A stretch of 64,000 nucleotides of DNA from Chitinophaga pinensis (GCA_945870425.1 CAMBSD010000001.1:124001-188000), one strand, 5' to 3'. Shown: positions 1-64,000, counted from the first letter of the stretch. Numbers and translations are program-made. The notes: generated by a model not told the origin, from the letters alone.

Positions 1-627
1 ATTAGAAACTCTGATAGTTATATCATTGGCGGTATGTTAAATAGTTCGGCAGTGGCTTTATACAGTATACCAAGTAGGGTAATTGAAATAATTGAACTTC
101 CTATCAGAAGTTTTGCCATTACCACTTTACCAGTATTAGCAAAAGTATATGCCTTAGGCGATAAAAAACTGCTTAAATATGAATTCGAGCGCAAAGCTGG
201 TTTTCTATTTTTATTACTATTACCACTTTCTATTGCTTGTTTAATTTTTGCTCCTCAAATCATTTGGCTGATTAGTGGAGATAAATACCAAGACTCAGTC
301 ATTTTGCTTAGACTGTTTTCTATATACACCGCAATCATTCCTTTAGATAAATTCAGTGGTATCATGCTAGATATAATTAACCGACCAGAAATGAACTTTT
401 TTAAAGTGATGGTTATGCTATTGGTGAATGTTATAGGAGATTATATAGGTATTTTCAAATTTGGAACTGTAGAATCCGTTGCCATAGTATCAACCTTCAC
501 TTTTGGAAGTGGAATGATTTTCGGATTCACATTATTAAAAAAATACCTAGACGTTAGTTTTACAAATACAATAAAATTGGGTGTTTTAGAATACAAAGTA
601 AAATTTAATCAAATAACCAATCGATAA
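1..627 (+). CDS. Polysaccharide flippase (Wzx/RfbX type), 3' part
   Basis: C-terminal part of a membrane flippase that would move lipid-linked oligosaccharide repeat units across the inner membrane. The frame is open from base 1 with no stop before the first ATG at base 34, so the gene starts upstream and only about 208 residues are seen. Several hydrophobic helices are visible (for example around FLFLLLLPLSIACLIF), with the weak polar loops typical of the MATE-like polysaccharide biosynthesis C-terminal domain. It abuts the next gene with no gap (stop TAA 625-627, GTG 628) and so is very likely co-transcribed with the Wzy-like polymerase and glycosyltransferases. The family call rests on hydrophobic pattern and context, not on a catalytic motif. 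Confidence 0.75.
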   Translation: MRNSDSYIIGGMLNSSAVALYSIPSRVIEIIELPIRSFAITTLPVLAKVYALGDKKLLKYEFERKAGFLFLLLLPLSIACLIFAPQIIWLISGDKYQDSVILLRLFSIYTAIIPLDKFSGIMLDIINRPEMNFFKVMVMLLVNVIGDYIGIFKFGTVESVAIVSTFTFGSGMIFGFTLLKKYLDVSFTNTIKLGVLEYKVKFNQITNR

Positions 628-2085
628 GTGAGACCTCAAGCACAAACATCGGTACTGAGCCAATCGCTTATAAGTTTAGGACTTATAGGTAGCTTTTTAA
701 TTGCCGGCATTGTAATTGCAGTAGTTCTATCTACAGGCAGCTTAAATACTGGATTACAAGTACTACTCATACCATTTATCATCACAGCTGTTGTGCTGAT
801 TTTTGCCAACCCTTATTATGGAATCATTATATACTTACACTATAGTTTTATTTTCGTAGCAATTACAAGGTATGTGAGTGGTCCCTTAGGATTGTTTGTT
901 GATATTATCCTATTCTTAACAGTTCTTTCGACATTCACCAAAATTGAATGGAGGTCTCTAAGACAATTAAATACAGGAATATTTTATCTCATCATTTCTT
1001 GGTTCATTTATACAGTTTTACAGCTATTAAATCCAGAAGCAACAAACCCAACTGCTTGGTTTTATGCTATAAGAGGTATCTCACTATATGCAGCTACTGC
1101 GGTTCCTTTAGCACTTCTACTTTACAATAAACAAAAGGACCTTGAACATTTCATAAAACTAATTCTAGGTTGGTCTGTATTTGCATCCTTCTGGGGAATG
1201 AAACAGATAACGATTGGCTTAGACTTTGGTGAACAAAGGTGGTTTGATACTATTGGAAATGTTACCCACTTTATTGATGGTCGTATAAGAGCATTCTCAT
1301 TATTTTCAGATGCAGGTCAAAACGGAACTACAATGGCCTACGCATCCTTCATTGCTATGGTGATGGCATTAGGGCCATATGAAAGAAAAAAGAAAATAAG
1401 ATACTTATTGATTGGATTGATTTGCTTTATAGGATTCACTATTTCAGCCAGCAGAGGACCCTTATTTGTGGTAGTAACTGGTTTCATTTTGTACCTCTTT
1501 TTAATAAAAAGATTTAGAATACTGGCAGTTGGTTTAGTGATAGGTGCATTTGTATTTGCATTCTTAAAGTTCACATATATTGGCAATAGTAATTACCAAA
1601 TATTTAGGCTTAGAACTGCGCTTGATCCTAATGATGCATCACTTCTAGTTCGTCTGAGTAACCAAAAAACATTAAGACAATACTTAGAAAGTAGACCTTT
1701 TGGTAGTGGAATTGGAAGTTCATATTATTGGGCAAATAAATATTACCCTGGAAGTTTTCTTTCAAAAATACCAGTAGATAGTTGGTTTGTAAACATTTGG
1801 GTAGAAAATGGTGTAATAGGATTGGCCTTACACTTTTTGGCCATATCATATGTAATCGTGATGGGATTTTACAATACCTATAAAACGAAAAATCCTGATT
1901 TAAAACAAAAGCTAATGGCTATTTACGGAGGATTTGTAGGAGTTGTTGTGGCCAGTTTTGGTAATCCTGTGTTTGGTCAAGCGCCACTTGGTGCTTTGAT
2001 GTACTTAAGTATGGTATTCTTGAGTATTGCATCATTAATGGATAAAGAAAAAAATGCTGTTTCAGTAAATGAATTATTAACTTAA
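628..2085 (+). CDS. O-antigen polymerase/ligase-like membrane protein (Wzy family)
   Basis: A 485-residue polytopic inner-membrane protein with about ten to twelve hydrophobic segments and a large central periplasmic loop. The segment SASRGPLFVVVTGFILYLF, a small-residue/Arg-Gly signature followed by a membrane helix, matches the O-antigen ligase/polymerase (Wzy_C) family. Role by family: polymerising or ligating lipid-linked glycans on the periplasmic side. The start is GTG directly after the flippase stop, the only start compatible with the tight junction. With a PID-CTERM-like protein at the end of the cluster, it may be the exosortase-Y-associated Wzy-like type, but that subfamily call is inferred from context. 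Confidence 0.8.
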   Translation: MRPQAQTSVLSQSLISLGLIGSFLIAGIVIAVVLSTGSLNTGLQVLLIPFIITAVVLIFANPYYGIIIYLHYSFIFVAITRYVSGPLGLFVDIILFLTVLSTFTKIEWRSLRQLNTGIFYLIISWFIYTVLQLLNPEATNPTAWFYAIRGISLYAATAVPLALLLYNKQKDLEHFIKLILGWSVFASFWGMKQITIGLDFGEQRWFDTIGNVTHFIDGRIRAFSLFSDAGQNGTTMAYASFIAMVMALGPYERKKKIRYLLIGLICFIGFTISASRGPLFVVVTGFILYLFLIKRFRILAVGLVIGAFVFAFLKFTYIGNSNYQIFRLRTALDPNDASLLVRLSNQKTLRQYLESRPFGSGIGSSYYWANKYYPGSFLSKIPVDSWFVNIWVENGVIGLALHFLAISYVIVMGFYNTYKTKNPDLKQKLMAIYGGFVGVVVASFGNPVFGQAPLGALMYLSMVFLSIASLMDKEKNAVSVNELLT

Positions 2086-2185
2086 CAGAAACTTTCTATA
2101 GAGAATCTTGAGTAATAAATAAATGGGGTGTTTTAATTAACACTTAATTAATAGTAAAAGAGAAAAATAAAGATATTATTGCCGA

Positions 2186-3394
2186 GTGCTGAAGATTGGA
2201 TTCCATATTATTGAATTGTTAGTCATGTTGTACCTGGCTTTTAATGTTCTATATATTACTATTTATGTGTTTTCAGCCTATTTCTATAAACACACAGATT
2301 TTTCGAAATTACTCCTTAAAAAATGGAATAAATTTTTAGTTCTCGTTCCAGCTTATCAAAGTGATGAAATAATAATAAATACGGTTAGGCAGAATCTTAA
2401 ACAGAGCTATCCTAGCAACAAATATCATATTCTTGTAATTGCGGATGGCTTAAAAAAAGAAACTATAGACGAATTAATAAAACATCCAATAAGTGTAATA
2501 CCAGTAAAGTTTGAAGAGAGTTCAAAAGCAAAATCAATAAATACAGTTTTAGCAATTACTCCAGACTATGAATATGATTATACCGTAATCATTGACGTAG
2601 ATAACATCATGCATGAAGAATTTCTTGAAAGAATGAACTTAAGATTGCAGAATGATGAAATAGTGGTGCAAGGTCACAGAATGGCTAAAAACCTAAACAC
2701 CTCTTTTGCTATTCTTGACGGAATTAGTGAAGAAATAAATAATCAAATTTTCAGAAAAGGTCACATAGCATTAGGAGTTTCAGCAGCCTTATCGGGATCA
2801 GGAAAGGCAGTAAACTATCACTTCTTCAAGGATTCGATGAAACTTATCGACTCAGCAGTTGAAGACAAAGAAATTGAAGCAGTATTTTTACGAAACAAAA
2901 TTAAAATCCATTACGAAACAGATGCTATTGTATATGATGAAAAAGTAGGTAGTTCAGCTGTTTTTGCTAAGCAAAGGAGAAGATGGATTGCATCGCAGTT
3001 TTTCGACTTTAACTTGTTTATTTTTGAAGGTATATACCACTTACTTTTCAATAAAAACTTTGACTACTTTGATAAAGCGTTGCAAAAAATTTTGTTACCT
3101 AGAATCTTATTATATGGACTAGTTACCATATTTTCCATAACGATTTTCTTTGATGTCTTTATGTTTGGAAATTTTTTCATGGTTTGTTTCCTTTTATGTA
3201 CAATGAGTTACATAATTTCTACACCACCACAGTATTTTAATACCAAAACATTACAAGCTGCATTTAGAGTACCACAGGCATTCTACTTAATGGTGATAGC
3301 ATTATTTAGGTCGAAAAATGCTAATAAAAACTTTATTCATACCAAACATCAATACATAAGTGAAACCGATAAAAATGTTGATAATTCCAATTAA
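2186..3394 (+). CDS. Membrane-anchored family 2 glycosyltransferase
   Basis: Processive-type GT2 enzyme of 402 residues. An N-terminal helix (about 10-33) precedes a GT-A domain with the nucleotide-sugar/metal DXD motif (DVD, residues 137-139), a VEDKE acid motif further on and a QRRRW motif (related to QxxRW), followed by two or three C-terminal helices. These are the hallmarks of inner-membrane sugar transferases related to cellulose/hyaluronan synthases. Donor and acceptor cannot be read from sequence. The start is GTG at 2186; there is a 100-base gap after the Wzy-like gene and only 2 bases before the next glycosyltransferase, so it belongs to the same surface-glycan cluster. Confidence 0.85.
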   Translation: MLKIGFHIIELLVMLYLAFNVLYITIYVFSAYFYKHTDFSKLLLKKWNKFLVLVPAYQSDEIIINTVRQNLKQSYPSNKYHILVIADGLKKETIDELIKHPISVIPVKFEESSKAKSINTVLAITPDYEYDYTVIIDVDNIMHEEFLERMNLRLQNDEIVVQGHRMAKNLNTSFAILDGISEEINNQIFRKGHIALGVSAALSGSGKAVNYHFFKDSMKLIDSAVEDKEIEAVFLRNKIKIHYETDAIVYDEKVGSSAVFAKQRRRWIASQFFDFNLFIFEGIYHLLFNKNFDYFDKALQKILLPRILLYGLVTIFSITIFFDVFMFGNFFMVCFLLCTMSYIISTPPQYFNTKTLQAAFRVPQAFYLMVIALFRSKNANKNFIHTKHQYISETDKNVDNSN

Positions 3395-3396
3395 TC

Positions 3397-4527
3397 ATGG
3401 CAAAAATAGGAATTGAGGCCCAAAGAATTTTTCGAAAGAAAAAACATGGAATGGATATGGTTGCTTTGGAACTTATTCGAAACCTTCAAACAATCGACAA
3501 AAAAAATGAATATTTCATTTATGTAAAAGAGGATGAAGATAACCAAATATTAGAGCCTTCAGAGAATTTTCATGTTGTGAAAATACAATCATCACCATAT
3601 CCTTATTGGGAACAAATATTACTCCCAGAGCAAGCAAAAAAAGATAATATCGACATACTTCATTGCACAAGTAATACAGCTCCTATAAGCCTTAAATGTA
3701 AACTCATACTTACATTGCATGACATTATTTACTTAGAAAAAATTAATTTCACAAAAGGCACTCCCTATCAAATCATGGGAAACTTTTACCGCAGATGGAA
3801 TGTACCAAAGGTGGTAAAAAAAGCATCACAAATCATAACCGTCTCAAACTTTGAAAAGAACACTATAAATAATCATTTTGGCTTTAGAGATGATAAAGTA
3901 AAAACTATTTACAATGGAGTAGGCAATCACTTTAAAAGGGTTGAGGATAAAGATGTTTTAAGGCAAATAAAAGTCAAATATTCACTACCAGATAAGTTCA
4001 TCTTTTACTTAGGAAACACCGACCCCAAAAAGAATGTAACAGGTGTTTTAAAAGCATTATCTATTTTGAAAAAGAAAGGTAAACTACACACTAAATTATT
4101 GATGCTTGATATAGATAGAAATTTTCTTCAACAACAATTAAATAATATAGGCGAAAATGGATTAATGGAAGATTTAGAATTTTGTGGTTATGTACCTAAT
4201 CAAGATTTACCTGCCATCTATTCGCAAGCTGAAATGTTCTTATACCCATCTCTGCGAGAAAGTTTTGGAATACCCATCCTTGAAGCTATGGCTTGTGGTG
4301 TAGCGGTTGTAACAGCAAATACTTCTTCCATGCCTGAAATTGCAAAGGAGAGTGCGGAGTATTGTAACCCATTCAATCCTGAATCTATAGCAGCCGCCAT
4401 TGAAATATTTCAAGAAAACAAAGAATATAAAAATAAAATGGCGTTAAAAGGCATAGATAGATCGAATTTATTCTCTTGGTCGAATAATGCGAAGCAAACT
4501 TTAGACATATATAATAATCTATGTTGA
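3397..4527 (+). CDS. Family 4 glycosyltransferase
   Basis: Soluble GT-B enzyme of 376 residues. The N-terminal part (MAKIGIEAQRIFRKKKHGMD) fits the acceptor-side domain. The C-terminal domain carries FYLGNTDPKKN, the donor-domain entry, and the E-x7-E signature in RESFGIPILEAMACG followed by a TANTSSMPEIA donor-binding stretch. GT4 enzymes retain anomeric configuration and typically add hexoses, often mannose, to lipid-linked or nucleotide-activated acceptors; the actual sugar is unknown. It starts 2 bases after the preceding GT2 stop and continues the polysaccharide cluster. Confidence 0.9.
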   Translation: MAKIGIEAQRIFRKKKHGMDMVALELIRNLQTIDKKNEYFIYVKEDEDNQILEPSENFHVVKIQSSPYPYWEQILLPEQAKKDNIDILHCTSNTAPISLKCKLILTLHDIIYLEKINFTKGTPYQIMGNFYRRWNVPKVVKKASQIITVSNFEKNTINNHFGFRDDKVKTIYNGVGNHFKRVEDKDVLRQIKVKYSLPDKFIFYLGNTDPKKNVTGVLKALSILKKKGKLHTKLLMLDIDRNFLQQQLNNIGENGLMEDLEFCGYVPNQDLPAIYSQAEMFLYPSLRESFGIPILEAMACGVAVVTANTSSMPEIAKESAEYCNPFNPESIAAAIEIFQENKEYKNKMALKGIDRSNLFSWSNNAKQTLDIYNNLC

Positions 4528-4589
4528 TATGCTATTTTATTTAATGGGACTATGTCTTATTTTTATCGCTGAATAAACCTATATTTTTG

Positions 4590-5357
4590 ATGAACAAATT
4601 ATACTACTCCCAAACAACCTACAAAGATGCCGAAGATCTTAAAAGATTAGATTTTATTGTTGATTCAACACAAAAACTTGGTTTACCAAATGCTAAAGTG
4701 TTAGATGTTGGCTGTGGTAATGGTAATATAAGTATGGCACTAGGATCAATTGGATTTAATGTAGTGGGAGTTGATATTGATGCAACATCTATACAAAAAG
4801 CAAACGAAAAAAATACCTTTAGAAATATTGAATTCAAAATAATTGATGCCAATTCATTTGCCATGAATGACGAATTTGATGCTGTGGTTTGCAGTGAAGT
4901 ATTAGAGCATCTTGAAATACCTTCTGATCTAGTAGGTTCAATATTCAGAATATTAAAACCTGGGGGTGTTTTGGTGGCAACAGTGCCAAACGGTTGGGGA
5001 CCGCGTGAATTATTAATTACTAAACCAATGCAATGGCTAAATAAAAACAAATTTGATGGGCCAATTTTATTATTGAAAAAAGCAATGGGATATAGCAATA
5101 CAACACGTCAAAGCTCAAATCCAGACTTAACACACATACAATTTTTCTCGTTTAGTGCTATTCAAAAGCTCATGTTAGATAAAGGTTTTAATTTAACTCA
5201 ATTTGACAATGCTGACTTTTTAGAAAGGATATTTCCCTATTCGTTCTTAACACGAAGAATATATTTCCTTCAAAAACTTGATTGCAATGTAGCAGACTAT
5301 ATACCTAAATTTTTGACCAGTGGCTTTTACACAAGCTGGACCAAGCCTAATAAATAA
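4590..5357 (+). CDS. Class I SAM-dependent methyltransferase
   Basis: A 255-residue methyltransferase with motif I VLDVGCGNG at about residues 37-45, an acidic residue after strand 2 (VVGVDID) and a motif IV-like region VVCSEVLEHLE, as in the Methyltransf_11/UbiE-like fold. It probably methylates a sugar, lipid intermediate or glycan end, because it lies between two glycosyltransferases. I chose ATG 4590 over the in-frame TTG three bases earlier. Its stop overlaps the start of the next GT2 gene by one base (TAATG), which indicates translational coupling. The substrate is not predictable from sequence. Confidence 0.85.
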   Translation: MNKLYYSQTTYKDAEDLKRLDFIVDSTQKLGLPNAKVLDVGCGNGNISMALGSIGFNVVGVDIDATSIQKANEKNTFRNIEFKIIDANSFAMNDEFDAVVCSEVLEHLEIPSDLVGSIFRILKPGGVLVATVPNGWGPRELLITKPMQWLNKNKFDGPILLLKKAMGYSNTTRQSSNPDLTHIQFFSFSAIQKLMLDKGFNLTQFDNADFLERIFPYSFLTRRIYFLQKLDCNVADYIPKFLTSGFYTSWTKPNK

Positions 5358-6517
5358 TGATGACCTCTCTATATTGGATATGCCTTGCAATTGTAATTTA
5401 TAGCTATGTGGGTTATGGGGTTATATTGTACATTCTCGTAAAAATAAAAAAACTACTATCCAAAAAGACTGAGTTCGATAGTGATTTTTTACCAGCAGTC
5501 ACTTTGGTTGTACCCTGCTTTAATGAAGCAGATTATATTGAAGATAAAATCATTAATAGCCTCGAATTAGATTATCCAAAAAACAAAATTGAATTTATTT
5601 TTATAAGCGATGGTTCAACAGATGATACCCCAAAACGCATAAAAAAATACAATGAAATAATCGCACTTCATGAAGCACCACGGAATGGAAAAGCAGCCGC
5701 AATGAATAGAGCGATGACATTCGTCAAAACACCTGTAGTAATATTTTGTGATGCCAACACCCATCTAAATAAAGAATCGATAAGAGAATTAGTTAAACAT
5801 TATAAAAATCCGAATGTAGGGGCGGTAACTGGTGAAAAAAGAATCATTCAAACAGATAAAGAAAGTGCAAGCACTGCTGGTGAAGGAATTTATTGGAAAT
5901 ACGAGTCATATTTAAAACAACTCGATTCTGACTTTTATAGCATTGTGGGCGCAGCAGGTGAACTCATGTCATATAGAACCGAATTGTATTCTGAATTGCC
6001 AAAAGATACCTTGCTAGATGATTTAACCCAATCTATGCAAATAGCCTTGCAAGGTTACAGAGTAATATATGAAAAGAATGCCTTCGCAGCTGAAACAGCC
6101 TCTGCCAATGTGGGTGAGGAACTAAAAAGAAAAATAAGAATTGCGGCAGGAGCTTGGCAAAGCATGACAAGGTTAGGTAGCGCTTTCAACCCCTTTCATA
6201 ATCTAAAATTAAGTTTTTTATTTATTTCTCACAGGGTTTCAAGATGGACACTGGCACCATTTTCATTGCTCATGCTAATTATACTGAATATCTTATTGTA
6301 TAATGAATCAATGGTATATAATCTCTTGTTATTTGCGCAAGTGCTATTTTATGCTGCTGCTCTCATGGGTTGGTACTTTGAAAATAAAAAAATTAAGATA
6401 AAACTTTTATTTGTGCCTTACTATTTTTTTATTATGAATTTATGCATGTACCTCGGTTTAGCAAGGTTTTTAAAGGGAAAACAATCGGTTTCATGGGAAA
6501 GATCGAAAAGGGCTTAA
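5357..6517 (+). CDS. Membrane-anchored family 2 glycosyltransferase
   Basis: GT2 enzyme of 386 residues with an N-terminal helix (about 5-30), nucleotide-binding VVPCFNEADY, ISDGSTDDT, a CDANTHL acidic motif in place of DXD, and DDLTQSMQIA as the acid/base region. Two or three C-terminal helices follow. The architecture is that of poly-N-acetylglucosamine/hyaluronan-like synthases, but the product cannot be named. ATG 5357 overlaps the methyltransferase stop; a second ATG follows at 5360. It is the last enzyme of the polysaccharide cluster, with 142 bases before the small PID-CTERM-like gene. Confidence 0.87.
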   Translation: MMTSLYWICLAIVIYSYVGYGVILYILVKIKKLLSKKTEFDSDFLPAVTLVVPCFNEADYIEDKIINSLELDYPKNKIEFIFISDGSTDDTPKRIKKYNEIIALHEAPRNGKAAAMNRAMTFVKTPVVIFCDANTHLNKESIRELVKHYKNPNVGAVTGEKRIIQTDKESASTAGEGIYWKYESYLKQLDSDFYSIVGAAGELMSYRTELYSELPKDTLLDDLTQSMQIALQGYRVIYEKNAFAAETASANVGEELKRKIRIAAGAWQSMTRLGSAFNPFHNLKLSFLFISHRVSRWTLAPFSLLMLIILNILLYNESMVYNLLLFAQVLFYAAALMGWYFENKKIKIKLLFVPYYFFIMNLCMYLGLARFLKGKQSVSWERSKRA

Positions 6518-6659
6518 AAAAAGGACGGCAACTAAAAAACAAGATTTTATATCTGTTTATCAGACATTTACATTCAATTTAGTAAAAATTACAATTTCTT
6601 AATAAGGATTGGTTGATTAATATTTACCAATTCGTTTAATTTGAGCAAAAGTTAAGAAT

Positions 6660-6851
6660 ATGAAAAACGCAATAAAGTTTTTATTTATATTAACAATCTT
6701 GTTAGTTTTTGCTAACATTGTTAATGCACAGCCTGGTTCAGGCGGATTTACTGATGAGCCAAATGATGTGCCATTAGATGGTGGTGTTATTATTTTAGCC
6801 GTGGCTAGTGCTAGCTACGGAATTAAGAAGTTAATAAAAGGAAAAAAATAA
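6660..6851 (+). CDS. Small PID-CTERM-like exosortase substrate
   Basis: A 63-residue exported protein. Residues 1-23 are a signal peptide ending near VNA|Q. A short Gly/Asp-rich linker follows, then the motif VPLDGG, a hydrophobic stretch (VIILAVASASYGI) and a basic tail KKLIKGKK. This tripartite end (short motif, membrane segment, basic cluster) is how exosortase or archaeosortase sorting tails look, and it matches my memory of the Bacteroidota PID-CTERM family tied to exosortase XrtY. No exosortase gene is in the window; it may lie upstream with the rest of the polysaccharide cluster. A strong terminator follows. Function of the mature peptide is unknown. Confidence 0.7.
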   Translation: MKNAIKFLFILTILLVFANIVNAQPGSGGFTDEPNDVPLDGGVIILAVASASYGIKKLIKGKK

Positions 6852-6867
6852 TATTTAATTTTATATC

Positions 6868-6905
6868 AAAAAAAGCGCTCAAATAAATTTGAGCGCTTTT
6901 TTTTT
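6868..6905. terminator. Bidirectional terminator between PID-CTERM gene and ilvE
   Basis: A perfect hairpin with stem GCGCTCAAA/TTTGAGCGC, four-base loop TAAA, flanked by an A-run on the left and a T-run on the right. It can therefore terminate both the + strand small gene and the minus-strand ilvE, which ends 19 bases beyond it. Confidence 0.9.
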
Positions 6906-6923
6906 GGACGTATGTAAACAATA

Positions 6924-7988
6924 TTATTTGATTTTATATATCCAATTATTTGTGTCTTCAATTTTTGAAGTCTGAGTATCACTCAATCTTTTGTACAACC
7001 AATTTGAAACTAGTCTTGTTTCAGCATTAGGAAGGGTGTATTCGACACCATCATTATTAATTGCTTCAATCTTTGCAATTAAGGCAGCTGTTCCTGTTCC
7101 AAACGCATCCGTTAATATTCCATCTTGGCTTGCCTTAACAATTTCATCCAAACTAATTCTCTTCTCTACCACTTCGTAACCACCTTCCTTAAGTAATTTA
7201 ATACAACTATCCCTTGTTACACCTTGCAGTATGTTTCCATCTAATTCTGGAGTAATGACAGTTTTATCATTTAATACAAAGAATAAATTAGTTGTACCCG
7301 ACTCTTCTACATATTTATGTTCTTCACCATCAGTCCAAATGATTTGATCATAACCCTCTTTTTTGGCTTCCATGGTTGGCAACATACTTATTCCATAATT
7401 TCCGGCTGCTTTGGCATAGCCCACACCACCTTTGAAGGCTCGCACATAAGTTTTCTCAACCCTAACCCTTATTGGCTTAGGGTAATAGCTATTTACTGGG
7501 CAGCAAAAAATCATGAAGGTGTAATTGTTTGAAGGACGTACACCTACAAAATCATCAGTTGCAAACATAAAGGGTCTTAAATATAAAGCACTTCCCTCCT
7601 TAGTAGGAATCCAATTTTGGTCTAATTGAACCAATTGACTCAAGCCATCCATAAACAATTCCTCGGTTATGGCTGGCATGCCCATTCTGTATGCTGATTG
7701 GTTGATTCGTTTGTAATTCTCAAGCGGTCTGAATAACTGTGGATTACCTGCGGGTTCTTTAAATGCTTTCATTCCTTCAAATACAGCCTGCCCGTAATGT
7801 AAACTTGAAAGTGCTGGAGAGATACTAATATTCCCATAGGGTAAAACCTCGGGATTTTGCCACATACCATCTTTATAATCAACACGAAACATGTGGTCTG
7901 AAAATATTTTTCCAAATTCTATGTTCTCAAAATCACATTCCTTAATCCTAGATTGATTGGTTTTGCTAATTTTTATTGAAATTGCCAT
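6924..7988 (-). CDS. ilvE: Branched-chain amino acid aminotransferase
   Basis: A PLP-dependent fold-type IV transaminase of 354 residues that interconverts Leu/Ile/Val with their 2-oxo acids using 2-oxoglutarate/glutamate; cytosolic. Visible signatures are LHYGQAVFEGMKAF near residue 63, the catalytic Lys193 in GGVGYAKAAGNYG, the EESGTTNLFFV segment and the GTGTAA phosphate-binding loop near the end. Length is normal for the eukaryote-like group II BCATs common in Bacteroidota. Its start lies 5 bases from the ATG of a divergent gene, so the two share a very small promoter region. It ends against a bidirectional terminator. Confidence 0.95.
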   Translation of the reverse strand: MAISIKISKTNQSRIKECDFENIEFGKIFSDHMFRVDYKDGMWQNPEVLPYGNISISPALSSLHYGQAVFEGMKAFKEPAGNPQLFRPLENYKRINQSAYRMGMPAITEELFMDGLSQLVQLDQNWIPTKEGSALYLRPFMFATDDFVGVRPSNNYTFMIFCCPVNSYYPKPIRVRVEKTYVRAFKGGVGYAKAAGNYGISMLPTMEAKKEGYDQIIWTDGEEHKYVEESGTTNLFFVLNDKTVITPELDGNILQGVTRDSCIKLLKEGGYEVVEKRISLDEIVKASQDGILTDAFGTGTAALIAKIEAINNDGVEYTLPNAETRLVSNWLYKRLSDTQTSKIEDTNNWIYKIK

Positions 7989-7993
7989 CTTTT

Positions 7994-8461
7994 ATGAAAG
8001 TATCTGACGAGTTTATAAATTTATTATTTGACGAAATTTTCGTTGTCAAAGAAAAACAAAATAGTGTACAATTCAACTATTATGGCAATAACACTGCACG
8101 TGCACTACATATAGTTGATTTTGAAATGCTTGGAACTGAAAACAAAGATGAGCAAGGCCAGCTAAGAACCATCATTGAGAAGGGATTTCTGTTAAACACG
8201 GATGACAATGCCATCATTTCGCTTAATAATATTGGGCAACACAACTATGAAGATATTATTGGATTTTTTAATCCTCAAAAACTAATTGTTTGGGGCTGTC
8301 AAGAATTTGCAAGCAAAGAACTTAAAATCAAAGATTATGAAATTCAACAAAAGGGGGTAACACTTATCCTAAAAGCAGAGCCTGTGTTTGAATACATAAG
8401 CAGCAATGCAAAAAAACAACAACTATGGTTACAAATTAAACGTATGAACACACTTGCATGA
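7994..8461 (+). CDS. Uncharacterised protein upstream of rdgB (possible HolD-like fold)
   Basis: A 155-residue soluble protein with no motif I can assign firmly. An upstream TTG (7976) is in frame but lies inside ilvE; ATG 7994 is preferred. The order of elements, an early beta strand (LHIVDFE), helix with LRTIIEKGFLL, a DDNAIISLN strand, then PQKLIVWGCQEF and a tail KKQQLWLQIKRM, resembles the uracil-glycosylase-like fold of DNA polymerase III psi subunits, including an aromatic residue in the last helix. This is a shape-based guess only. It overlaps rdgB by four bases (ATGA), so the two are translationally coupled. Confidence 0.6.
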   Translation: MKVSDEFINLLFDEIFVVKEKQNSVQFNYYGNNTARALHIVDFEMLGTENKDEQGQLRTIIEKGFLLNTDDNAIISLNNIGQHNYEDIIGFFNPQKLIVWGCQEFASKELKIKDYEIQQKGVTLILKAEPVFEYISSNAKKQQLWLQIKRMNTLA

Positions 8462-9051
8462 TTGAACTAATATTTGCCTCGCACAACAAAAATAAAGCAC
8501 AAGAAATAGAAAAAAAACTGGCTTCGATATACAAAATCAATACTTTGGATGATATTGGTATCCATGAAGAAATAATCGAAGATGGCTTAACATTGCCCGC
8601 TAATGCAATAATTAAAGCTAAATATGTTTTCAATAAAACAAATAAAGATTGTTTTGCTGATGATACTGGCCTCATGGTGGAGGCGCTAAATGGTGAGCCT
8701 GGAGTATTCAGTGCTCGATATGCAGGAAAAGATAAAATTGATAATAACAATATGGATTTGCTATTGAAGAATTTAAGAAGAATTGAAAACAGAAAAGCTA
8801 AATTCGTAACAGCCATTTGCTTAATTTACCAAGGAACTCATCATTTGATTGAAGGAGAATTGGATGGTAAAATTATTGATGATAAAAGAGGTAATCATGG
8901 TTTTGGCTATGATCCCATTTTTGTTCCTGATGGATATGATATCACTTTGGCTGAAATGGATGTGGTTGAAAAAAATAAAATAAGTCACAGAGCAAAAGCG
9001 ATTGATAAAATGAAATTGCTTTTAGAAAGTTTATCAAACAATAAATCATAG
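8458..9051 (+). CDS. rdgB: Non-canonical purine NTP pyrophosphatase
   Basis: Hydrolyses dITP, XTP and related deaminated purine nucleotides to monophosphates, keeping them out of DNA and RNA. The 197-residue protein has the family's N-terminal FASHNKNKAQEIEKKL substrate/Mg loop, FADDTGLMVEAL with the catalytic acidic pair, EPGVFSARYAG, and the C-terminal GFGYDPIFVP and SHRAKA motifs. Length is normal. The start overlaps the preceding stop as ATGA; porZ starts 27 bases after its stop, so a unit of hypothetical-rdgB-porZ-recO is likely. Confidence 0.96.
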   Translation: MIELIFASHNKNKAQEIEKKLASIYKINTLDDIGIHEEIIEDGLTLPANAIIKAKYVFNKTNKDCFADDTGLMVEALNGEPGVFSARYAGKDKIDNNNMDLLLKNLRRIENRKAKFVTAICLIYQGTHHLIEGELDGKIIDDKRGNHGFGYDPIFVPDGYDITLAEMDVVEKNKISHRAKAIDKMKLLLESLSNNKS

Positions 9052-9078
9052 CACATTGCGTTTGCAATATTTACTAAA

Positions 9079-11355
9079 ATGAAAAAAATATTATTATTCA
9101 TACTTTCAAGTGTCTGCTTAAACCTTATAGCCCAACAAAGACCAAATGCAGAGGGATGGAGGGTGCACCTACCCTATCAAAAAGCTACAACACTAGCAGA
9201 GGTTGGAAATAAAATCTATGTAGGCTCACCAAGTGGTATTTTCACCATCGATGTAAATGATTTCGAAATCGAAAGGCTTTCAAAAATTACAGGCTTATCT
9301 GATGTTGAAGTGAAATTAGTTAGACATAATCTAGACCTTAATTTAACTATCATAGTATATAATAATGCAAACATTGACATCGTTGACCAGAATGCAAATA
9401 GCATCTTCAATCTACCAGATTTACGGCAGTTAAACATCATTGGAAGTAAATCAATTAATAATATCTGTTTCTATAATAACAATTTATACCTAGCTACTGA
9501 TTTTGGTATCGTCCTAATTGATTTAAAAAATAAAAGAGTGATTGATTCATATCAAAACCTTGGCAATAATGGATCAAACCTGCCATTTAATGATGTAGCT
9601 ATTTTTAATAATAGCATTTATGGTGCAACCAATTTAGGTATATATGCAGCTTCCCTAGATGCCAACAACCTTAGCGATTTTAATTTTTGGAAAAAGACAA
9701 GTAGCTTTTCCTTTGCCAATCACTTAGAAGTATTCGGTTCCAAGTTATATGCCAATGCGGATAGTAATTTAAAAGTGTATGATGGACTCAATGCTTGGAC
9801 ATCCTATGCCACAAGCCTTGATGGAAAAGTGCGCAGCCTTCAGGTAAACAATAATAAATTAAGCATTACTACCAATGATGAGGTAGTTATTGAGGATGCG
9901 AATGGATTAGCTGATAAAAAATCAAATATCAAAAACCGAAACGAAGCTATTGTTGGTAAAAACGACAAATTGTTTTTGGTAGACAATTCTTATGGCGCGC
10001 AAATGTATCCGGGCATTACAGGTGAATTTGAATACATCATACCTAATGGCCCAACTTCAACATCAGCAAGTGCCATAAACTATGGCAATGGCAGTGCTTG
10101 GGTGGCGGCAGGTGCAGTGGATGACTCATGGCAAAAACAATTTTTTGTAAATCGTTTCTATAAACTTCAGAACAATACATGGGAGAATTACATTGATAAA
10201 AATATTCCTGAATTAAATGGAATAACTGATATACTAGAAGTAAAAGTAAACCCGAGAACTGGCAAAGTATATGCAGCCTCTTTTGGAAATGGCATATTTG
10301 AAATGGATGAAAATGCTACGCGGGTTATAAAAAAATACGATTCATCCAATAGTTCATTAAGGCCTAATTACAATCCTTCATTTCCTCAACTTTACGCAAG
10401 TTCTATTGATTTTGATGAAGAAGGCAATATGTGGGTCGCCAATCATTCAGCTCCTGAACCTATTTCTGTAATGTATGCAGATGGCAAATGGAAATCATTT
10501 CCTATAGGAGGTCTGTTAGGTGGAGCCAACGAAATAACCAAAATCAAATGCGACCAAGACAAAAACAAGTGGGTGGTTTTGAAAAGAGAACTAGGTGTTT
10601 TGGTATACAACAGTGCAAGTAACCAAGTAAAAATACTGACCAAGGATGTTAACAATGGGGCTCTACCATCTAACCAAGTGTATTGTGCAGTGCCTGATAG
10701 AAACGGTTCTGTATGGATTGGCACTTCACAAGGTTTAACTATTTTGAGCAATCCAGGGTCGATATTTAAAACACCTAAAGAGAACTTTGATGCACAACAA
10801 ATTGTTATCAAAACAGGTTTGGTGTATTCTAATTTCTTAGGTACCGAAGCCATCAATTGCATAAAAGTAGATGGTGGAAACCGCAAGTGGATAGGCACAC
10901 GCAATGGGGTATGGTATGTTTCGTCAGATGGTTATACAGTATTACATAATTTTACTACAACCAATAGCCCATTACTATCAAACAATGTATTAGAAATTGG
11001 GATAGATGAAAAAACGGGTGAAGTATTTTTTGCTACCGACAAAGGCATCATTTCTTATATGGGAACATCTACTGAGCCGGCCTCTTCATTGGGCAATATT
11101 TTTATTTATCCAAACCCTGTGAGGCCCGAATACAATGGGCTTATATCAATAAAAGGTTTGATTAAAAATACCATTGTTAAGATTACCGATATCTCTGGTA
11201 ATTTGGTATATGAAACCACTTCCAATGGAGGAACCGCCACTTGGGATGGCACTACTTTTAAAGGCAATAGAGCAGCTACAGGTGTATATCTAATCTTTGT
11301 AGCCAAACGAGAAGGAGAAGAATCTCAGGTAGGGAAAATATTGTTTATTAACTAA
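9079..11355 (+). CDS. porZ: T9SS surface component PorZ (two-component-regulator-like propellers)
   Basis: A 758-residue exported protein: signal peptide 1-18 (cleavage near LIAQ), two sets of beta-propeller blades of the Reg_prop type with repeated NKIYVGSPSGIF-, GSVWIGTSQGLTIL- and NRKWIGTRNGVWYV-like blades, and a C-terminal T9SS type A domain starting at IFIYPNPVRPEYNG and ending in VGKILFIN. PorZ is part of the type IX attachment complex that presents anionic LPS to the PorU sortase at the cell surface. Adjacency to recO is also usual for porZ in Bacteroidota. It overlaps recO by one base (TAATG). Confidence 0.88.
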   Translation: MKKILLFILSSVCLNLIAQQRPNAEGWRVHLPYQKATTLAEVGNKIYVGSPSGIFTIDVNDFEIERLSKITGLSDVEVKLVRHNLDLNLTIIVYNNANIDIVDQNANSIFNLPDLRQLNIIGSKSINNICFYNNNLYLATDFGIVLIDLKNKRVIDSYQNLGNNGSNLPFNDVAIFNNSIYGATNLGIYAASLDANNLSDFNFWKKTSSFSFANHLEVFGSKLYANADSNLKVYDGLNAWTSYATSLDGKVRSLQVNNNKLSITTNDEVVIEDANGLADKKSNIKNRNEAIVGKNDKLFLVDNSYGAQMYPGITGEFEYIIPNGPTSTSASAINYGNGSAWVAAGAVDDSWQKQFFVNRFYKLQNNTWENYIDKNIPELNGITDILEVKVNPRTGKVYAASFGNGIFEMDENATRVIKKYDSSNSSLRPNYNPSFPQLYASSIDFDEEGNMWVANHSAPEPISVMYADGKWKSFPIGGLLGGANEITKIKCDQDKNKWVVLKRELGVLVYNSASNQVKILTKDVNNGALPSNQVYCAVPDRNGSVWIGTSQGLTILSNPGSIFKTPKENFDAQQIVIKTGLVYSNFLGTEAINCIKVDGGNRKWIGTRNGVWYVSSDGYTVLHNFTTTNSPLLSNNVLEIGIDEKTGEVFFATDKGIISYMGTSTEPASSLGNIFIYPNPVRPEYNGLISIKGLIKNTIVKITDISGNLVYETTSNGGTATWDGTTFKGNRAATGVYLIFVAKREGEESQVGKILFIN

Positions 11356-12083
11356 TGCTCAGCAAGTGCCAAGCCATCGTCATTCAAACCATCAACTATA
11401 GCGAAAGCAGTGTCATACTGAAATGCTTTACGAGCGATTATGGCTTGCAATCGTATATGATAAATGGTGTACGGGGAAGAAAAGGTACCATCAGGTCATC
11501 GCAGCTGCTGCCCCTTACCCTACTTGAGCTTGACACTTATCACCAACAAAATAAAAACCTACAACGCATAAAGGAATTGAAATGCATTCCAGTGCTTCAT
11601 CATATCCATTTTGATATTATAAAAAGTTCGATAGGTATGTTTTTGGCCGAACTACTTAACAAAGTATTAAGCGAAGAAAACCAACAAGACAAACCGCTTT
11701 TTGATTTCCTATTCAATTCCATTCAAATCTTAGATCTGTCAGCAAGTAATGTATCCAATTTCCCTTGCTACTTTATGCTTCATTTGAGTAAATTTTTGGG
11801 CTTTATGCCTAAAAGCAATTATTCTGAAACCCATAACTCATTCAACAAAATAGAAGGGTTGTATGACGAGTGGTTTATTGGCGCACCCAATCAAATTGAA
11901 CCTGAACTAAGTGAAAAGGTATTTAGACTTCAAGAATCTAACTTTGACAGTTTTCACTTAATTAAATTAAACACTCTACAAAGGAGCGAACTGTTAAATA
12001 TACTTATATCTTACTACCAATCACATTTGGCCACATTTAGCAATCTCAAGTCGCATAAGGTATTGGCAGAGGTTTTGGGTTAG
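11355..12083 (+). CDS. recO: DNA repair protein RecO
   Basis: Recombination mediator that with RecR loads RecA on SSB-coated single strands. The 242-residue protein has an N-terminal OB-fold region beginning KCQAIVIQTINYSESSVILKC-like, with the typical GVRGRKG basic loop at about residue 37, followed by the helical RecO_C domain with an FLAELLNKVL helix. The four-cysteine zinc site found in some RecO proteins is absent, as in many Bacteroidota members. Translation is coupled to porZ through a one-base overlap. Confidence 0.92.
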   Translation: MLSKCQAIVIQTINYSESSVILKCFTSDYGLQSYMINGVRGRKGTIRSSQLLPLTLLELDTYHQQNKNLQRIKELKCIPVLHHIHFDIIKSSIGMFLAELLNKVLSEENQQDKPLFDFLFNSIQILDLSASNVSNFPCYFMLHLSKFLGFMPKSNYSETHNSFNKIEGLYDEWFIGAPNQIEPELSEKVFRLQESNFDSFHLIKLNTLQRSELLNILISYYQSHLATFSNLKSHKVLAEVLG

Positions 12084-12097
12084 AGCAACATAGCTTT

Positions 12098-12147
12098 TGC
12101 GCTGGATTCCCCTCCCGGTGTATCGGGAAAGGAGGCAGGGGGATGTT
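12098..12147. repeat. GC-rich imperfect inverted repeat
   Basis: Between recO and rmuC lies a GC-rich block with CCCCTCCC pairing imperfectly with GGAGGCAGGGGG around a CCCG/CGGG inner stem, in an otherwise AT-rich gap. It may act as the recO terminator or be a copy of a dispersed palindromic repeat; no T-run follows directly. Confidence 0.5.
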
Positions 12148-12267
12148 GTATGATTTTTAGAATTTGATTCAGAAATTTTATCAACTATATTGTTTTTCAC
12201 TCAATCACAATTTTGTGCATAATAATTAGGCTTAAAGTGTAATTATTGCATTTCATAATTTTTTAGG

Positions 12268-13611
12268 ATGGATATTGTTTATTTACTTATAGGAATTGCC
12301 ATTGGTTTTGCATTGGCTTGGTTTATCAAAAAATCGCAGCAACAAGGCTCTTCAGCACCTGCTGAGGAACTCATACAACTCAGAACGCAATTGAGTGAAG
12401 AAAGCAATTTGCGCAGTGGTTTACAATCGCAGAACGAATACATCAAACAAGAAAACGAAGGCTTAAAAGGCGAACTGAAACAAAACCAAACTGAACTATT
12501 AAAGCTCAACAACGAACTAAGTACCACAAGAGAAGAAAGTAAAAACTTGCTAAGTCGTATGAGCGAACAAAAGCAAGAATTGACGCAGCTAAAAGAGCAA
12601 TTTACCAAGGAGTTTGAAAACCTTGCCAATAAAATTTTTGAAGAAAAGACCCAAAAATTTACCGACCAAAACAAAACAAATTTAAGTGAAATACTTACCC
12701 CATTGGGTGAGAAAATTAAGGACTTTGAGAAAAAGGTAAACGATGTGTATGTGAATGAAAGCAAAGACAGGGCATCGCTTAAGGAGCAACTTAACCTGCT
12801 ACAATCCTTAAACCAACAGATGAGCAAGGAAACCCAAAACTTAACCAAAGCTTTGAAAGGTGAAACCAAAACACAAGGCAATTGGGGTGAGTTTATTTTG
12901 GAAAGCGTGCTCGAAAAGTCGGGTTTGGTAAAAGATCGCGAGTACAGCATACAACAGAGTTTTACAACAGAAGAAGGCAAACGCTACCAACCCGATGTGA
13001 TTATCAATTTGCCTGAAGGCAAAACATTGATAGTGGATTCAAAAGTATCTTTGGTAGCGTATGAAAAGTTTTGGTCATCTGAAGAGGAAACAGAAAAAAC
13101 AATTGCCCTTAAAGAGCATTTACAATCCTTAAGAAATCACATCAAAGGACTTAGCGACAAGAATTATCAAAACCTTTATGAAGTAAAAAGTTTAGACTTT
13201 GTCATACTTTTTGTACCTATCGAACCAGCATTTGCCTTGGCCATGCAAGCTGATCCTGCCTTATTTAATGAAGCTTTCGACAAAAATATTGTAATTGTAA
13301 GTCCATCTACTTTATTGGTTACGCTTAAGACGGTTGCCAGCATTTGGAGGTTTGAATACCAGAATAGAAATGCCATAGACATTGCAAAAAAAGCAGGCGA
13401 TTTACATGATAAATTTGTAGGATTTGTAGATGATTTGATTGGTTTGGGCAACAAAATGCGCGACTCACAAAAGGCCTATGAAGGTGCAATGAATAAGCTA
13501 TCTACAGGAGCGGGAAATATTGTAAAACGAACAGACGAATTAAGAAAATTAGGAGCCAAAGCAAGTAAATCATTACCACAAACACTGCTTGATAGAGCAG
13601 GTGATGAATAA
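12268..13611 (+). CDS. rmuC: DNA recombination protein RmuC
   Basis: A 447-residue protein with an N-terminal membrane helix (about 3-20), a long coiled coil (about 35-200, rich in Glu/Gln/Lys heptads) and the RmuC nuclease-like domain with GNWGEFILESVLEKSGL, YQPDVIINLPEGKTLIVDSK and DFVILFVPIEPAFALA. RmuC limits inversions and rearrangements at short inverted repeats and has a PD-(D/E)XK-like core, for which DVIINLP and VDSK are consistent. It is preceded by a 184-base gap holding a GC-rich inverted repeat and has its own promoter by inference. Confidence 0.95.
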   Translation: MDIVYLLIGIAIGFALAWFIKKSQQQGSSAPAEELIQLRTQLSEESNLRSGLQSQNEYIKQENEGLKGELKQNQTELLKLNNELSTTREESKNLLSRMSEQKQELTQLKEQFTKEFENLANKIFEEKTQKFTDQNKTNLSEILTPLGEKIKDFEKKVNDVYVNESKDRASLKEQLNLLQSLNQQMSKETQNLTKALKGETKTQGNWGEFILESVLEKSGLVKDREYSIQQSFTTEEGKRYQPDVIINLPEGKTLIVDSKVSLVAYEKFWSSEEETEKTIALKEHLQSLRNHIKGLSDKNYQNLYEVKSLDFVILFVPIEPAFALAMQADPALFNEAFDKNIVIVSPSTLLVTLKTVASIWRFEYQNRNAIDIAKKAGDLHDKFVGFVDDLIGLGNKMRDSQKAYEGAMNKLSTGAGNIVKRTDELRKLGAKASKSLPQTLLDRAGDE

Positions 13612-13629
13612 TAAATTTATTTTTAAAAC

Positions 13630-14631
13630 ATGAAAGCAGTTGTATTAGAAAATCTAAACCAAAAACTAGTTGTAAAAGAAGTAACTAACCCTGAAATAGA
13701 AAGTCATGAAGCTCTTGTAAAAGTAAACGCTGCAGCATTCAACCACAGGGATTTATGGATACAAAAAGGACAGTATGCAGGCATACGTTATCCTATCATT
13801 TTAGGTTCAGATGGATGTGGTGCGGTTGACAAAGTAGGAGCTGATGTAAGCAAAGATTGGTTGGGAAAAGAAGTTATTATCAACCCGAGTTTGAATTGGG
13901 GAAACAACCCCAGGGTGCAAGCCAAAGACTATATTATTTTGGGCACACCCAATGATGGCACCTTTGCCGAATATGTGAAAATTGATGCCCGTTTATTACA
14001 CCCTAAACCTGGGCACCTGAGTCATGAAGCAGCAGCAGCCTTGCCTTTGGCAGGCTTAACTGGATTTAGAGCGACTATGAAAAGAGCTCAAGCCAAAGCA
14101 GGTGAGAATGTCCTCATCACGGGTATTGGCGGAGGGGTAGCTCTATTGAGTATGCAATTTGCCATAGCTGCAGGTTGTAATGTGTATGTAACAAGTGGCA
14201 GTGATGATAAAATAAAAACTGCCATGGACATGGGAGCCAAAGGAGGTATAAATTATAAAAATGTCAACTGGGATAAAGAATTGAAAAGCATGAGTGGTGG
14301 AGGTTTTGATGCCATAGTGGATAGCAGCGCAGGTGATACCTTTGCCAAATTGGTAGACATAGCTAAACCTGCAGCAAGCATAGCCATGTATGGCGCCACA
14401 CTTGGACCATTTAACAGCGGTGTACCAGCAAAAATATTCTGGAAACAATTGGATATTTTGGGCAGCACCATGGGTAATGATGAAGAATTTGCTGAGATGC
14501 TAGCTTTTGTAAATGCACATAAAATTGTGCCCTTAGTTGATTCAGTTTTCCCTATGGAAAAAGCCCAAGAAGCGATTGATAAAATGAGCAAAGGAGAGCA
14601 ATTGGGTAAGATTGTTTTGAAGATAAATTAA
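13630..14631 (+). CDS. Zinc-type MDR oxidoreductase (alcohol dehydrogenase/quinone reductase-like)
   Basis: A medium-chain dehydrogenase/reductase of 333 residues with an N-terminal GroES-like domain (NHRDLWIQKGQYAG, GSDGCGAV) and a Rossmann cofactor domain with GIGGGVALLSMQFA. The four-cysteine structural zinc lobe is missing and the usual catalytic zinc ligands are not obvious, so it may be a zinc-free NADPH-dependent enoyl/quinone reductase. The substrate is not identifiable. It follows rmuC by 18 bases and may be co-transcribed with it. Confidence 0.85.
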   Translation: MKAVVLENLNQKLVVKEVTNPEIESHEALVKVNAAAFNHRDLWIQKGQYAGIRYPIILGSDGCGAVDKVGADVSKDWLGKEVIINPSLNWGNNPRVQAKDYIILGTPNDGTFAEYVKIDARLLHPKPGHLSHEAAAALPLAGLTGFRATMKRAQAKAGENVLITGIGGGVALLSMQFAIAAGCNVYVTSGSDDKIKTAMDMGAKGGINYKNVNWDKELKSMSGGGFDAIVDSSAGDTFAKLVDIAKPAASIAMYGATLGPFNSGVPAKIFWKQLDILGSTMGNDEEFAEMLAFVNAHKIVPLVDSVFPMEKAQEAIDKMSKGEQLGKIVLKIN

Positions 14632-14743
14632 TAAGTAAACACTTGAGTATTTTTTCGAATTGCAGAAATAAACGCTCTGAAAATAATTGTAATATTTAAA
14701 CAATTAAATCCTGTTTCTAATATGTTAAGCAAGATACAAAATA

Positions 14744-14768
14744 GATGTCCAGCTCTTGGCTGGACATC
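14744..14768. terminator. Hairpin between MDR gene and DUF2158 gene
   Basis: Perfect ten-base stem GATGTCCAGC/GCTGGACATC with a five-base loop. It lies 112 bases after the MDR stop and 12 bases after the minus-strand DUF2158 stop. On the minus strand it is followed by TATTTTG, so it more likely terminates the DUF2158 gene. Confidence 0.65.
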
Positions 14769-14780
14769 CAAATAAAGTAC

Positions 14781-15062
14781 CTAGTTGTTATTTATTATTA
14801 GATTAGGTTTCAACAAATTTTCATCATCGTCATCATCATCCTCTTCATCGTCATCGTCAGATTCTAAATCTTCAAAATCAAACTCTGAATCTACATCATG
14901 CATAAGCACCTCTGCTTTAAAAGTACTTTCAGCTTTATCATCCAGGGCATTAAACCAAATACATTCTACAGCACCTGTGGCAGCATCATAAAAGTTTACT
15001 GTCATTAAAGGTCCGCCAGAAAATAATCTTACGGTATCACCTATTTCAAATAAATTTTCCAT
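14781..15062 (-). CDS. YodC-family DUF2158 protein with poly-acidic tail
   Basis: A 93-residue cytosolic protein. Residues 5-45 match the YodC/DUF2158 signature: IGDTVRLFSGGPLMTV, then a CIWF element. The function of the family is unknown. The C-terminal half is unusual: from about residue 58 it is almost entirely Asp/Glu/Ser (DDDDEEDDDDDDE), encoded by a GAT/GAC/GAA run, followed by a short NLLKPNLIINNN end. It stands alone on the minus strand, with a terminator hairpin just downstream. Confidence 0.85.
   Translation of the reverse strand: MENLFEIGDTVRLFSGGPLMTVNFYDAATGAVECIWFNALDDKAESTFKAEVLMHDVDSEFDFEDLESDDDDEEDDDDDDENLLKPNLIINNN
14819..14862. repeat. Trinucleotide repeat in the DUF2158 tail
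   Basis: An imperfect run of CAT/CGT/CCT-phase trinucleotides (on the + strand TCATCATCGTCATCATCATC and further) encodes the acidic tail. Such runs can change length by slippage, so tail length may vary between strains. Confidence 0.75.
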
Positions 15063-15138
15063 ATTATTAGTTTTTTAACATCGTGAAATACGCTCCCACA
15101 TATTACGTAATAGTTACCTAAATAAGATTTATGTGTAA

Positions 15139-16686
15139 CTAATTACATGAACAAGAATTGTTTGGGGGAACGAGGTAAGTGCAAGTTTGCTTATAACCAT
15201 TGTATTCATATACCTTGAAATAATAAGTATTATTGGGGTTGCAATTGGTAATGTTTACTGAACTTCCAGTGCCATTATATACTACAAAATCACCTGAAAT
15301 GACTTGGTCACCTTGGCCAAATACAGTATTTGCATTGTATTCAGTGCCATCCGATGGTGCTGATTTAATTTTGCCATTTGCACTTGCCACAACTATTCGT
15401 CTATTGCCGTCAGCACTTTTCCAAGTAAGATTAATGCTCATGTTGGATCCTGTAATAGTTGGTGTTTGGGCAATATTTTGAGGGGTATTTATAGGTTTAA
15501 AAGGCAAGGCTCCTCCCCAAATACGTTGAACAAATTGGGGACTATCAATAAATGGATTTCGATTATTTTGAACTGCATAAATGGCATTGTTACGGTTTAT
15601 CTCTTTTGTACTTATCGGATCTTGGTTATGCCATTTAATTAGTAAAGCAAGTTCCCATGGTTTAAAAACGGGAAAAGAATTACTATCCAATAAAACAGAA
15701 GCATTGCTATTGGCCGCCCATCCTGCTACTACATTTTCATAACAAGTAGCCATATAAAAATATCCTCGGGCCAAATCGCCTTTGTATTCATCAATAGGCT
15801 CGAATACTTTGCCTGCAAATCCACCGCTAAATACAAAAGAATTAAGTCCACCTTTAGACCCATATTGGGTAGGGGTACTTGAAGTTGTGGAGATGGCTAC
15901 CTCCCCATAAGGATCATTGCTGCGAATATTATTCACTTTTGCATCAGTTGGATAGATGATAAACATGTCACTAACCATGGGTGAGGCGCTTGCAAACCAA
16001 CTCTGAGGAAAACTATGTTCTCGAACATAACAATCGCCTTCCTTGCCTGTATAATTACCACATTGACTTGTAATCAAAGTATAGGAATAATTCGCAAAAG
16101 GTGGACTTAAATTGGTACTATATATATCCCATAATTTACCATTATAAAACACATCCGTGGAAGCGTAGTATGACCAAAGATTAGCATAGCTAATTACAGC
16201 ATGAGGAGATATTTTATTATATAAGGCTGTTTTTAGACTGGCACCTGATAAGGAACTTAAGCCCGAATAATAATTATTAATATTGGAAGGTATATTGCTT
16301 ACTATACCATTGCAAGTAACTGCAATGCTAACATTATTTGAACCTACACTTGATAAACTAATATTGGCAGTTAATAAACCCGCTTGATTAGGTGTAGCCC
16401 TCACATAAATAGTAAAATTATTAACAGCGTTGGAAATTGCTCGTATATTTATGGGTTTAGTACCAAAATTTTTATTAGCAAAAGTTGATATCTCGAAACC
16501 ATCTGGCACATCTACCACAACCGGTGCACTTAATCCATTGGCATTAATTAAAAAGTATTGGGCAGAGGATGACATGCCTAGCAAACAATTACCATAACTT
16601 GGCAAAATAGAAACAGAGCTTGAAATATTACCCGCATACAAACATGCATGTAGGCAAATGAATAGGGTAAAAGTAAAATTTCTCAC
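15139..16686 (-). CDS. Secreted endonuclease I family nuclease with Ig-like and FN3-like modules
   Basis: A 515-residue exported protein: signal peptide (about 1-18), an Ig-like module (about 25-130), an Endonuclease_1 domain (about 150-390) with HSFPQSWF (His-containing beta-beta-alpha-metal motif) and IIYPTDAKVNNIRSNDPYG, then an FN3-like module (about 400-505) with a DGTEYNAN-FGQGDQVISGDFVVY pattern. The family cleaves DNA non-specifically outside the cell. It ends at PPNNSCSCN without a recognisable T9SS or other sorting domain, unlike many Bacteroidota relatives. The FN3 module resembles one in the neighbouring adhesin. Confidence 0.88.
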   Translation of the reverse strand: MRNFTFTLFICLHACLYAGNISSSVSILPSYGNCLLGMSSSAQYFLINANGLSAPVVVDVPDGFEISTFANKNFGTKPINIRAISNAVNNFTIYVRATPNQAGLLTANISLSSVGSNNVSIAVTCNGIVSNIPSNINNYYSGLSSLSGASLKTALYNKISPHAVISYANLWSYYASTDVFYNGKLWDIYSTNLSPPFANYSYTLITSQCGNYTGKEGDCYVREHSFPQSWFASASPMVSDMFIIYPTDAKVNNIRSNDPYGEVAISTTSSTPTQYGSKGGLNSFVFSGGFAGKVFEPIDEYKGDLARGYFYMATCYENVVAGWAANSNASVLLDSNSFPVFKPWELALLIKWHNQDPISTKEINRNNAIYAVQNNRNPFIDSPQFVQRIWGGALPFKPINTPQNIAQTPTITGSNMSINLTWKSADGNRRIVVASANGKIKSAPSDGTEYNANTVFGQGDQVISGDFVVYNGTGSSVNITNCNPNNTYYFKVYEYNGYKQTCTYLVPPNNSCSCN

Positions 16687-16910
16687 AGGCTATACAGCTG
16701 CGATAATAAACATAATTTGTAGAATAAGTGATACCCATCTCATATACTAAGATACGATAGCCCTTGTATGGTAGCATAATTGACTATGCAAAAAGAATAA
16801 AATATTTTTGAAATTTTATTTTATTCTACTGCCAATGAACTAATTCCTGCTGTTTATTTTCTAAAGAATTAATGCGGATTATTTTTCCAACTTCCGATCT
16901 GGCATAATAA

Positions 16911-16950
16911 AAAAAGAAGGCGCTTCCATTCAGAAGCGCCTTCCTTTTTT
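16911..16950. terminator. Strong hairpin terminator after the adhesin gene
   Basis: Ten-base perfect stem GAAGGCGCTT/AAGCGCCTTC with an eight-base loop, A-run on the left and T-run on the right. It lies 16 bases past the minus-strand adhesin stop and, read on the minus strand, is followed by a run of seven T. Confidence 0.9.
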
Positions 16951-16965
16951 ATTATAGTTTGAATA

Positions 16966-19900
16966 TTATTTGATAAACTTAACAGTTCTATCAAAACCAT
17001 TTTCGTTCTTCACTTTCACGAAATACACACCACCGCTCAAAGCTTCAATATTTAATTGAGCGCTTGCGCCATTCATTGTTGAATTTAACAATTCACTACC
17101 ACTAACATTATAAATACTGATGCTTGAGTTTTTGAAGTTTGCATTACTGATGCTGATATTTAACACATCACTTGCAGGGTTAGGATAAACCGCCATTTTG
17201 GTATTGATGATACTATTTTCGTTTTCAATACTTGTAGTGGTAGAATTTGCATTCAAAATCAATACAAATCTGTCTTTACCCCACTGATGCGGCATAGAGT
17301 CCATCACGAATGAATAAATTGGATTCTTTCTGGTATCAATAGTTTTTTGGGTAAATTTATCTAACAAGGATACTGAAATACCATTATCAAAATCATTGAT
17401 GGTGTTAAAATCAAACTTGTAGGTGCCTCTTTGAGTAGCTTCCACATTCAAACTAATTTTGGTTTCTTCAATCACAACAGGAATGCTTGACAAAGTTAAA
17501 TTAATTGAATCAGCACCATAGCTTGATAAATTCAAATTATCATTTTTCAATTTGGTAATATCATAATCATCTTTAAACAAAGTAGCTCCGTTTATCATTT
17601 TTAAAATATATTCATCGCTCTCAGTTGAGTCTTTGTAATATTTAATATGCAACTCATCTGATGCTGTGCCTTTTTTATGCAAAGCAATAGGTGCTGAACT
17701 AGTCTTGAAAGCTTCAGTAAAAGTTAGTGAAGCACCCGTTCCTGTAGCTTGCACAAAGAAAGCAGAACCTGAAGGTATAATACCGCTTGTTAAAGAACCA
17801 CCTGAGGATGTGTTGTAGCTTTTGTATGAATTTGCCGTTGCATCAAAAATGTAAATAACATTTGCAATATTTGTTCTATTAGTGTTAGCTGACCAAAACG
17901 CCAACCAGTTAAAGGCACATGGGTATGGATTACCTAATAGGTTCCAACCATCTGTTGACGCATTAAATGCTCCAGCAGCATCTGTGCCTGTTGAATTAAT
18001 TGGCATAGATACAGAGCCTGCATTTACACCATTCGTAATGCCTCCTGTTTGGGTAAAGGTAAAAGAAGATTGGGTCGGTGCAGCTCCTGGTTCAAAATAA
18101 CCGATAACAGCTGTGTCTGTTGCATAATTACCTGTGATTGGTCCTCTGATAAACGCTCTATAACCCACACCTGGTGTTAAAGTAGTTGCCATGTTTGAAG
18201 CTGGATTAGCCCAACCATTTTCAATGGTTCCAGTTGTAGTTCTATTATAAATTCTAACTGATGCAGGCGTTCCTTCTGCATTGTTAAAACCTAATAAATT
18301 AGAGCGAGAAGTGGCATACCCATTCGAGTTTTGTGAACCTATAGTAGCGCCTGGTGTTCCTGGACCTGTGATATAAAACTTAGTACCCCAATCTGCCAGC
18401 GTTTGACCTGAAACAGGCGCTGAGATATATCTCCATCTACGACCTGCTTGAGACATAAATCTCTCAATAGTAATATTACCAGTGATGGTTCCTGTAGAAT
18501 TGCCAATGGCGGCAGTACCTGTAGCAGTAGATTTTAAAGTAAGATTACCACCAGTGGCAAGGGTTGCTCCTGAATCTACAGTTACTACTCCAAATGAACT
18601 ACCACCCGTTATGTTTAATGCGTTTCCTAAAGTAGTAGTTCCACTTCCACTTATAGTTAAGTTTCTAAGAACATTTGTTGTTCCAGGAGTAGTTTGATCA
18701 AAAGCAATTGTTCCGGAATTACCAGTGATTATTAAATTAGATGTAGCTGAACCTTTAATTACGCCAGAGGATCTCGTAATTGTTCCATTAATAGTTAAAG
18801 TAACACCAGCATCAATTATAACTGTGCCACTTGTTAAAGTTAAATCATTCAAAGTTTGATTGGTGCTGATTTGTAAAGTACCTCCATCAACTATTACATT
18901 ATTAGTAATTGGTATTGTTGTACCTCCAGATTTATTTAATCGTAGTGTACCTCCACTAACTGTTGTATTTCCCGTGTAAGAATTACCACCAGTTGTTGTA
19001 GAGCCGTCTAATATTAAAGTACCTGAACCTGCTTTAACTAATGATATTTTATTAGTAGTTCCATCCTGAATACCAAAAACGAAAGCATTTGGAGAGGTTG
19101 AACCATTAATTGTTAAAGTAGCATCTGTACTACCATTATTAACTATTTTATTTACTGCGCTGCCAAATCCACCATTTATGATAGAAGCAAGCGTTTGATT
19201 AAATCCATTTAAATCTAGAGAACCACCGTTACCAGAAGAATAACCAAATGTAACATTTGTTGCAGTAGGTAAAGCATTGGTAATTCCTAATTTAACAACA
19301 CCACTATTTGCAGCATTAAAAATTGTAGCACCTGTATAAGTATTTGCCGCACCTAATGTAACAGTGCCTGCACCACCAAAAGCACCAGCAGCAAACATTA
19401 AATCAGCAGAACCACTTATAACTCCATTTGCTGTTATATCAAAGCCACTTGTTGCTCCAATTATTGTTTTGATTGCTGAACTGTTTGTTATGGTTGCATC
19501 AGAAGATAATATTGCCCCAGTAGAAGTTGCAACTATCCCTGCAACAGTGCCAGTTCCGCTACCACCGGCTGAAACTATATTAATAGGTACAGATACAGCA
19601 CTGCTTGCTGTGGCAATATTTATTCTTTGTGCAATGTTAGTAGCTGAACCTTGGGCTGAATTGATGGTAATATTTGCAGTTCCTGTGCCAGAAACACTTC
19701 CAATATTTACTGTTCCCCCTGCAGGAGTTATGATATTTACATTTGGAGAAAATGTTAATGCAACATTATTCCCAAGCACAATAGGTCCAGTTAAAGTTTG
19801 TGTCGTGGAATTTGCTAACACATATCCACTTGTATTAAAATAAAATCCTGTTGCAATTCTTGTAGCATCAAGTGTCACAGTTCCAGCTGTTCCAGCAAAA

Positions 19901-21987
19901 ATTGCATTATTATTATTTGCCCATGTTGCCTGAGCTCCTGTTGCAGACGGTTGTCTCCATGAATTGGCTGTTCCCCATGTTCCTGTTCCACCAGCAGCAG
20001 GATTAGCTGCTATTGATGCTCCGTTCCAGTAGTAACCTGCAAAATTTGGAGTAGCATCCACTTCAGTACCACTTGTCCAAGTAGTGCCTCTTCTTGTAAA
20101 AAATTTATAAAAGTATTGTGTTCCATTGGTTAATCCAGTAACGGTTTGGCTGCTAGTTGATCCTTTATAAACAACAAAACCATTACCTAGTGCAGTACCA
20201 CTTCCATAAGCCAAATTGCCTATATAGGCTGAACCATCTCCTGTTGGAGTACCACTGTTGCTTGCTAAAGCAGCAACTATTAATATTTGATCAAAACATG
20301 CAGGATTAACCCAAGTTAAAACTGAACTATTATTTGCACTTGAAGCAGCTGCACTTGTTACATCGGTAGGTGTACAATCAATAATTGTTTTTGTACCACT
20401 AGCATTTGCAGAACCAGTTTTGTTACCTGAACTAAATGTAAGGTCTGCTGTAGTTATTGCACTTACAATAATTGTATTACTAAGAGTTGCTGTTAAAGGA
20501 ACATCTGCGGTTATAAATATATAATAAGTAGAACCAGTGGTTAAACTTTGAGAACTAAATGTAGGAAATACTTGCGAGCCTGCATCCAAACTTGTTGTTT
20601 TAGTGCTTAATAATGTGGCAGTACCAGCATTAAAAGTTGTAGAAGTTTGATACCAACATTTTAAATTTGTTAAATCAGCAGCTACATTATTGCCTGTAGA
20701 AGTATTAATTGTTACCCCCGTTAAAGATGGAGTTGCTGTAGTAATAGCCAAATCAAATCGGTAAACAACATTATTGGTTGTACCTACAGTAATATTAGAA
20801 GGAGATGCGGAAGGAGAACTTAAAGCAATATCTGGTACTGCAACTGTAATAGTTTGAACACCACCTGCAGCAACTGGGTCAGTTCCTGTTTTTGTTCCTG
20901 AGGAAAAGGTAATATTTGAAAAAGCTGTTGTACCAATATTGATAGTATTTCCATTAGTTGCTCCTGCAGCAATATCTGCCGTTACAAAAATGTAATAGGT
21001 AGAACCACTTACTAAACTTTGAGAACTAAATGAAGGAAAAACTTGTGAGCCTGCACCTAAACTAGTTGTTTTTGTGCTCAAAGTAGCATCTGCTCCATCT
21101 AAAGTAGCATCGGTTGAATAACGAACTTTTAAATTTGTTAAATCAGCAGCTGAATAAGTACCAGCCGTGGTTACTGTTAAACCTGTTAAGGTAGCATTTG
21201 CAGAAGTTACTGCCATATCGTAGCGTTGTAAAACTACATTGGTTTGACCGTTATTCGGAGAACCCGCTGCAATAGTTCCGTTAGATATTGCAATAGATGG
21301 AGTAACAGTTACAGGAGCATTTGCATTTGCTAATGCTATAGTTGAATATCTTAAATTACCAGTTTGAGAACCTGAACCAGTTGCAAATGCTGCTAACCTA
21401 ATAGTTAATACAGTAGTTGTTGTATTTCCAGGTGCAGGAACAGTAATAGTAGATAGTGCAGTTTGAGCAGTACTTACTGTTAAAGCACTACCTATTGTAG
21501 CATAAGTTGGACTTGCCCCGTATCCATAAATAGGCTGTAATCTATTTGGAGCCGCTGTAACGGAACTATTTCCTATATTGATATTTAAAGTAAAACTTGA
21601 GTTTGGAAAGGTTTGACCACCACCTAGTGTAATACTAAATTGAATGTAACTTGTGGCACTTGCCGTAACAGAAGCTGTATTATTTGGCCAATCTTTTGAA
21701 CGGTGAAAGGTATTAGCCCCAGATGCTGTTGCAGTTGCTAAGGTTATACCACCGAAGGTTATACTTGTTAAACCAGTGGTTCTTGCTCCATCTTGATTGG
21801 TTTGATTTGAGGAATAATTTGCACTTGAAATGCTAGGTGTAAAATCCCAACTAACGTAATTAGTCTGCCCCATCACCCCATTCACACCCAGCATCAATAG
21901 CAAGGTCAAAAAGCTGAAAAATTTTGTAGTAGAATATTTCGTTCGTTTGAAGGAACTACCCATTAATTTTGATAAAATTGTGTTCAT
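16966..21987 (-). CDS. Giant T9SS-exported adhesin-like protein with PATR repeats
   Basis: A 1673-residue surface or secreted protein. A signal peptide ends near GVMGQ (about 40). Two related modules of about 140 residues follow (about 230-530; both contain AADLTNLK and LSTKTTSL.AGSQVFP), then an FN3-like module (about 535-650), a long Gly/Thr/Ser-rich beta region with autotransporter-associated (PATR) repeats such as SGTLILDGSTTTGGNSYTG and GGTLRLNKSGG (about 655-1110), a WRYISAPVSG-containing module, and a T9SS type A sorting domain from residue 1595 (MAVYPNPASDV) to the end (TVKFIK). Low-complexity composition is typical of repeat adhesins. Its ligand is unknown. A terminator lies immediately downstream. 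Confidence 0.88.
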   Translation of the reverse strand: MNTILSKLMGSSFKRTKYSTTKFFSFLTLLLMLGVNGVMGQTNYVSWDFTPSISSANYSSNQTNQDGARTTGLTSITFGGITLATATASGANTFHRSKDWPNNTASVTASATSYIQFSITLGGGQTFPNSSFTLNINIGNSSVTAAPNRLQPIYGYGASPTYATIGSALTVSTAQTALSTITVPAPGNTTTTVLTIRLAAFATGSGSQTGNLRYSTIALANANAPVTVTPSIAISNGTIAAGSPNNGQTNVVLQRYDMAVTSANATLTGLTVTTAGTYSAADLTNLKVRYSTDATLDGADATLSTKTTSLGAGSQVFPSFSSQSLVSGSTYYIFVTADIAAGATNGNTINIGTTAFSNITFSSGTKTGTDPVAAGGVQTITVAVPDIALSSPSASPSNITVGTTNNVVYRFDLAITTATPSLTGVTINTSTGNNVAADLTNLKCWYQTSTTFNAGTATLLSTKTTSLDAGSQVFPTFSSQSLTTGSTYYIFITADVPLTATLSNTIIVSAITTADLTFSSGNKTGSANASGTKTIIDCTPTDVTSAAASSANNSSVLTWVNPACFDQILIVAALASNSGTPTGDGSAYIGNLAYGSGTALGNGFVVYKGSTSSQTVTGLTNGTQYFYKFFTRRGTTWTSGTEVDATPNFAGYYWNGASIAANPAAGGTGTWGTANSWRQPSATGAQATWANNNNAIFAGTAGTVTLDATRIATGFYFNTSGYVLANSTTQTLTGPIVLGNNVALTFSPNVNIITPAGGTVNIGSVSGTGTANITINSAQGSATNIAQRINIATASSAVSVPINIVSAGGSGTGTVAGIVATSTGAILSSDATITNSSAIKTIIGATSGFDITANGVISGSADLMFAAGAFGGAGTVTLGAANTYTGATIFNAANSGVVKLGITNALPTATNVTFGYSSGNGGSLDLNGFNQTLASIINGGFGSAVNKIVNNGSTDATLTINGSTSPNAFVFGIQDGTTNKISLVKAGSGTLILDGSTTTGGNSYTGNTTVSGGTLRLNKSGGTTIPITNNVIVDGGTLQISTNQTLNDLTLTSGTVIIDAGVTLTINGTITRSSGVIKGSATSNLIITGNSGTIAFDQTTPGTTNVLRNLTISGSGTTTLGNALNITGGSSFGVVTVDSGATLATGGNLTLKSTATGTAAIGNSTGTITGNITIERFMSQAGRRWRYISAPVSGQTLADWGTKFYITGPGTPGATIGSQNSNGYATSRSNLLGFNNAEGTPASVRIYNRTTTGTIENGWANPASNMATTLTPGVGYRAFIRGPITGNYATDTAVIGYFEPGAAPTQSSFTFTQTGGITNGVNAGSVSMPINSTGTDAAGAFNASTDGWNLLGNPYPCAFNWLAFWSANTNRTNIANVIYIFDATANSYKSYNTSSGGSLTSGIIPSGSAFFVQATGTGASLTFTEAFKTSSAPIALHKKGTASDELHIKYYKDSTESDEYILKMINGATLFKDDYDITKLKNDNLNLSSYGADSINLTLSSIPVVIEETKISLNVEATQRGTYKFDFNTINDFDNGISVSLLDKFTQKTIDTRKNPIYSFVMDSMPHQWGKDRFVLILNANSTTTSIENENSIINTKMAVYPNPASDVLNISISNANFKNSSISIYNVSGSELLNSTMNGASAQLNIEALSGGVYFVKVKNENGFDRTVKFIK

Positions 21988-22293
21988 TATGTGGTTGATT
22001 TTTATGTAGTAACAGATTAAATGAAAAGTTTTAAATAAAAAATAGCTTTTACATATTTATTTTTGTTCAAATCTATAAATGATTATGCGATAGCATGTTA
22101 AGGAATTGTTAACCTTATAATACATTAAAATAAAGTTATTTAACAAATTTTAGAATGAATAAATAGGCCACATTGGCAAGAAATAGACAAAACCATTTAA
22201 ACCTTTTTTCATAAATTTTACATCATTTAATAGATATTTTAACACTATCTTGTAGAATTATATTTACTTTTGAAAAAAATAAATATACTAGAT

Positions 22294-22530
22294 ATGGTGT
22301 CTTATTTAACTTATGTAAAAATAGCGGTTGTCGTTATAGCGGTCATTGTTGTGCTCATAATAATGATGTTATATCTAAAACGATTTACTAAAATCAACAA
22401 ATGCCCTAATTGCGGAGTAAAAGACCCTCAAAGGGTTGAAAGGGACTTATTTACTTCGATTTTTCTATTCTTTTACAAGGTTCAATCATACAGGTGCCAC
22501 AAATGTTGGCAGAGGTATTACCTTAGGTAA
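22294..22530 (+). CDS. Single-helix membrane zinc-ribbon protein, copy 1
   Basis: A 78-residue protein of unknown function: one strongly hydrophobic helix (about 8-28) and a cytoplasmic domain with CPNC ... CHKC, a four-cysteine zinc ribbon, ending in YYLR. A TTG at 22270 would add eight residues; ATG 22294 is chosen. It is a paralogue of the gene 156 bases downstream: both share CPNC, an R.V.R motif, an FLFF.K.Q stretch and C.KC at the same spacing. Low-level expression or membrane redox/metal sensing are possible, but nothing in the sequence decides this. Confidence 0.75.
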   Translation: MVSYLTYVKIAVVVIAVIVVLIIMMLYLKRFTKINKCPNCGVKDPQRVERDLFTSIFLFFYKVQSYRCHKCWQRYYLR

Positions 22531-22686
22531 TAATAGTTAATTTTACTTCAACTATTTTTGACTCTAATTGTCATTTAATTTATATTAAAATAGTTTTTAG
22601 CCCAATCCGTCATCTTATTGCGCAGATAAAATAAAACACTAAGATTATTTTATCAAAAAACTAATTTCACAAAAAATTTAAAACCA

Positions 22687-22944
22687 ATGACAGACTTACT
22701 AATAGGAATAATCATATTATTGATTGTTGGTACAGCCTTAACCGTATTTATAAGAAATTATATAAAGAAATTTGTGAGCAAAGGCATATGCCCGAATTGC
22801 GATGCACGCGATTATAAAAGGGTGCCACGCCATTTTATCACAAAATATTTTTTGTTCTTTATCAAGTTACAAACATTAAAATGCAATAAATGTGGTTTTC
22901 GATTCAACCTAAAATTGAAAACAAAAAAGCAACTACTTTCTTAA
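22687..22944 (+). CDS. Single-helix membrane zinc-ribbon protein, copy 2
   Basis: An 85-residue tandem paralogue of the preceding gene: N-terminal helix (about 4-24), then ICPNCDARDYKRVPRHF, YFLFFIKLQTLKCNKCGFRF and a basic tail. Four cysteines form a predicted zinc ribbon on the cytoplasmic side. The tail overlaps the minus-strand oxygenase gene by 12 bases at the 3' end. Function unknown. Confidence 0.8.
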   Translation: MTDLLIGIIILLIVGTALTVFIRNYIKKFVSKGICPNCDARDYKRVPRHFITKYFLFFIKLQTLKCNKCGFRFNLKLKTKKQLLS

Positions 22945-23889
22945 TCCTATTTCTCTCAATCTTTCATTCAGATATTCGCCTGCAGAAATAGGTTCATAGT
23001 GTCGTTGGTAATTAGATGTCACACAACTTTCTAAGCAATCCAATCTCATATCACTTCTAGGATGTAAGAAAAACGGTATACTAAATCGTGGGTTAGCCCA
23101 TTGTTCTCGGGGTGGGTTTACAACCCTATGTGTGGTAGATTTTAATTTATTGTTCGTTAATCGTTGCAACATATCTCCCACATTTACCACCAATTGTTCA
23201 GGAAGTGCAGTTATTCCAACCCACTCACCTTGTTTGTTTAGCACCTCCAATCCCTCTGCTGATGCACCCATAAGCAATGTAATCAGATTAATATCTTCGT
23301 GCTCTGCAGCTCTTACTGCCGACTCTGGTTCATGTGTGATGGGCGGATAATGTATAGGTCTTAATATGCTGTTGCCATTTTTTATTTTATCATCAAAAAA
23401 CAATTCATCTAAACCCAAATACAAGGCTATGGCTCGCAACATGTGCATGCCTGTTTCCTCTAATTCTTTATAGGCCTTGATTCCGTAAGTATTAAGATCA
23501 GGCAATTCATCTACAAAAATATTATCAGGGTATTCTGATTTTATAGGGTCTTCGCCTTCTACCATTTGACCAAAATGCCAAAACTCCTTCAAATCACCCA
23601 CATTGCGTCCCTTGGCATGCTCTTTCCCAAAACTGGTATATCCGCGTTGACCAGCTATCTTAAGGTCTTCATATTTGTTTTTTATTTCTTGAGTTAAACC
23701 AAAAAATTGCTGACATTGGGTATACAAGATTCTTGATGTATCATCGTTTAGGAGGTGTCCACGCACAGCTACAAAGCCAATATCTTCGTATGCTTTTCCC
23801 AAATCTTGGACAAACTTCGTTTTACGAGTTTCATCTCCTGATAAAAAATCGCTTAAATCAACTGATGGTATGCCTGCGTTGTGTATCAT
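22933..23889 (-). CDS. 2-oxoglutarate/Fe(II) dioxygenase (isopenicillin N synthase-like family)
   Basis: A 318-residue soluble oxygenase. An N-terminal DIOX_N-like domain (IPSVDLSDF, GFVAVRGH) precedes the jelly-roll 2OG-FeII_Oxy domain with iron ligands His/Asp in AAEHEDINLIT and the distal His in STTHRVVNPP, and the 2-oxoglutarate-binding Arg in RFSIPFF. In bacteria such proteins are commonly called isopenicillin N synthase family oxygenases but rarely make penicillins; the true substrate is unknown. It stands alone and converges with the zinc-ribbon gene, overlapping it by 12 bases. Confidence 0.9.
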   Translation of the reverse strand: MIHNAGIPSVDLSDFLSGDETRKTKFVQDLGKAYEDIGFVAVRGHLLNDDTSRILYTQCQQFFGLTQEIKNKYEDLKIAGQRGYTSFGKEHAKGRNVGDLKEFWHFGQMVEGEDPIKSEYPDNIFVDELPDLNTYGIKAYKELEETGMHMLRAIALYLGLDELFFDDKIKNGNSILRPIHYPPITHEPESAVRAAEHEDINLITLLMGASAEGLEVLNKQGEWVGITALPEQLVVNVGDMLQRLTNNKLKSTTHRVVNPPREQWANPRFSIPFFLHPRSDMRLDCLESCVTSNYQRHYEPISAGEYLNERLREIGLRK

Positions 23890-24572
23890 AACAATTCTAT
23901 ATAAAGTTCAAATGTGTACTATTTTAGGCTAATCTGCAAATATTGATTTTGCTAATGTTTTAATTATGCTTGTGACCCTTTGTTCATTTGAAATTTTGTA
24001 ATAAACCTATAAAGCGCAGCAGATTTTCGCAGTGCGTGCAAAAAGATTTCAAGCAAGGGTTTGAGCAGCCTTATAGGTTTTGACTTGTGAGGTGGATATA
24101 GCAGAGAGGCAAAACATATACAGCGGCAAGGAGAAATCTTTTTGAGGTTGGGAATGGCGTTGGCAGGCACATTGAAAATCGAAACACTTTTGCTTACTTT
24201 TCGTGTTTTGAAAAGTAAGAAATTTATTTTCTTTAACTACCTTTTTCTATTAGTAAGCTAGAACCAATCATTCTTTGAAATACATGAAATATAATATTGG
24301 TTCCAACCAAGATTTAAATGAATGAAATGTTACTTTAATCAAACTTATTCAACCGAACTTACCCATAATATCAAAATATCGTTCTAACTATGGGCATTAT
24401 AAAAAATTATCATAAATAAAAATTCTTGCAACATAGTTTTTCAGGCATACTATAAATTTTAACTAACTAGAATTGATAGTTTGATGTACATGATACATAT
24501 ATTTGTTGGCTCAGAACAAAAATTCACCCCCGCGGTTTACACTTCGGGGGCTATACTATTTTGAAAAACTAA
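23890..24572. other. Gene-free stretch with a compositionally distinct block
   Basis: No convincing gene. Bases about 23985-24180 are richer in G+C than the surroundings and look like a piece of a dispersed element or a decayed gene; the only ORF there (minus strand, 68 codons) lacks coding character. A nine-base hairpin CTTACTTTT/AAAAGTAAG lies at 24193-24219. The rest is AT-rich up to a GC-rich hairpin just before mfd. Confidence 0.6.
24527..24550 (+). promoter_or_regulatory. GC-rich hairpin in the mfd leader
   Basis: Stem CCCCCG/CGGGGG with a twelve-base loop, sitting in an AT-rich leader 22 bases before the mfd start codon. It is too close to the start to be an ordinary terminator of an upstream gene and no T-run follows; it could affect translation or mark a short repeat. 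Confidence 0.45.
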
Positions 24573-27500
24573 ATGAAAATACAAGAACTCTTAGCGCTCT
24601 ATGGCGAAAGTAATGGCATACAAAGGCTGTCGAAAGCGATAAACAAAGCGAATGCAAAAATTAGCATAAAGGGAACCATTGGTTCTGTTGATGCCATTAT
24701 TGCTGCTTGTATCTATAATTTCAGCTATCGTAGCCAAGTATTTATTTTTAATGATGCCGATGAAGCAAAATACTTTCACAGCGACTTAGGAAATATCCTG
24801 GAAGGCAAAACAGTTCTCTACTTTCCTGCAAGCTACAAAAGGAGTTATCAACTTGAAACACTCGAAAACAACCAAGTGCTTGAGCGAGCTGAAGTGTTGA
24901 ATAGACTCAACCAACACCTGTCAACTGGAGAGCTCATTGTAACAACCACCGAAGCTTTAGCAGAATTGGTAATAAGTGAAAAAGACCTTACAAAAAATAC
25001 ATACGAACTAAAAGTAGGTGATACCTTTGACCTAGAATTCTTTATTGATTTTTTGACTGAACATCATTTTGAAAGAAATGATTTCGTGTATGAAGCTGGA
25101 TACTTTAGTATAAGAGGTGGAATAGTAGATGTGTTTTCATTTAGTAATGATATGCCTTATCGTATTGAACTAAATGGTGATATCATTGAAAGCATCAGAA
25201 CATTCAACCCCATAGATCAATTATCTGTTACACGCGTTGATCGGTTCTTCATTATTCCCAATGTTCAAAAAGACATTGACAATACTGAAAAGAAATCTGT
25301 GTTTGAATACTTGTCAAAGGACTGTATTATTTGGACTTCAGACGCTTCACTGAGTATTGAATTACTCGAAAAAGGATTAGAAAAAAGTGAAAAATCCATT
25401 CAAAAGATCTTGAATAAGTATGAAGACATCAAATATGATATCATAGAAGGATTTCAAGCAAGAGATATTTATGATGTATACATTTCCACAAGTCAATTAT
25501 TAAAATCAATTGGCTCTTATGCCTTGATAGAAATGGGCTTTAGAACCCATTTTAAGCACGATGAAGTGGTGGAGTTTAACATTGCTCCTCAACCCACATT
25601 TCATAAGAACTTTCAATTGCTGATTGAAAACCTAAAAGCGAATCAAGCTCAAAAATTGCAAAACCTAATTTTTAGCGATAGCTCGCGTCAGGTTGAAAGG
25701 CTGTATACCATTTTTGAAGACCTAGATAGAGAGGTTGAATTTGCGCCCATATACCATGCGCTTTCAGAAGGATTTATTGATAAGAGTTTAAACCTAGCAT
25801 GCTATACTGAACATCAGATATTCGATAGATTTTATAGAGGTCATGTAAAAACAAGATACAGTAATTCAAAAATCATAACCCTTAAAGAACTAAGAGAACT
25901 TAAGCCAGGAGACTTTGTGGTGCATATTGATCATGGGGTTGGGAAATTTGCAGGTCTTGAAAAAATTGAAGTGAATGGCCGATTACAAGAAGCCGTTAGG
26001 TTGATATATAAAAATGATGACTTGCTTTATGTAAGCATCAATTCATTACATAAAATTACTCGCTACAGCGGCAAAGATGGCACCGAACCAAGGTTGCATA
26101 AATTGGGCAGTGATACTTGGGAGAAGCTAAAGACACAAACCAAGAAAAAAGTTAAAGACATTGCTCGCGACTTGATTATATTGTATGCTGCTAGAAAGTC
26201 ACAGCCGGGCTTTCAGTTTAGCCCTGATAGCTACCTTCAAGTGGAGCTTGAAGCCAGTTTTATGTATGAAGACACACCCGATCAAAGCAGGGCTACAACC
26301 GATGTGAAAGCCGATATGGAGCAACCACATCCTATGGATAGATTGGTATGTGGAGATGTGGGTTTTGGAAAAACTGAAATTGCTATTCGTGCAGCATTTA
26401 AAGCATTAGCTGATAGCAAGCAAGTAGCAATATTAGTACCTACCACCATTTTGGCTAATCAGCATTACAGAACTTTTAAGGAACGTATGCGCAACCTGCC
26501 TTGTAACATTGATTATGTAAATCGTTTTAAATCTACTAAAGAAATAAAAGATGTTTTAGAGCGAGTGAAGCAAGGCAAGGTGGATATATTAATTGGCACA
26601 CATCGTTTGATAAGTAAAGATGTTCAATTTAAAGATTTGGGCTTATTAATTATTGATGAGGAGCAAAAGTTTGGTGTGGCAGCTAAAGAGAAATTGAAAG
26701 CCATGAAGTTGAATGTAGATACCTTAACATTAACCGCTACGCCTATTCCACGAACACTTCATTTCAGTTTGATGGGGGCACGAGATTTGTCTGTTATCAA
26801 TACACCACCAGCTAACAGACAGCCTGTAACTACAGAGCTACACGCATACAATGATGAGTTGTTGAAAGATGCTGTAATGGAAGAAGTGGAACGAGGTGGA
26901 CAAGTGTTTTTCATTCATCATAAAGTAAAAGATATTTATGACGTGGCTGATAGAATTTCTCGTTTATGCAAAGGGGTAAAAGTAGCCGTAGCACATGGAC
27001 AATTAGAAGGTGATAAACTAGAAGATGTGATGATGCGCTTCATCGAAGGTGAATATGATGTATTGGTTGCCACCACCATCATCGAAAGTGGATTGGATAT
27101 TAGCAACGCTAACACCATCATCATCAACAATGCGCATATGTTTGGTTTAAGTGATTTGCACCAAATGAGAGGCAGGGTAGGTCGTTCGAATAAGAAAGCA
27201 TTTTGCTACCTGCTTGTTCCTAGCATGTCGAGTTTGAGTGTGGACAGCAGAAGGCGCCTTCAAGCCATCGAAGAATTTAGTGATTTGGGAAGTGGATTTA
27301 ATGTGGCGATGCGCGATTTAGATATTCGTGGTGCAGGTAATTTATTAGGTGGCGAACAAAGTGGTTTTATTGCGGAAATTGGCTTTGAAATGTTTAATAA
27401 AATTTTAGACGAAGCCATTCAAGAATTGAAAGAAGATGAATTTGCGGAGGTTTTTAATATCAGGGTAAGTGGCAATGATAACAACAATGGACAAAATAAT

Positions 27501-28019
27501 AAGCGCCTTACAGCAAGCAATGGGGTACAAGCTACAAACAATACTTACCAAATAAGTGAATGTGCTGTAGAAACAGACTTTGAAGCTTTGATTCCCGATG
27601 CCTACGTACGAAATATTGGAGAAAGATTGAGTCTTTATAATCACCTTTCATCAATTTCAAGTGATACAGACTTAGAAAAGTTTGCGAATGATTTAAAAGA
27701 TCGTTTTGGACCTATTCCTAAACAAGTATTTGATTTAATCGAACTGATTAAACTACGAGAAATCGCAAGACAATTAGGCTTTGAAAGGTTGGTAATGAAA
27801 TCAAACAATATGAGTGCCTACTTTCCAGATGAAAAGAAACAAAGCTATTACCAATCTGATTTGTTTAGTGGTATTTTGCAATTTGTACAACACAATCCCA
27901 TGCTTTGCAAATTAAAGCAAACACCCAAAACACTTATCTTACAAGTAATGGGCGTGAATGATATCAAAATAGCCAAGAATCTTTTGGAGAGAATTAAGAA
28001 GCATACGAGTAAAGAATGA
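24573..28019 (+). CDS. mfd: Transcription-repair coupling factor Mfd
   Basis: An ATP-driven translocase of 1148 residues that removes stalled RNA polymerase from DNA lesions and recruits UvrA. An N-terminal UvrB-homology region is followed by the CarD-like RNA-polymerase-interacting domain ([19 protein letters not shown]), the RecG-like helicase core with Walker [14 protein letters not shown], the DEEQ box in [22 protein letters not shown], and [15 protein letters not shown], and a C-terminal TRCF domain. Length and order are normal. The start is ATG 24573. It appears to be transcribed alone. Confidence 0.97.
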
Positions 28020-28164
28020 TGAAATTAATTGCGGAATGTGGAGTGACAAAAGGGCAAAGTATACAGAATGATTTTCTTTATGAAAGAGATAGGAAATATT
28101 ATTAAGAAATGTATGGTAATGCTTAACAAGACTAAATAAAATACTATCAACTGTCAACCACCAA

Positions 28165-29424
28165 CTAACCTACTAGCATCTTCACTTCTTCAATCTTTGC
28201 GCCACTTACTTTCTCAATGGTAAATTGAAATCTTTCGATATTTATTTTCTCGCCTTTGCTTGGTATGTCTTCATGAAAGGCCAAAATAAATCCTCCCAAG
28301 GTATGATACTCCCCTTCCGGAATATCCAACTCATATTTAGTATTTAAATAATCAATCTCTTGACGAGCATGAAATAAAAACTCTTTTTCACTTATTTGCA
28401 ATTCGGTCAATGCCTCTGTATCATGTTCATCATCTATCTCGCCAAGCACTTCTTCCATTATGTCTTCTATGGTTACAATTCCAGCAGTACCTCCAAGCTC
28501 ATCCACTACCAATGCCATGCTTCTACGCGACTTACTAAATTTGTTCAGTAAATCCATAGCACTTGTGGTTTCGGGAACTATTTCAACTGGTATCAAAATT
28601 TCACCAATATGTTTAGGCTTATGAAACAATTCTTTTTGGTGCACATAACCTATGATATTGTCGGTACTATCAGCATACACCAGGATTTTAGACAAACCTG
28701 TTTCAATAAATTTCTTGTATAAATCATCCACACTTGCACCAATATTGATAAGCTCTAACTCGGTGCGAGGTGTCATACATTCGCGTACTTTAATGTTTGA
28801 AAAATCCAATGCATTTTTAAACATCTCTGTATCCACTTCAGCATCATCATCCAAATCGTTTTCTTCTACTTGGTTGATGTATTGATCCAAATCCACTTTG
28901 CTAAAAACAGGTGTACTCTCGGTGTATTTTATTCTTAAAATATTGTTCAAGATAAGTTTAGAGAGCCACATGATAAAATGCACAATTGGCCAAAAAATAT
29001 AATAGAACAACAGAAAAGGAATGGCCAAGATATTTAGGATAATATCTGGATTGATACGAAACAATACCTTTGGGATAAACTCTGCAGTTACTAGTACAAT
29101 GAGGGTTGACAAGATGGTTTGTATAAATAAAACCAAAAAATCATTATGCACTTCGCCTGGCAAAAAACCATGGATAAATGGATTGAGCACTTTGGCCATA
29201 TAGATACCATAAATGACCAATCCAATGTTATTGCCTACTAGCGTAGTACTGATAAACTTTGATGGGTTGTTTACAAAATTAGATAGAATGCTAGCTGTGA
29301 TGCTACCTTGCTTATTCTTTAACTCGATAAGCAATTTGTTTGAAGTGATAAAAGCAATTTCCATTCCCGCAAAAAAGGCCGAGAACAGAATACTGCAAAT
29401 GATAATGACGGAAGGGTTATCCAT
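28165..29424 (-). CDS. CNNM/CorC-type membrane transporter-like protein (hemolysin family)
   Basis: A 419-residue inner-membrane protein: DUF21/CNNM membrane domain with about four helices (starting SVIIICSILFSAFFAGMEIAF), two CBS motifs (about 200-330; VRECMTPRTELELI opens the pair, MALVVDELGGTAGIVTIED ends it) and a C-terminal CorC_HlyC domain (YHTLGGFILAFHEDIP). Relatives are implicated in Mg2+/Co2+ homeostasis, and some Bacteroidota members (GldE) in gliding; subfamily cannot be decided here. It is convergent with mfd. Confidence 0.9.
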   Translation of the reverse strand: MDNPSVIIICSILFSAFFAGMEIAFITSNKLLIELKNKQGSITASILSNFVNNPSKFISTTLVGNNIGLVIYGIYMAKVLNPFIHGFLPGEVHNDFLVLFIQTILSTLIVLVTAEFIPKVLFRINPDIILNILAIPFLLFYYIFWPIVHFIMWLSKLILNNILRIKYTESTPVFSKVDLDQYINQVEENDLDDDAEVDTEMFKNALDFSNIKVRECMTPRTELELINIGASVDDLYKKFIETGLSKILVYADSTDNIIGYVHQKELFHKPKHIGEILIPVEIVPETTSAMDLLNKFSKSRRSMALVVDELGGTAGIVTIEDIMEEVLGEIDDEHDTEALTELQISEKEFLFHARQEIDYLNTKYELDIPEGEYHTLGGFILAFHEDIPSKGEKINIERFQFTIEKVSGAKIEEVKMLVG

Positions 29425-30213
29425 TAAATACGCTTACAATTTTATGGACGCAAAATAGGATTTTTGAATTACAATTGGGTGTTTTAGAGTAAATAATTGA
29501 TTGCCAAGGATTGTGCTGTTTTGTCCTTGGTTTGTCTACTCCCAAAACAATGTATTTGCAACTATCCTTAAGAGTTAGCAAAGCGTTTTACGAAAAGATA
29601 ATGAAATGCAGTGTCTCCGAAACGAACAATTAATAATTTTCATAAAATATTATATTTTGGTTTTTGAATTACAAACCATTGGTTTTTTGAAACATGGTTT
29701 TTGTTGTTAAAGCCCTTCAGGGTTCTGTTTTGCTTTTCAAATATTCTACCGCAGGTTTCACCTACGGCTATTAAAATTTCACCCCTTTGGTGTAAGATTA
29801 ATTTAAGGTTTCGATCACCTATGGTTACAAACCCATTTTTCATTTTAAATCAATAGTCCCCATTTGCATTCGCTTGGCGGATAAAAAAAGTAGCAGGCCA
29901 AAGATAGTCGGGAGGAAAAACTCAACTGTACTGCAAGATTATCTGATTGAATAAATACATTCAAACCAATGTTCTGGCCTACACTGTAATAACATATACC
30001 TAATTTCTAACGTGTTAGATAAATATATATTGCAAAGAAAAAGTCATGTATTGTTTAGAAGAATACCAAAATTTAGCAATATGAGTAAGCTTTCTCAAAA
30101 ATTTCTTTAAAACAATTTTACCAAATACCTAAACAATTATTTATTCGTTTTGCTGCTTTGGCAAATTCCGATTATGTTTGCCTTCTATACTTAAAAAGAC
30201 CAATTTATTAAAA
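29425..30213. other. Long intergenic region with a dispersed-repeat block
   Basis: Nearly 790 bases without a convincing gene. Bases about 29640-29843 contain GCCCTTCAGGG, ACCGCAGGTTTCACCTACGG and TTCACCCCTTTGG modules, a pattern I recognise from dispersed Bacteroidota intergenic repeats; the 67-codon minus-strand ORF over it is a by-product. A seven-base hairpin CCAAGGA/TCCTTGG is at 29504-29530. The remainder is AT-rich leader of the GT117 gene. Confidence 0.6.
29640..29843. repeat. Probable dispersed Bacteroidota intergenic repeat
   Basis: The block is made of short palindromic G+C modules (CCCTTCAGGG; CCGCAGG..CCTACGG; CACCCCTTTGGTG) spaced by AT-rich sequence. This layout is that of multi-copy repeats between genes in many Bacteroidota; assignment is from memory and pattern only. 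Confidence 0.5.
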
Positions 30214-33200
30214 ATGAGTAATTACAATAAGTACAACAGCGTAATTGGGTGGCTTACCTTTATCATATCCCTGGCCACCTATACACTAACTTTAGAGCCT
30301 ACTGTTAGTTTTTGGGATTGCGGAGAGTTTATTTCAGCTTCATATCGTTTACAAATCTGTCACCCTCCTGGAGCACCTTTATTCTTAATGATTGGACGCG
30401 TTTTCTCGTTGCTATCGATGGGTGACGTGAGCAAGGTTGCCTTTTGGGTAAATATGGTTTCGGCTACAACAAGCGCATTGACTGTGTTATTCATGTTTTG
30501 GACTATCACCCATTTGGCTAAAAAAATATTGGCTAAAGACGCTGAACCTAACGGACAACAATCAATTGCTATTTTTGCTGCAGGATTAGTAGGCGCTTTA
30601 ACCCTAAACTTCTCTGATACTTTCTGGTTTTCAGCGGTTGAGGCTGAGGTTTATGCTTCTTCAAGTTTCTTTACAACCCTAACATTTTGGTGCATTCTTA
30701 AATGGGAAAATATCGCTAACGAAAAACATGCTGATCGTTGGTTGGTGTTAATTGCCTATTTAATTGGTTTAGCAATTGGTGTCCATCTATTAAATTTATT
30801 GGTTATTCCAGCCATTGTATACGTTTATTACTTCAAAAAATACAAATCTTCGCGCAGTGGTTTCCTTAAAGCAACGGGTGTGGCTGTATTTGCCATAGGT
30901 ATTGTGCAATTTGGTATCATCCCTGGTGTACCTAAATTGGCAACTATTTTCGATTTTTTCTTCGTTAATTCATTCGGAATGCCTTTTAACTCAGGAGCCC
31001 TTTTCACGATAGCATTGCTATTTGCCATATTAACTTGGGCAATCATCTATACCACCCGTCATGGCAAAGTAGTTCTAAATACTGTCATGCTATGCGTTAC
31101 CTTTATTATGATTGGTTATTCTAGCTATGTTATGATTCCTATTCGTTCATTGGCCAATCCGCCCATTGATATGAACGACCCTGAGCAACCTTTCTCGCTG
31201 TTATCGTACCTTAACCGTGAGCAATACGGTGAAAACCCATTAATCTACGGACAATACTTTTATGCTAAAGTTATTGATATTGAGAAAAAAGGCATGAACT
31301 TCCGCAAAGGTGCCGATAAATATGAAGAGGCCGGTGAGAAAATGGAGCGTATATATGACCCTAAAGATTGTACCATCCTGCCTCGTATGTGGGCTGATAG
31401 AGCTGATTACGTGCAAAGCTACCGCCAATGGGAAAATATGCCCGGTGAAAAGCGTGCTACTTTTGCTAAAAATATTGACTTCTTATTATCTTACCAGTTA
31501 GGATTTATGTATTGGAGATACTTTTTCTGGAACTTTGTGGGTCGCCAAAATGATGACCAAGGTTTTGGGGATATTGTGAGAGGTAACTGGAAGTCTGGTA
31601 TCACCTTCCTAGATGAATGGAGATTAGGCCCGCAAAGCAATATGCCTGATTCTATCAAAAACAGCAAAGCAAATAATTCATACTTTGGTATTCCATTAAT
31701 TCTTGGAATATTAGGTTTGATATTTCACTTCCGTAAGGCAAAAGAAGATGCCATTGTTATTTCAACCTTATTCTTATTTACTGGATTCTTTATCATTCTA
31801 TACCTGAATTTCCCAGCACACCAGCCACGTGAGCGCGATTATGCATACGTTGGTTCATACCAAACTTTCATTATTTGGGTTGGATTGGGTGTTCTTTGGA
31901 TTGTTGATTTCCTCTCAAAACGCATGAATGCACAAGCTGCTACCTATATTGCAGGTGGTATAGGCCTAGTTGGCTCTCCTGTTATTTTGGCTAACCAAAA
32001 CTGGGATGACCATAACCGCGCAAATCGCTACACAGCTTTACACTTTGCTGAAGATTATTTGAATAGTTGTGCGCCTAATTCTATATTATTTACTAACGGT
32101 GATAACGATACTTATCCATTGTGGTATGCGCAAAACGTAGAAGGTATTAGAGCAGATATCCGTGTTATCAATTTAAGTTTATTAAACACAGATTGGTATG
32201 CAGATGCATTAAAACGTAAAAACTACGATTCAGAGCCTGTTGATTTCAGCATGACACCTGATAAATATTCACAAGGAAACCGCGATTACGTAGTATATTA
32301 CGAAAATCCGTCACTAGAAGCTAAATACGGTATCAACAAAAATGACTACTACTCTATCAACAATATCATGGCCTTTATCAATGATGATGATGACCCAATG
32401 GGAACCGTTGAAACACAAGGTGGCGAGAAATTGCACTACTACCCTACAAAACGCTTTAGTTTGACTATTGACAAACAAGCATGTTTGAAAAACGGTGTGG
32501 TTCAACCTAAAGATGCAGCGTTCATGGTTGATAGTATCAAATGGGAAATTGGCAACAGCAACCTGATGAAAGCAGATTTAATCGTGCTTGATATTATTGC
32601 AGCTAATATCAACAAAAGACCTATCTGCTGGGCAATTACTACTGGTAGCGATGTGTATTTAAATCTTCAAAAATATTTCCAATTGGAAGGTTTGACTTAC
32701 CGTTTAGTGCCAATCGAAAACACCAACAATGGTGCTGATGGAACTGTTGGACGTATTAATACAGATATTCTTTATACCAACTTGATGACCAAGTTTAAAT
32801 TTGGTAACATGAACGACCCCAAAGTATATCTTGACGAAACCATTTTACGCCAAACCAAAAACTTCAAAAACATATTCTTTAGATTATCGGAATCATTGGT
32901 TAACGAAGGCAAAAAGGATAGCGCTGTGAAAGCATTAGATTTCTGCCAAAGCATGATGCCTAAAGAAACTGTGCCTTTGGATGTGTTCTCTGTAAGAATG
33001 GTTGAAGGATATTATTTATCAGATGCAAAAGACAAAGGTGCTAAACTATTAAAAGAAATTTTTGAGTATCACACTGAAAAGGTAAAGTATTTCATGAGTT
33101 TCAAAAAAGGCAACAAACTAAAATCTGTTCAGTCTGACATTGAAGAAAACATGCAAATTGCTGGCTATTGTGCTCAATTAGCTGAGATTCACAAAGACGA

Positions 33201-33255
33201 AAAATTGACTAAAGAATTTCAAGCAGAATTAACCAAGCTTCAAGCTGGTTCATAA
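30214..33255 (+). CDS. Glycosyltransferase family 117 (DUF2723) membrane protein
   Basis: A 1013-residue inner-membrane protein with about a dozen helices in its first half and a large soluble C-terminal part. The N-terminus has the DUF2723 signature: LEPTVSFWDCGEFISASYRL with acidic residues after the first helix and CHPPGAPLF, as in GT-C glycosyltransferases related to TMEM260/protein O-mannosyltransferases. A second conserved segment is QPRERDYAYVGSY and NWDDHNRANRYTA. It probably transfers a lipid-linked sugar to exported proteins or glycans on the periplasmic side. An upstream TTG (30178) is rejected in favour of ATG 30214. A terminator follows at 33335. Confidence 0.88.
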   Translation: MSNYNKYNSVIGWLTFIISLATYTLTLEPTVSFWDCGEFISASYRLQICHPPGAPLFLMIGRVFSLLSMGDVSKVAFWVNMVSATTSALTVLFMFWTITHLAKKILAKDAEPNGQQSIAIFAAGLVGALTLNFSDTFWFSAVEAEVYASSSFFTTLTFWCILKWENIANEKHADRWLVLIAYLIGLAIGVHLLNLLVIPAIVYVYYFKKYKSSRSGFLKATGVAVFAIGIVQFGIIPGVPKLATIFDFFFVNSFGMPFNSGALFTIALLFAILTWAIIYTTRHGKVVLNTVMLCVTFIMIGYSSYVMIPIRSLANPPIDMNDPEQPFSLLSYLNREQYGENPLIYGQYFYAKVIDIEKKGMNFRKGADKYEEAGEKMERIYDPKDCTILPRMWADRADYVQSYRQWENMPGEKRATFAKNIDFLLSYQLGFMYWRYFFWNFVGRQNDDQGFGDIVRGNWKSGITFLDEWRLGPQSNMPDSIKNSKANNSYFGIPLILGILGLIFHFRKAKEDAIVISTLFLFTGFFIILYLNFPAHQPRERDYAYVGSYQTFIIWVGLGVLWIVDFLSKRMNAQAATYIAGGIGLVGSPVILANQNWDDHNRANRYTALHFAEDYLNSCAPNSILFTNGDNDTYPLWYAQNVEGIRADIRVINLSLLNTDWYADALKRKNYDSEPVDFSMTPDKYSQGNRDYVVYYENPSLEAKYGINKNDYYSINNIMAFINDDDDPMGTVETQGGEKLHYYPTKRFSLTIDKQACLKNGVVQPKDAAFMVDSIKWEIGNSNLMKADLIVLDIIAANINKRPICWAITTGSDVYLNLQKYFQLEGLTYRLVPIENTNNGADGTVGRINTDILYTNLMTKFKFGNMNDPKVYLDETILRQTKNFKNIFFRLSESLVNEGKKDSAVKALDFCQSMMPKETVPLDVFSVRMVEGYYLSDAKDKGAKLLKEIFEYHTEKVKYFMSFKKGNKLKSVQSDIEENMQIAGYCAQLAEIHKDEKLTKEFQAELTKLQAGS

Positions 33256-33334
33256 TCATTAATCGTTATTTAGAATGAAGTTTATCAATCTCAAAAAATG
33301 GATTGAAAACCTAAGTAACAATGACAAATACAAT

Positions 33335-33384
33335 AAGCGCAGAGTATCAAGAATAATCCCTTGCTTCTCTGCGCTTCTGTTTTA
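33335..33384 (+). terminator. Hairpin terminator after the GT117 gene
   Basis: Ten-base perfect stem AAGCGCAGAG/CTCTGCGCTT with a 22-base loop that contains its own CAAG/CTTG stem, followed by CTGTTTT. It ends 11 bases before rlmB, which therefore probably starts from a promoter within or beside it. Confidence 0.75.
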
Positions 33385-33395
33385 AAATAAAAGAA

Positions 33396-34148
33396 ATGTA
33401 CAATCAAAACAAAGCTTCAAACCCACTTCTTGTATATGGTATCCATGCCATTGAAGAGGCTGTAAACAATGGCAAAGACATTCAAAAAGTGCTACTTCAA
33501 AGAGGTATAAGCAACCCTGCCATTGAACATTTGTTGCAACTTTGTAAGCACCACCAAATACCCTTTCAATACGTTCCTAAGGAGAAATTTTTTGCTTATA
33601 AAAACAAAAACCACCAAGGAGCAGTAGCTTATATTTCACCTATTAGCTACCACAATATTGAAATGCTTTTGCCCCAATTGTTTGAAGAGGGAAAAGAACC
33701 TTTCATTCTAATTTTAGATAAAGTAACCGATACCCGAAACTTTGGCGCCATTGCCCGTTCTGCATATTGCGCAGGTGTGCATGCTATAGTGGTTCCTTTT
33801 GCAGATGCCGCACCTGTAACCGATGATGCCATCAAAACCTCAGCAGGGGCTCTGCTTCAAATACCTGTTTGCAGAGAAAAGAACTTGAAAACTGTGATTG
33901 AATTGATGAACCAAAGTGGCCTTGCTACCTTGGCTTGCAGCGAGAAAGCAAGCAAAAACTTGCAAGATGTTGACCTTACAGGTCCTCTTGCTATTATAAT
34001 GGGAAACGAAGAAAAAGGCATTAGCCCTGATCTTATGAAACGCTGCACCTACCTAGGCAAAATTCCATTGGAGTTTGGTGTACAATCTCTAAATGTTTCA
34101 GTGGCATGTGGTATTGCACTATACGAAGCTGTTAGACAACGCATATAA
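33396..34148 (+). CDS. rlmB: 23S rRNA (guanosine-2'-O)-methyltransferase RlmB-like
   Basis: A SpoU/TrmH-class SPOUT methyltransferase of 250 residues that in the RlmB family methylates G2251 in the 23S rRNA P-loop. The N-terminal substrate-binding domain (LVYGIHAIEEAVNNGKDIQKV) is followed by motif 1 DKVTDTRNFGAIARSA, motif 2 IIMGNEEKGIS and motif 3 IPLEFGVQSLNVSVACGIAL, which make the knotted SAM site. Length is normal. Its last base overlaps the start of the cyclase-family gene. Confidence 0.93.
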   Translation: MYNQNKASNPLLVYGIHAIEEAVNNGKDIQKVLLQRGISNPAIEHLLQLCKHHQIPFQYVPKEKFFAYKNKNHQGAVAYISPISYHNIEMLLPQLFEEGKEPFILILDKVTDTRNFGAIARSAYCAGVHAIVVPFADAAPVTDDAIKTSAGALLQIPVCREKNLKTVIELMNQSGLATLACSEKASKNLQDVDLTGPLAIIMGNEEKGISPDLMKRCTYLGKIPLEFGVQSLNVSVACGIALYEAVRQRI

Positions 34149-34894
34149 TGAAAGCAACCATACACTGGAATCAGCAAAACTTTGAGGTGGATTTATCCAA
34201 ACCTATTGATATTTCAATCCCATTGAAAAGTGGGAATGATAACCCCAATGGATTTTATATAGATGCTCCTAGGTTTGAGCCCGTGCGGGTAGGCGATTTT
34301 GTTGGGTCTGTAGCCGAAGGTGCTGGCTGTAATTGTGAAAACCTTTATATAAACGCCCATGGAAATGGCACCCATACCGAATGTGTAGGACATATTTCAT
34401 TGGAAAGAATCACCATTAACCAATGCCTAAAACAATTTTATGCAATGGCCCAACTGATAAGTGCTTCGCCTAGACTGCAAAGCAATGGTGACTGGATGGT
34501 AATGCTTGAAGACATAAAACCTTTATTGGAAAAGGATATTGAAGCACTTGTTTTACGCACCCTTCCTAATATTTCAGACAAACTGCATAAAGCCTATTCA
34601 GGAACCAATCCCACTTATGTGGAGCCTGCTTTAACGGCTTATCTTTGCGAAAACAACATCAAACATTTCTTACTTGATTTGCCTTCGGTGGATAGAGAAG
34701 AAGATGAGGGGAAACTAGAAGCTCATCATGCCTTTTGGAACTATCCAAGAGCACCAAGATTGGATGCCACCATTACTGAATTTATTTTTGTGAAAGATGA
34801 AGTGAAAGATGGGTTGTATTTATTAAATCTCCAAATTGCCTCATTCGAGAGCGATGCCAGTCCAAGCAAGCCTGTACTTTATGCCATAAAATAA
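34148..34894 (+). CDS. Cyclase-family metal hydrolase (kynurenine formamidase-like)
   Basis: A 248-residue protein of the PF04199 cyclase family. The metal-binding motif reads NAHGNGTHTECVGHI, equivalent to HxGTHxDxxxH but with Glu at the usual Asp position. The family includes kynurenine formamidases and isatin hydrolases; the longer N-terminus and acidic substitution make the substrate uncertain. It overlaps rlmB by one base and is probably translated with it. Confidence 0.82.
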   Translation: MKATIHWNQQNFEVDLSKPIDISIPLKSGNDNPNGFYIDAPRFEPVRVGDFVGSVAEGAGCNCENLYINAHGNGTHTECVGHISLERITINQCLKQFYAMAQLISASPRLQSNGDWMVMLEDIKPLLEKDIEALVLRTLPNISDKLHKAYSGTNPTYVEPALTAYLCENNIKHFLLDLPSVDREEDEGKLEAHHAFWNYPRAPRLDATITEFIFVKDEVKDGLYLLNLQIASFESDASPSKPVLYAIK

Positions 34895-34915
34895 TTCGAG
34901 TTTAAATAGAATTTT

Positions 34916-34942
34916 CGCACTCGCTAGCGTCCCGCTAGTGAG
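34916..34942 (-). repeat. 27-base dispersed repeat, copy 1
   Basis: Matches the sequence at 48283-48309 on the opposite strand at 25 of 27 positions. The core on the minus strand is AGCGGGACGCTAGCGAGTGCG, which contains an internal near-palindrome. A weaker relative lies near 45292-45315. Confidence 0.75.
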
Positions 34943-34975
34943 TGTATTGATAAGCCTCTGGCTGATTTTACAATA

Positions 34976-35041
34976 TTACAAAGTTAAAAACTTTGCTTAC
35001 TTATCCTCACAAGTGACGCTGCGCTTAACACTTACGAGAGC
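34976..35041 (+). repeat. 66-base direct repeat, copy 1
   Basis: Aligns without gaps to 35221-35286 with ten mismatches; the best conserved core is TTTGCTTACTTATCCTCACA. It does not encode anything recognisable. Confidence 0.8.
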
Positions 35042-35132
35042 TAAGGGGTGTCTTCGACACGGGTTGTTAAAAACATTAGTTCAACAATAAATATAATTAT
35101 AGCGAGTTACAAACTCTTTTTTCATTTAATAA

Positions 35133-35175
35133 TTCGTAGTCTTCTTTGCTATATCCAAGCGCACAAGACTACGAA
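35133..35175. repeat. Inverted repeat with 11-base arms
   Basis: Arms TTCGTAGTCTT and AAGACTACGAA are perfect complements separated by 21 bases, between the two direct repeat copies. Confidence 0.75.
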
Positions 35176-35220
35176 CAGTTGAGAGCTACGGGGTTTGTAT
35201 GCTTTACTCATGTTTTTTTA

Positions 35221-35286
35221 TTACAAACTTAGAAAATTTGCTTACTTATCCTCACAAATGACAATGCGCTTAAGACTTGCGGTAGC
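35221..35286 (+). repeat. 66-base direct repeat, copy 2
   Basis: Second copy of the element at 34976-35041, 66 bases before the arsR start. Confidence 0.8.
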
Positions 35287-35331
35287 AAATAGCTTTTTAA
35301 AATAACCACTTGCACTTTGATTTCTTTATCG

Positions 35332-35347
35332 TAATATTGCAATATTA
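35332..35347. promoter_or_regulatory. Candidate ArsR operator palindrome
   Basis: Perfect 16-base palindrome TAATATTGCAATATTA ending four bases before the arsR ATG. ArsR-family repressors bind AT-rich dyads at or next to their own promoter, so this is the natural autoregulation site; binding here would block the promoter or the translation start region. No other perfect dyad of this length is in the leader. Confidence 0.65.
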
Positions 35348-35351
35348 AATT

Positions 35352-35684
35352 ATGGGTGCAACTAAAACAGATCACTTTACCGACAAACAAAACAGCATCG
35401 CTAGCATGGCTAAGGCCCTAGGCCATCCTGCACGCATTGCCATTGTTGAATACCTTCTAAAAGTAAATGAATGTATATGTGGAGATATTGTAAATGAATT
35501 GCCATTAGCACAGGCTACTGTATCGCAGCACTTGAAAGAGTTGAAAGTTGCTGGTATTATTAAGGGGAACATTGAAGGTAATTCAATCTGTTATTGTATT
35601 GATGAAAAGACCATTGAAAAGCTTCAGAAATACTTTGGAAACATTTCAGATAAACTAAACAAGAAAAAAAACAACTGTTGTTAA
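35352..35684 (+). CDS. arsR: ArsR-family metalloregulatory repressor
   Basis: A 110-residue winged-helix dimer that leaves DNA on binding As(III)/Sb(III). The domain spans about residues 15-95 with the recognition region LAQATVSQHLKELKVAGII. The metal site is visible as ECICGDI, a close match to the ELCVCDL type in helix 3; a further Cys pair ends the protein (NNCC) and may add metal ligands. It is the first gene of a run with DUF6428, ACR3 and a metallophosphoesterase, and a palindrome sits just before its start. Confidence 0.92.
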   Translation: MGATKTDHFTDKQNSIASMAKALGHPARIAIVEYLLKVNECICGDIVNELPLAQATVSQHLKELKVAGIIKGNIEGNSICYCIDEKTIEKLQKYFGNISDKLNKKKNNCC

Positions 35685-35696
35685 TTATAAAGTATC

Positions 35697-36167
35697 ATGA
35701 CACTAGAACAAATAAAAAACCAATTATCCAATATGGATAATGTAAACTTCGAATTGCCCAATGGCAGTCTTGTACCTGCTCATTTTCATGTTACGGAAGT
35801 GGGTGTTGTAACCAAAAATTTTATTGACTGTGGGGGCACTATTCGAAACGAAAAAGTGGTGAATTTTCAATTGTGGCAAGCGAATGATTTCGACCATAAA
35901 TTGAAACCACAAAAACTATTAAACATCATTGCACTATCTGAGCGAAAACTAGGTATTGACAGCCAATTGGAAGTAGAAGTTGAATACCAATCAGATACCA
36001 TTGGTAAGTATGATTTAGACTTTAGTGGAAAGCACTTTATGTTGGTATCAAAGCAAACCAATTGCTTAGCATCTGATGCATGTGGCATTCCACCCGAAAA
36101 ACTAAAAATATTAACACTTGAAACAAGCGCAGAATCATGCTGTACACCAGGTGGTGGCTGTTGCTAA
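35697..36167 (+). CDS. DUF6428 family protein with Cys-rich tail
   Basis: A 156-residue cytosolic protein of the kind regularly found beside arsR in Bacteroidota (DUF6428, recalled). It contains PAHFHVTEVG with two conserved His, a central TIRNEKVVNFQLWQA segment and a tail SCCTPGGGCC with four cysteines, plus CLASDACG earlier, so up to six cysteines could bind arsenite or another soft metal. Biochemical role unknown; an arsenite chaperone or sensor is an inference. It follows arsR by 12 bases and precedes ACR3 by 18. Confidence 0.82.
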   Translation: MTLEQIKNQLSNMDNVNFELPNGSLVPAHFHVTEVGVVTKNFIDCGGTIRNEKVVNFQLWQANDFDHKLKPQKLLNIIALSERKLGIDSQLEVEVEYQSDTIGKYDLDFSGKHFMLVSKQTNCLASDACGIPPEKLKILTLETSAESCCTPGGGCC

Positions 36168-36185
36168 TCATATTATTCAAAAAAA

Positions 36186-37217
36186 ATGGAACCAAAAAAA
36201 CTCAGCTTCCTCGACCAATACCTAACCCTATGGATATTTTTAGCTATGGCATTAGGAGTGCTTATTGGCTATCTCATTCCTTCAAGTAGCCAATACATAG
36301 GCTCACTTTCATCAGGTACTACAAATATCCCAATTGCCATAGGCCTTATCTTGATGATGTATCCACCCTTAGCCAAAGTCAAGTATGAAAAGATTCCTCA
36401 GATATTTAAGAACATAAAACTAATAGCCTTATCACTCTTTATAACATGGATTATTGCTCCCCTATTTATGTTTATATTAGCATATACATTCTTGAGTGAT
36501 TATCCGGAATACATGACTGGTTTAATCTTAATTGGCATAGCACCTTGCATTGCCATGGTCATTGTTTGGAACGAATTAGCTGGTGGTAACCGTGAATACA
36601 TTGCTGGCTTGGTAGGCATAAACAGTATTTTACAAGTTTTACTTTACTCTGCTTACTCTTATTTTTACCTTACCGTTGTGCCTAACATTTTTGGTTTAAA
36701 AAGCTTTGAAATTGCTATAAGCATTGGCCAAATTGCTCAGACAGTTTTTATATACTTAGGTATTCCCTTCATGGCAGGATTAGTAAGTAGATACGCATTG
36801 ATTAAATTAAAATCGGAAGCTTGGTATGAACAAAAATTTATTCCTTTTATTTCACCCATCACACTCATTGCATTGCTATTTACCATCATTGTTATGTTTA
36901 GTTTAAAAGGCGAATTGATTGTACAAATTCCTTTGGATGTAGTGAGAATAGCCATTCCCTTATTAATTTATTTTGTGGTGATGTTTGTCATCACTTTTCT
37001 ATTGGCCAAACGTGTGGGTGCTAACTATGCAAATAATGCTGCCGTTTCTTTTACCGCTACAGGCAATAATTTTGAGTTAGCCATAGCCGTTGCGATAGGT
37101 ATATTTGGTATTAATTCAGGCGAGGCATTTGCAGGGGTAATAGGCCCTTTGGTGGAAGTACCTGCACTTATTCTATTGGTGAAATTATCCTATTGGTTTA
37201 AAAAAAGATATTACTAA
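36186..37217 (+). CDS. acr3: ACR3-family arsenite efflux transporter
   Basis: A ten-helix inner-membrane carrier of 343 residues that exports As(OH)3. The conserved Cys lies in [18 protein letters not shown] (helix 4) and the helix-9 region reads [21 protein letters not shown] with the conserved Glu. Length is normal for ACR3(2)-like bacterial members. In the arsR-DUF6428-acr3-metallophosphoesterase run it is the effector of resistance. No arsenate reductase (ArsC) is encoded beside it. Confidence 0.94.
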
Positions 37218-37221
37218 AAAC

Positions 37222-37995
37222 ATGAAAATTGCATTATTCAGCGATATACACGCAAACCTACCTGCTATGGAGGCATTGTTAACAGACTTTGAAAGAACTA
37301 AACCTGATGCCATCTATTGCTTAGGTGATTTGGTTGGATACAATATTTGGCCCAATGAAGTGATTCAAGAAATCAGAAAAAGAGGCATACCCTGCATTGC
37401 TGGTAATTATGATTTTGGTGTAGGACGAAATTCTGATGATTGCGGATGCGCATACAAAACTGAGGAAGATAAGGCCATGGGTGCACAATCCATAGGACTT
37501 ACAAACCAATTAATAGGTGAGGAAGAAAGACAATATTTAAGAACCTTACCTGCCCATATTCAATTGGAATACCAACTCAACCAAGATAAATTATTTTTAT
37601 TGATGGTACATGGCAGTCCACGAAAAATAAATGAATACCTATTTGAAGACCGTGAAGAAAAAAGCATGATAAGAATTATGGAAGAGCGCAATGCTGACAT
37701 CATGTTTTTTGGTCATACACATAAACCCTATCACAGGTGTTTCGAATATGAAATAGAAGACAAGAAAGCCTATCGACATGCCATTAATTTAGGCTCGGTA
37801 GGCAAACCCAAAGATGGTGACCCAAGAGGATGTTATGTGATGGCTCACATCAACGATAACAGCTCCAAATTTGACAAGGAAAGCATACAAATTGAATTCA
37901 TTAGGGTAGAATATGATATAGAAAAAGCAGCTAAGGCCATTGAAAACAGTATATTACCCAATGCATACGCAGACATGTTAAGAAAAGCATATTGA
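37222..37995 (+). CDS. Calcineurin-like metallophosphoesterase in the ars operon
   Basis: A 257-residue phosphoesterase with the family's five motifs: FSDIHANLPAME, LGDLVGYN, AGNYDFGVG, VHGSPR and FFGHTHKP. The usual catalytic His of GNHD is Tyr here (GNYD), as tolerated in the YfcE/Metallophos_2 subset. The substrate is unknown. It starts 4 bases after acr3 and so is almost surely in the arsenic operon, where a low-molecular-weight phosphatase-type arsenate reductase is more often seen. Unrelated function by chance association is possible. Confidence 0.87.
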   Translation: MKIALFSDIHANLPAMEALLTDFERTKPDAIYCLGDLVGYNIWPNEVIQEIRKRGIPCIAGNYDFGVGRNSDDCGCAYKTEEDKAMGAQSIGLTNQLIGEEERQYLRTLPAHIQLEYQLNQDKLFLLMVHGSPRKINEYLFEDREEKSMIRIMEERNADIMFFGHTHKPYHRCFEYEIEDKKAYRHAINLGSVGKPKDGDPRGCYVMAHINDNSSKFDKESIQIEFIRVEYDIEKAAKAIENSILPNAYADMLRKAY

Positions 37996-38080
37996 TGCAG
38001 AAAAATGAGTAATATTAGTGATTAATTGCTATTTGAGAAGTCAATCTAAACTACTTTCGCATAGATATTTTAGATAGCAA

Positions 38081-39355
38081 ATGAGCCATTATGTAAGTGC
38101 CGAAGAGGCTGTTTCTGTAATCAAATCAAACGACAGAGTATTTATTCATGGCAGTGCTGCCACCCCCGTTTTTCTAACCAATAAATTACTTGATAGGTAC
38201 ACCGAACTAAGACAAGTGGAGCTCGTTAGCATTAGCACATTAGGTGATATTGATTTTGGTAATGTAAAATACAAGGATAGTTTTTATATCAATTCATTAT
38301 TCGTTTCTACTAATACCAGAGCCGCTGTTAATAGTATCCAAGGTGAGTATTTGCCAGTATTCTTGAGTGAAATACCTCGCTTGTTCCGCGAAAACTATTT
38401 GCCCTTAGATGTAGCCATCATTCATGTGTCACCACCAGACGCTCATGGCTTCTGCTCATTAGGCACATCTGTAGATATTGCCCGCGCAGCGGTTGAAGTA
38501 TCTAAAACCATCATTGCACAAGTTAATCCAAATATGCCGAGGGTGCATGGTGGAGGCTTTGTGCATATTAGTAAAATAAGTAAAATGGTGTGGGTAGAAG
38601 ATGCCTTACCAGAAGTGAATTATCGCAATGAAGTGACCCCTGAAACTGAAGAGATAGGTAAAATTATTGCAGCTATGATAGATGATGGAGCGACTTTACA
38701 AATGGGTATTGGGACTATTCCTGATTTGGTTTTACGCAATCTAAGCCATCATAAAAATTTGGGTATCCATACCGAAATGTTTTCGGATGGCGTACTTCCT
38801 TTAATTAAAAGTGGCGTGATTAATAACTCTATGAAGAAAATCAGAAAAGGTCGCATTGTTGCAGGTTTTATGATTGGCACCAAAAAACTATATGATTTCC
38901 TTGATGATAACCCCATGATAAATGCATTGGATATTTCTTATGTAAACGATACAAGCGTTATCCGCCAAAATCCTAAGGCTACTTCAATTAACAGTGCTAT
39001 CGAAATTGACCTAACTGGACAAGTATGTGCCGACTCAATTGGTATGTATCAATATTCGGGTATTGGAGGTCAAATGGACTTTATTAGAGGAGCATCTTTA
39101 TCTCCCAATGGAAAACCCATAATAGCACTTCCTTCTATTACAGCTAAAGGCATTTCTAGAATTGTTCCGAACCTGAAACCAGGCGCGGGTGTAGTAACTA
39201 CCAGAGGACATATACATTGGGTAGTAACAGAGTTTGGTGCCGTAAATTTGTTTGGAAAAAACTTGGAACAAAGAGCCTTTGAACTTATCAAACTTGCACA
39301 TCCTAACCATAGAGAAGAACTTGAAAAAGCAGCTTACAAAAGATTCAGAACTTAG
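38081..39355 (+). CDS. Acetyl-CoA hydrolase/transferase family (4-hydroxybutyrate CoA-transferase-like)
   Basis: A 424-residue CoA transferase. The N-terminal AcetylCoA_hydro domain (about 1-190) is followed by the C-terminal domain with the active-site glutamate in LGIHTEMFSDGV and the oxyanion/CoA region QYSGIGGQMDFIRGA and ITAKGISRIVPNLKPGAGV. Members move CoA between acetate and short acyl acids; the substrate here may be 4-hydroxybutyrate, acetate or succinate. It is monocistronic by spacing (85 bases after the metallophosphoesterase). Confidence 0.9.
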   Translation: MSHYVSAEEAVSVIKSNDRVFIHGSAATPVFLTNKLLDRYTELRQVELVSISTLGDIDFGNVKYKDSFYINSLFVSTNTRAAVNSIQGEYLPVFLSEIPRLFRENYLPLDVAIIHVSPPDAHGFCSLGTSVDIARAAVEVSKTIIAQVNPNMPRVHGGGFVHISKISKMVWVEDALPEVNYRNEVTPETEEIGKIIAAMIDDGATLQMGIGTIPDLVLRNLSHHKNLGIHTEMFSDGVLPLIKSGVINNSMKKIRKGRIVAGFMIGTKKLYDFLDDNPMINALDISYVNDTSVIRQNPKATSINSAIEIDLTGQVCADSIGMYQYSGIGGQMDFIRGASLSPNGKPIIALPSITAKGISRIVPNLKPGAGVVTTRGHIHWVVTEFGAVNLFGKNLEQRAFELIKLAHPNHREELEKAAYKRFRT

Positions 39356-39488
39356 TTAAATTTTATTGTTTCGAGATGCTGGGAATTTGTTGTGTTGACT
39401 GGAATTACTTCCCGACAATATTTGGTAGTGGGTGGTAACACCCGACATCACTTTAATCCTTACTTTCATTTCTTTTAGAGTCTGCCCG

Positions 39489-40575
39489 CTAATGTCCCGA
39501 AGACTCCATCAAATAGGCTTTGATAAACATATCCAAATCCCCATCCATCACAGCTTGTACATTGCTTGTTTCGGTATCTGTTCTTAGGTCTTTTACCAGT
39601 TTATAAGGGTGCATTACATAATTGCGAATTTGGCTCCCCCACTCTATTTTCTTTTTACCGGCCTCAATCACATCCTTGGCCTCGTTTTGCTTACGCAATT
39701 CAAGTTCATACAATTGCGATTTAAGTAGTTTCATTGCCCTTTCCTTATTGGCACTCTGTGAGCGCTCTACCTGACAAACAATAACAATGCCTGTAGGTTT
39801 ATGGGTTAGCTGCACTTTGGTTTCCACCTTATTTACATTTTGCCCACCTGCACCCCCTGAACGAGAGGTTTGGATTTCGATATCTGCATCTTTGATGTCA
39901 ATCTCAATGCTTTCATCAACAATGGGGTAACAATAAACCGAAGCAAAACTGGTATGTCTGCGGGCATTGCTATCAAAAGGAGAGATACGAACCAAACGAT
40001 GTACACCATTCTCGCCCTTTAAGTAACCATAGGCAAAATCGCCATGTACCTCTATCGAGCAAGATTTAATACCTGCGCCATCTCCTGCTTGTTCATCTAT
40101 TACTTCAGCCTTAAAACCATGCTTATCGGCATATTGAATATACATACGCATCAGCATCTGCGCCCAATCCTGACTTTCGGTACCACCAGCACCTGAGTTG
40201 ATGTTTAAAATACAATTCAATTGGTCTTCTTCACCACTCAGCATGTTTTTCAATTCCAACTCTTCAAGCGATTCAACAGCCAAGGCATAGGCAGCCTCTA
40301 CTTCTTCTTCAGAAGCTTCGTTGGCTTGAAAAAATTCATATAAAACTGCCAAATCATCCACCAGACCAAGGGTATGCTGATAGGCATCGGTCCAAATTTT
40401 CTTTTGCTTGATGGATTTTAGCACTTGCTCTGCACGTTTAGGGTCGTCCCAAAATATGGCAGAATGCGTTTGTTTCTCTTCTTCGGCTATTAGAATTAGT
40501 TTGGTATCAACGTCAAAGATACCTCCTCAGGGCTTCAGCTCTTAGCTTTAGATTTTTTAATTGGTCGTTGGTCAT
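39489..40575 (-). CDS. prfB: Peptide chain release factor 2, with programmed +1 frameshift
   Basis: Release factor for UGA and UAA codons, 361 residues after frameshift. The gene begins at ATG 40575 and reads 20 codons ([20 protein letters not shown]) to an in-frame TGA at 40515-40513; skipping one base (40515) continues as [13 protein letters not shown] into the long frame that ends at 39489. The segment downstream holds the stop-recognition SPF tripeptide ([12 protein letters not shown]) and the peptidyl-transferase GGQ ([10 protein letters not shown]). The frameshift site is almost identical to that of E. coli, so RF2 level autoregulates termination at its own UGA. The GTG at 40424 is only an internal codon. 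Confidence 0.96.
40510..40530 (-). promoter_or_regulatory. prfB programmed frameshift site
   Basis: On the minus strand the order is AGGAGG, three bases (TAT), the slippery CTT and TGA followed by C. This is the classic RF2 recoding signal: internal Shine-Dalgarno-like stimulator, CUU P-site slip and a poorly terminating UGA-C context. Confidence 0.95.
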
Positions 40576-40696
40576 AATTTAAGCAGCGAAGATAAAATTT
40601 TATCGCATTGATGTAAGGCTTTCTTATTTTTGGACAAAAATTTGTAGGCAGGCAACCAATAGCCAACAGATTTCATCAAGTATTTCAAATAGAATT

Positions 40697-41470
40697 ATGA
40701 AGAAGTATATAAAAATTATTTTTACATTGTTTTTTAGCCAATGGGCTTTGCCATCTTTTTCTCAACTAGCCATTGACACCAATCTATACCAACCAAGTGT
40801 TTTGATTGAAAACTTTACCTCTGAGGGTTGCGGAAGTTGCCCTGAAGCAGACAAGTTTATGGCTGAACTCATTCATCTATCTGATTCGACAAATAACCCT
40901 GTAACCATAATTGATTTCCATGTAGATATTTGGAATCGCTCAGGCTGGGTAGATCCATTGAGTGATAGTATTTTTTCGCAAAGACAAAGAACCTATTTAG
41001 CCAAAAACAAATTAGAAGCCGTTTATACGCCAATGGCCGTGTGCAACGGAAACGAGATTTGGCCTGGTATGGCAAAAAAAGAGATTGGTCGTTTTATTGG
41101 CAAATCGCTAACCAAACCTTCGAAGCATTACATACGAGTGGGTTCGCAAATGGCGCCAGGAGAAGATAGTTTAACGGTGGCTTATGCCCTTTGGGGTAAT
41201 CCAGATAGCTGCCTAATAAATGTGGCATTGGTGCAACAAGATTTGATAAACAAAATAACCAGTGGTGAAAATGCCAACAAAACCTTGCACCATCACAATG
41301 TGGTTAAATTCTTCTATACCCGTCCATTAAAGGGTGTTAAAGGTGAATATAAAATTGGTATCCCACATGGCCTAGACCTTACAAAATATAGGATGATAAC
41401 TTACATACAAAAAGAAAATACCTGGGAAGTGCTTTGCTCTGACCAGTTATTCTTCGATGTCAGAAAGTGA
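40697..41470 (+). CDS. Secreted DUF1223-like thioredoxin-fold protein
   Basis: A 257-residue exported protein with signal peptide 1-22 (cleavage near SFSQ). A thioredoxin-like domain carries FTSEGCGSCPEADKFM, a CGSC dithiol-type motif, then DFHVDIWNRSGWVDPLS and AVYTPMAVCNG; these are the DUF1223 signatures. Function of the family is unknown; periplasmic redox or folding roles are inferred from the fold. Its last 24 bases overlap the end of the minus-strand M1 aminopeptidase gene. Confidence 0.82.
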   Translation: MKKYIKIIFTLFFSQWALPSFSQLAIDTNLYQPSVLIENFTSEGCGSCPEADKFMAELIHLSDSTNNPVTIIDFHVDIWNRSGWVDPLSDSIFSQRQRTYLAKNKLEAVYTPMAVCNGNEIWPGMAKKEIGRFIGKSLTKPSKHYIRVGSQMAPGEDSLTVAYALWGNPDSCLINVALVQQDLINKITSGENANKTLHHHNVVKFFYTRPLKGVKGEYKIGIPHGLDLTKYRMITYIQKENTWEVLCSDQLFFDVRK

Positions 41471-44038
41471 TTTTAGTTTGGATTCAAGCTTATCTAGTTG
41501 ATTCAAAATGCCTGTATAAGCTTGGGCTTTAGCAGAATTAGGCTCTTTGCTTTTGTCCAATTCTTTCATATTTTCCTTATAATGCTGTCTTAAATCATTC
41601 AAGATATTTTTAACAGCATACTGGTTATAGCCCAAATTACCTTTACCCACATAATCAATAATATGATCAACACCTTCAGATACGATGGCATCATTGCTTG
41701 CCTTTAAATACTTGCCATAAGCACTCAGAATAGTAAAACCATAATAGCCGTTCTTGCTAATTTGATTTTTGAAATAAGCGTTCTTATTGTCCTTTGCCAC
41801 CATCGTATATATGGATGCAATATTGGCTTGTAGCATGCCACTCTTTGCATTCTCATTGTCTTTACAAAACTTTAAGGCAGCCTCTTCATCCACATCTACT
41901 AGTTGAGCCAAGGCAGATGAAACAACACTATAAGCCGAATCATTTAAGGCCTCCAAAATTTGTGGTTTAAATTTAATTTTATCGATATCAGCCAAGGTGT
42001 TGATAGCTCCTGATCTGATAATTGCCTCTTCTTTAAAATTTGATAACGCCAAGATTTGTGTTTCAAATTGTTCTTTAATGCTCAGTTTTTGTTTTGACAA
42101 TAGGTTTAATCCAAGTTCTTTTACCCCATAAAATGGATGATTTAAACAATAAGTAACGGCTTCAATCAGTTGAAGAGAATCTAGTCTACCGATGTTGATT
42201 ATGGCAGAAACTGCTTGCTTCTTATCAATAAAATTCTCTGCATGTTGCAACTGAAATAGGTATTCAGCATCCGTTTTGTTATCTCTTAAAATACCTAGTA
42301 ATACTTTTTCAGCATCCAGATTTGTCAAACTTATTTTTTGAGCATACGAAAACTCAAAAGTATCTGCCTTATGGCTTATGATCACATTCTCTCGGTTGGT
42401 TTTATTCCCTGTGTATACATCTAAGGCAAGCGGTATGGTATATAAACCCACAGCAGAATCTTGGCTTTGTTTAACAATGATTCTCACTGAATGGTTACCA
42501 TTGCTATAATTGTATTTCACATCCAATTGCGGATGACCTGATTTCAGAAACCATTGATTGAAAAACCAATTCAAGTCACGACCACTTACTTCTTCAAAAC
42601 ACGTTCTTAAATCATGAATTTCGGCATTCTTAAATGCAAATCTGGTCAAATACAATTGCAATGATTTATAAAACGCTTCATCACCCACAGCATATCTAAG
42701 CATGTGCAATATGCGGCCACCTTTGGCATAACTTACCACATCAAACATATCCTCTCTTGATTGGTATTTGTAGCGAATAGGAATGATTTTGTGTTTATTT
42801 TTTGACCTTAAATAACTCTGCAAATTGGCTTCAAACTCTTTATCGGCATACATTCTGCCGTATTTTTGTTCGTGCCAGATGTATTCACCATAAGTGGCAA
42901 AGCTTTCATTCAAAGGCAAATTGCTCCAGCTCTCAGCTGTAACCAAATCGCCAAACCAATGGTGAAATAGCTCATGCGAAACAACATCTTCATAAGTAGC
43001 ATCCAAATGCTCGCGTGCATCATGCTGTAAGGCTTCCATATGAACCACAGCAGAAGTATTTTCCATAGCACCACTGACATAGTCTCTAACAACTACCTGA
43101 CTATACTTATCCCAAGGATAATCTACACCTAAGGTTTTACTAAAAGTTTCAAGCATTTCGGGCGTGTTACCAAAAATCATTTTAGTGTAAGGAGCATATT
43201 CTTTTTCAACATAATAATTTACCTCTATGGTATCGCGCCACTTATCCTTTACAATAGCAAACTCACCCACTGTCATCATGGTTAAGTATACCGCATGAGG
43301 TTTGTCTTGTTTCCAATAATCAGTATGTGTTCCGTTTTTATTTTGCTTTGAATAAATCAAATCTCCATTACTAAGCGTAACATCATTGGCATCGGCTGTT
43401 ATAAAAATTTCTTGGGTATGTTTTTCGTTGGGCACGTCAATAGTGGGAAACCAGCAGCTATTGCTTTGTGTTTCGCCTTGTGTCCAAATTTGACGTGGCT
43501 TATCGGGAGTTTCGCGATTGGGGTTTATAAAATACAAACCTTTGGCATCGCTGATGGCAGCGCTTCCCTTTTGGCTCACCTCGTTTGGTTTAGCTATGTA
43601 TTGAATAAATATTTTATACAATTCATTTCGGGTATAGCTTTTATCTAATAGGATATGCAACTTATCTGATGCATAAGTATAGTTCAAACTCACAGTATCC
43701 TTGGCTAATAACAATCCTACCCTTTCAATTTGCATGGATTTGGCATCCAAATCAAGCACATTGGTAGTATAAAAATGCGGTTTAAAACTCAGGCTGGCTT
43801 TGCCTAATAAATGCTGATTTTTATAATCGAATGACACTTCTAGGCGGGTATGAATCAAATCGTTTAATTTAGTCTCGGTAGCTTGGTATTGAAGTTCAGG
43901 CTCTTTGCGTTCGGCCTTCACTTGTACTTCGCCCAAGTTAATATTGTCAGTTATTTTCGTATCCGCTTTCTTTTTAGTAACATTGCAGGCCAAAATGGTG
44001 GTAATGGCGAGTAAGGATAAGGTGGTATTTTTTAACAT
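41447..44038 (-). CDS. M1-family aminopeptidase (lipoprotein)
   Basis: A zinc aminopeptidase of 863 residues related to PepN/ERAP/LTA4H, cleaving N-terminal residues from peptides in the periplasm or at the outer membrane. The lipoprotein signal is at the start (TTILAC lipobox, Cys about 18). The exopeptidase motif GAMENTSAV and zinc site HELFHHWFGDL with the third ligand in LNESFATYGEY (18 residues on) are intact. A HEAT-like C-terminal region follows. The stop lies 24 bases inside the opposite DUF1223-like gene. Confidence 0.94.
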   Translation of the reverse strand: MLKNTTLSLLAITTILACNVTKKKADTKITDNINLGEVQVKAERKEPELQYQATETKLNDLIHTRLEVSFDYKNQHLLGKASLSFKPHFYTTNVLDLDAKSMQIERVGLLLAKDTVSLNYTYASDKLHILLDKSYTRNELYKIFIQYIAKPNEVSQKGSAAISDAKGLYFINPNRETPDKPRQIWTQGETQSNSCWFPTIDVPNEKHTQEIFITADANDVTLSNGDLIYSKQNKNGTHTDYWKQDKPHAVYLTMMTVGEFAIVKDKWRDTIEVNYYVEKEYAPYTKMIFGNTPEMLETFSKTLGVDYPWDKYSQVVVRDYVSGAMENTSAVVHMEALQHDAREHLDATYEDVVSHELFHHWFGDLVTAESWSNLPLNESFATYGEYIWHEQKYGRMYADKEFEANLQSYLRSKNKHKIIPIRYKYQSREDMFDVVSYAKGGRILHMLRYAVGDEAFYKSLQLYLTRFAFKNAEIHDLRTCFEEVSGRDLNWFFNQWFLKSGHPQLDVKYNYSNGNHSVRIIVKQSQDSAVGLYTIPLALDVYTGNKTNRENVIISHKADTFEFSYAQKISLTNLDAEKVLLGILRDNKTDAEYLFQLQHAENFIDKKQAVSAIINIGRLDSLQLIEAVTYCLNHPFYGVKELGLNLLSKQKLSIKEQFETQILALSNFKEEAIIRSGAINTLADIDKIKFKPQILEALNDSAYSVVSSALAQLVDVDEEAALKFCKDNENAKSGMLQANIASIYTMVAKDNKNAYFKNQISKNGYYGFTILSAYGKYLKASNDAIVSEGVDHIIDYVGKGNLGYNQYAVKNILNDLRQHYKENMKELDKSKEPNSAKAQAYTGILNQLDKLESKLKSLSDIEE

Positions 44039-44091
44039 CTTGAATTATTTCGATTGCAATAAAACCATTTTTTTGATAAAGACTATTTAGT

Positions 44092-44589
44092 ATGCTCAAC
44101 ATTAATATAAACGGTAACGAGTTTTTGTTTGATACAAAAGCGGGCGAAGTGCTAATTAACGGGGTGCACCAACAAGCAGATGTGGTAAAATTGGACAAAA
44201 ACAAATACCATGTGATTTTGGGTGATGCCTCTCATACCATTGAACTTTTGCAAAAAGATGAAACTGGCAAGAATTTGAGTTTGATAGTAGATGGCAAAAA
44301 ACAACAAGTTGAAATAAAAGACAAATATGATGCTTTGTTGAAGCAGCTTGGAATGGACAAAATGCTTGGAAACAAAATGAATTTGTTAAAAGCACCTATG
44401 CCTGGCCTAGTATTGAATGTATTGGTAAAAGAGGGTGATAGCATTAAAAAGGGTGATAGTCTATTGGTGCTTGAGGCCATGAAAATGGAAAACAATATTA
44501 AGGCAGCTGGTGATGGGGTAATAAAAAAGGTGAATGTACAGGTGAAACAAGCTGTAGAAAAGAATCAGGTATTGATTGAAATGGAATAA
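44092..44589 (+). CDS. Biotin carboxyl carrier domain protein
   Basis: A 165-residue biotin-binding protein with an N-terminal non-catalytic half (about 1-95) and a C-terminal biotinyl domain: APMPGLVLNVLVKEGDSIKKGD and the biotinylation site VLEAMKMENN with Lys131. It resembles the carrier part of acyl-CoA or pyruvate carboxylases more than AccB. No carboxylase or transcarboxylase subunit is next to it; the enzyme it serves must be encoded elsewhere. It lies 86 bases before the tmRNA gene. Confidence 0.9.
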   Translation: MLNININGNEFLFDTKAGEVLINGVHQQADVVKLDKNKYHVILGDASHTIELLQKDETGKNLSLIVDGKKQQVEIKDKYDALLKQLGMDKMLGNKMNLLKAPMPGLVLNVLVKEGDSIKKGDSLLVLEAMKMENNIKAAGDGVIKKVNVQVKQAVEKNQVLIEME

Positions 44590-44675
44590 CTAACAATACG
44601 AAGTGCCAAGTGACAAAAAGGCGAAATGTACAATTCCGCAATTTTAAGTTCGCATTTCGCATTCAAAAGTAATAT

Positions 44676-45044
44676 GGGGCTGACCGGTATTGACGGGATG
44701 TGCAAGGGTTATGTTAGCATGTCGAGCATTGGGTAATTGGCTCGTAAATATCAACGCTCAAAATTTTATCTGGCGAGTCTAACTTCGCTATGGCTGCTTA
44801 ATCTGGGATTAAGCAAATGCCATTGTCTCGTAACATGTTAAGTTTTGTTTCGTGTTACATCAGAGGCATCATCAAAACCAAACCTTTGTTAGGTATGCTT
44901 ATGGCCTTATAGAGTATAAATAAGATATAAATAAGTTTGGTACGAAGGGCAACCTGACTTATTTAGAAAATTAATGCCTTTATAAACATGTAGAAGGCAT
45001 AATGTTTCCATCTCCGGACGAGGGTTCGAATCCCTCCAGCTCCA
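44676..45044 (+). ncRNA. ssrA: tmRNA (trans-translation RNA)
   Basis: Starts with GGGGCTGACCGGTATTGACG, the conserved tmRNA 5' end, whose first seven bases pair with CAGCTCC at 45037-45043 (one G-U). The T-arm GAGGG/TTCGAAT/CCCTC is intact just before it. The discriminator is A45044; CCA is not encoded and must be added. The tag reading frame is 44772-44801: GESNFAMAA then TAA, in the style of Bacteroidota tags ending in Ala-Ala for ClpXP recognition. About 369 bases, normal. It works with SmpB to rescue stalled ribosomes. Two further copies of its 3' end lie downstream. Confidence 0.97.
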
Positions 45045-45049
45045 CAAAA
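45029..45049 (+). repeat. ssrA 3'-end core (att-like), copy A within the tmRNA
   Basis: The 21-base stretch AATCCCTCCAGCTCCACAAAA, spanning the tmRNA T-loop, acceptor stem and first bases beyond, recurs at 45195 and 48173. In copy C the match extends five to seven bases further left across GGGTTC with one mismatch. Confidence 0.9.
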
Positions 45050-45086
45050 TAATGCCCCAGCCGTAGGTTGGGGTATTATTATTTTC
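45048..45086 (+). terminator. Terminator of tmRNA with an alternative hairpin partner
   Basis: Twelve-base stem between AATAATGCCCCA (45048-45059) and TGGGGTATTATT (45069-45080; one G-T pair), followed by ATTTTC. The right arm can instead pair, over 45075-45086, with GAAAATAATAAT at 45122-45133, so two mutually exclusive structures are possible downstream of ssrA. Confidence 0.8.
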
Positions 45087-45194
45087 AATGCATATGCAAG
45101 CAAAGCTTGCAAAGCTGTGCAGAAAATAATAATACATCCTTTGCGTATGCAAAGAACATTTTTTGTAAGGTTCCCCCTAATGGGAAAAAGGATT

Positions 45195-45249
45195 AATCCC
45201 TCCAGCTCCACAAAAATGTAAAAGCTTTTCAGAATTTCTGTAAGGCTTT
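45195..45249 (+). repeat. ssrA 3'-end repeat, copy B
   Basis: 55 bases identical to 48173-48227: tmRNA T-loop/acceptor end, then AAAATGTAAAAGC and a terminator stem. The part to the left of the repeat does not continue as tmRNA, so this is a 3' fragment, not a gene. Confidence 0.92.
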
Positions 45250-45262
45250 TTTATCTTTTTTT
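45217..45262 (+). terminator. Terminator in copy B
   Basis: Imperfect stem AAAAGCTTTTCAGAA/TTCTGTAAGGCTTTT followed by TTTATCTTTTTTT. Probably the native ssrA terminator, retained with the duplicated 3' end. Confidence 0.75.
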
Positions 45263-45361
45263 GACAAAAAAGAGGCGTTAAGATTGTCTTACTAACGGGA
45301 AGCTAGCTAATGCGAGAGGAATTAGTTATAAAATAGAGCCCAAAACATGATTAAAAAATAC

Positions 45362-46936
45362 CTAGTTGAATCTTACCTTTAAAAAATAGTCATAAACACT
45401 CATTTTGTTATAGCCATTTCCGAGTCTATCTCTATTATAATCTTTTGCCCAAGTTTCATCTGCTTTGAAAAAGTCGTTCATAGCTTTCTCTTTATCTCCA
45501 AGATATAAGTATATTTTTTCTCTATAAATGTAATATGAAGATTCTTCAGGCGAAATACTAATTGCTTTGGAAATATCTAACAAAGCCGATTCAACATCTT
45601 TTTGTCTAAGTTTCAAGAAATGTCTGTTTACATAACTTTCTTCGACAAGTGGATTAGTTTCGATAGCTTTATCAAAATAAGATGTTGCATCACTATAGTT
45701 ATCATTTACATATGACAATACACCCAAAGAATTTAGGGCAATGATATCTCCAGGGTCATTATTTAGGACGTCTAAAAATCTTGATTGTGCTTCAGTTTGA
45801 TCATTTTCACCTAAAGCCGCTAAAGCATATGATGTTTGATAGTTATCTATACTGAAATTTGTGAAATTATTACTTTCGGTCAGTATTATTTCGTTCCATT
45901 GTGAAGATCTAGAATCATTTCTTTCTGATACAGAAATTCTCTTTAGTTCAGATGTTATCTTTGGCAAATAAACTTTATAGTGCAATGTAGTGGCAAGTGG
46001 CACGTTTGTGGAATGACTAACATCCTCACCTACAGTTGAAGACAGAATATAATAATTTTGATTAGTTTCTAAATCTCTAATATGAAATCCATTGTCACTT
46101 TGATTCAGGTTAAGCCAAAATCCCCATTTATCATCAGTAGATGGAGTCATATTCATTCTAGTATAGGAGAAATAAAGAGTAGTAAAGTCATCTCCGAACT
46201 CAATTGCATTAAGTATTGAAAAAGGGTCATTATCTGCTTTTTTATTAACAACAATGAATTTATCTCTTTTCGTAAACTTATCATTCTTCTTACTAAATTC
46301 ATCGCTTTTAATACTCCCAAGAATTTCTTCATTGAGGTAAACTCCGAAATTTAAATTTTGTCCATCCCTTCTCTGGTATGTTGCTATTGCTATTACCTCG
46401 CCATGCTCATTCATTACTGGAGCACCGCTGCTTCCAGGAGATATTGGCGCAGTGAATTGTATAACTTTTCCGTGCTTTTTATCTGATCTAACTGCCGAAA
46501 TAATCCCTTCTGAAAAGCTACATTCTAGAGCTCTTGGATTACTAATACAATAAGTCCTGTCTGCTTGAGAAGGTTCATCATTTGATAATTTAAGGGTTTC
46601 AAATTTCTTATCATCTTCAGATTTTATTTTAAACTTGATTATATCTTTGTCCTCATCGGCAAATAAAACTTTATCAATTTCATATTTTGCACTATCTGGA
46701 GTGATTATAATTGCTTTAGTTGAGCCGTCTAATACATGAAAATTAGTTAAACCAACTCCACTTTCCTCTATGAAAAATCCTGATCCAGATCCGCTTGGCG
46801 TTCCATACTCATCGAATGTGTAAATTATGAACGTAGCGGCTTTATTTTCGATGATTCGACTAGCATCTTTGTTACATGAGGCAATAAATATTAACAATGT
46901 AAGAATTAGGGTTGAATGAAAAAATTTGTTGAGCAT
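45362..46936 (-). CDS. Trypsin-like protease lipoprotein with TPR repeats (island cargo)
   Basis: A 524-residue predicted lipoprotein: signal peptide with lipobox FIASC (Cys about 21), a trypsin-2 domain (about 40-210) with the catalytic triad His in LTNFHVLDG, Asp in ADEDKDIIKF and Ser in APISPGSSGAPV, a middle region with no identified domain (about 210-370), and TPR repeats (about 385-500; e.g. ALNSLGVLSYVNDNYSDA). ATG 46936 is preferred to the upstream in-frame start 47020 because it places a proper signal peptide first. It would act in the periplasm or at the outer membrane. It lies in a 3 kb unit flanked by ssrA 3'-end repeats and is divergent to the next gene. Substrate unknown. Confidence 0.85.
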   Translation of the reverse strand: MLNKFFHSTLILTLLIFIASCNKDASRIIENKAATFIIYTFDEYGTPSGSGSGFFIEESGVGLTNFHVLDGSTKAIIITPDSAKYEIDKVLFADEDKDIIKFKIKSEDDKKFETLKLSNDEPSQADRTYCISNPRALECSFSEGIISAVRSDKKHGKVIQFTAPISPGSSGAPVMNEHGEVIAIATYQRRDGQNLNFGVYLNEEILGSIKSDEFSKKNDKFTKRDKFIVVNKKADNDPFSILNAIEFGDDFTTLYFSYTRMNMTPSTDDKWGFWLNLNQSDNGFHIRDLETNQNYYILSSTVGEDVSHSTNVPLATTLHYKVYLPKITSELKRISVSERNDSRSSQWNEIILTESNNFTNFSIDNYQTSYALAALGENDQTEAQSRFLDVLNNDPGDIIALNSLGVLSYVNDNYSDATSYFDKAIETNPLVEESYVNRHFLKLRQKDVESALLDISKAISISPEESSYYIYREKIYLYLGDKEKAMNDFFKADETWAKDYNRDRLGNGYNKMSVYDYFLKVRFN

Positions 46937-47002
46937 AATTTTGTAATTTAAGGTTAAATTTGAAGCCGAAAATATAAAAATTCGATTTAAATTAAAAGTT
47001 AA

Positions 47003-48010
47003 GTGAAAAAAAGAATTCAAATAATTGACTTTATAAGAGGTATTGCAGTTATCGTGATGATAATTGCAAACTTCTCTGCATATTTTATTAACTCACCTAA
47101 TACTATATTTTTTCGAGTAGTTTATTCATTTGCAGCACCTATGTTTCTTTTTATTTCTGGTTATTCTTACTTTATATCTTCAATTGGTATAACTAATCCA
47201 TTTAATAAGATCAAATATGGGATGTTTATTATTTTTGCAGCTGTTTTCATAGATTTATTTATCTGGCGGATTTCTCCATTATGTACATTCGATGTATTAC
47301 ATATTATTGGCTTTGGCTTTATTTTCAACGGATTAACATTTAAATTGAATTCCATTTTCAGGATATTTTTAACTTTATTAATATTATTGGTTCCTCTAAT
47401 TTTTAGAAATGAGATTATATATCGATTTCAGCTTAATGAATTAGATTTAACCAATATAATGGAGTTAAATTGGTATAATTACATCAATCTAAATCCTTTC
47501 AAGCGATTTCTCTTTGATGGATGGTTTCCTCTTTTTCCTTGGCTTGGTATTATTCTCTTTGGATATGTATTTGCAGAAAATAAGTTCAAAATTACCCAAT
47601 ATATCAAAACAATATACTTAATAGGATTATTAGGTTTAATATCAGGTATTTTATTAGGAATAAATAATATTTCTTACTCTGACAGAAATGGTTATTTAGA
47701 GTTATTTTATCCGCTTAATTCTTATTTTTTATTAGCGACTATTAGCTTATGCACCCTAATTGGATTACTAATTTCAAGTTGGCAATCCCAATTGTTTGGG
47801 AAATATAACTTTATTATCAAACTAGGTAAAAATAGTTTATTTATTTATATACTCCATTGTCTTATAATCGTATTAATTGTTCCTAAAGTAGATGAAATTA
47901 ATGAATTGTTCTTTGGGTTGTTTTCTTTATTTACTCTGATAGCAATTTATTTTATGTTAATATTTATTGATTATTTTAAAAGTAAATTTCACTTATCGAA
48001 ATCTAGCTAA
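47003..48010 (+). CDS. HGSNAT/DUF1624-like membrane acyltransferase (island cargo)
   Basis: A polytopic membrane protein of 335 residues with about nine or ten helices. It opens with KKRIQIIDFIRGIAVIVMII, the conserved start of heparan-alpha-glucosaminide N-acetyltransferase-like proteins, followed by PMFLFISGYSYFISSIG and CTFDVLHIIGFGFIFNG. Members transfer acyl groups across the membrane to sugars or other acceptors; the acceptor here is unknown. The GTG start is 66 bases from the divergent protease gene. It is very AT-rich (about 20-30% G+C in lines I counted), unlike the flanking genes, which suggests transfer. Confidence 0.8.
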   Translation: MKKRIQIIDFIRGIAVIVMIIANFSAYFINSPNTIFFRVVYSFAAPMFLFISGYSYFISSIGITNPFNKIKYGMFIIFAAVFIDLFIWRISPLCTFDVLHIIGFGFIFNGLTFKLNSIFRIFLTLLILLVPLIFRNEIIYRFQLNELDLTNIMELNWYNYINLNPFKRFLFDGWFPLFPWLGIILFGYVFAENKFKITQYIKTIYLIGLLGLISGILLGINNISYSDRNGYLELFYPLNSYFLLATISLCTLIGLLISSWQSQLFGKYNFIIKLGKNSLFIYILHCLIIVLIVPKVDEINELFFGLFSLFTLIAIYFMLIFIDYFKSKFHLSKSS

Positions 48011-48172
48011 ATAAATCAAAAACATTTTAGCAATAATAAGACATAGGTAATCAAATTATTTTAAGCTAGGTGACCAACCGGGAAAAATTCTCAAGTATCG
48101 AATAAGCCTTAAAATTTGAGGTGAAATAGCGTTGATTTGATTTGCTGCCAATACCCGCAGGTCAGGGGTTCA

Positions 48173-48227
48173 AATCCCTCCAGCTCCACAAAAATGTAAA
48201 AGCTTTTCAGAATTTCTGTAAGGCTTT
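48173..48227 (+). repeat. ssrA 3'-end repeat, copy C
   Basis: Identical over 55 bases to copy B; to its left GGGTTC (48166-48171) also matches the tmRNA T-arm with one mismatch, so 28 positions (45022-45049 against 48166-48193) agree at 27. It bounds the AT-rich unit on the right. Confidence 0.92.
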
Positions 48228-48240
48228 ATTTATTTTTAAA
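48198..48240 (+). terminator. Terminator in copy C
   Basis: Same stem as in copy B (AAAAGCTTTTCAGAA/TTCTGTAAGGCTTT) followed by ATTTATTTTT. Confidence 0.65.
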
Positions 48241-48282
48241 GTACTTATATTTATAAGAAAAAGCCAAACGCTAATCCATAAA

Positions 48283-48309
48283 CTCATTAGCGGGACGATA
48301 GCGAGTGCG
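48283..48309 (+). repeat. 27-base dispersed repeat, copy 2
   Basis: Inverse of the element at 34916-34942 with two mismatches; core CTCATTAGCGGGACGATAGC then GAGTGCG. Confidence 0.75.
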
Positions 48310-48491
48310 GAGTATACAAATGTGCTTTGACCTTTGTAGGTCAATGCGCTAAACTTGTCTCAAGCAAAGTTCGTTTGGCCATGCTAGTTCATAATCCATG
48401 ACTTCACAGAAAAAATAGACACTAATAATTAGTTTCAAGGTTTTTTGGTAAAAATTTCTTTCTTCGCATAATAAAACAAAAAATAAATTTC

Positions 48492-50384
48492 ATGCACGAG
48501 GAGATTATAAAGGAATATAGCAAATTTAAATCGCTACATTATTTTTTACGCCACACGGCCACAGAGATTAATAAACCTAGCGATGTATACATGATGGTAA
48601 AGAAAAAAGACCGTTATGAAGAGATTACTTATAACACGGTTTTTGAGCAAGTCAATTCTATTTCAGCCTTGTTGTATAGCAAAGGTTTAAGAAGAGGCGA
48701 CAAAGCAGCCCTACTGATTGAAAACTGCCCAGAATATATTTGCTTCGACCAAGCATTGATGCAATTAGGAGTAGTGAATGTTTCTATTTACCCAACATTA
48801 GGTGAGCCTGATATTGAATACATCATAAACGACTCAGGTGCTAAATGTATATTAGTTGGTACTCCTTTTTTACTTAGAAAGATCAATAAAATAAAGGTCA
48901 ATTGCCCTAATCTTGAATTCGTAATTGCCGCTTATGATGCCAAAACTAGCGATACTTTTACCTACCACAATATGATTGATGAGGGAAAAAAGTTATATGC
49001 AGAAAATAAAAATCTTGTAGAGGCTGAACTAGAAAAAGTGGGATATGAGGATTTAGCCTGTTTGCTATATACATCTGGTACTACAGGAAAACCCAAAGGT
49101 GTAATGCTATCGCATGGAAATTTTATGGCCAATTTGGTAATGGCTGTAAACCTTTTACCGATTGTAAGTAAAGACTTTATTTTCCTTTCATTTTTACCTT
49201 TGTGCCATGTATACGAAAGAACCTGTACGTATTATTTGAGCACCTATGTAGGTTTTAAAATTGCCTTTGCTCAAAGCCTTGAAGCTTTAACATCCAACAT
49301 ACAAGAAGTTAAACCTACTGCCATTCTTACCGTTCCTCGTTTGCTTGAACGAATAGAAGAACGTGTTCGTAAGAGTGCCACTAAATCGGGAGGTTACAAA
49401 TTAAAAATTTTTAATTGGGCATTGAATGTAGGTGAACAAAAGAGATTGAAAAAAGAAGAGGGCAAATCACTAAGCTTGTGGTTGCAATTGCAACTCAAAT
49501 TGGCCGAGAAATTGGTTTATACCCAAATTAAAGAAAGATTAGGAGGCAGGATGACTGTTATGGTGAGTGGTGGTGGTGCTTTGCCGCAGCATGTGGGTGA
49601 ATTTTTCGCCAATTTGGATATACTAGTAATTGAAGGATATGGCTTAACAGAAACTTCACCATTTCTAAGTTCTAACGAGGTCCACAGACAAGTATGGGGA
49701 AGTGTAGGGCGCATTAGTCAAGGAAACGAAGTAGCCATACAAAATCCTGAAACAAAAGAGATATATACTGTTCAATCATATTATGATTACAAACCTGATT
49801 TTGAATCCCCTGAAGGTGAGATTTTGGTCAGAGGTTTAAATGTTTTTAAAGGTTATTGGAATTTGCCAGATGAAACTGCTTTGGCATTTGATGCAGATGG
49901 ATGGTTTCATACAGGAGATGTAGGAAAGTTTTATAAAGGGTATTTGAAAATAACAGATAGGATTAAGAATATTTTAGTAAACTCTTTTGGTAAAAACATC
50001 TACCCTACTCCTATTGAAAACACCTATTTAAAATCAAACAAGATAGAGCAGATATTTTTAATTGGTGATAAACAAGAGTACGTTACTGCAATCGTTGTTC
50101 CATCACGTGAAGAGTTAAAAGAGGCATTCAACATGGATGATGCTTACTTCACGCACCCCGAAGAATTTATTACCGAAGAACATGTTCACAATTGGATTTC
50201 AGAAGACATGAACCATTTAGCGAACCAATTAGGTAAGTTTGAAAGGGTGAAGGCATTTATCATCAAACGCAGACCTTTTACCCTTGAAGCTGGAGAAATG
50301 ACGCCTACACAAAAAACAAAGAGAAAGGTAATTGAGCAAAAGTATGCCGATGAAATAAAATCAATGTACCAAAATATTTCTTAA
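48492..50384 (+). CDS. fadD: Long-chain acyl-CoA synthetase (AMP-forming)
   Basis: An acyl-adenylating enzyme of 630 residues that activates fatty acids with ATP and CoA at the inner membrane. The P-loop-like signature LLYTSGTTGKPKGVMLSHG, the GYGLTETSPFLS motif, GWFHTGDVG and the C-terminal lysine region (AGEMTPTQKTKRK) are all intact. The length and insert fit the bacterial/plastid long-chain ligase group. It ends close to a bidirectional terminator shared with the YceI gene. Confidence 0.93.
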   Translation: MHEEIIKEYSKFKSLHYFLRHTATEINKPSDVYMMVKKKDRYEEITYNTVFEQVNSISALLYSKGLRRGDKAALLIENCPEYICFDQALMQLGVVNVSIYPTLGEPDIEYIINDSGAKCILVGTPFLLRKINKIKVNCPNLEFVIAAYDAKTSDTFTYHNMIDEGKKLYAENKNLVEAELEKVGYEDLACLLYTSGTTGKPKGVMLSHGNFMANLVMAVNLLPIVSKDFIFLSFLPLCHVYERTCTYYLSTYVGFKIAFAQSLEALTSNIQEVKPTAILTVPRLLERIEERVRKSATKSGGYKLKIFNWALNVGEQKRLKKEEGKSLSLWLQLQLKLAEKLVYTQIKERLGGRMTVMVSGGGALPQHVGEFFANLDILVIEGYGLTETSPFLSSNEVHRQVWGSVGRISQGNEVAIQNPETKEIYTVQSYYDYKPDFESPEGEILVRGLNVFKGYWNLPDETALAFDADGWFHTGDVGKFYKGYLKITDRIKNILVNSFGKNIYPTPIENTYLKSNKIEQIFLIGDKQEYVTAIVVPSREELKEAFNMDDAYFTHPEEFITEEHVHNWISEDMNHLANQLGKFERVKAFIIKRRPFTLEAGEMTPTQKTKRKVIEQKYADEIKSMYQNIS

Positions 50385-50482
50385 ATATTTAACAACCGAC
50401 CATTTCTATTGAATTCAATTTTTGTTGAGCTAGTTATTCTCCTTACAAAATTTGAATCTGATTGGATGAAATTATTAATAAA

Positions 50483-50520
50483 TAAAAGGGGCGAAAACCA
50501 ATGGTTTTCGCCCCTTTTAA
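50483..50520. terminator. Bidirectional terminator between fadD and YceI gene
   Basis: Near-perfect hairpin TAAAAGGGGCGAAAACCA/TGGTTTTCGCCCCTTTTA with a one- to five-base loop, with T-runs at both outer ends. It ends 20 bases before the minus-strand YceI stop. Confidence 0.9.
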
Positions 50521-50539
50521 CTCATTCTTGTTGTACTAA

Positions 50540-51163
50540 TTATTTGGTAGCAATCAAACGAACATTGATCGAGAAGTTATCCATGATAGCTTTGTCACCA
50601 ATACCTTCGAAGAATTTACCTGAACCGTATTTAATATCATAATTAGTTCTATCAATATCAAATTCAGCTTTTGTAATTACTTGCTCTTTACTTACTACAA
50701 CCATAGCAGGGAAAGTAACTTCTTTGGTGATACCTTTGATAGTTAAATCAGCTGTTACATTGTAATTGTTTGAACCTATAATCGCATCTTTAATAGTTGA
50801 TGCAGATTTAATTTTCAAAGTAGCCGTTTTGAATTTTTCTACAGCAAAGAAATCATCACCTTTTAAGTGACCATTCAATTTACCTTGGTATTCACCTTGC
50901 AAATCTGTAGCATTGATAGTAGTCATATCTACTTCAATGGTTCCACCCACTAAGTTTTTACCATTAATCACTATTGTTCCAGTTGAGAACTTAGCTTCAC
51001 CTGAATGCTCACCTGTTACCTTTTTAGCCTTCCATTTGAATGTTGATTTTTCAGCACTTACCTTGTAAGTATCTTCTGTAGTTTTTTTTGTTTTTGCTGG
51101 TTTTCCAGCGAAAGCAGTAAAGCTAAATAAAGCGATAGCTGCTAATGCGACTGTTTTTTTCAT
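50540..51163 (-). CDS. YceI-family periplasmic lipid-binding-like protein
   Basis: A 207-residue exported protein with a signal peptide of about 19 residues (cleavage near AFAG). The rest is the YceI lipocalin-like barrel: STFKWKAKKVTGEHSGEAKF, the repeated glycine turns and a C-terminal FSINVRLIA strand. Family members bind isoprenoid-like lipids and respond to stress, but this one's ligand is not known. It follows a MarR regulator by 25 bases on the same strand. Confidence 0.92.
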   Translation of the reverse strand: MKKTVALAAIALFSFTAFAGKPAKTKKTTEDTYKVSAEKSTFKWKAKKVTGEHSGEAKFSTGTIVINGKNLVGGTIEVDMTTINATDLQGEYQGKLNGHLKGDDFFAVEKFKTATLKIKSASTIKDAIIGSNNYNVTADLTIKGITKEVTFPAMVVVSKEQVITKAEFDIDRTNYDIKYGSGKFFEGIGDKAIMDNFSINVRLIATK

Positions 51164-51188
51164 GTTATTTTTTGGTTTTATTTTATTG

Positions 51189-51632
51189 TTATCCTCTAAA
51201 TTTATCGAGTATTTTGTTTAAGGTTAATGCCTCTTCATTGGTAATGTTTTCAATTAGATTACTATCAAGCTTTAGGCCAATTTCGTCCAATAAATCCAAT
51301 CCTTTACGTGTAATTAAAACATCAACTTGTCTTCTATCAATTATACACTCACTTCTATCTACCAATCCTTTTTGCTTAAGTTTTTCAACCAATCTTGATG
51401 CATTTGACATCCTATCCAACATGCGGTCTTGAAGTAAGCTCATAGAAGCAGGGTTTCCATTCTGACCTCTAAGAATTCTGAGAATATTGAATTGCTGTGA
51501 GGAGATATCGTATTTTTTGAAGAAACGATGATGGTCATTACTTATCCAACCTGCCGTAAACAAGATGTTTATAACGGCCTTTTGGGTCTGACTTTTAAAC
51601 TTCGTTTGTTTTATTTCTTCCTCTAATGTCAT
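51189..51632 (-). CDS. MarR-family transcriptional regulator
   Basis: A 147-residue winged-helix dimer. Recognition region: PASMSLLQDRMLDRMSNASR followed by the wing ECIIDRRQVDVLITRKG with the conserved Asp/Arg pair. Starting at ATG 51632 removes seven residues read from an upstream TTG. It sits just upstream of the YceI gene on the same strand, so it probably controls that gene and itself. Its ligand cannot be told. Confidence 0.9.
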   Translation of the reverse strand: MTLEEEIKQTKFKSQTQKAVINILFTAGWISNDHHRFFKKYDISSQQFNILRILRGQNGNPASMSLLQDRMLDRMSNASRLVEKLKQKGLVDRSECIIDRRQVDVLITRKGLDLLDEIGLKLDSNLIENITNEEALTLNKILDKFRG

Positions 51633-51799
51633 GTGTAATTTATGACTAAACAATTATCACAACACAAATATATGTATATACATTTAATGTGCAAACACTA
51701 TAATATATAGAATTGATTTTAAGTTAATTAAAATTACATGCTCCGTTTGGCCAAAATATAACTGTTTCAAAAAAAGAGTTCGTGATGAAGGATTAGTTA

Positions 51800-54292
51800 C
51801 TAAAAACGAATCAGTAATCTGAGGTTTAACCTACGACTAGTTAAATAGTTAGGAATTGCCCACCGCTGTCCATTGGCATCATCCAACCAGGTATACGAAA
51901 TGGTATTATTAACGCCAAGTAAATTAAACACCTCAAGGGAAAGATTGCAGGTATTGATATGACGTTTGAAAAAGGTATTCCTTTCTTTTTCATCTTCACG
52001 GATAAGATCTTTTCCAAAACCAATATCTACTCTCTTATAGCTAGGCATGGTTTGCACATCATTATACCTATTTCTATCAGGGGGTCCAAAAGGCAAACCA
52101 CTTCCATATACCAAGGTTAAGTATACCTTATTACTCGGGTTATTCGCCAAATAATCTTGAAAAGTGATGGCAAACTGCATAAACTGATTGGTAGGTCTAG
52201 AAATATACCTGGGTGTTTCAGGATTCCTAGCTACGTCCTTTTGATTGCTAATGATTTCTTTAGCATCCATAAAGCTGAGACTGGCCCAACTTTCAGTGCC
52301 TTTCACAAACTCCCCATTTACCCTAAAATCAACACCCTTTACGTTACCGCTAGCCGTGTTTTCAGCAAAATATCTGATACGAACATTATCAATTTCATAA
52401 GGTATGATGTTTTCTAATTGCTTGTAATAGGCTTCACTCACAAACTTGAATGGACGACCCCAAGCTTTAAAATTCATATCCGCACCAATCACATAATGAA
52501 TGGCCAACTGTGCTTTGATATTTGGGTTTAAAACACCATCAAAATTTCTTAGCTCTCGATAAAAAGGCGGCTGATAATACCATCCATATGCTGCTTTTAT
52601 CACCCAATCTTTTCTTGGCTTTCGATCTAATTTTTCAGTCACAATATTTCGATTAAATAAACGATTAGGTTCAAATGAAAATTGAACCCTAGGACTCACT
52701 ACATTTTCATTGTTATAACTCCACCAATTGCTTCTTAAACCATAAGTTAATATCGCATTGTAACTTTTACTTAGTGTTTGTGAATTTTGAACATATCCAT
52801 TTATTCTAAATGAATTAATACTAAGCTTTGTTTTCAAATAATAAGGCAAGGCAAAGTCTCCATTACTATTTAACCCGGGCTGCGAAAAGCCAGCCGAGTC
52901 TCTATAGTTCCATTCTTTTTGTGAATCGTAAATAATTTCGTTTTGAACAAAGGCACCCCATTGAATATTGCTTTTGCCTGAGCTATGGTATCCCCTATGC
53001 CCTGCATTAAATACATAAGCTTGAATGGTATTACGGGCATCATTAATAAAATATCCAACCCCTCTAAGTGACCTGGCTTTTCCAAAATTATCTGAACCTT
53101 GATTGGTTTCAATTTCGCTCAATCTATAAGCACCTTCAACAGTAAAATATTCATTCTCGTTTGAATAAAATGCCGATGCCAAAAATTTCAATTGGGTTTT
53201 ATTACTAGGTTTATAAACAACAGTAGCCGCTCCGGTAGCAGTCCGGTATTCCATCAAATCAGCTCCATCAAAATAAACTTTTAACTGCATCACTTGCTTT
53301 ACTGTTCCAAAAGTGGTTTCTCTATCTTGCGGTTGTAAAAAATAACGATTTTGTGCATAGCTACCCAACACACTCAAACTTAAATTATCACTTAAATGAT
53401 AGGTAAGCAATGTCTGTACATCTGTAAAACTAGGTTGGTAATCTCCTTTGGTATCAAGAGTTCCCACCACATATTTGTTTGTCCAATACCTAGCACCGAG
53501 CAAATAAGAGAAACGAAGGTTTTTGCTAGCTCCTTCCACATGAGTTTGAGCACCCAATAATCCCACGTTTAATGACGAAGCAAATTTTTTTGGATCTTTA
53601 TATTTAATATCGAGAACGCTACTCATTTTATCTCCATATCTAGCTTCAAATCCACCTGCACTGAATTTTACATTTTGAACCAACTCGCTATGAATAAAAC
53701 TGAGTCCTTCTTGTTGTCCGCTGCGTGGTAAAAAAGGTCTGTATATCTCAATGTCATTAACATAAACAAGGTTTTCATCAAAGTTACCTCCACGGACATT
53801 ATACTGAGCACTCAGTTCATTATTGCTTGATACACCTGGTAGTGTTTTTAAAATTTGTTCGAAGCTACCTCCTACGTTGGGCAAATGGGATGTCTTACGA
53901 GGGTCAATGGTATACATGGATACCTTCTCACGCTCTCTCTCTTCTTGAAACACAAAATCTTTTAACATCACGCCACTATGCAATTTCACATCAAGTTTAT
54001 ACTTCTCACCTTCTTTCAATATTCTAACAGAAAATCTGTTTTTAGGAGAACCCACATAAGAAAAATTAAGTTCATAAGTTTTATTGGCAGGTAAACTAAG
54101 CGTATAATAACCAACTTCATTGGTTGTTGTTGCCATGTTTGTACCAATAACCTGAATGTTTACATCGGGGATGTCTCTGCCTAAAGAATCCTTTACCAAG
54201 CCAAATATACTTGCATTTTTTTGAGCAAATGAAGAAGAAAATAACAAAAGGAAAGCAACAAACAGCAAAACCACTTTGCTGCCTTGCAACAT
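51800..54292 (-). CDS. TonB-dependent outer-membrane receptor with CarboxypepD_reg-like N-terminus
   Basis: A 22-stranded barrel receptor of 830 residues using ATG 54292 (an earlier in-frame start adds 20 residues before a good signal peptide). Signal peptide ends near SSFAQK; then a carboxypeptidase-regulatory-like domain (about 25-105), the plug with LPGVSSNNELSAQYNVRGG and NDIEIYRPF, and the barrel ending in NLRLLIRF, with terminal Phe for BAM. No SusD partner, siderophore enzyme or TonB gene is adjacent, so the substrate is unknown. It takes up a ligand across the outer membrane with TonB-ExbB-ExbD. Confidence 0.9.
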   Translation of the reverse strand: MLQGSKVVLLFVAFLLLFSSSFAQKNASIFGLVKDSLGRDIPDVNIQVIGTNMATTTNEVGYYTLSLPANKTYELNFSYVGSPKNRFSVRILKEGEKYKLDVKLHSGVMLKDFVFQEEREREKVSMYTIDPRKTSHLPNVGGSFEQILKTLPGVSSNNELSAQYNVRGGNFDENLVYVNDIEIYRPFLPRSGQQEGLSFIHSELVQNVKFSAGGFEARYGDKMSSVLDIKYKDPKKFASSLNVGLLGAQTHVEGASKNLRFSYLLGARYWTNKYVVGTLDTKGDYQPSFTDVQTLLTYHLSDNLSLSVLGSYAQNRYFLQPQDRETTFGTVKQVMQLKVYFDGADLMEYRTATGAATVVYKPSNKTQLKFLASAFYSNENEYFTVEGAYRLSEIETNQGSDNFGKARSLRGVGYFINDARNTIQAYVFNAGHRGYHSSGKSNIQWGAFVQNEIIYDSQKEWNYRDSAGFSQPGLNSNGDFALPYYLKTKLSINSFRINGYVQNSQTLSKSYNAILTYGLRSNWWSYNNENVVSPRVQFSFEPNRLFNRNIVTEKLDRKPRKDWVIKAAYGWYYQPPFYRELRNFDGVLNPNIKAQLAIHYVIGADMNFKAWGRPFKFVSEAYYKQLENIIPYEIDNVRIRYFAENTASGNVKGVDFRVNGEFVKGTESWASLSFMDAKEIISNQKDVARNPETPRYISRPTNQFMQFAITFQDYLANNPSNKVYLTLVYGSGLPFGPPDRNRYNDVQTMPSYKRVDIGFGKDLIREDEKERNTFFKRHINTCNLSLEVFNLLGVNNTISYTWLDDANGQRWAIPNYLTSRRLNLRLLIRF

Positions 54293-54367
54293 AGTTGATT
54301 TAACTGTTATATTTAAGATATTGCTTTTTGTCCGGGTTAATTTCTTCAACAACTTGGATAACGATAA

Positions 54368-55042
54368 TTATGCAATTGTAGTACTTTTATTGATTTGTTT
54401 AAGCATGGCAATGGTCTGGCTTGGATTATTTGACGCAAAAACATAATTGCCTGCCACTAGCACATCAGCACCTGCTGCCAATAATTTAGGCGCAGTAATA
54501 TCATTCACGCCACCATCAATTTCGATAAGGCAAGATGATCCACATTCGTTTATCATAGCTTTCAACTCAGCACATTTTTTATAGGTATTCTCAATAAACT
54601 TCTGTCCACCAAAACCAGGATTAACGCTCATCATGCAAACCACATCCATGTCTATCAACACATCTTTAAGTTGACTTACAGGGGTATGAGGGTTTATGGC
54701 AACACCTGCTTTCATCCCATTTTCTTTAATGGCTCCAATAGTGCGATGCAAATGGGTGCTCGCCTCAATATGAACAGAAAGAATATCTGCTCCTGCATCT
54801 TTAAAATCTTTGATATAACGCTCAGGTTGAACAATCATCAAATGCACATCAAGGGGTTTGTTGGCTATTTTTTTTATTGATTTTATAACAGGAAAACCAA
54901 ATGAAATATTGGGTACAAAAACACCATCCATCACATCTACATGAAACCAATCGGCCTCACTATTATTTATCATTTCAACATCTCGGCCTAGGTGAGCAAA
55001 GTCTGCCGACAAAACCGATGGAGCAATTATGGGGAAATTCAT
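54368..55042 (-). CDS. rpe: Ribulose-phosphate 3-epimerase
   Basis: A 224-residue TIM-barrel enzyme converting D-ribulose 5-phosphate and D-xylulose 5-phosphate in the pentose phosphate pathway. The metal ligands and catalytic acid lie in WFHVDVMDGVFVPNISFG and IEIDGGVN; the phosphate loop reads MSVNPGFGGQKF and ends in VAGNYVFA. Length is normal. It stands 15 bases after the receptor's longer reading frame on the same strand; co-transcription is possible. Confidence 0.97.
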   Translation of the reverse strand: MNFPIIAPSVLSADFAHLGRDVEMINNSEADWFHVDVMDGVFVPNISFGFPVIKSIKKIANKPLDVHLMIVQPERYIKDFKDAGADILSVHIEASTHLHRTIGAIKENGMKAGVAINPHTPVSQLKDVLIDMDVVCMMSVNPGFGGQKFIENTYKKCAELKAMINECGSSCLIEIDGGVNDITAPKLLAAGADVLVAGNYVFASNNPSQTIAMLKQINKSTTIA

Positions 55043-55091
55043 CGGACAAAAGTACAGTTTTTAGCTAAAAAAGTATAAGCATTATTTGAGT

Positions 55092-56102
55092 TTAAATGGC
55101 CAAATCCAACTTTGATGCCATGTTATTAAACAAAATATTCTGAATAATCGCTTCTGTTTGATCCGGAAAATCGACTTTAACTGGAGAAGTATCCATTACC
55201 CAACTGATTAATGATTCTTGAAAACCAGCATCTATCTTATCAAGCATTACCCCACCCACTTCCTTTAATGCCAGAGCATTGCATTGTTGTTCATATTGAT
55301 TGGTCATAGGAATTGACATCACCTTTTTACCCAAAAACAGGGCCTCTGCAGGCCCTTCAAATCCACCATTGGTTAACAAACCTTTCGAAGATTCAAGACT
55401 CATCAAAAAAGCCTCATTGTTAACTGGCTTGATGAATACGTTGGCTCTTTTGTAACTAAAGGTAGTATGTTTAGAAAACACTTCCCATTTCACATTTTTT
55501 ACTTTGCTTAACTCCTGAATCATTATATCATCACCATAGGCGGGCAAATAAACAGTGAAATGATCCTTTTCAACAGGATTTAGCTGCCTCACTTCATTCC
55601 TAATAACTGGTGTGTGAATGAAATCATCATAGGCTTTAAAATGAAAACCTATCTTTTGAGTGACTGGTGCATAATTATGTAAAATGGCCTCAGCAAACCA
55701 ATTCTTTTTATTTGGTCTTGGGATTTTTGCAGATAAAAATGAAGCTTGATGACTTAAACCCAAACATGGCTTGCCCCTGAGTTTACATGCCCAAGCCGTT
55801 AAAGGTTCAAAATCATTTATTACCAAATCATATGAATGAATAGGGAATCGTTGAATATCTTTTAGTAGAGTAATGGGTTTTAAACTGCTAATGGTTTTGG
55901 AATAAGACACTCCACCATGTGTACCAAAAATAAAGCTCAAACCATGTTTTTTATATTTGATGGGGAACTGAAGCTTTACATCAGCCTGGATGCCACTTAC
56001 CAAAACATCCACATCAGCATATTTCATAAGTATAGGTACAATCTCACGAGCCCTGCTGATATGGCCATTTCCAGTGCCTTGTATGGCATATAAAACTTTC
56101 AT
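55092..56102 (-). CDS. MurG-like GT-B glycosyltransferase paired with LpxH-like phosphoesterase
   Basis: A 336-residue glycosyltransferase. N-terminal MKVLYAIQGTGNGHISRA with the glycine-rich acceptor loop, and C-terminal TNGGFEGPAEALFLGKKVM followed by YEQQCNALAL, the UDP-sugar site of the Glyco_tran_28/MJ1255 type. Substrate unknown; the regular neighbour in Bacteroidota is a UDP-diacylglucosamine pyrophosphatase-like gene, here directly upstream with three bases between, so a lipid A or glycolipid role is plausible. Confidence 0.85.
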   Translation of the reverse strand: MKVLYAIQGTGNGHISRAREIVPILMKYADVDVLVSGIQADVKLQFPIKYKKHGLSFIFGTHGGVSYSKTISSLKPITLLKDIQRFPIHSYDLVINDFEPLTAWACKLRGKPCLGLSHQASFLSAKIPRPNKKNWFAEAILHNYAPVTQKIGFHFKAYDDFIHTPVIRNEVRQLNPVEKDHFTVYLPAYGDDIMIQELSKVKNVKWEVFSKHTTFSYKRANVFIKPVNNEAFLMSLESSKGLLTNGGFEGPAEALFLGKKVMSIPMTNQYEQQCNALALKEVGGVMLDKIDAGFQESLISWVMDTSPVKVDFPDQTEAIIQNILFNNMASKLDLAI

Positions 56103-56105
56103 TTC

Positions 56106-56972
56106 TTAAACAATTTTAGCGGGAGTGAGAACAGATTTACTTATTTCATTTAACACAGTTTGAATATCAATCGCATCTTTATTATCCTTTTCATCTTCTT
56201 CAAAATCCATATCGCTTTCTAATTCGTTTTTCCATTTATCGTAGTAAAAAATATCCCAACTACCTTCGTTATACTCTAAGGCAGTAAGGTTTTCAATCCA
56301 ATCACCACTGTTTAAATAAGTTAAAAATCCTTTGGGAGTTGAAACAACTTTCTTTTGAGGTTGATGAATATGTCCACAAATCACATAATCGAAACCCTTT
56401 TCCGAAGCAATATCAATGGCAGTTTGCTCAAAATCGTCAATAAATTTTATAGCACTCTTCACCCCAGATTTTACTTTTTTAGCAAAAGATAATTTTCCTT
56501 TGCCCATATTTATGGAAAACCAGTTTACCACACTATTCAAAATAATCAGTGTATCGTAACCCACAGCTCCTAATTTTGCTAACCATTTGCTACTTTTCAT
56601 GGTCACATCAAAAACATCCCCATGGAATATCCAAGCTTTTTTACCATCCAACTCAAGCACTAGTTTATTCATCAAATGCAATCTACCCATTTGGAAATTG
56701 GTAAATTTACGCAGCATCTCATCATGATTTCCAGTGAGGTAATACACTTCAGTTCCGTTTGCCATCATTTTAAAAATACGCTGGGCAACTTTCATGTGAC
56801 TATCGGGCCAATAGCTTTTGCTAAATTGCCAAATGTCAATGATATCGCCATTCAACACCAATATTTCCGGATCAATGCTTTTTAAATATTTATTGATGGA
56901 TTTTGCCTGACAGCCATAAGTACCCAGATGAAGATCAGAAATAATTGATACTTTTATTTTCCTTTTGAGCAT
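56106..56972 (-). CDS. LpxH-like metallophosphoesterase (UDP-2,3-diacylglucosamine diphosphatase family)
   Basis: A 288-residue calcineurin-like phosphoesterase with SDLHLGTYGC, NGDIIDIWQF, TGNHDEMLR, FHGDVFDV and CGHIHQP, all metal ligands intact. Family members remove UMP from UDP-2,3-diacylglucosamine in lipid A synthesis; this longer Bacteroidota form could instead act on other nucleotide-lipids. ATG 56972 is preferred to TTG 56987. It is three bases upstream of a MurG-like glycosyltransferase. Confidence 0.87.
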   Translation of the reverse strand: MLKRKIKVSIISDLHLGTYGCQAKSINKYLKSIDPEILVLNGDIIDIWQFSKSYWPDSHMKVAQRIFKMMANGTEVYYLTGNHDEMLRKFTNFQMGRLHLMNKLVLELDGKKAWIFHGDVFDVTMKSSKWLAKLGAVGYDTLIILNSVVNWFSINMGKGKLSFAKKVKSGVKSAIKFIDDFEQTAIDIASEKGFDYVICGHIHQPQKKVVSTPKGFLTYLNSGDWIENLTALEYNEGSWDIFYYDKWKNELESDMDFEEDEKDNKDAIDIQTVLNEISKSVLTPAKIV

Positions 56973-57152
56973 AGGATTTGATTTCAACGAATCAAGGTAA
57001 ACAGCATTTAGAAAAATTTAAATTAAGGTTAAATTTGATTAATGAAATAGCTAATAAATTGTTAAGAATGAGCTCAGAATAAAAATTAAATCATTATATT
57101 TTAGCATTAAGTTTTGATATATTGCCGAAAATCATATTTTTGATTTTACTTA

Positions 57153-57542
57153 ATGATGCAAACTGCCATAACCAAAGACGTGAAGATAACTGTGGAAACA
57201 GCTTATCAAAATAATACACATCCTAATTATATAGGTGAGCATATGTTTGCCTATCGCATAACAATCGAAAACCAAAGTGATTATACAGTGAAATTACTTC
57301 GCAGGCATTGGTATATAGCAGATTCGGTTCATGGTACAACAGAGGTTGAAGGTGAAGGTGTGGTGGGTCAACAACCCGTTTTAGAACCAGGCGAAACACA
57401 TCAATATGTCTCTGGCTGCGCCATTAAATCTGACATTGGGAAAATGTATGGAACTTACTTGATGGAGAGATGCATTGACGGTCAATTTTTCGAAGTAAAA
57501 ATTCCAGAATTCCTACTCGTTGCCCCTTTTTACAACAATTAA
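57153..57542 (+). CDS. apaG: ApaG family protein (Co2+/Mg2+ efflux-associated)
   Basis: A 129-residue Ig-like fold protein of the ApaG/DUF525 family. TVKLLRRHWYIAD is followed by the acidic and glycine features EGEGVVGQQPVLEPGE and the pattern YVSGCAIKSDIGKMYGTY. The family has been linked to divalent-cation resistance and to a role beside ApaH in E. coli, but the biochemical role is unsettled. Monocistronic by spacing. Confidence 0.93.
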   Translation: MMQTAITKDVKITVETAYQNNTHPNYIGEHMFAYRITIENQSDYTVKLLRRHWYIADSVHGTTEVEGEGVVGQQPVLEPGETHQYVSGCAIKSDIGKMYGTYLMERCIDGQFFEVKIPEFLLVAPFYNN

Positions 57543-57623
57543 GGCAACTTCACGCTACATCAACATATTATTAAGCCCTTGAATTAATTTGATATTGTCG
57601 TATGTTTGGAGGCATATAATTTT

Positions 57624-59135
57624 ATGTTGTCAATAAGAAAACTAAGCATTTGTATATTTATCATTTTTGCTGTTGTTGCTTGTAAAAAAGGTTTCAATGG
57701 TGAAAAAACACCTCAAAGTCCTCCAAATACTTTTATGGCGGTTGATTCTATTCATAGAGTTGGAGTAGACAGGCTTACTACAAGAGTAGTAGCCAATTGG
57801 TGGGGAACATCAGAGGTTGGTTTTGTTGTTGGCTATGAAGTATCCGTTGATAGCATGAAAACTTGGCAATATACCACCCGTCAGGACAGCGCGATTCTTT
57901 TGAATATTCCTCTAGGTAGCGATTCTGCAGATATACATATTTTTGTAAGGGCAGTTGACAACCTAGGACTAAAAGATCCGAGCCCTGCATCTACCCTATA
58001 CCCTATCAAAAATTCCGCACCTAGTGTTAAATTTATATATGCTGCATCAGTGGGTGGTTCATTAACACAAAACCCAACCATTGCCTTTCCAGTATTGAAA
58101 TACAATTTCCAAGGAAATGACCCAGACGGAAGTGGCGATATTTATCAATATGAATTGTATTTGAACGATACCAATGCAAGTCCTTACATTTTAAATGCAG
58201 GTACATCTAGCATCACAATACAAGGCGTAAAATTAGATTCATTAACAAGTACCACAGAGTGCTTGGTTTTTGTGGGTAGTAATAACAAAGCATTAAGCAT
58301 AAGAGCGCAAGGCTTAAAACTAAATACTTCAAATACCATATACATCAGGGCAGTTGATAAGGCATTAGCCAAGTCTCAGCTAATGGCCTCAAACCCTATT
58401 TATGTTAAAAGACCTGTTTCTGATATCCTTTTAGTGAATGCTTATTCGGGAGGAAACTTAAGTGTTACTAATTTTTATTCGACACGTGCCGTCAACCAAG
58501 GCTTTTCAAAATTTGACACCTTATTGCTAACCGAATTGGATGGAACAAATTACACCCAATTAGCACCTGATTTGTTGACACAATCCCGTACCTTTAGTTT
58601 ATTTAAAAAGATAATTTGGTTCAGCGATAATGCTCAGCTTTCGCTAAGCGTTGGTCAACAAAGCACCAAAGATTTTTTTGATAACAATGGCAAAATATTC
58701 ATGGCATTAGACATTACTTCTAGCTTTGATGCGCAATCAAATTTATTAGACTTCACTCCTGCTCAAAGCTTGGTTTCATTGCCAACGGGAGACCAATTCA
58801 AAATTGCAAACAACTCAATTGTTAAACCATTATACAGCAATTGGCCAACATTAAAAACCAATGCTTCTATTAACCGACCAAGACCTTTTACCATTCCGAA
58901 TAACTCTGCTTCTTCGAGCTATCAATTCGATTCATTGTACACAGGGAATTTGTTTGTTACCTATCCTAGTAATATCTGGACAGGCACATCTTCTATCATG
59001 TCCATTAGAAGGAAAACGGGAGGTAAGGCCAATTTCATTTTCACTACCTTACCTATTCAAAGCTTGGATGGTAATAACAATATCGACTCATTATTCAATA
59101 AAGTTTTAATTAGTGAGTTAGAATTTAACAAGTGA
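57624..59135 (+). CDS. Lipoprotein with FN3-like modules, function unknown
   Basis: A 503-residue predicted lipoprotein. The signal sequence with lipobox FAVVAC ends about residue 21; the start is set at ATG 57624, as the TTG at 57606 adds six residues. Two Ig/FN3-like segments (about 40-120 and 125-250) are followed by a C-terminal domain (about 255-500) that resembles carbohydrate-/trypsin-free outer-membrane proteins but matches no family I can name. It overlaps purN by four bases (GTGA). Confidence 0.75.
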   Translation: MLSIRKLSICIFIIFAVVACKKGFNGEKTPQSPPNTFMAVDSIHRVGVDRLTTRVVANWWGTSEVGFVVGYEVSVDSMKTWQYTTRQDSAILLNIPLGSDSADIHIFVRAVDNLGLKDPSPASTLYPIKNSAPSVKFIYAASVGGSLTQNPTIAFPVLKYNFQGNDPDGSGDIYQYELYLNDTNASPYILNAGTSSITIQGVKLDSLTSTTECLVFVGSNNKALSIRAQGLKLNTSNTIYIRAVDKALAKSQLMASNPIYVKRPVSDILLVNAYSGGNLSVTNFYSTRAVNQGFSKFDTLLLTELDGTNYTQLAPDLLTQSRTFSLFKKIIWFSDNAQLSLSVGQQSTKDFFDNNGKIFMALDITSSFDAQSNLLDFTPAQSLVSLPTGDQFKIANNSIVKPLYSNWPTLKTNASINRPRPFTIPNNSASSSYQFDSLYTGNLFVTYPSNIWTGTSSIMSIRRKTGGKANFIFTTLPIQSLDGNNNIDSLFNKVLISELEFNK

Positions 59136-59707
59136 AAAATATAATCCTTTTCGCATCGGGCAATGGCAGCAATGCTGAAAACATTTGCAAATACTTCCAA
59201 CATAACAGTCAAATAAAAGTGGTTGCCCTTATTTGTAACAAAGAAGGTGCAGGTGTTTTTGAAAGGGTTAAACCTTTTGGTATTCCAACCCATTTGGTAA
59301 GCAAAAAACAATTACAAGACGAACAATATTTCTTAAAATTACTTGAGCCATATAAAGCTGATTTATTGGTATTGGCAGGTTGGTTGCTATTGGTGCCACC
59401 ATATCTTGTAAATCATTATGAGCAGAAAATAGTGAACGTGCATCCATCCTTACTACCCAAATTTGGTGGCAAAGGCATGTATGGTCACCATGTGCATGAA
59501 GCGGTAAAAGAGGCTAGCGAATCTGAAACGGGAATTAGCATACATTGGGTAAACCAACATTTTGATGAAGGTAAAATTATTTTTCAAGCAAAAACCCAAA
59601 TAAGTGCAGAAGATAATGTTGAGGAAATAGCTAAGAAAATTGGAGTCTTAGAAATGGCAAATTTTCCAAAGGTGATAGAAACTATATTAACAAAAAACGG
59701 GAGCTAA
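59132..59707 (+). CDS. purN: Phosphoribosylglycinamide formyltransferase
   Basis: A 191-residue enzyme of the third step of purine synthesis that formylates GAR with 10-formyl-THF. The start has the phosphate loop FASGNGSNAENICKYF and the catalytic region VNVHPSLLPKFGGKGMYG, with HHVHEAV and SETGISIHWVNQHFDEG completing the folate site. GTG 59132 overlaps the preceding stop, and its TAA stop lies inside the loop of a terminator hairpin. Confidence 0.96.
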   Translation: MKNIILFASGNGSNAENICKYFQHNSQIKVVALICNKEGAGVFERVKPFGIPTHLVSKKQLQDEQYFLKLLEPYKADLLVLAGWLLLVPPYLVNHYEQKIVNVHPSLLPKFGGKGMYGHHVHEAVKEASESETGISIHWVNQHFDEGKIIFQAKTQISAEDNVEEIAKKIGVLEMANFPKVIETILTKNGS

Positions 59708-59722
59708 ACTCCCGTTTTTTTA
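59697..59722 (+). terminator. Terminator overlapping the purN stop
   Basis: Stem ACGGGAG/CTCCCGT with the stop codon TAA in the loop, followed by a run of T. Translation termination at this stop would keep the hairpin covered until the ribosome leaves. Confidence 0.9.
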
Positions 59723-59740
59723 TTATACTTCTTTCATAAT

Positions 59741-59834
59741 TGATCGTCTTTGCGAATCCCGATAATCGGGATGAAGCAATCTCTTTATAGATAAGATGGC
59801 TTCGTCCCGTTCGAACGGGACGCCATGACGACCA
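59741..59834. repeat. Nested inverted-repeat element
   Basis: Arm 59745-59781 (CGTCTTTGCGA...GAAGCAATC) pairs with arm 59795-59830 (GATGGCTTCG...CATGACG). Each arm holds its own inner palindrome (ATCCCGATAATCGGGAT; TCCCGTTCGAACGGGA). The outer sequence resembles the widespread CGTCATTGCGAGG...GAAGCAATC intergenic repeats, recalled from other genomes. Confidence 0.7.
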
Positions 59835-59877
59835 AACGATGTTCTACTGCAGTATGAAAGTGGTCTATTTATCAATG

Positions 59878-62144
59878 TTATTTGGCTTCTTTGGCTTGTG
59901 CATCTACCACCGCAATGCTCACCATATTTACAATCTCTCGAACGCTGCTGCCTAATTGCAATACATGAGCTGATTTTTTCAAACCCAATAGTACAGGACC
60001 TACCGCTTCTGCTGACCCTAATTCTTGCAACAGTTTATATGCAATATTACCTGCTGAAAGTTTAGGAAAAATGAAAGTATTTACTGGGTCACCACACAAC
60101 TCACTGAATGGAAAATTCTCTCGCAAAAGCTTTTGGTTAAGTGCGATATTGGCTTGTATATCTCCATCAACTACCATAGATGGAAAACGTTCCTTTAAAA
60201 TATTCCTTACAGATGCCATTTTAGTTGGCGTTTCTCCATGTGCAGAGCCAAAGTTTGAATACGATAACAAAGCGATACGAGGATTTAAATTAAAATTTTT
60301 TACGGCATTATAAGTAAGCGTTGTAATATCTACCAAGTCGTTAATTGTTGGATTGATATTAACCGTGGTATCAGAGAAAAACAAAGGACCTTTATTGCTA
60401 AGCATAATATACATACCCGCAACTTTGCTTATGCCATCTTGCTTACCAAAAATCTGAAGAGCAGGTTTAATGGTACTCGGATAGTTCTTTGTCAAACCCG
60501 AAATAACAGCGTCCGCTTCACCAAACTCAACCATCATAGGTGCAAAATAATGTCTGTCACGCATGATTTTCTTAGCTTCATGAAGTGTAACACCTCGTCT
60601 CAATCTTTTTTGGAAGAACCACTCTGCATATTGGTTCATTTTTTCCTCTTCCTCTCTTGGATCGATTATTTGAACACCATCTAAGCTAATGTTATTCTCA
60701 TTAATTATTTTTTGAATCTTCTCTTTGTTTCCAAGCAAAATTGGAATGGCAATGCCATCATCTTTTACAATTTGGGCAGAGCGTAATATCTTATAATTAT
60801 CCGCGCTTCTGAAAACACCACACGCTTGGGATTCTCGCGGGCTTTATTACCTATAGCAGATAAGAAATTACTTTCTTTACCCAATCTTGCCATCAACTTA
60901 TTGTTGTATGCTTCCCAATCAGTAATTTGTATCCTTGCAACTCCCGAATCCATGGCAGCTTTGGCCACAGCGGGCGAAACCGTTGTAATCAAACGTGGGT
61001 CTAATGGTTTTGGAATAATGTATGTTTTACCAAAGGTTACATTCTTTTCATTATAAGCCAAGTTCACAATTTCAGGAACTTGTTTTTTTGCCAATTCGGC
61101 CAAAGCACGAACGGCCGCAATTTTCATTTCCTCATTAATTTTGGTGGCACGCACATCCAAGGCCCCTCTGAATATATACGGAAAGCCAAGCACATTGTTC
61201 ACCTGATTAGGATAATCACTGCGACCTGTTGCTATGATCATGTCTTTGCGAGAAGAAACAGCCAATTCATATTCTATTTCTGGATTAGGATTAGCCAACG
61301 CAAACACAACACAATCTTTGGCCATGCTTTGCAACATAGCAGGTGTCACTACATCGGCTTTAGATAGCCCTACAAACACATCCGCACCTTCCATAGCATC
61401 TTCAAGGGTATGAATATCCATTGTGGTGGCAAATTGTTTTTTGGTTTCATCAAGGTTTGGAGAATCCACCCTAATAACCCCTTTACTATCACACATGATG
61501 ATATTTGCTTGCTTCACTCCCAGTGATATCATCAACTTGGCACAACTAATGGCTGCAGCACCTGCACCATTGTAAATCACCTTTACTTCATCAATTTTCT
61601 TATTGACAAGCTCCAATGAATTGAGTAAAGCAGCACCTGTGATAATGGCAGTACCATGTTGGTCATCGTGCATAATAGGAATATCAAGCTCTTCCTTCAA
61701 TCTGCGTTCTATTTCAAAACACTCAGGGGCTTTGATATCTTCAAGGTTTATTCCCCCAAATGTGGGGCTGATGTTTTTAACGGTATTGATAAATTCATCT
61801 ACATTTTTGGTGTTTATTTCAATATCAAATACATCAATATCTGCAAAGATTTTAAACAACAAACCTTTACCTTCCATCACGGGCTTAGAGGCCAATGGGC
61901 CAATATCTCCAAGGCCTAACACGGCAGTACCATTGGATATAACCGCCACCAAATTGCCTTTGGCTGTGTATTTATAAACGTCTGAAGGCTCTTTAGCTAT
62001 TTCTAAACAAGGCTCTGCTACCCCTGGTGAGTAGGCCAAACTTAAGTCTCTCTTTGTATTGGTAGGCTTTGTAGGCACTACCTGGATTTTTCCAGCAGGA
62101 AATTTACTATGGTATTTTAATGCGTCTTCTTTAAGTGTTGACAT
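59878..62144 (-). pseudogene. maeB: NADP-dependent malic enzyme (MaeB), frameshifted
   Basis: Oxidative decarboxylation of malate to pyruvate by the N-terminal malic and NAD-binding domains, plus a C-terminal phosphotransacetylase-like domain. The reading frame breaks near 60802-60806: the first part (up to [10 protein letters not shown]) continues out of frame to a stop at 60765, while the frame with [25 protein letters not shown] and the rest of the acetyltransferase domain runs to 59878. The order GAAGCGCGGAT has two extra bases (a CG doublet) over the expected GAAGC.GAT. Catalytic motifs in the first half ([22 protein letters not shown]) are intact, so either a recent real mutation or a sequencing error is possible. 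Start ATG 62144. Confidence 0.85.
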
Positions 62145-62509
62145 GGCTAATTCTTTCTTTGGCAAGTTTAAAACTAAATCAGCTTATTTTATATGAATTC
62201 TCTCATTTATATGCAGGCATTGACAACAAACACAAAACGAAGGGTTTAGATAAATTAAAATGCAATGGCAGATTGGGGGCTCTATTTTATTCTGTACAAT
62301 TTCCTATGCTGGCGCAAGCGTTGTGCGCTGGTATAGCGTAGTTCGCTTGTGCCTTCTAATCATTTTTTATAGACAAATTTATTAAAATATAACTTTGTAA
62401 AACAGAAATAACGTTCTAGCACTTTGCTGTTTGAACACGCCACAGGCGTGCACAAGCCCTAGGGCTAAATGCGTGTTAATAAGCCAAAATTTACAAATTA
62501 AATCTCGAA
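62145..62509. other. Intergenic region with several palindromes
   Basis: No gene. A ten-base arm GGCGCAAGCG (62311-62320) pairs with CGCTTGTGCC (62344-62353) at nine positions. Further on CACGCC/GGCGTG (62436-62450), AGCCCTAGGGCT (62455-62466) and AACACGC/GCGTGTT (62434-62440 with 62471-62477) overlap and offer alternative pairings. They look like members of dispersed palindromic repeat families. Confidence 0.7.
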
Positions 62510-63274
62510 TTAAGCCCCCAACCAAGCCTTAAAATCGGGGGCTCTTTCTCTACTTACAATTAACTCATCTGCATATTTTGGAGTAACATCTATTTTTAGT
62601 TTTCCATTGAAATAGGTATGGACTGAATTGATGGATTGTAAGGAAGCAAATACTTGACGATTTAGTCTAAAAAATAACTTGGGGTTAAGCAATGCATCAA
62701 GGTCATCCAAAGTATAATCAACCACATATTTATTACCCGCATGAGTCAATAAATAGGTGAGTTTATCTTGAGAAAGGAAATAAGCAATTTCGTTTTCAGA
62801 GACTGATACCAGCTTCTGTCCACTCTTTACCAAAAAGCGATCTTTAAAAGATTCAACTTGTGGCATTTGAATATTGGCAAGTAGGTTTTTTATGTTTATC
62901 TCTAAATCATTTTGTTGTGGTCTAAAACTTCTGAATTTTTCAAATGCTTTTTTCAACTCATCCTTATCAATGGGTTTTAGCAAATAGTCAAGGCTGTTTA
63001 CCTTAAACGCCTTCAATGCAAATTCATCATAAGCGGTTGTAAAAACCACAGGGCATTTCAATTGCACCCGATTAAAAATTTCAAAACTCTGTCCATCTGC
63101 CAATTCTATATCCATCAAAGCCAAATCAGCATTTGGATGTAATTTGATAAGTTCAACTGAAGATTCAATACTATCAGCAGTGCCCAATATCTCTATGCTT
63201 GATTCAACTTCTATGACAAGTTTCTTTATCCTATTTAGAGCTGGAATTTCGTCTTCAATAATTAGTATTTTCAT
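62510..63274 (-). CDS. LytTR-type response regulator
   Basis: A 254-residue two-component regulator. Receiver domain 1-120: acidic pocket IEDEIPA, phospho-acceptor Asp in LALMDIELADG, TTAYDEFALKAF and Lys in YLLKPIDKDEL. The C-terminal LytTR DNA-binding domain (about 145-254) has FLSQDKLTYLLT, YTLDDLDALLNPKLFFRLNR and a final ERAPDF. Target genes are not visible here. It lies 13 bases after its probable kinase on the same strand. Confidence 0.94.
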   Translation of the reverse strand: MKILIIEDEIPALNRIKKLVIEVESSIEILGTADSIESSVELIKLHPNADLALMDIELADGQSFEIFNRVQLKCPVVFTTAYDEFALKAFKVNSLDYLLKPIDKDELKKAFEKFRSFRPQQNDLEINIKNLLANIQMPQVESFKDRFLVKSGQKLVSVSENEIAYFLSQDKLTYLLTHAGNKYVVDYTLDDLDALLNPKLFFRLNRQVFASLQSINSVHTYFNGKLKIDVTPKYADELIVSRERAPDFKAWLGA

Positions 63275-63287
63275 TCTTGAATTTTAT

Positions 63288-64000
63288 TTATATCAGTGGA
63301 ACTTTTACACTAAACTCAGTTTCGGTTTTTTCAATAATTACTTCTTTTTTACTCAAATAATCATACCTGCTAATGATATTATTTAAACCAATTCCACTGC
63401 TCTCACCTACCAGAATCTTGGGTTGAAGATTGTTCTTTACAAATACATATCCATCCAAACAACCAATACATATTTGTAACGGTTTGCTCAGTGAAATAAC
63501 ATTATGCTTAATGCAATTTTCAATTAGCATTTGTAGGGTTAAAGTTGGAATGCTAAAGCCTAAACAATCAGCATTCACTATAATTTCAGTTCTTAAATTA
63601 TCACCAAACCTAATTTTGTTTAAGTAGATGTAAGACTTAATAAAATCCAACTCCTCATTTAGCAAAACAGTTTCTTTATCTTTATTTGCTAATACATACC
63701 TATACACACTAGAAAGTTTCTGCACAAAATCAGTGGCTGTCTTTGGGTTTTCCTCAATCAAACTTGACAGTGTATTCAAGCAATTAAACAAAAAGTGAGG
63801 ATTGATTTGATTCTTTAAGGCTTCAAACTCAGCAGCTATATTATTGCGTTTTAGTTCTTCCTTTTCTGTTAATGTTTTTCGCCAATGGTTAAAGAATTCA
63901 ATGGATATATAAATACTATTTACAAGCAGTGTAATGACTATTGCAACAATTAAAAAAATTAAATTTTCTTTATCATTCATGCTGCATTTAAACCCATTGA
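63288..64000 (-). CDS. LytS/YehU-type sensor histidine kinase, 5' end beyond window
   Basis: Kinase with at least one membrane helix visible (LIFLIVAIVITLLVNSIYIS), the His_kinase box FEALKNQINPHFLFNCLNTL with the phospho-acceptor His, and a HATPase-like end (IPTLTLQMLIENCIKHN; SSGIGLNNIISRYDYL). The frame stays open past ATG 63980 to the window edge, and relatives have several more helices, so the N-terminus is most likely outside. It is paired with the LytTR regulator 13 bases downstream; the signal it senses is unknown. Confidence 0.9.
   Translation of the reverse strand, partial: NGFKCSMNDKENLIFLIVAIVITLLVNSIYISIEFFNHWRKTLTEKEELKRNNIAAEFEALKNQINPHFLFNCLNTLSSLIEENPKTATDFVQKLSSVYRYVLANKDKETVLLNEELDFIKSYIYLNKIRFGDNLRTEIIVNADCLGFSIPTLTLQMLIENCIKHNVISLSKPLQICIGCLDGYVFVKNNLQPKILVGESSGIGLNNIISRYDYLSKKEVIIEKTETEFSVKVPLI

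Follow-up and report, generated by a model that had tools for sequence, protein, structure and literature searches.

The 3' ends of tRNA genes are classic landing sites of islands and phages. In Escherichia coli, the tyrT gene is followed by distal repeats (rtT RNA) of ∼178 bp, each of which contains ∼19 nt of the tRNA 3' end. The ends of tRNA genes are also targeted by some casposons (Cas1 solo transposons), which enter at the 3' side, leave the gene unaltered, and are bordered by direct target duplications (PMC4046053). We analyzed a window of 64,000 nucleotides from a Chitinophaga pinensis genome (assembly of 2.96 Mb in 43 contigs), in which the tmRNA gene ssrA is followed by two further copies, B and C, of its own tail, copy A. 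G numbers below denote genomes.

44676 to 45045, plus strand: ssrA (tmRNA), tag GESNFAMAA, called by ARAGORN; Rfam RF00023, 138.8 bits
45029 to 45045, plus strand: copy A, the repeated core, i.e., the final 17 nt of ssrA, AATCCCTCCAGCTCCAC
45195 to 45249, plus strand: copy B, the 17-nt tail core (45195 to 45211) and a copied resident terminator; left end of B-C
48173 to 48227, plus strand: copy C, the core and the resident terminator, with a T-arm-like stretch from 48166; identical to the single copy of congener G001

As direct repeats, A spans 45022 to 45049, B spans 45188 to 45215 (79% identity over 28 nt, with every base matching from 45195), and C spans 48166 to 48193 (96% identity to A, i.e., 27/28). 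Copies B and C are 94% identical over 65 nt, the first 55 without a difference. In copy B the 5' T-arm strand is missing, with GGATT in place of GGGTTCG, and the T-arm of copy C is almost complete (GGGTTCAAATCCC). The recurrence of the tmRNA end at 45195 and 48173, the 55-base identity of B and C, and the match of C to 27 of 28 positions of the T-arm had all been noted in a preliminary description of this DNA, and our direct-repeat comparison bears them out. That description had also read A-B as a remnant and B-C as an inserted unit. Only the second half of this reading stands: B-C is a true insertion, A-B is more than a mere remnant, and the two are different things.

The stretch between copies B and C contains two genes.

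45195 to 48172, no strand assigned: B-C unit, 2978 bp, located at the distal tail copy and missing in congener G001
45362 to 46936, minus strand: cargo lipoprotein with a trypsin-like protease domain and TPR (PF13365, 1.8e-24; PF00515, 2.6e-8)
47003 to 48010, plus strand: cargo membrane acyltransferase, HGSNAT_cat / Acyl_transf_3 (PF07786, 4.4e-20; PF01757, 8.4e-11)

B-C is AT-rich, with a GC content of ∼0.25 to 0.34 versus ∼0.34 to 0.40 in the adjacent flanks. On contig C289 of G001, the A core and terminator are followed by the A-B stretch (95% identical), one merged tail copy, and then directly the C-side flank; this contig starts within the core, and its junction with the ssrA gene of G001 is presumed. 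The merged copy is identical to the C side at 66/66 positions, which implies that C contains the resident terminator and that B is the copy that arrived with the insertion. The identity of B and C extends into the terminator because the one in C is resident and the one in B is its duplicate. Judging from this comparison, B-C has truly been inserted at a site derived from ssrA, and G001 has the A-B-only form, a clean empty site. The preliminary description had suggested a comparison with relatives for empty, A-B-only, and full forms and had proposed an AT-rich unit of about 3 kb carrying a protease lipoprotein and an acyltransferase, both now supported by Pfam, and no integrase. Neither of the two B-C genes encodes a recombinase, the three integrases (PF00589) of this genome are all on other contigs, and serine recombinases (PF07508) gave no match anywhere in the genome. 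B-C therefore has two features of an island, tail direct repeats at both borders and an empty site in a relative, and lacks a third, an integrase of its own. Its proteins had no relatives in viral contigs. Among 395 genomes of the class, the protease had only distant relatives (at most ∼41% identity), so that we could not trace B-C to another genome. We also considered the cargo as a defence pair: in PADLOC, the acyltransferase had no counterpart and the protease matched RT-Protease_XI in its protease portion only, and given such partial matches we do not claim one. Altogether, B-C is a genuine but ordinary 3-kb insertion, separate from A-B and without its own recombinase. The family to which A-B belongs is the more interesting layer at this ssrA gene.

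A-B consists of a 149-bp noncoding body between two copies of the 17-nt tmRNA tail. The coordinates marked A1 consensus below come from the RNAalifold consensus of alignment A1, a MAFFT alignment of eight units, mapped onto the window.

45046 to 45194, plus strand: A-B unit body, 149 bp, a noncoding structured element of the tRNA/tmRNA-tail family (covariance models)
45044 to 45055, plus strand: outer stem, 5' arm, starting in the final bases of the ssrA tail (A1 consensus)
45056 to 45072, plus strand: hairpin 1, terminator-like, CCCCAGCCGTAGGTTGGGG then TATTATTATTTT (A1 consensus)
45073 to 45135, plus strand: hairpin 2, long stem GTATTATTATTTTC/GAAAATAATAATAC with inner hairpin CAAGCAAAGCTTG (inverted repeat I11; compensatory changes in A1 and A3)
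45139 to 45154, plus strand: hairpin 3, CTTTGCGTATGCAAAG (A1 consensus)
45156 to 45166, plus strand: outer stem, 3' arm (A1 consensus)
45182 to 45200, plus strand: terminal hairpin GGGAAAAAGGATTAATCCC, T-arm-like, with a 3' strand that forms the beginning of tail copy B (A1 consensus)

The predicted fold is thus an outer stem around three hairpins, followed by a terminal hairpin that resembles a T-arm. The folding z score of the unit is -5.7, and covariance models R1 and R2 score 45029 to 45211 at 202 and 151 bits, respectively. The A1 consensus comprises 58 pairs in the outer stem and hairpins, with 95.9% of cells paired and a covariation of 0.145, versus 0.086 in shuffled and at most 0.049 in slid alignments. 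In alignment A3, 52 of 58 pairs show two-sided change and covariation reaches 0.661 (0.165 shuffled, at most 0.097 slid), a score that leans because the 18 rows are model-fitted and include one reverse-strand row. G-U outnumbers A-C in the family alignment (225 versus 76 cells, a count that leans somewhat through the model fit), which assigns the fold to the tRNA sense strand, as RNA or as single-stranded DNA; the sense-strand z score is below -3 in 73 of 74 elements. A coding origin was rejected, as the units have no ORF in common and only spurious antisense ORFs were seen over tRNA-Ser.

Such strong conservation of structure could mean a host function. The unit might be a structured RNA tail that acts in the termination, 3' processing, or stability of tRNA transcripts and has the duplicated tail as part of a functional hairpin; it would be ancient, mostly vertical in descent, and homogenized within genomes by gene conversion. 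The very strong covariation in A3, the excess of G-U over A-C with a fold on the tRNA sense strand, and the terminator-like hairpin 1 all speak for this reading, which is the main rival to that of a mobile element; on balance, we consider it rather unlikely.

Within the class, model R1 had matches in 20 of 395 genomes, and the genes whose 3' ends were matched were those for tRNA-Ala, -Arg, -Ser, -His, and -Gln and for tmRNA. Model R2, built from 18 divergent matches, extended the family to at least 41 of 395 Bacteroidota genomes, 12 of the 41 outside the class, a lower bound since just six candidates per genome were scored. When 150 candidates were scored, G353, G631, and G424 yielded 12, 15, and 9 distinct copies; 32 of these 36 begin at a tRNA 3' end, and the tRNAs occupied are those for Ser, Pro, Arg, Leu, Val, Met, Phe, Glu, Gln, Asp, and Lys. 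Over all elements, 74 of 97 lie no more than 20 nt from where the tRNA or tmRNA should end; the models include tail columns and are biased towards such ends, though several matches begin past the tail (Val, Phe, and Met in G631 and G424, offset 16). These post-tail starts, body-only matches, and the lack of a match in most genomes that bear tRNAs and terminators disfavor an artefact of a tRNA-plus-terminator model. At gathering score, Rfam returned nothing but tRNA and tmRNA in 18 loci, tmRNA alone at the window locus, and thus provided no known RNA family for the unit. Neither the A-B unit nor the ssrA tail and terminator had a match in viral contigs, phages, or plasmids, and we found no published description of the family in the open-access literature; it is apparently undescribed so far. 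As one and the same fold occurs at many tRNAs, we rejected the view that A-B is the deletion remnant of one integrative element: what had been taken for a remnant of about 165 bases is a complete member of a conserved, structured, phylum-wide family specific to tRNA ends.

The distal end of the unit repeats the final 17 nt of its own host tRNA, a segment that we take to run from about position 58 in the T-loop to position 74 (tRNA numbering). With its end present twice, the tRNA gene stays intact. Of 74 elements, 10 match the own tail exactly and 14 match it at 15/17 positions or better (0.2% for foreign tRNA-type tails), and own-tail copies are spaced by ∼165 nt. The distal tail is degenerate in most copies, with approximately TAATCC left, and the freshest copies have the last 17 bases of the host gene on both flanks.

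One case is an orthologous tRNA-Ala(ggc) gene compared across two genera. The unit is present in G018 alone, with AATCCGATATCCTCCAC on both sides (17/17 with the gene's own tail). G006, G076, G034, and G000 have a plain terminator and no unit, and G080, G081, G028, and G077 have a different, unrelated 87-bp unit, the end of which likewise mimics a T-arm. The body of the G018 tRNA-Ala unit is 86% identical to the ssrA-linked copy of G018 and 77% to that of G006. Similarly, the bodies at Arg(tcg) and Arg(acg) of G052 are nearly identical, and their terminal hairpins each fit the T-stem of their own gene. Similarity scores were 25.4 for units at different tRNAs of one genome, 16.5 for units at the same tRNA in other families, and 14.2 for background pairs. 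From these comparisons, the pattern of similarity is one of dispersal within lineages, with gene conversion as the alternative. Within a genus the distribution is largely vertical, as the tRNAs of G424 that carry a unit mostly carry one in G631 too. This sharing, together with the unit at 12 different tRNA genes of G353, speaks for a host-functional tail. That reading is at odds with filled and empty tRNA-Ala sites in sister species, with the patchy occurrence over genomes, including absence at ssrA from most genera of the bacterial family, with tandem arrays, and with exact 17-nt duplications of the own tail.

Tandem copies, found in G028 and G223, are among the signs of spread, but they also raise the possibility that the units are in-situ repeats of tRNA 3' ends, like those of E. 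coli tyrT, produced by slippage or unequal crossing-over and involving no mobile element. Arrays of full and partial units and the second, unrelated 87-bp repeat type at tRNA-Ala of sister species would agree with this. Local duplication can, however, yield neither the same fold at many tRNAs throughout a phylum nor single copies at new tRNA genes that closely resemble a copy elsewhere in the genome; we therefore disfavor this explanation as very improbable.

In the sister genus, the unit follows ssrA in G006 and, as two copies in tandem, in G028. It lies past other elements at ssrA in G018 and G077, and behind an element end resembling that of G018 in G076. The view of ssrA as an insertion site was well founded: in this genus the gene is a hotspot for tyrosine- and serine-recombinase elements. 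Serine recombinase elements are found at ssrA in G018, where the recombinase gene and a Dnd-like island separate ssrA from the unit, and in G076. In G001, the element that comes after ssrA is a different one and carries a tyrosine recombinase (Arm-DNA-bind_5, Phage_int_SAM_5, Phage_integrase). These elements, and a tail copy that has the typical T-loop-to-3'-end identity block, are what one would expect if A-B and B-C were both leftovers of integrative elements at ssrA, as first proposed. A covarying, conserved fold at many tRNAs is unexpected of independent leftovers. This account is already contradicted for A-B, and as a whole we give it hardly any weight; a larger island, with B-C as its stripped end, is plausible.

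We then considered what might move the unit. Among the loci read, no recurrent mobilizer was present beside the tRNA-adjacent copies, no recombinase or transposase was consistently linked to the unit, and no autonomous parent was seen; the unit itself is pseudo-palindromic, as the model also matches its reverse strand. Five copies without a tRNA adjoin tyrosine recombinase genes, and displaced copies occur in G018, G076, and G077. The likeliest explanation is that tRNA-less copies were displaced by an integrative element landing at the tRNA-proximal copy, as in G018. The adjacency is a sign that the same sites are used, not evidence that the unit is moved by these enzymes. The mover may be a tyrosine recombinase like those of integrative elements using these sites, an assignment that we make tentatively and at somewhat less than even confidence. 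After a simple crossover, one of the two tails should be foreign; since both come from the target itself, target duplication or later conversion fits better than a tyrosine-recombinase crossover. A strand-transfer enzyme leaving a target duplication of 17 bp is a doubtful candidate. GIY-YIG genes, one within a unit of the G223 array and another after tRNA-Ala in G000, add nuclease-driven homing with repair, which we regard as improbable.

The architecture, the covariation, the exact placement, and the lineage-specific copies at new tRNA genes with own tails on both sides can be read from the sequences themselves. We favor, as probable though by no means certain, the reading that A-B is a miniature element spreading in trans between tRNA and tmRNA 3' ends and that B-C is a separate insertion. 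The unit body occupies the 3' end of a tRNA or tmRNA gene in Bacteroidota, and the gene stays intact. According to this proposal, an enzyme not encoded in the element would have inserted copies in trans at the conserved T-arm, and dispersal to new tRNA genes would run within lineages. B-C is a separate 3-kb insertion at the distal tail copy, lacking its own recombinase. More speculatively, and with slightly less than an even chance in our estimate, the units could be phylum-wide, structured, noncoding mobile elements specialized to the T-arm, which move from one tRNA gene to another by duplicating the 17-nt tail of their target and thereby create tandem att sites for larger elements, B-C included. 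Should a folded tail that repeats the landing site be present on many tRNA genes of Bacteroidota, then att sites, tRNA transcription ends, and island borders need rereading in this phylum, and the unit would be a rare example of a structured element that disperses among different tRNA genes in bacteria.

Compared with known systems, the unit resembles the E. coli tyrT repeats (RtT) in that a repeat carries a tRNA 3' end. RtT is a single gammaproteobacterial locus, whereas the unit is phylum-wide, occurs at many tRNAs, and has its own conserved fold; the Rfam RtT model had no match up to E = 1 in the window locus or in 12 related loci. Like bacterial MITEs and REP/ERIC palindromic repeats, the unit is short, noncoding, hairpin-rich, multicopy, and apparently nonautonomous, and as for MITEs a target-site duplication distinguishes the filled tRNA-Ala site from the empty ones. 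Unlike MITEs and REP/ERIC, it targets tRNA and tmRNA 3' ends alone, with a 17-nt tail duplication, and among the loci read neither a parent transposase nor classical terminal inverted repeats were identified for it. With tyrosine-recombinase islands integrated in tRNA and tmRNA genes, it shares the target, the T-loop-to-3'-end identity block, and the sites, but it has no coding content, and the tails on its two flanks both belong to the target. Integron attC sites, recombined as a folded strand by the IntI integrase, would be a candidate parallel, drawn here from the fold. Finally, casposons are multigene elements that encode Cas1 and PolB, whereas the unit, 149 bp long and noncoding, encodes neither protein; a target duplication like that of casposons at tRNA genes (PMC4046053) would fit two own tails better than a crossover does.

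In the Bacteroidota genome G018, a full copy of the structured unit, which in the window is a noncoding folded body of 149 bp between copies of the 17-nt tmRNA tail, heads an array on contig C9.

L070:8402-8922 (G018 C9:56403-56922), one full structured unit and three shorter repeats
L041 and L069 (G018 C9, about 21-56 kb), serine recombinase-headed stretch

The full unit is followed by three 117-bp repeats that lack hairpin 1, the terminator-like hairpin within the outer stem, suggesting that arrays also enlarge through internal tandem duplication. The reading frame of the large serine recombinase extends into the ssrA 3' end, and the stretch that it heads (roughly 35 kb) carries DndC, DndD/PbeC and DndH/DndE-like genes, its far end being the displaced position of the structured unit.

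In G034, ssrA is followed by a broken copy of the unit: its initial 98 bp alone are present, and the sequence beyond them is unrelated but similar to a repeat near the G076 unit.

L039:1063-1203 (G034), partial structured unit 3' of ssrA

Small single-domain GIY-YIG nuclease genes are sited at tRNA 3' ends at two loci, and an about 87-bp tail repeat of a second type, unrelated to the structured unit, lies 3' of tRNA-Ala; it has a terminal T-arm and a palindrome within the loop (GGTTCTCCCGATTAATCGGGAC..CTCCAC).

L153:2182-2445 (G223, tRNA-Ser), GIY-YIG gene within an array of structured units
L217:1612-1857 (window's own genome, G000), GIY-YIG gene immediately 3' of tRNA-Ala
L210, L212, L215 and L220 (G080, G081, G028 and G077), about 87-bp repeat at tRNA-Ala

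A short dispersed repeat at window 48258-48317 (GCTAATCC..CTCATTAGCGGGACGATAGCGAGTGCGGAG) has at least four further copies in the window's genome.

Window 34916-34963, further copy of the dispersed repeat

At L036:703-2147, in the ssrA element of the congener G001, a HigB-like toxin gene and its HTH/M78-peptidase partner (top PADLOC match PD-Lambda-2_B) adjoin the tyrosine recombinase.
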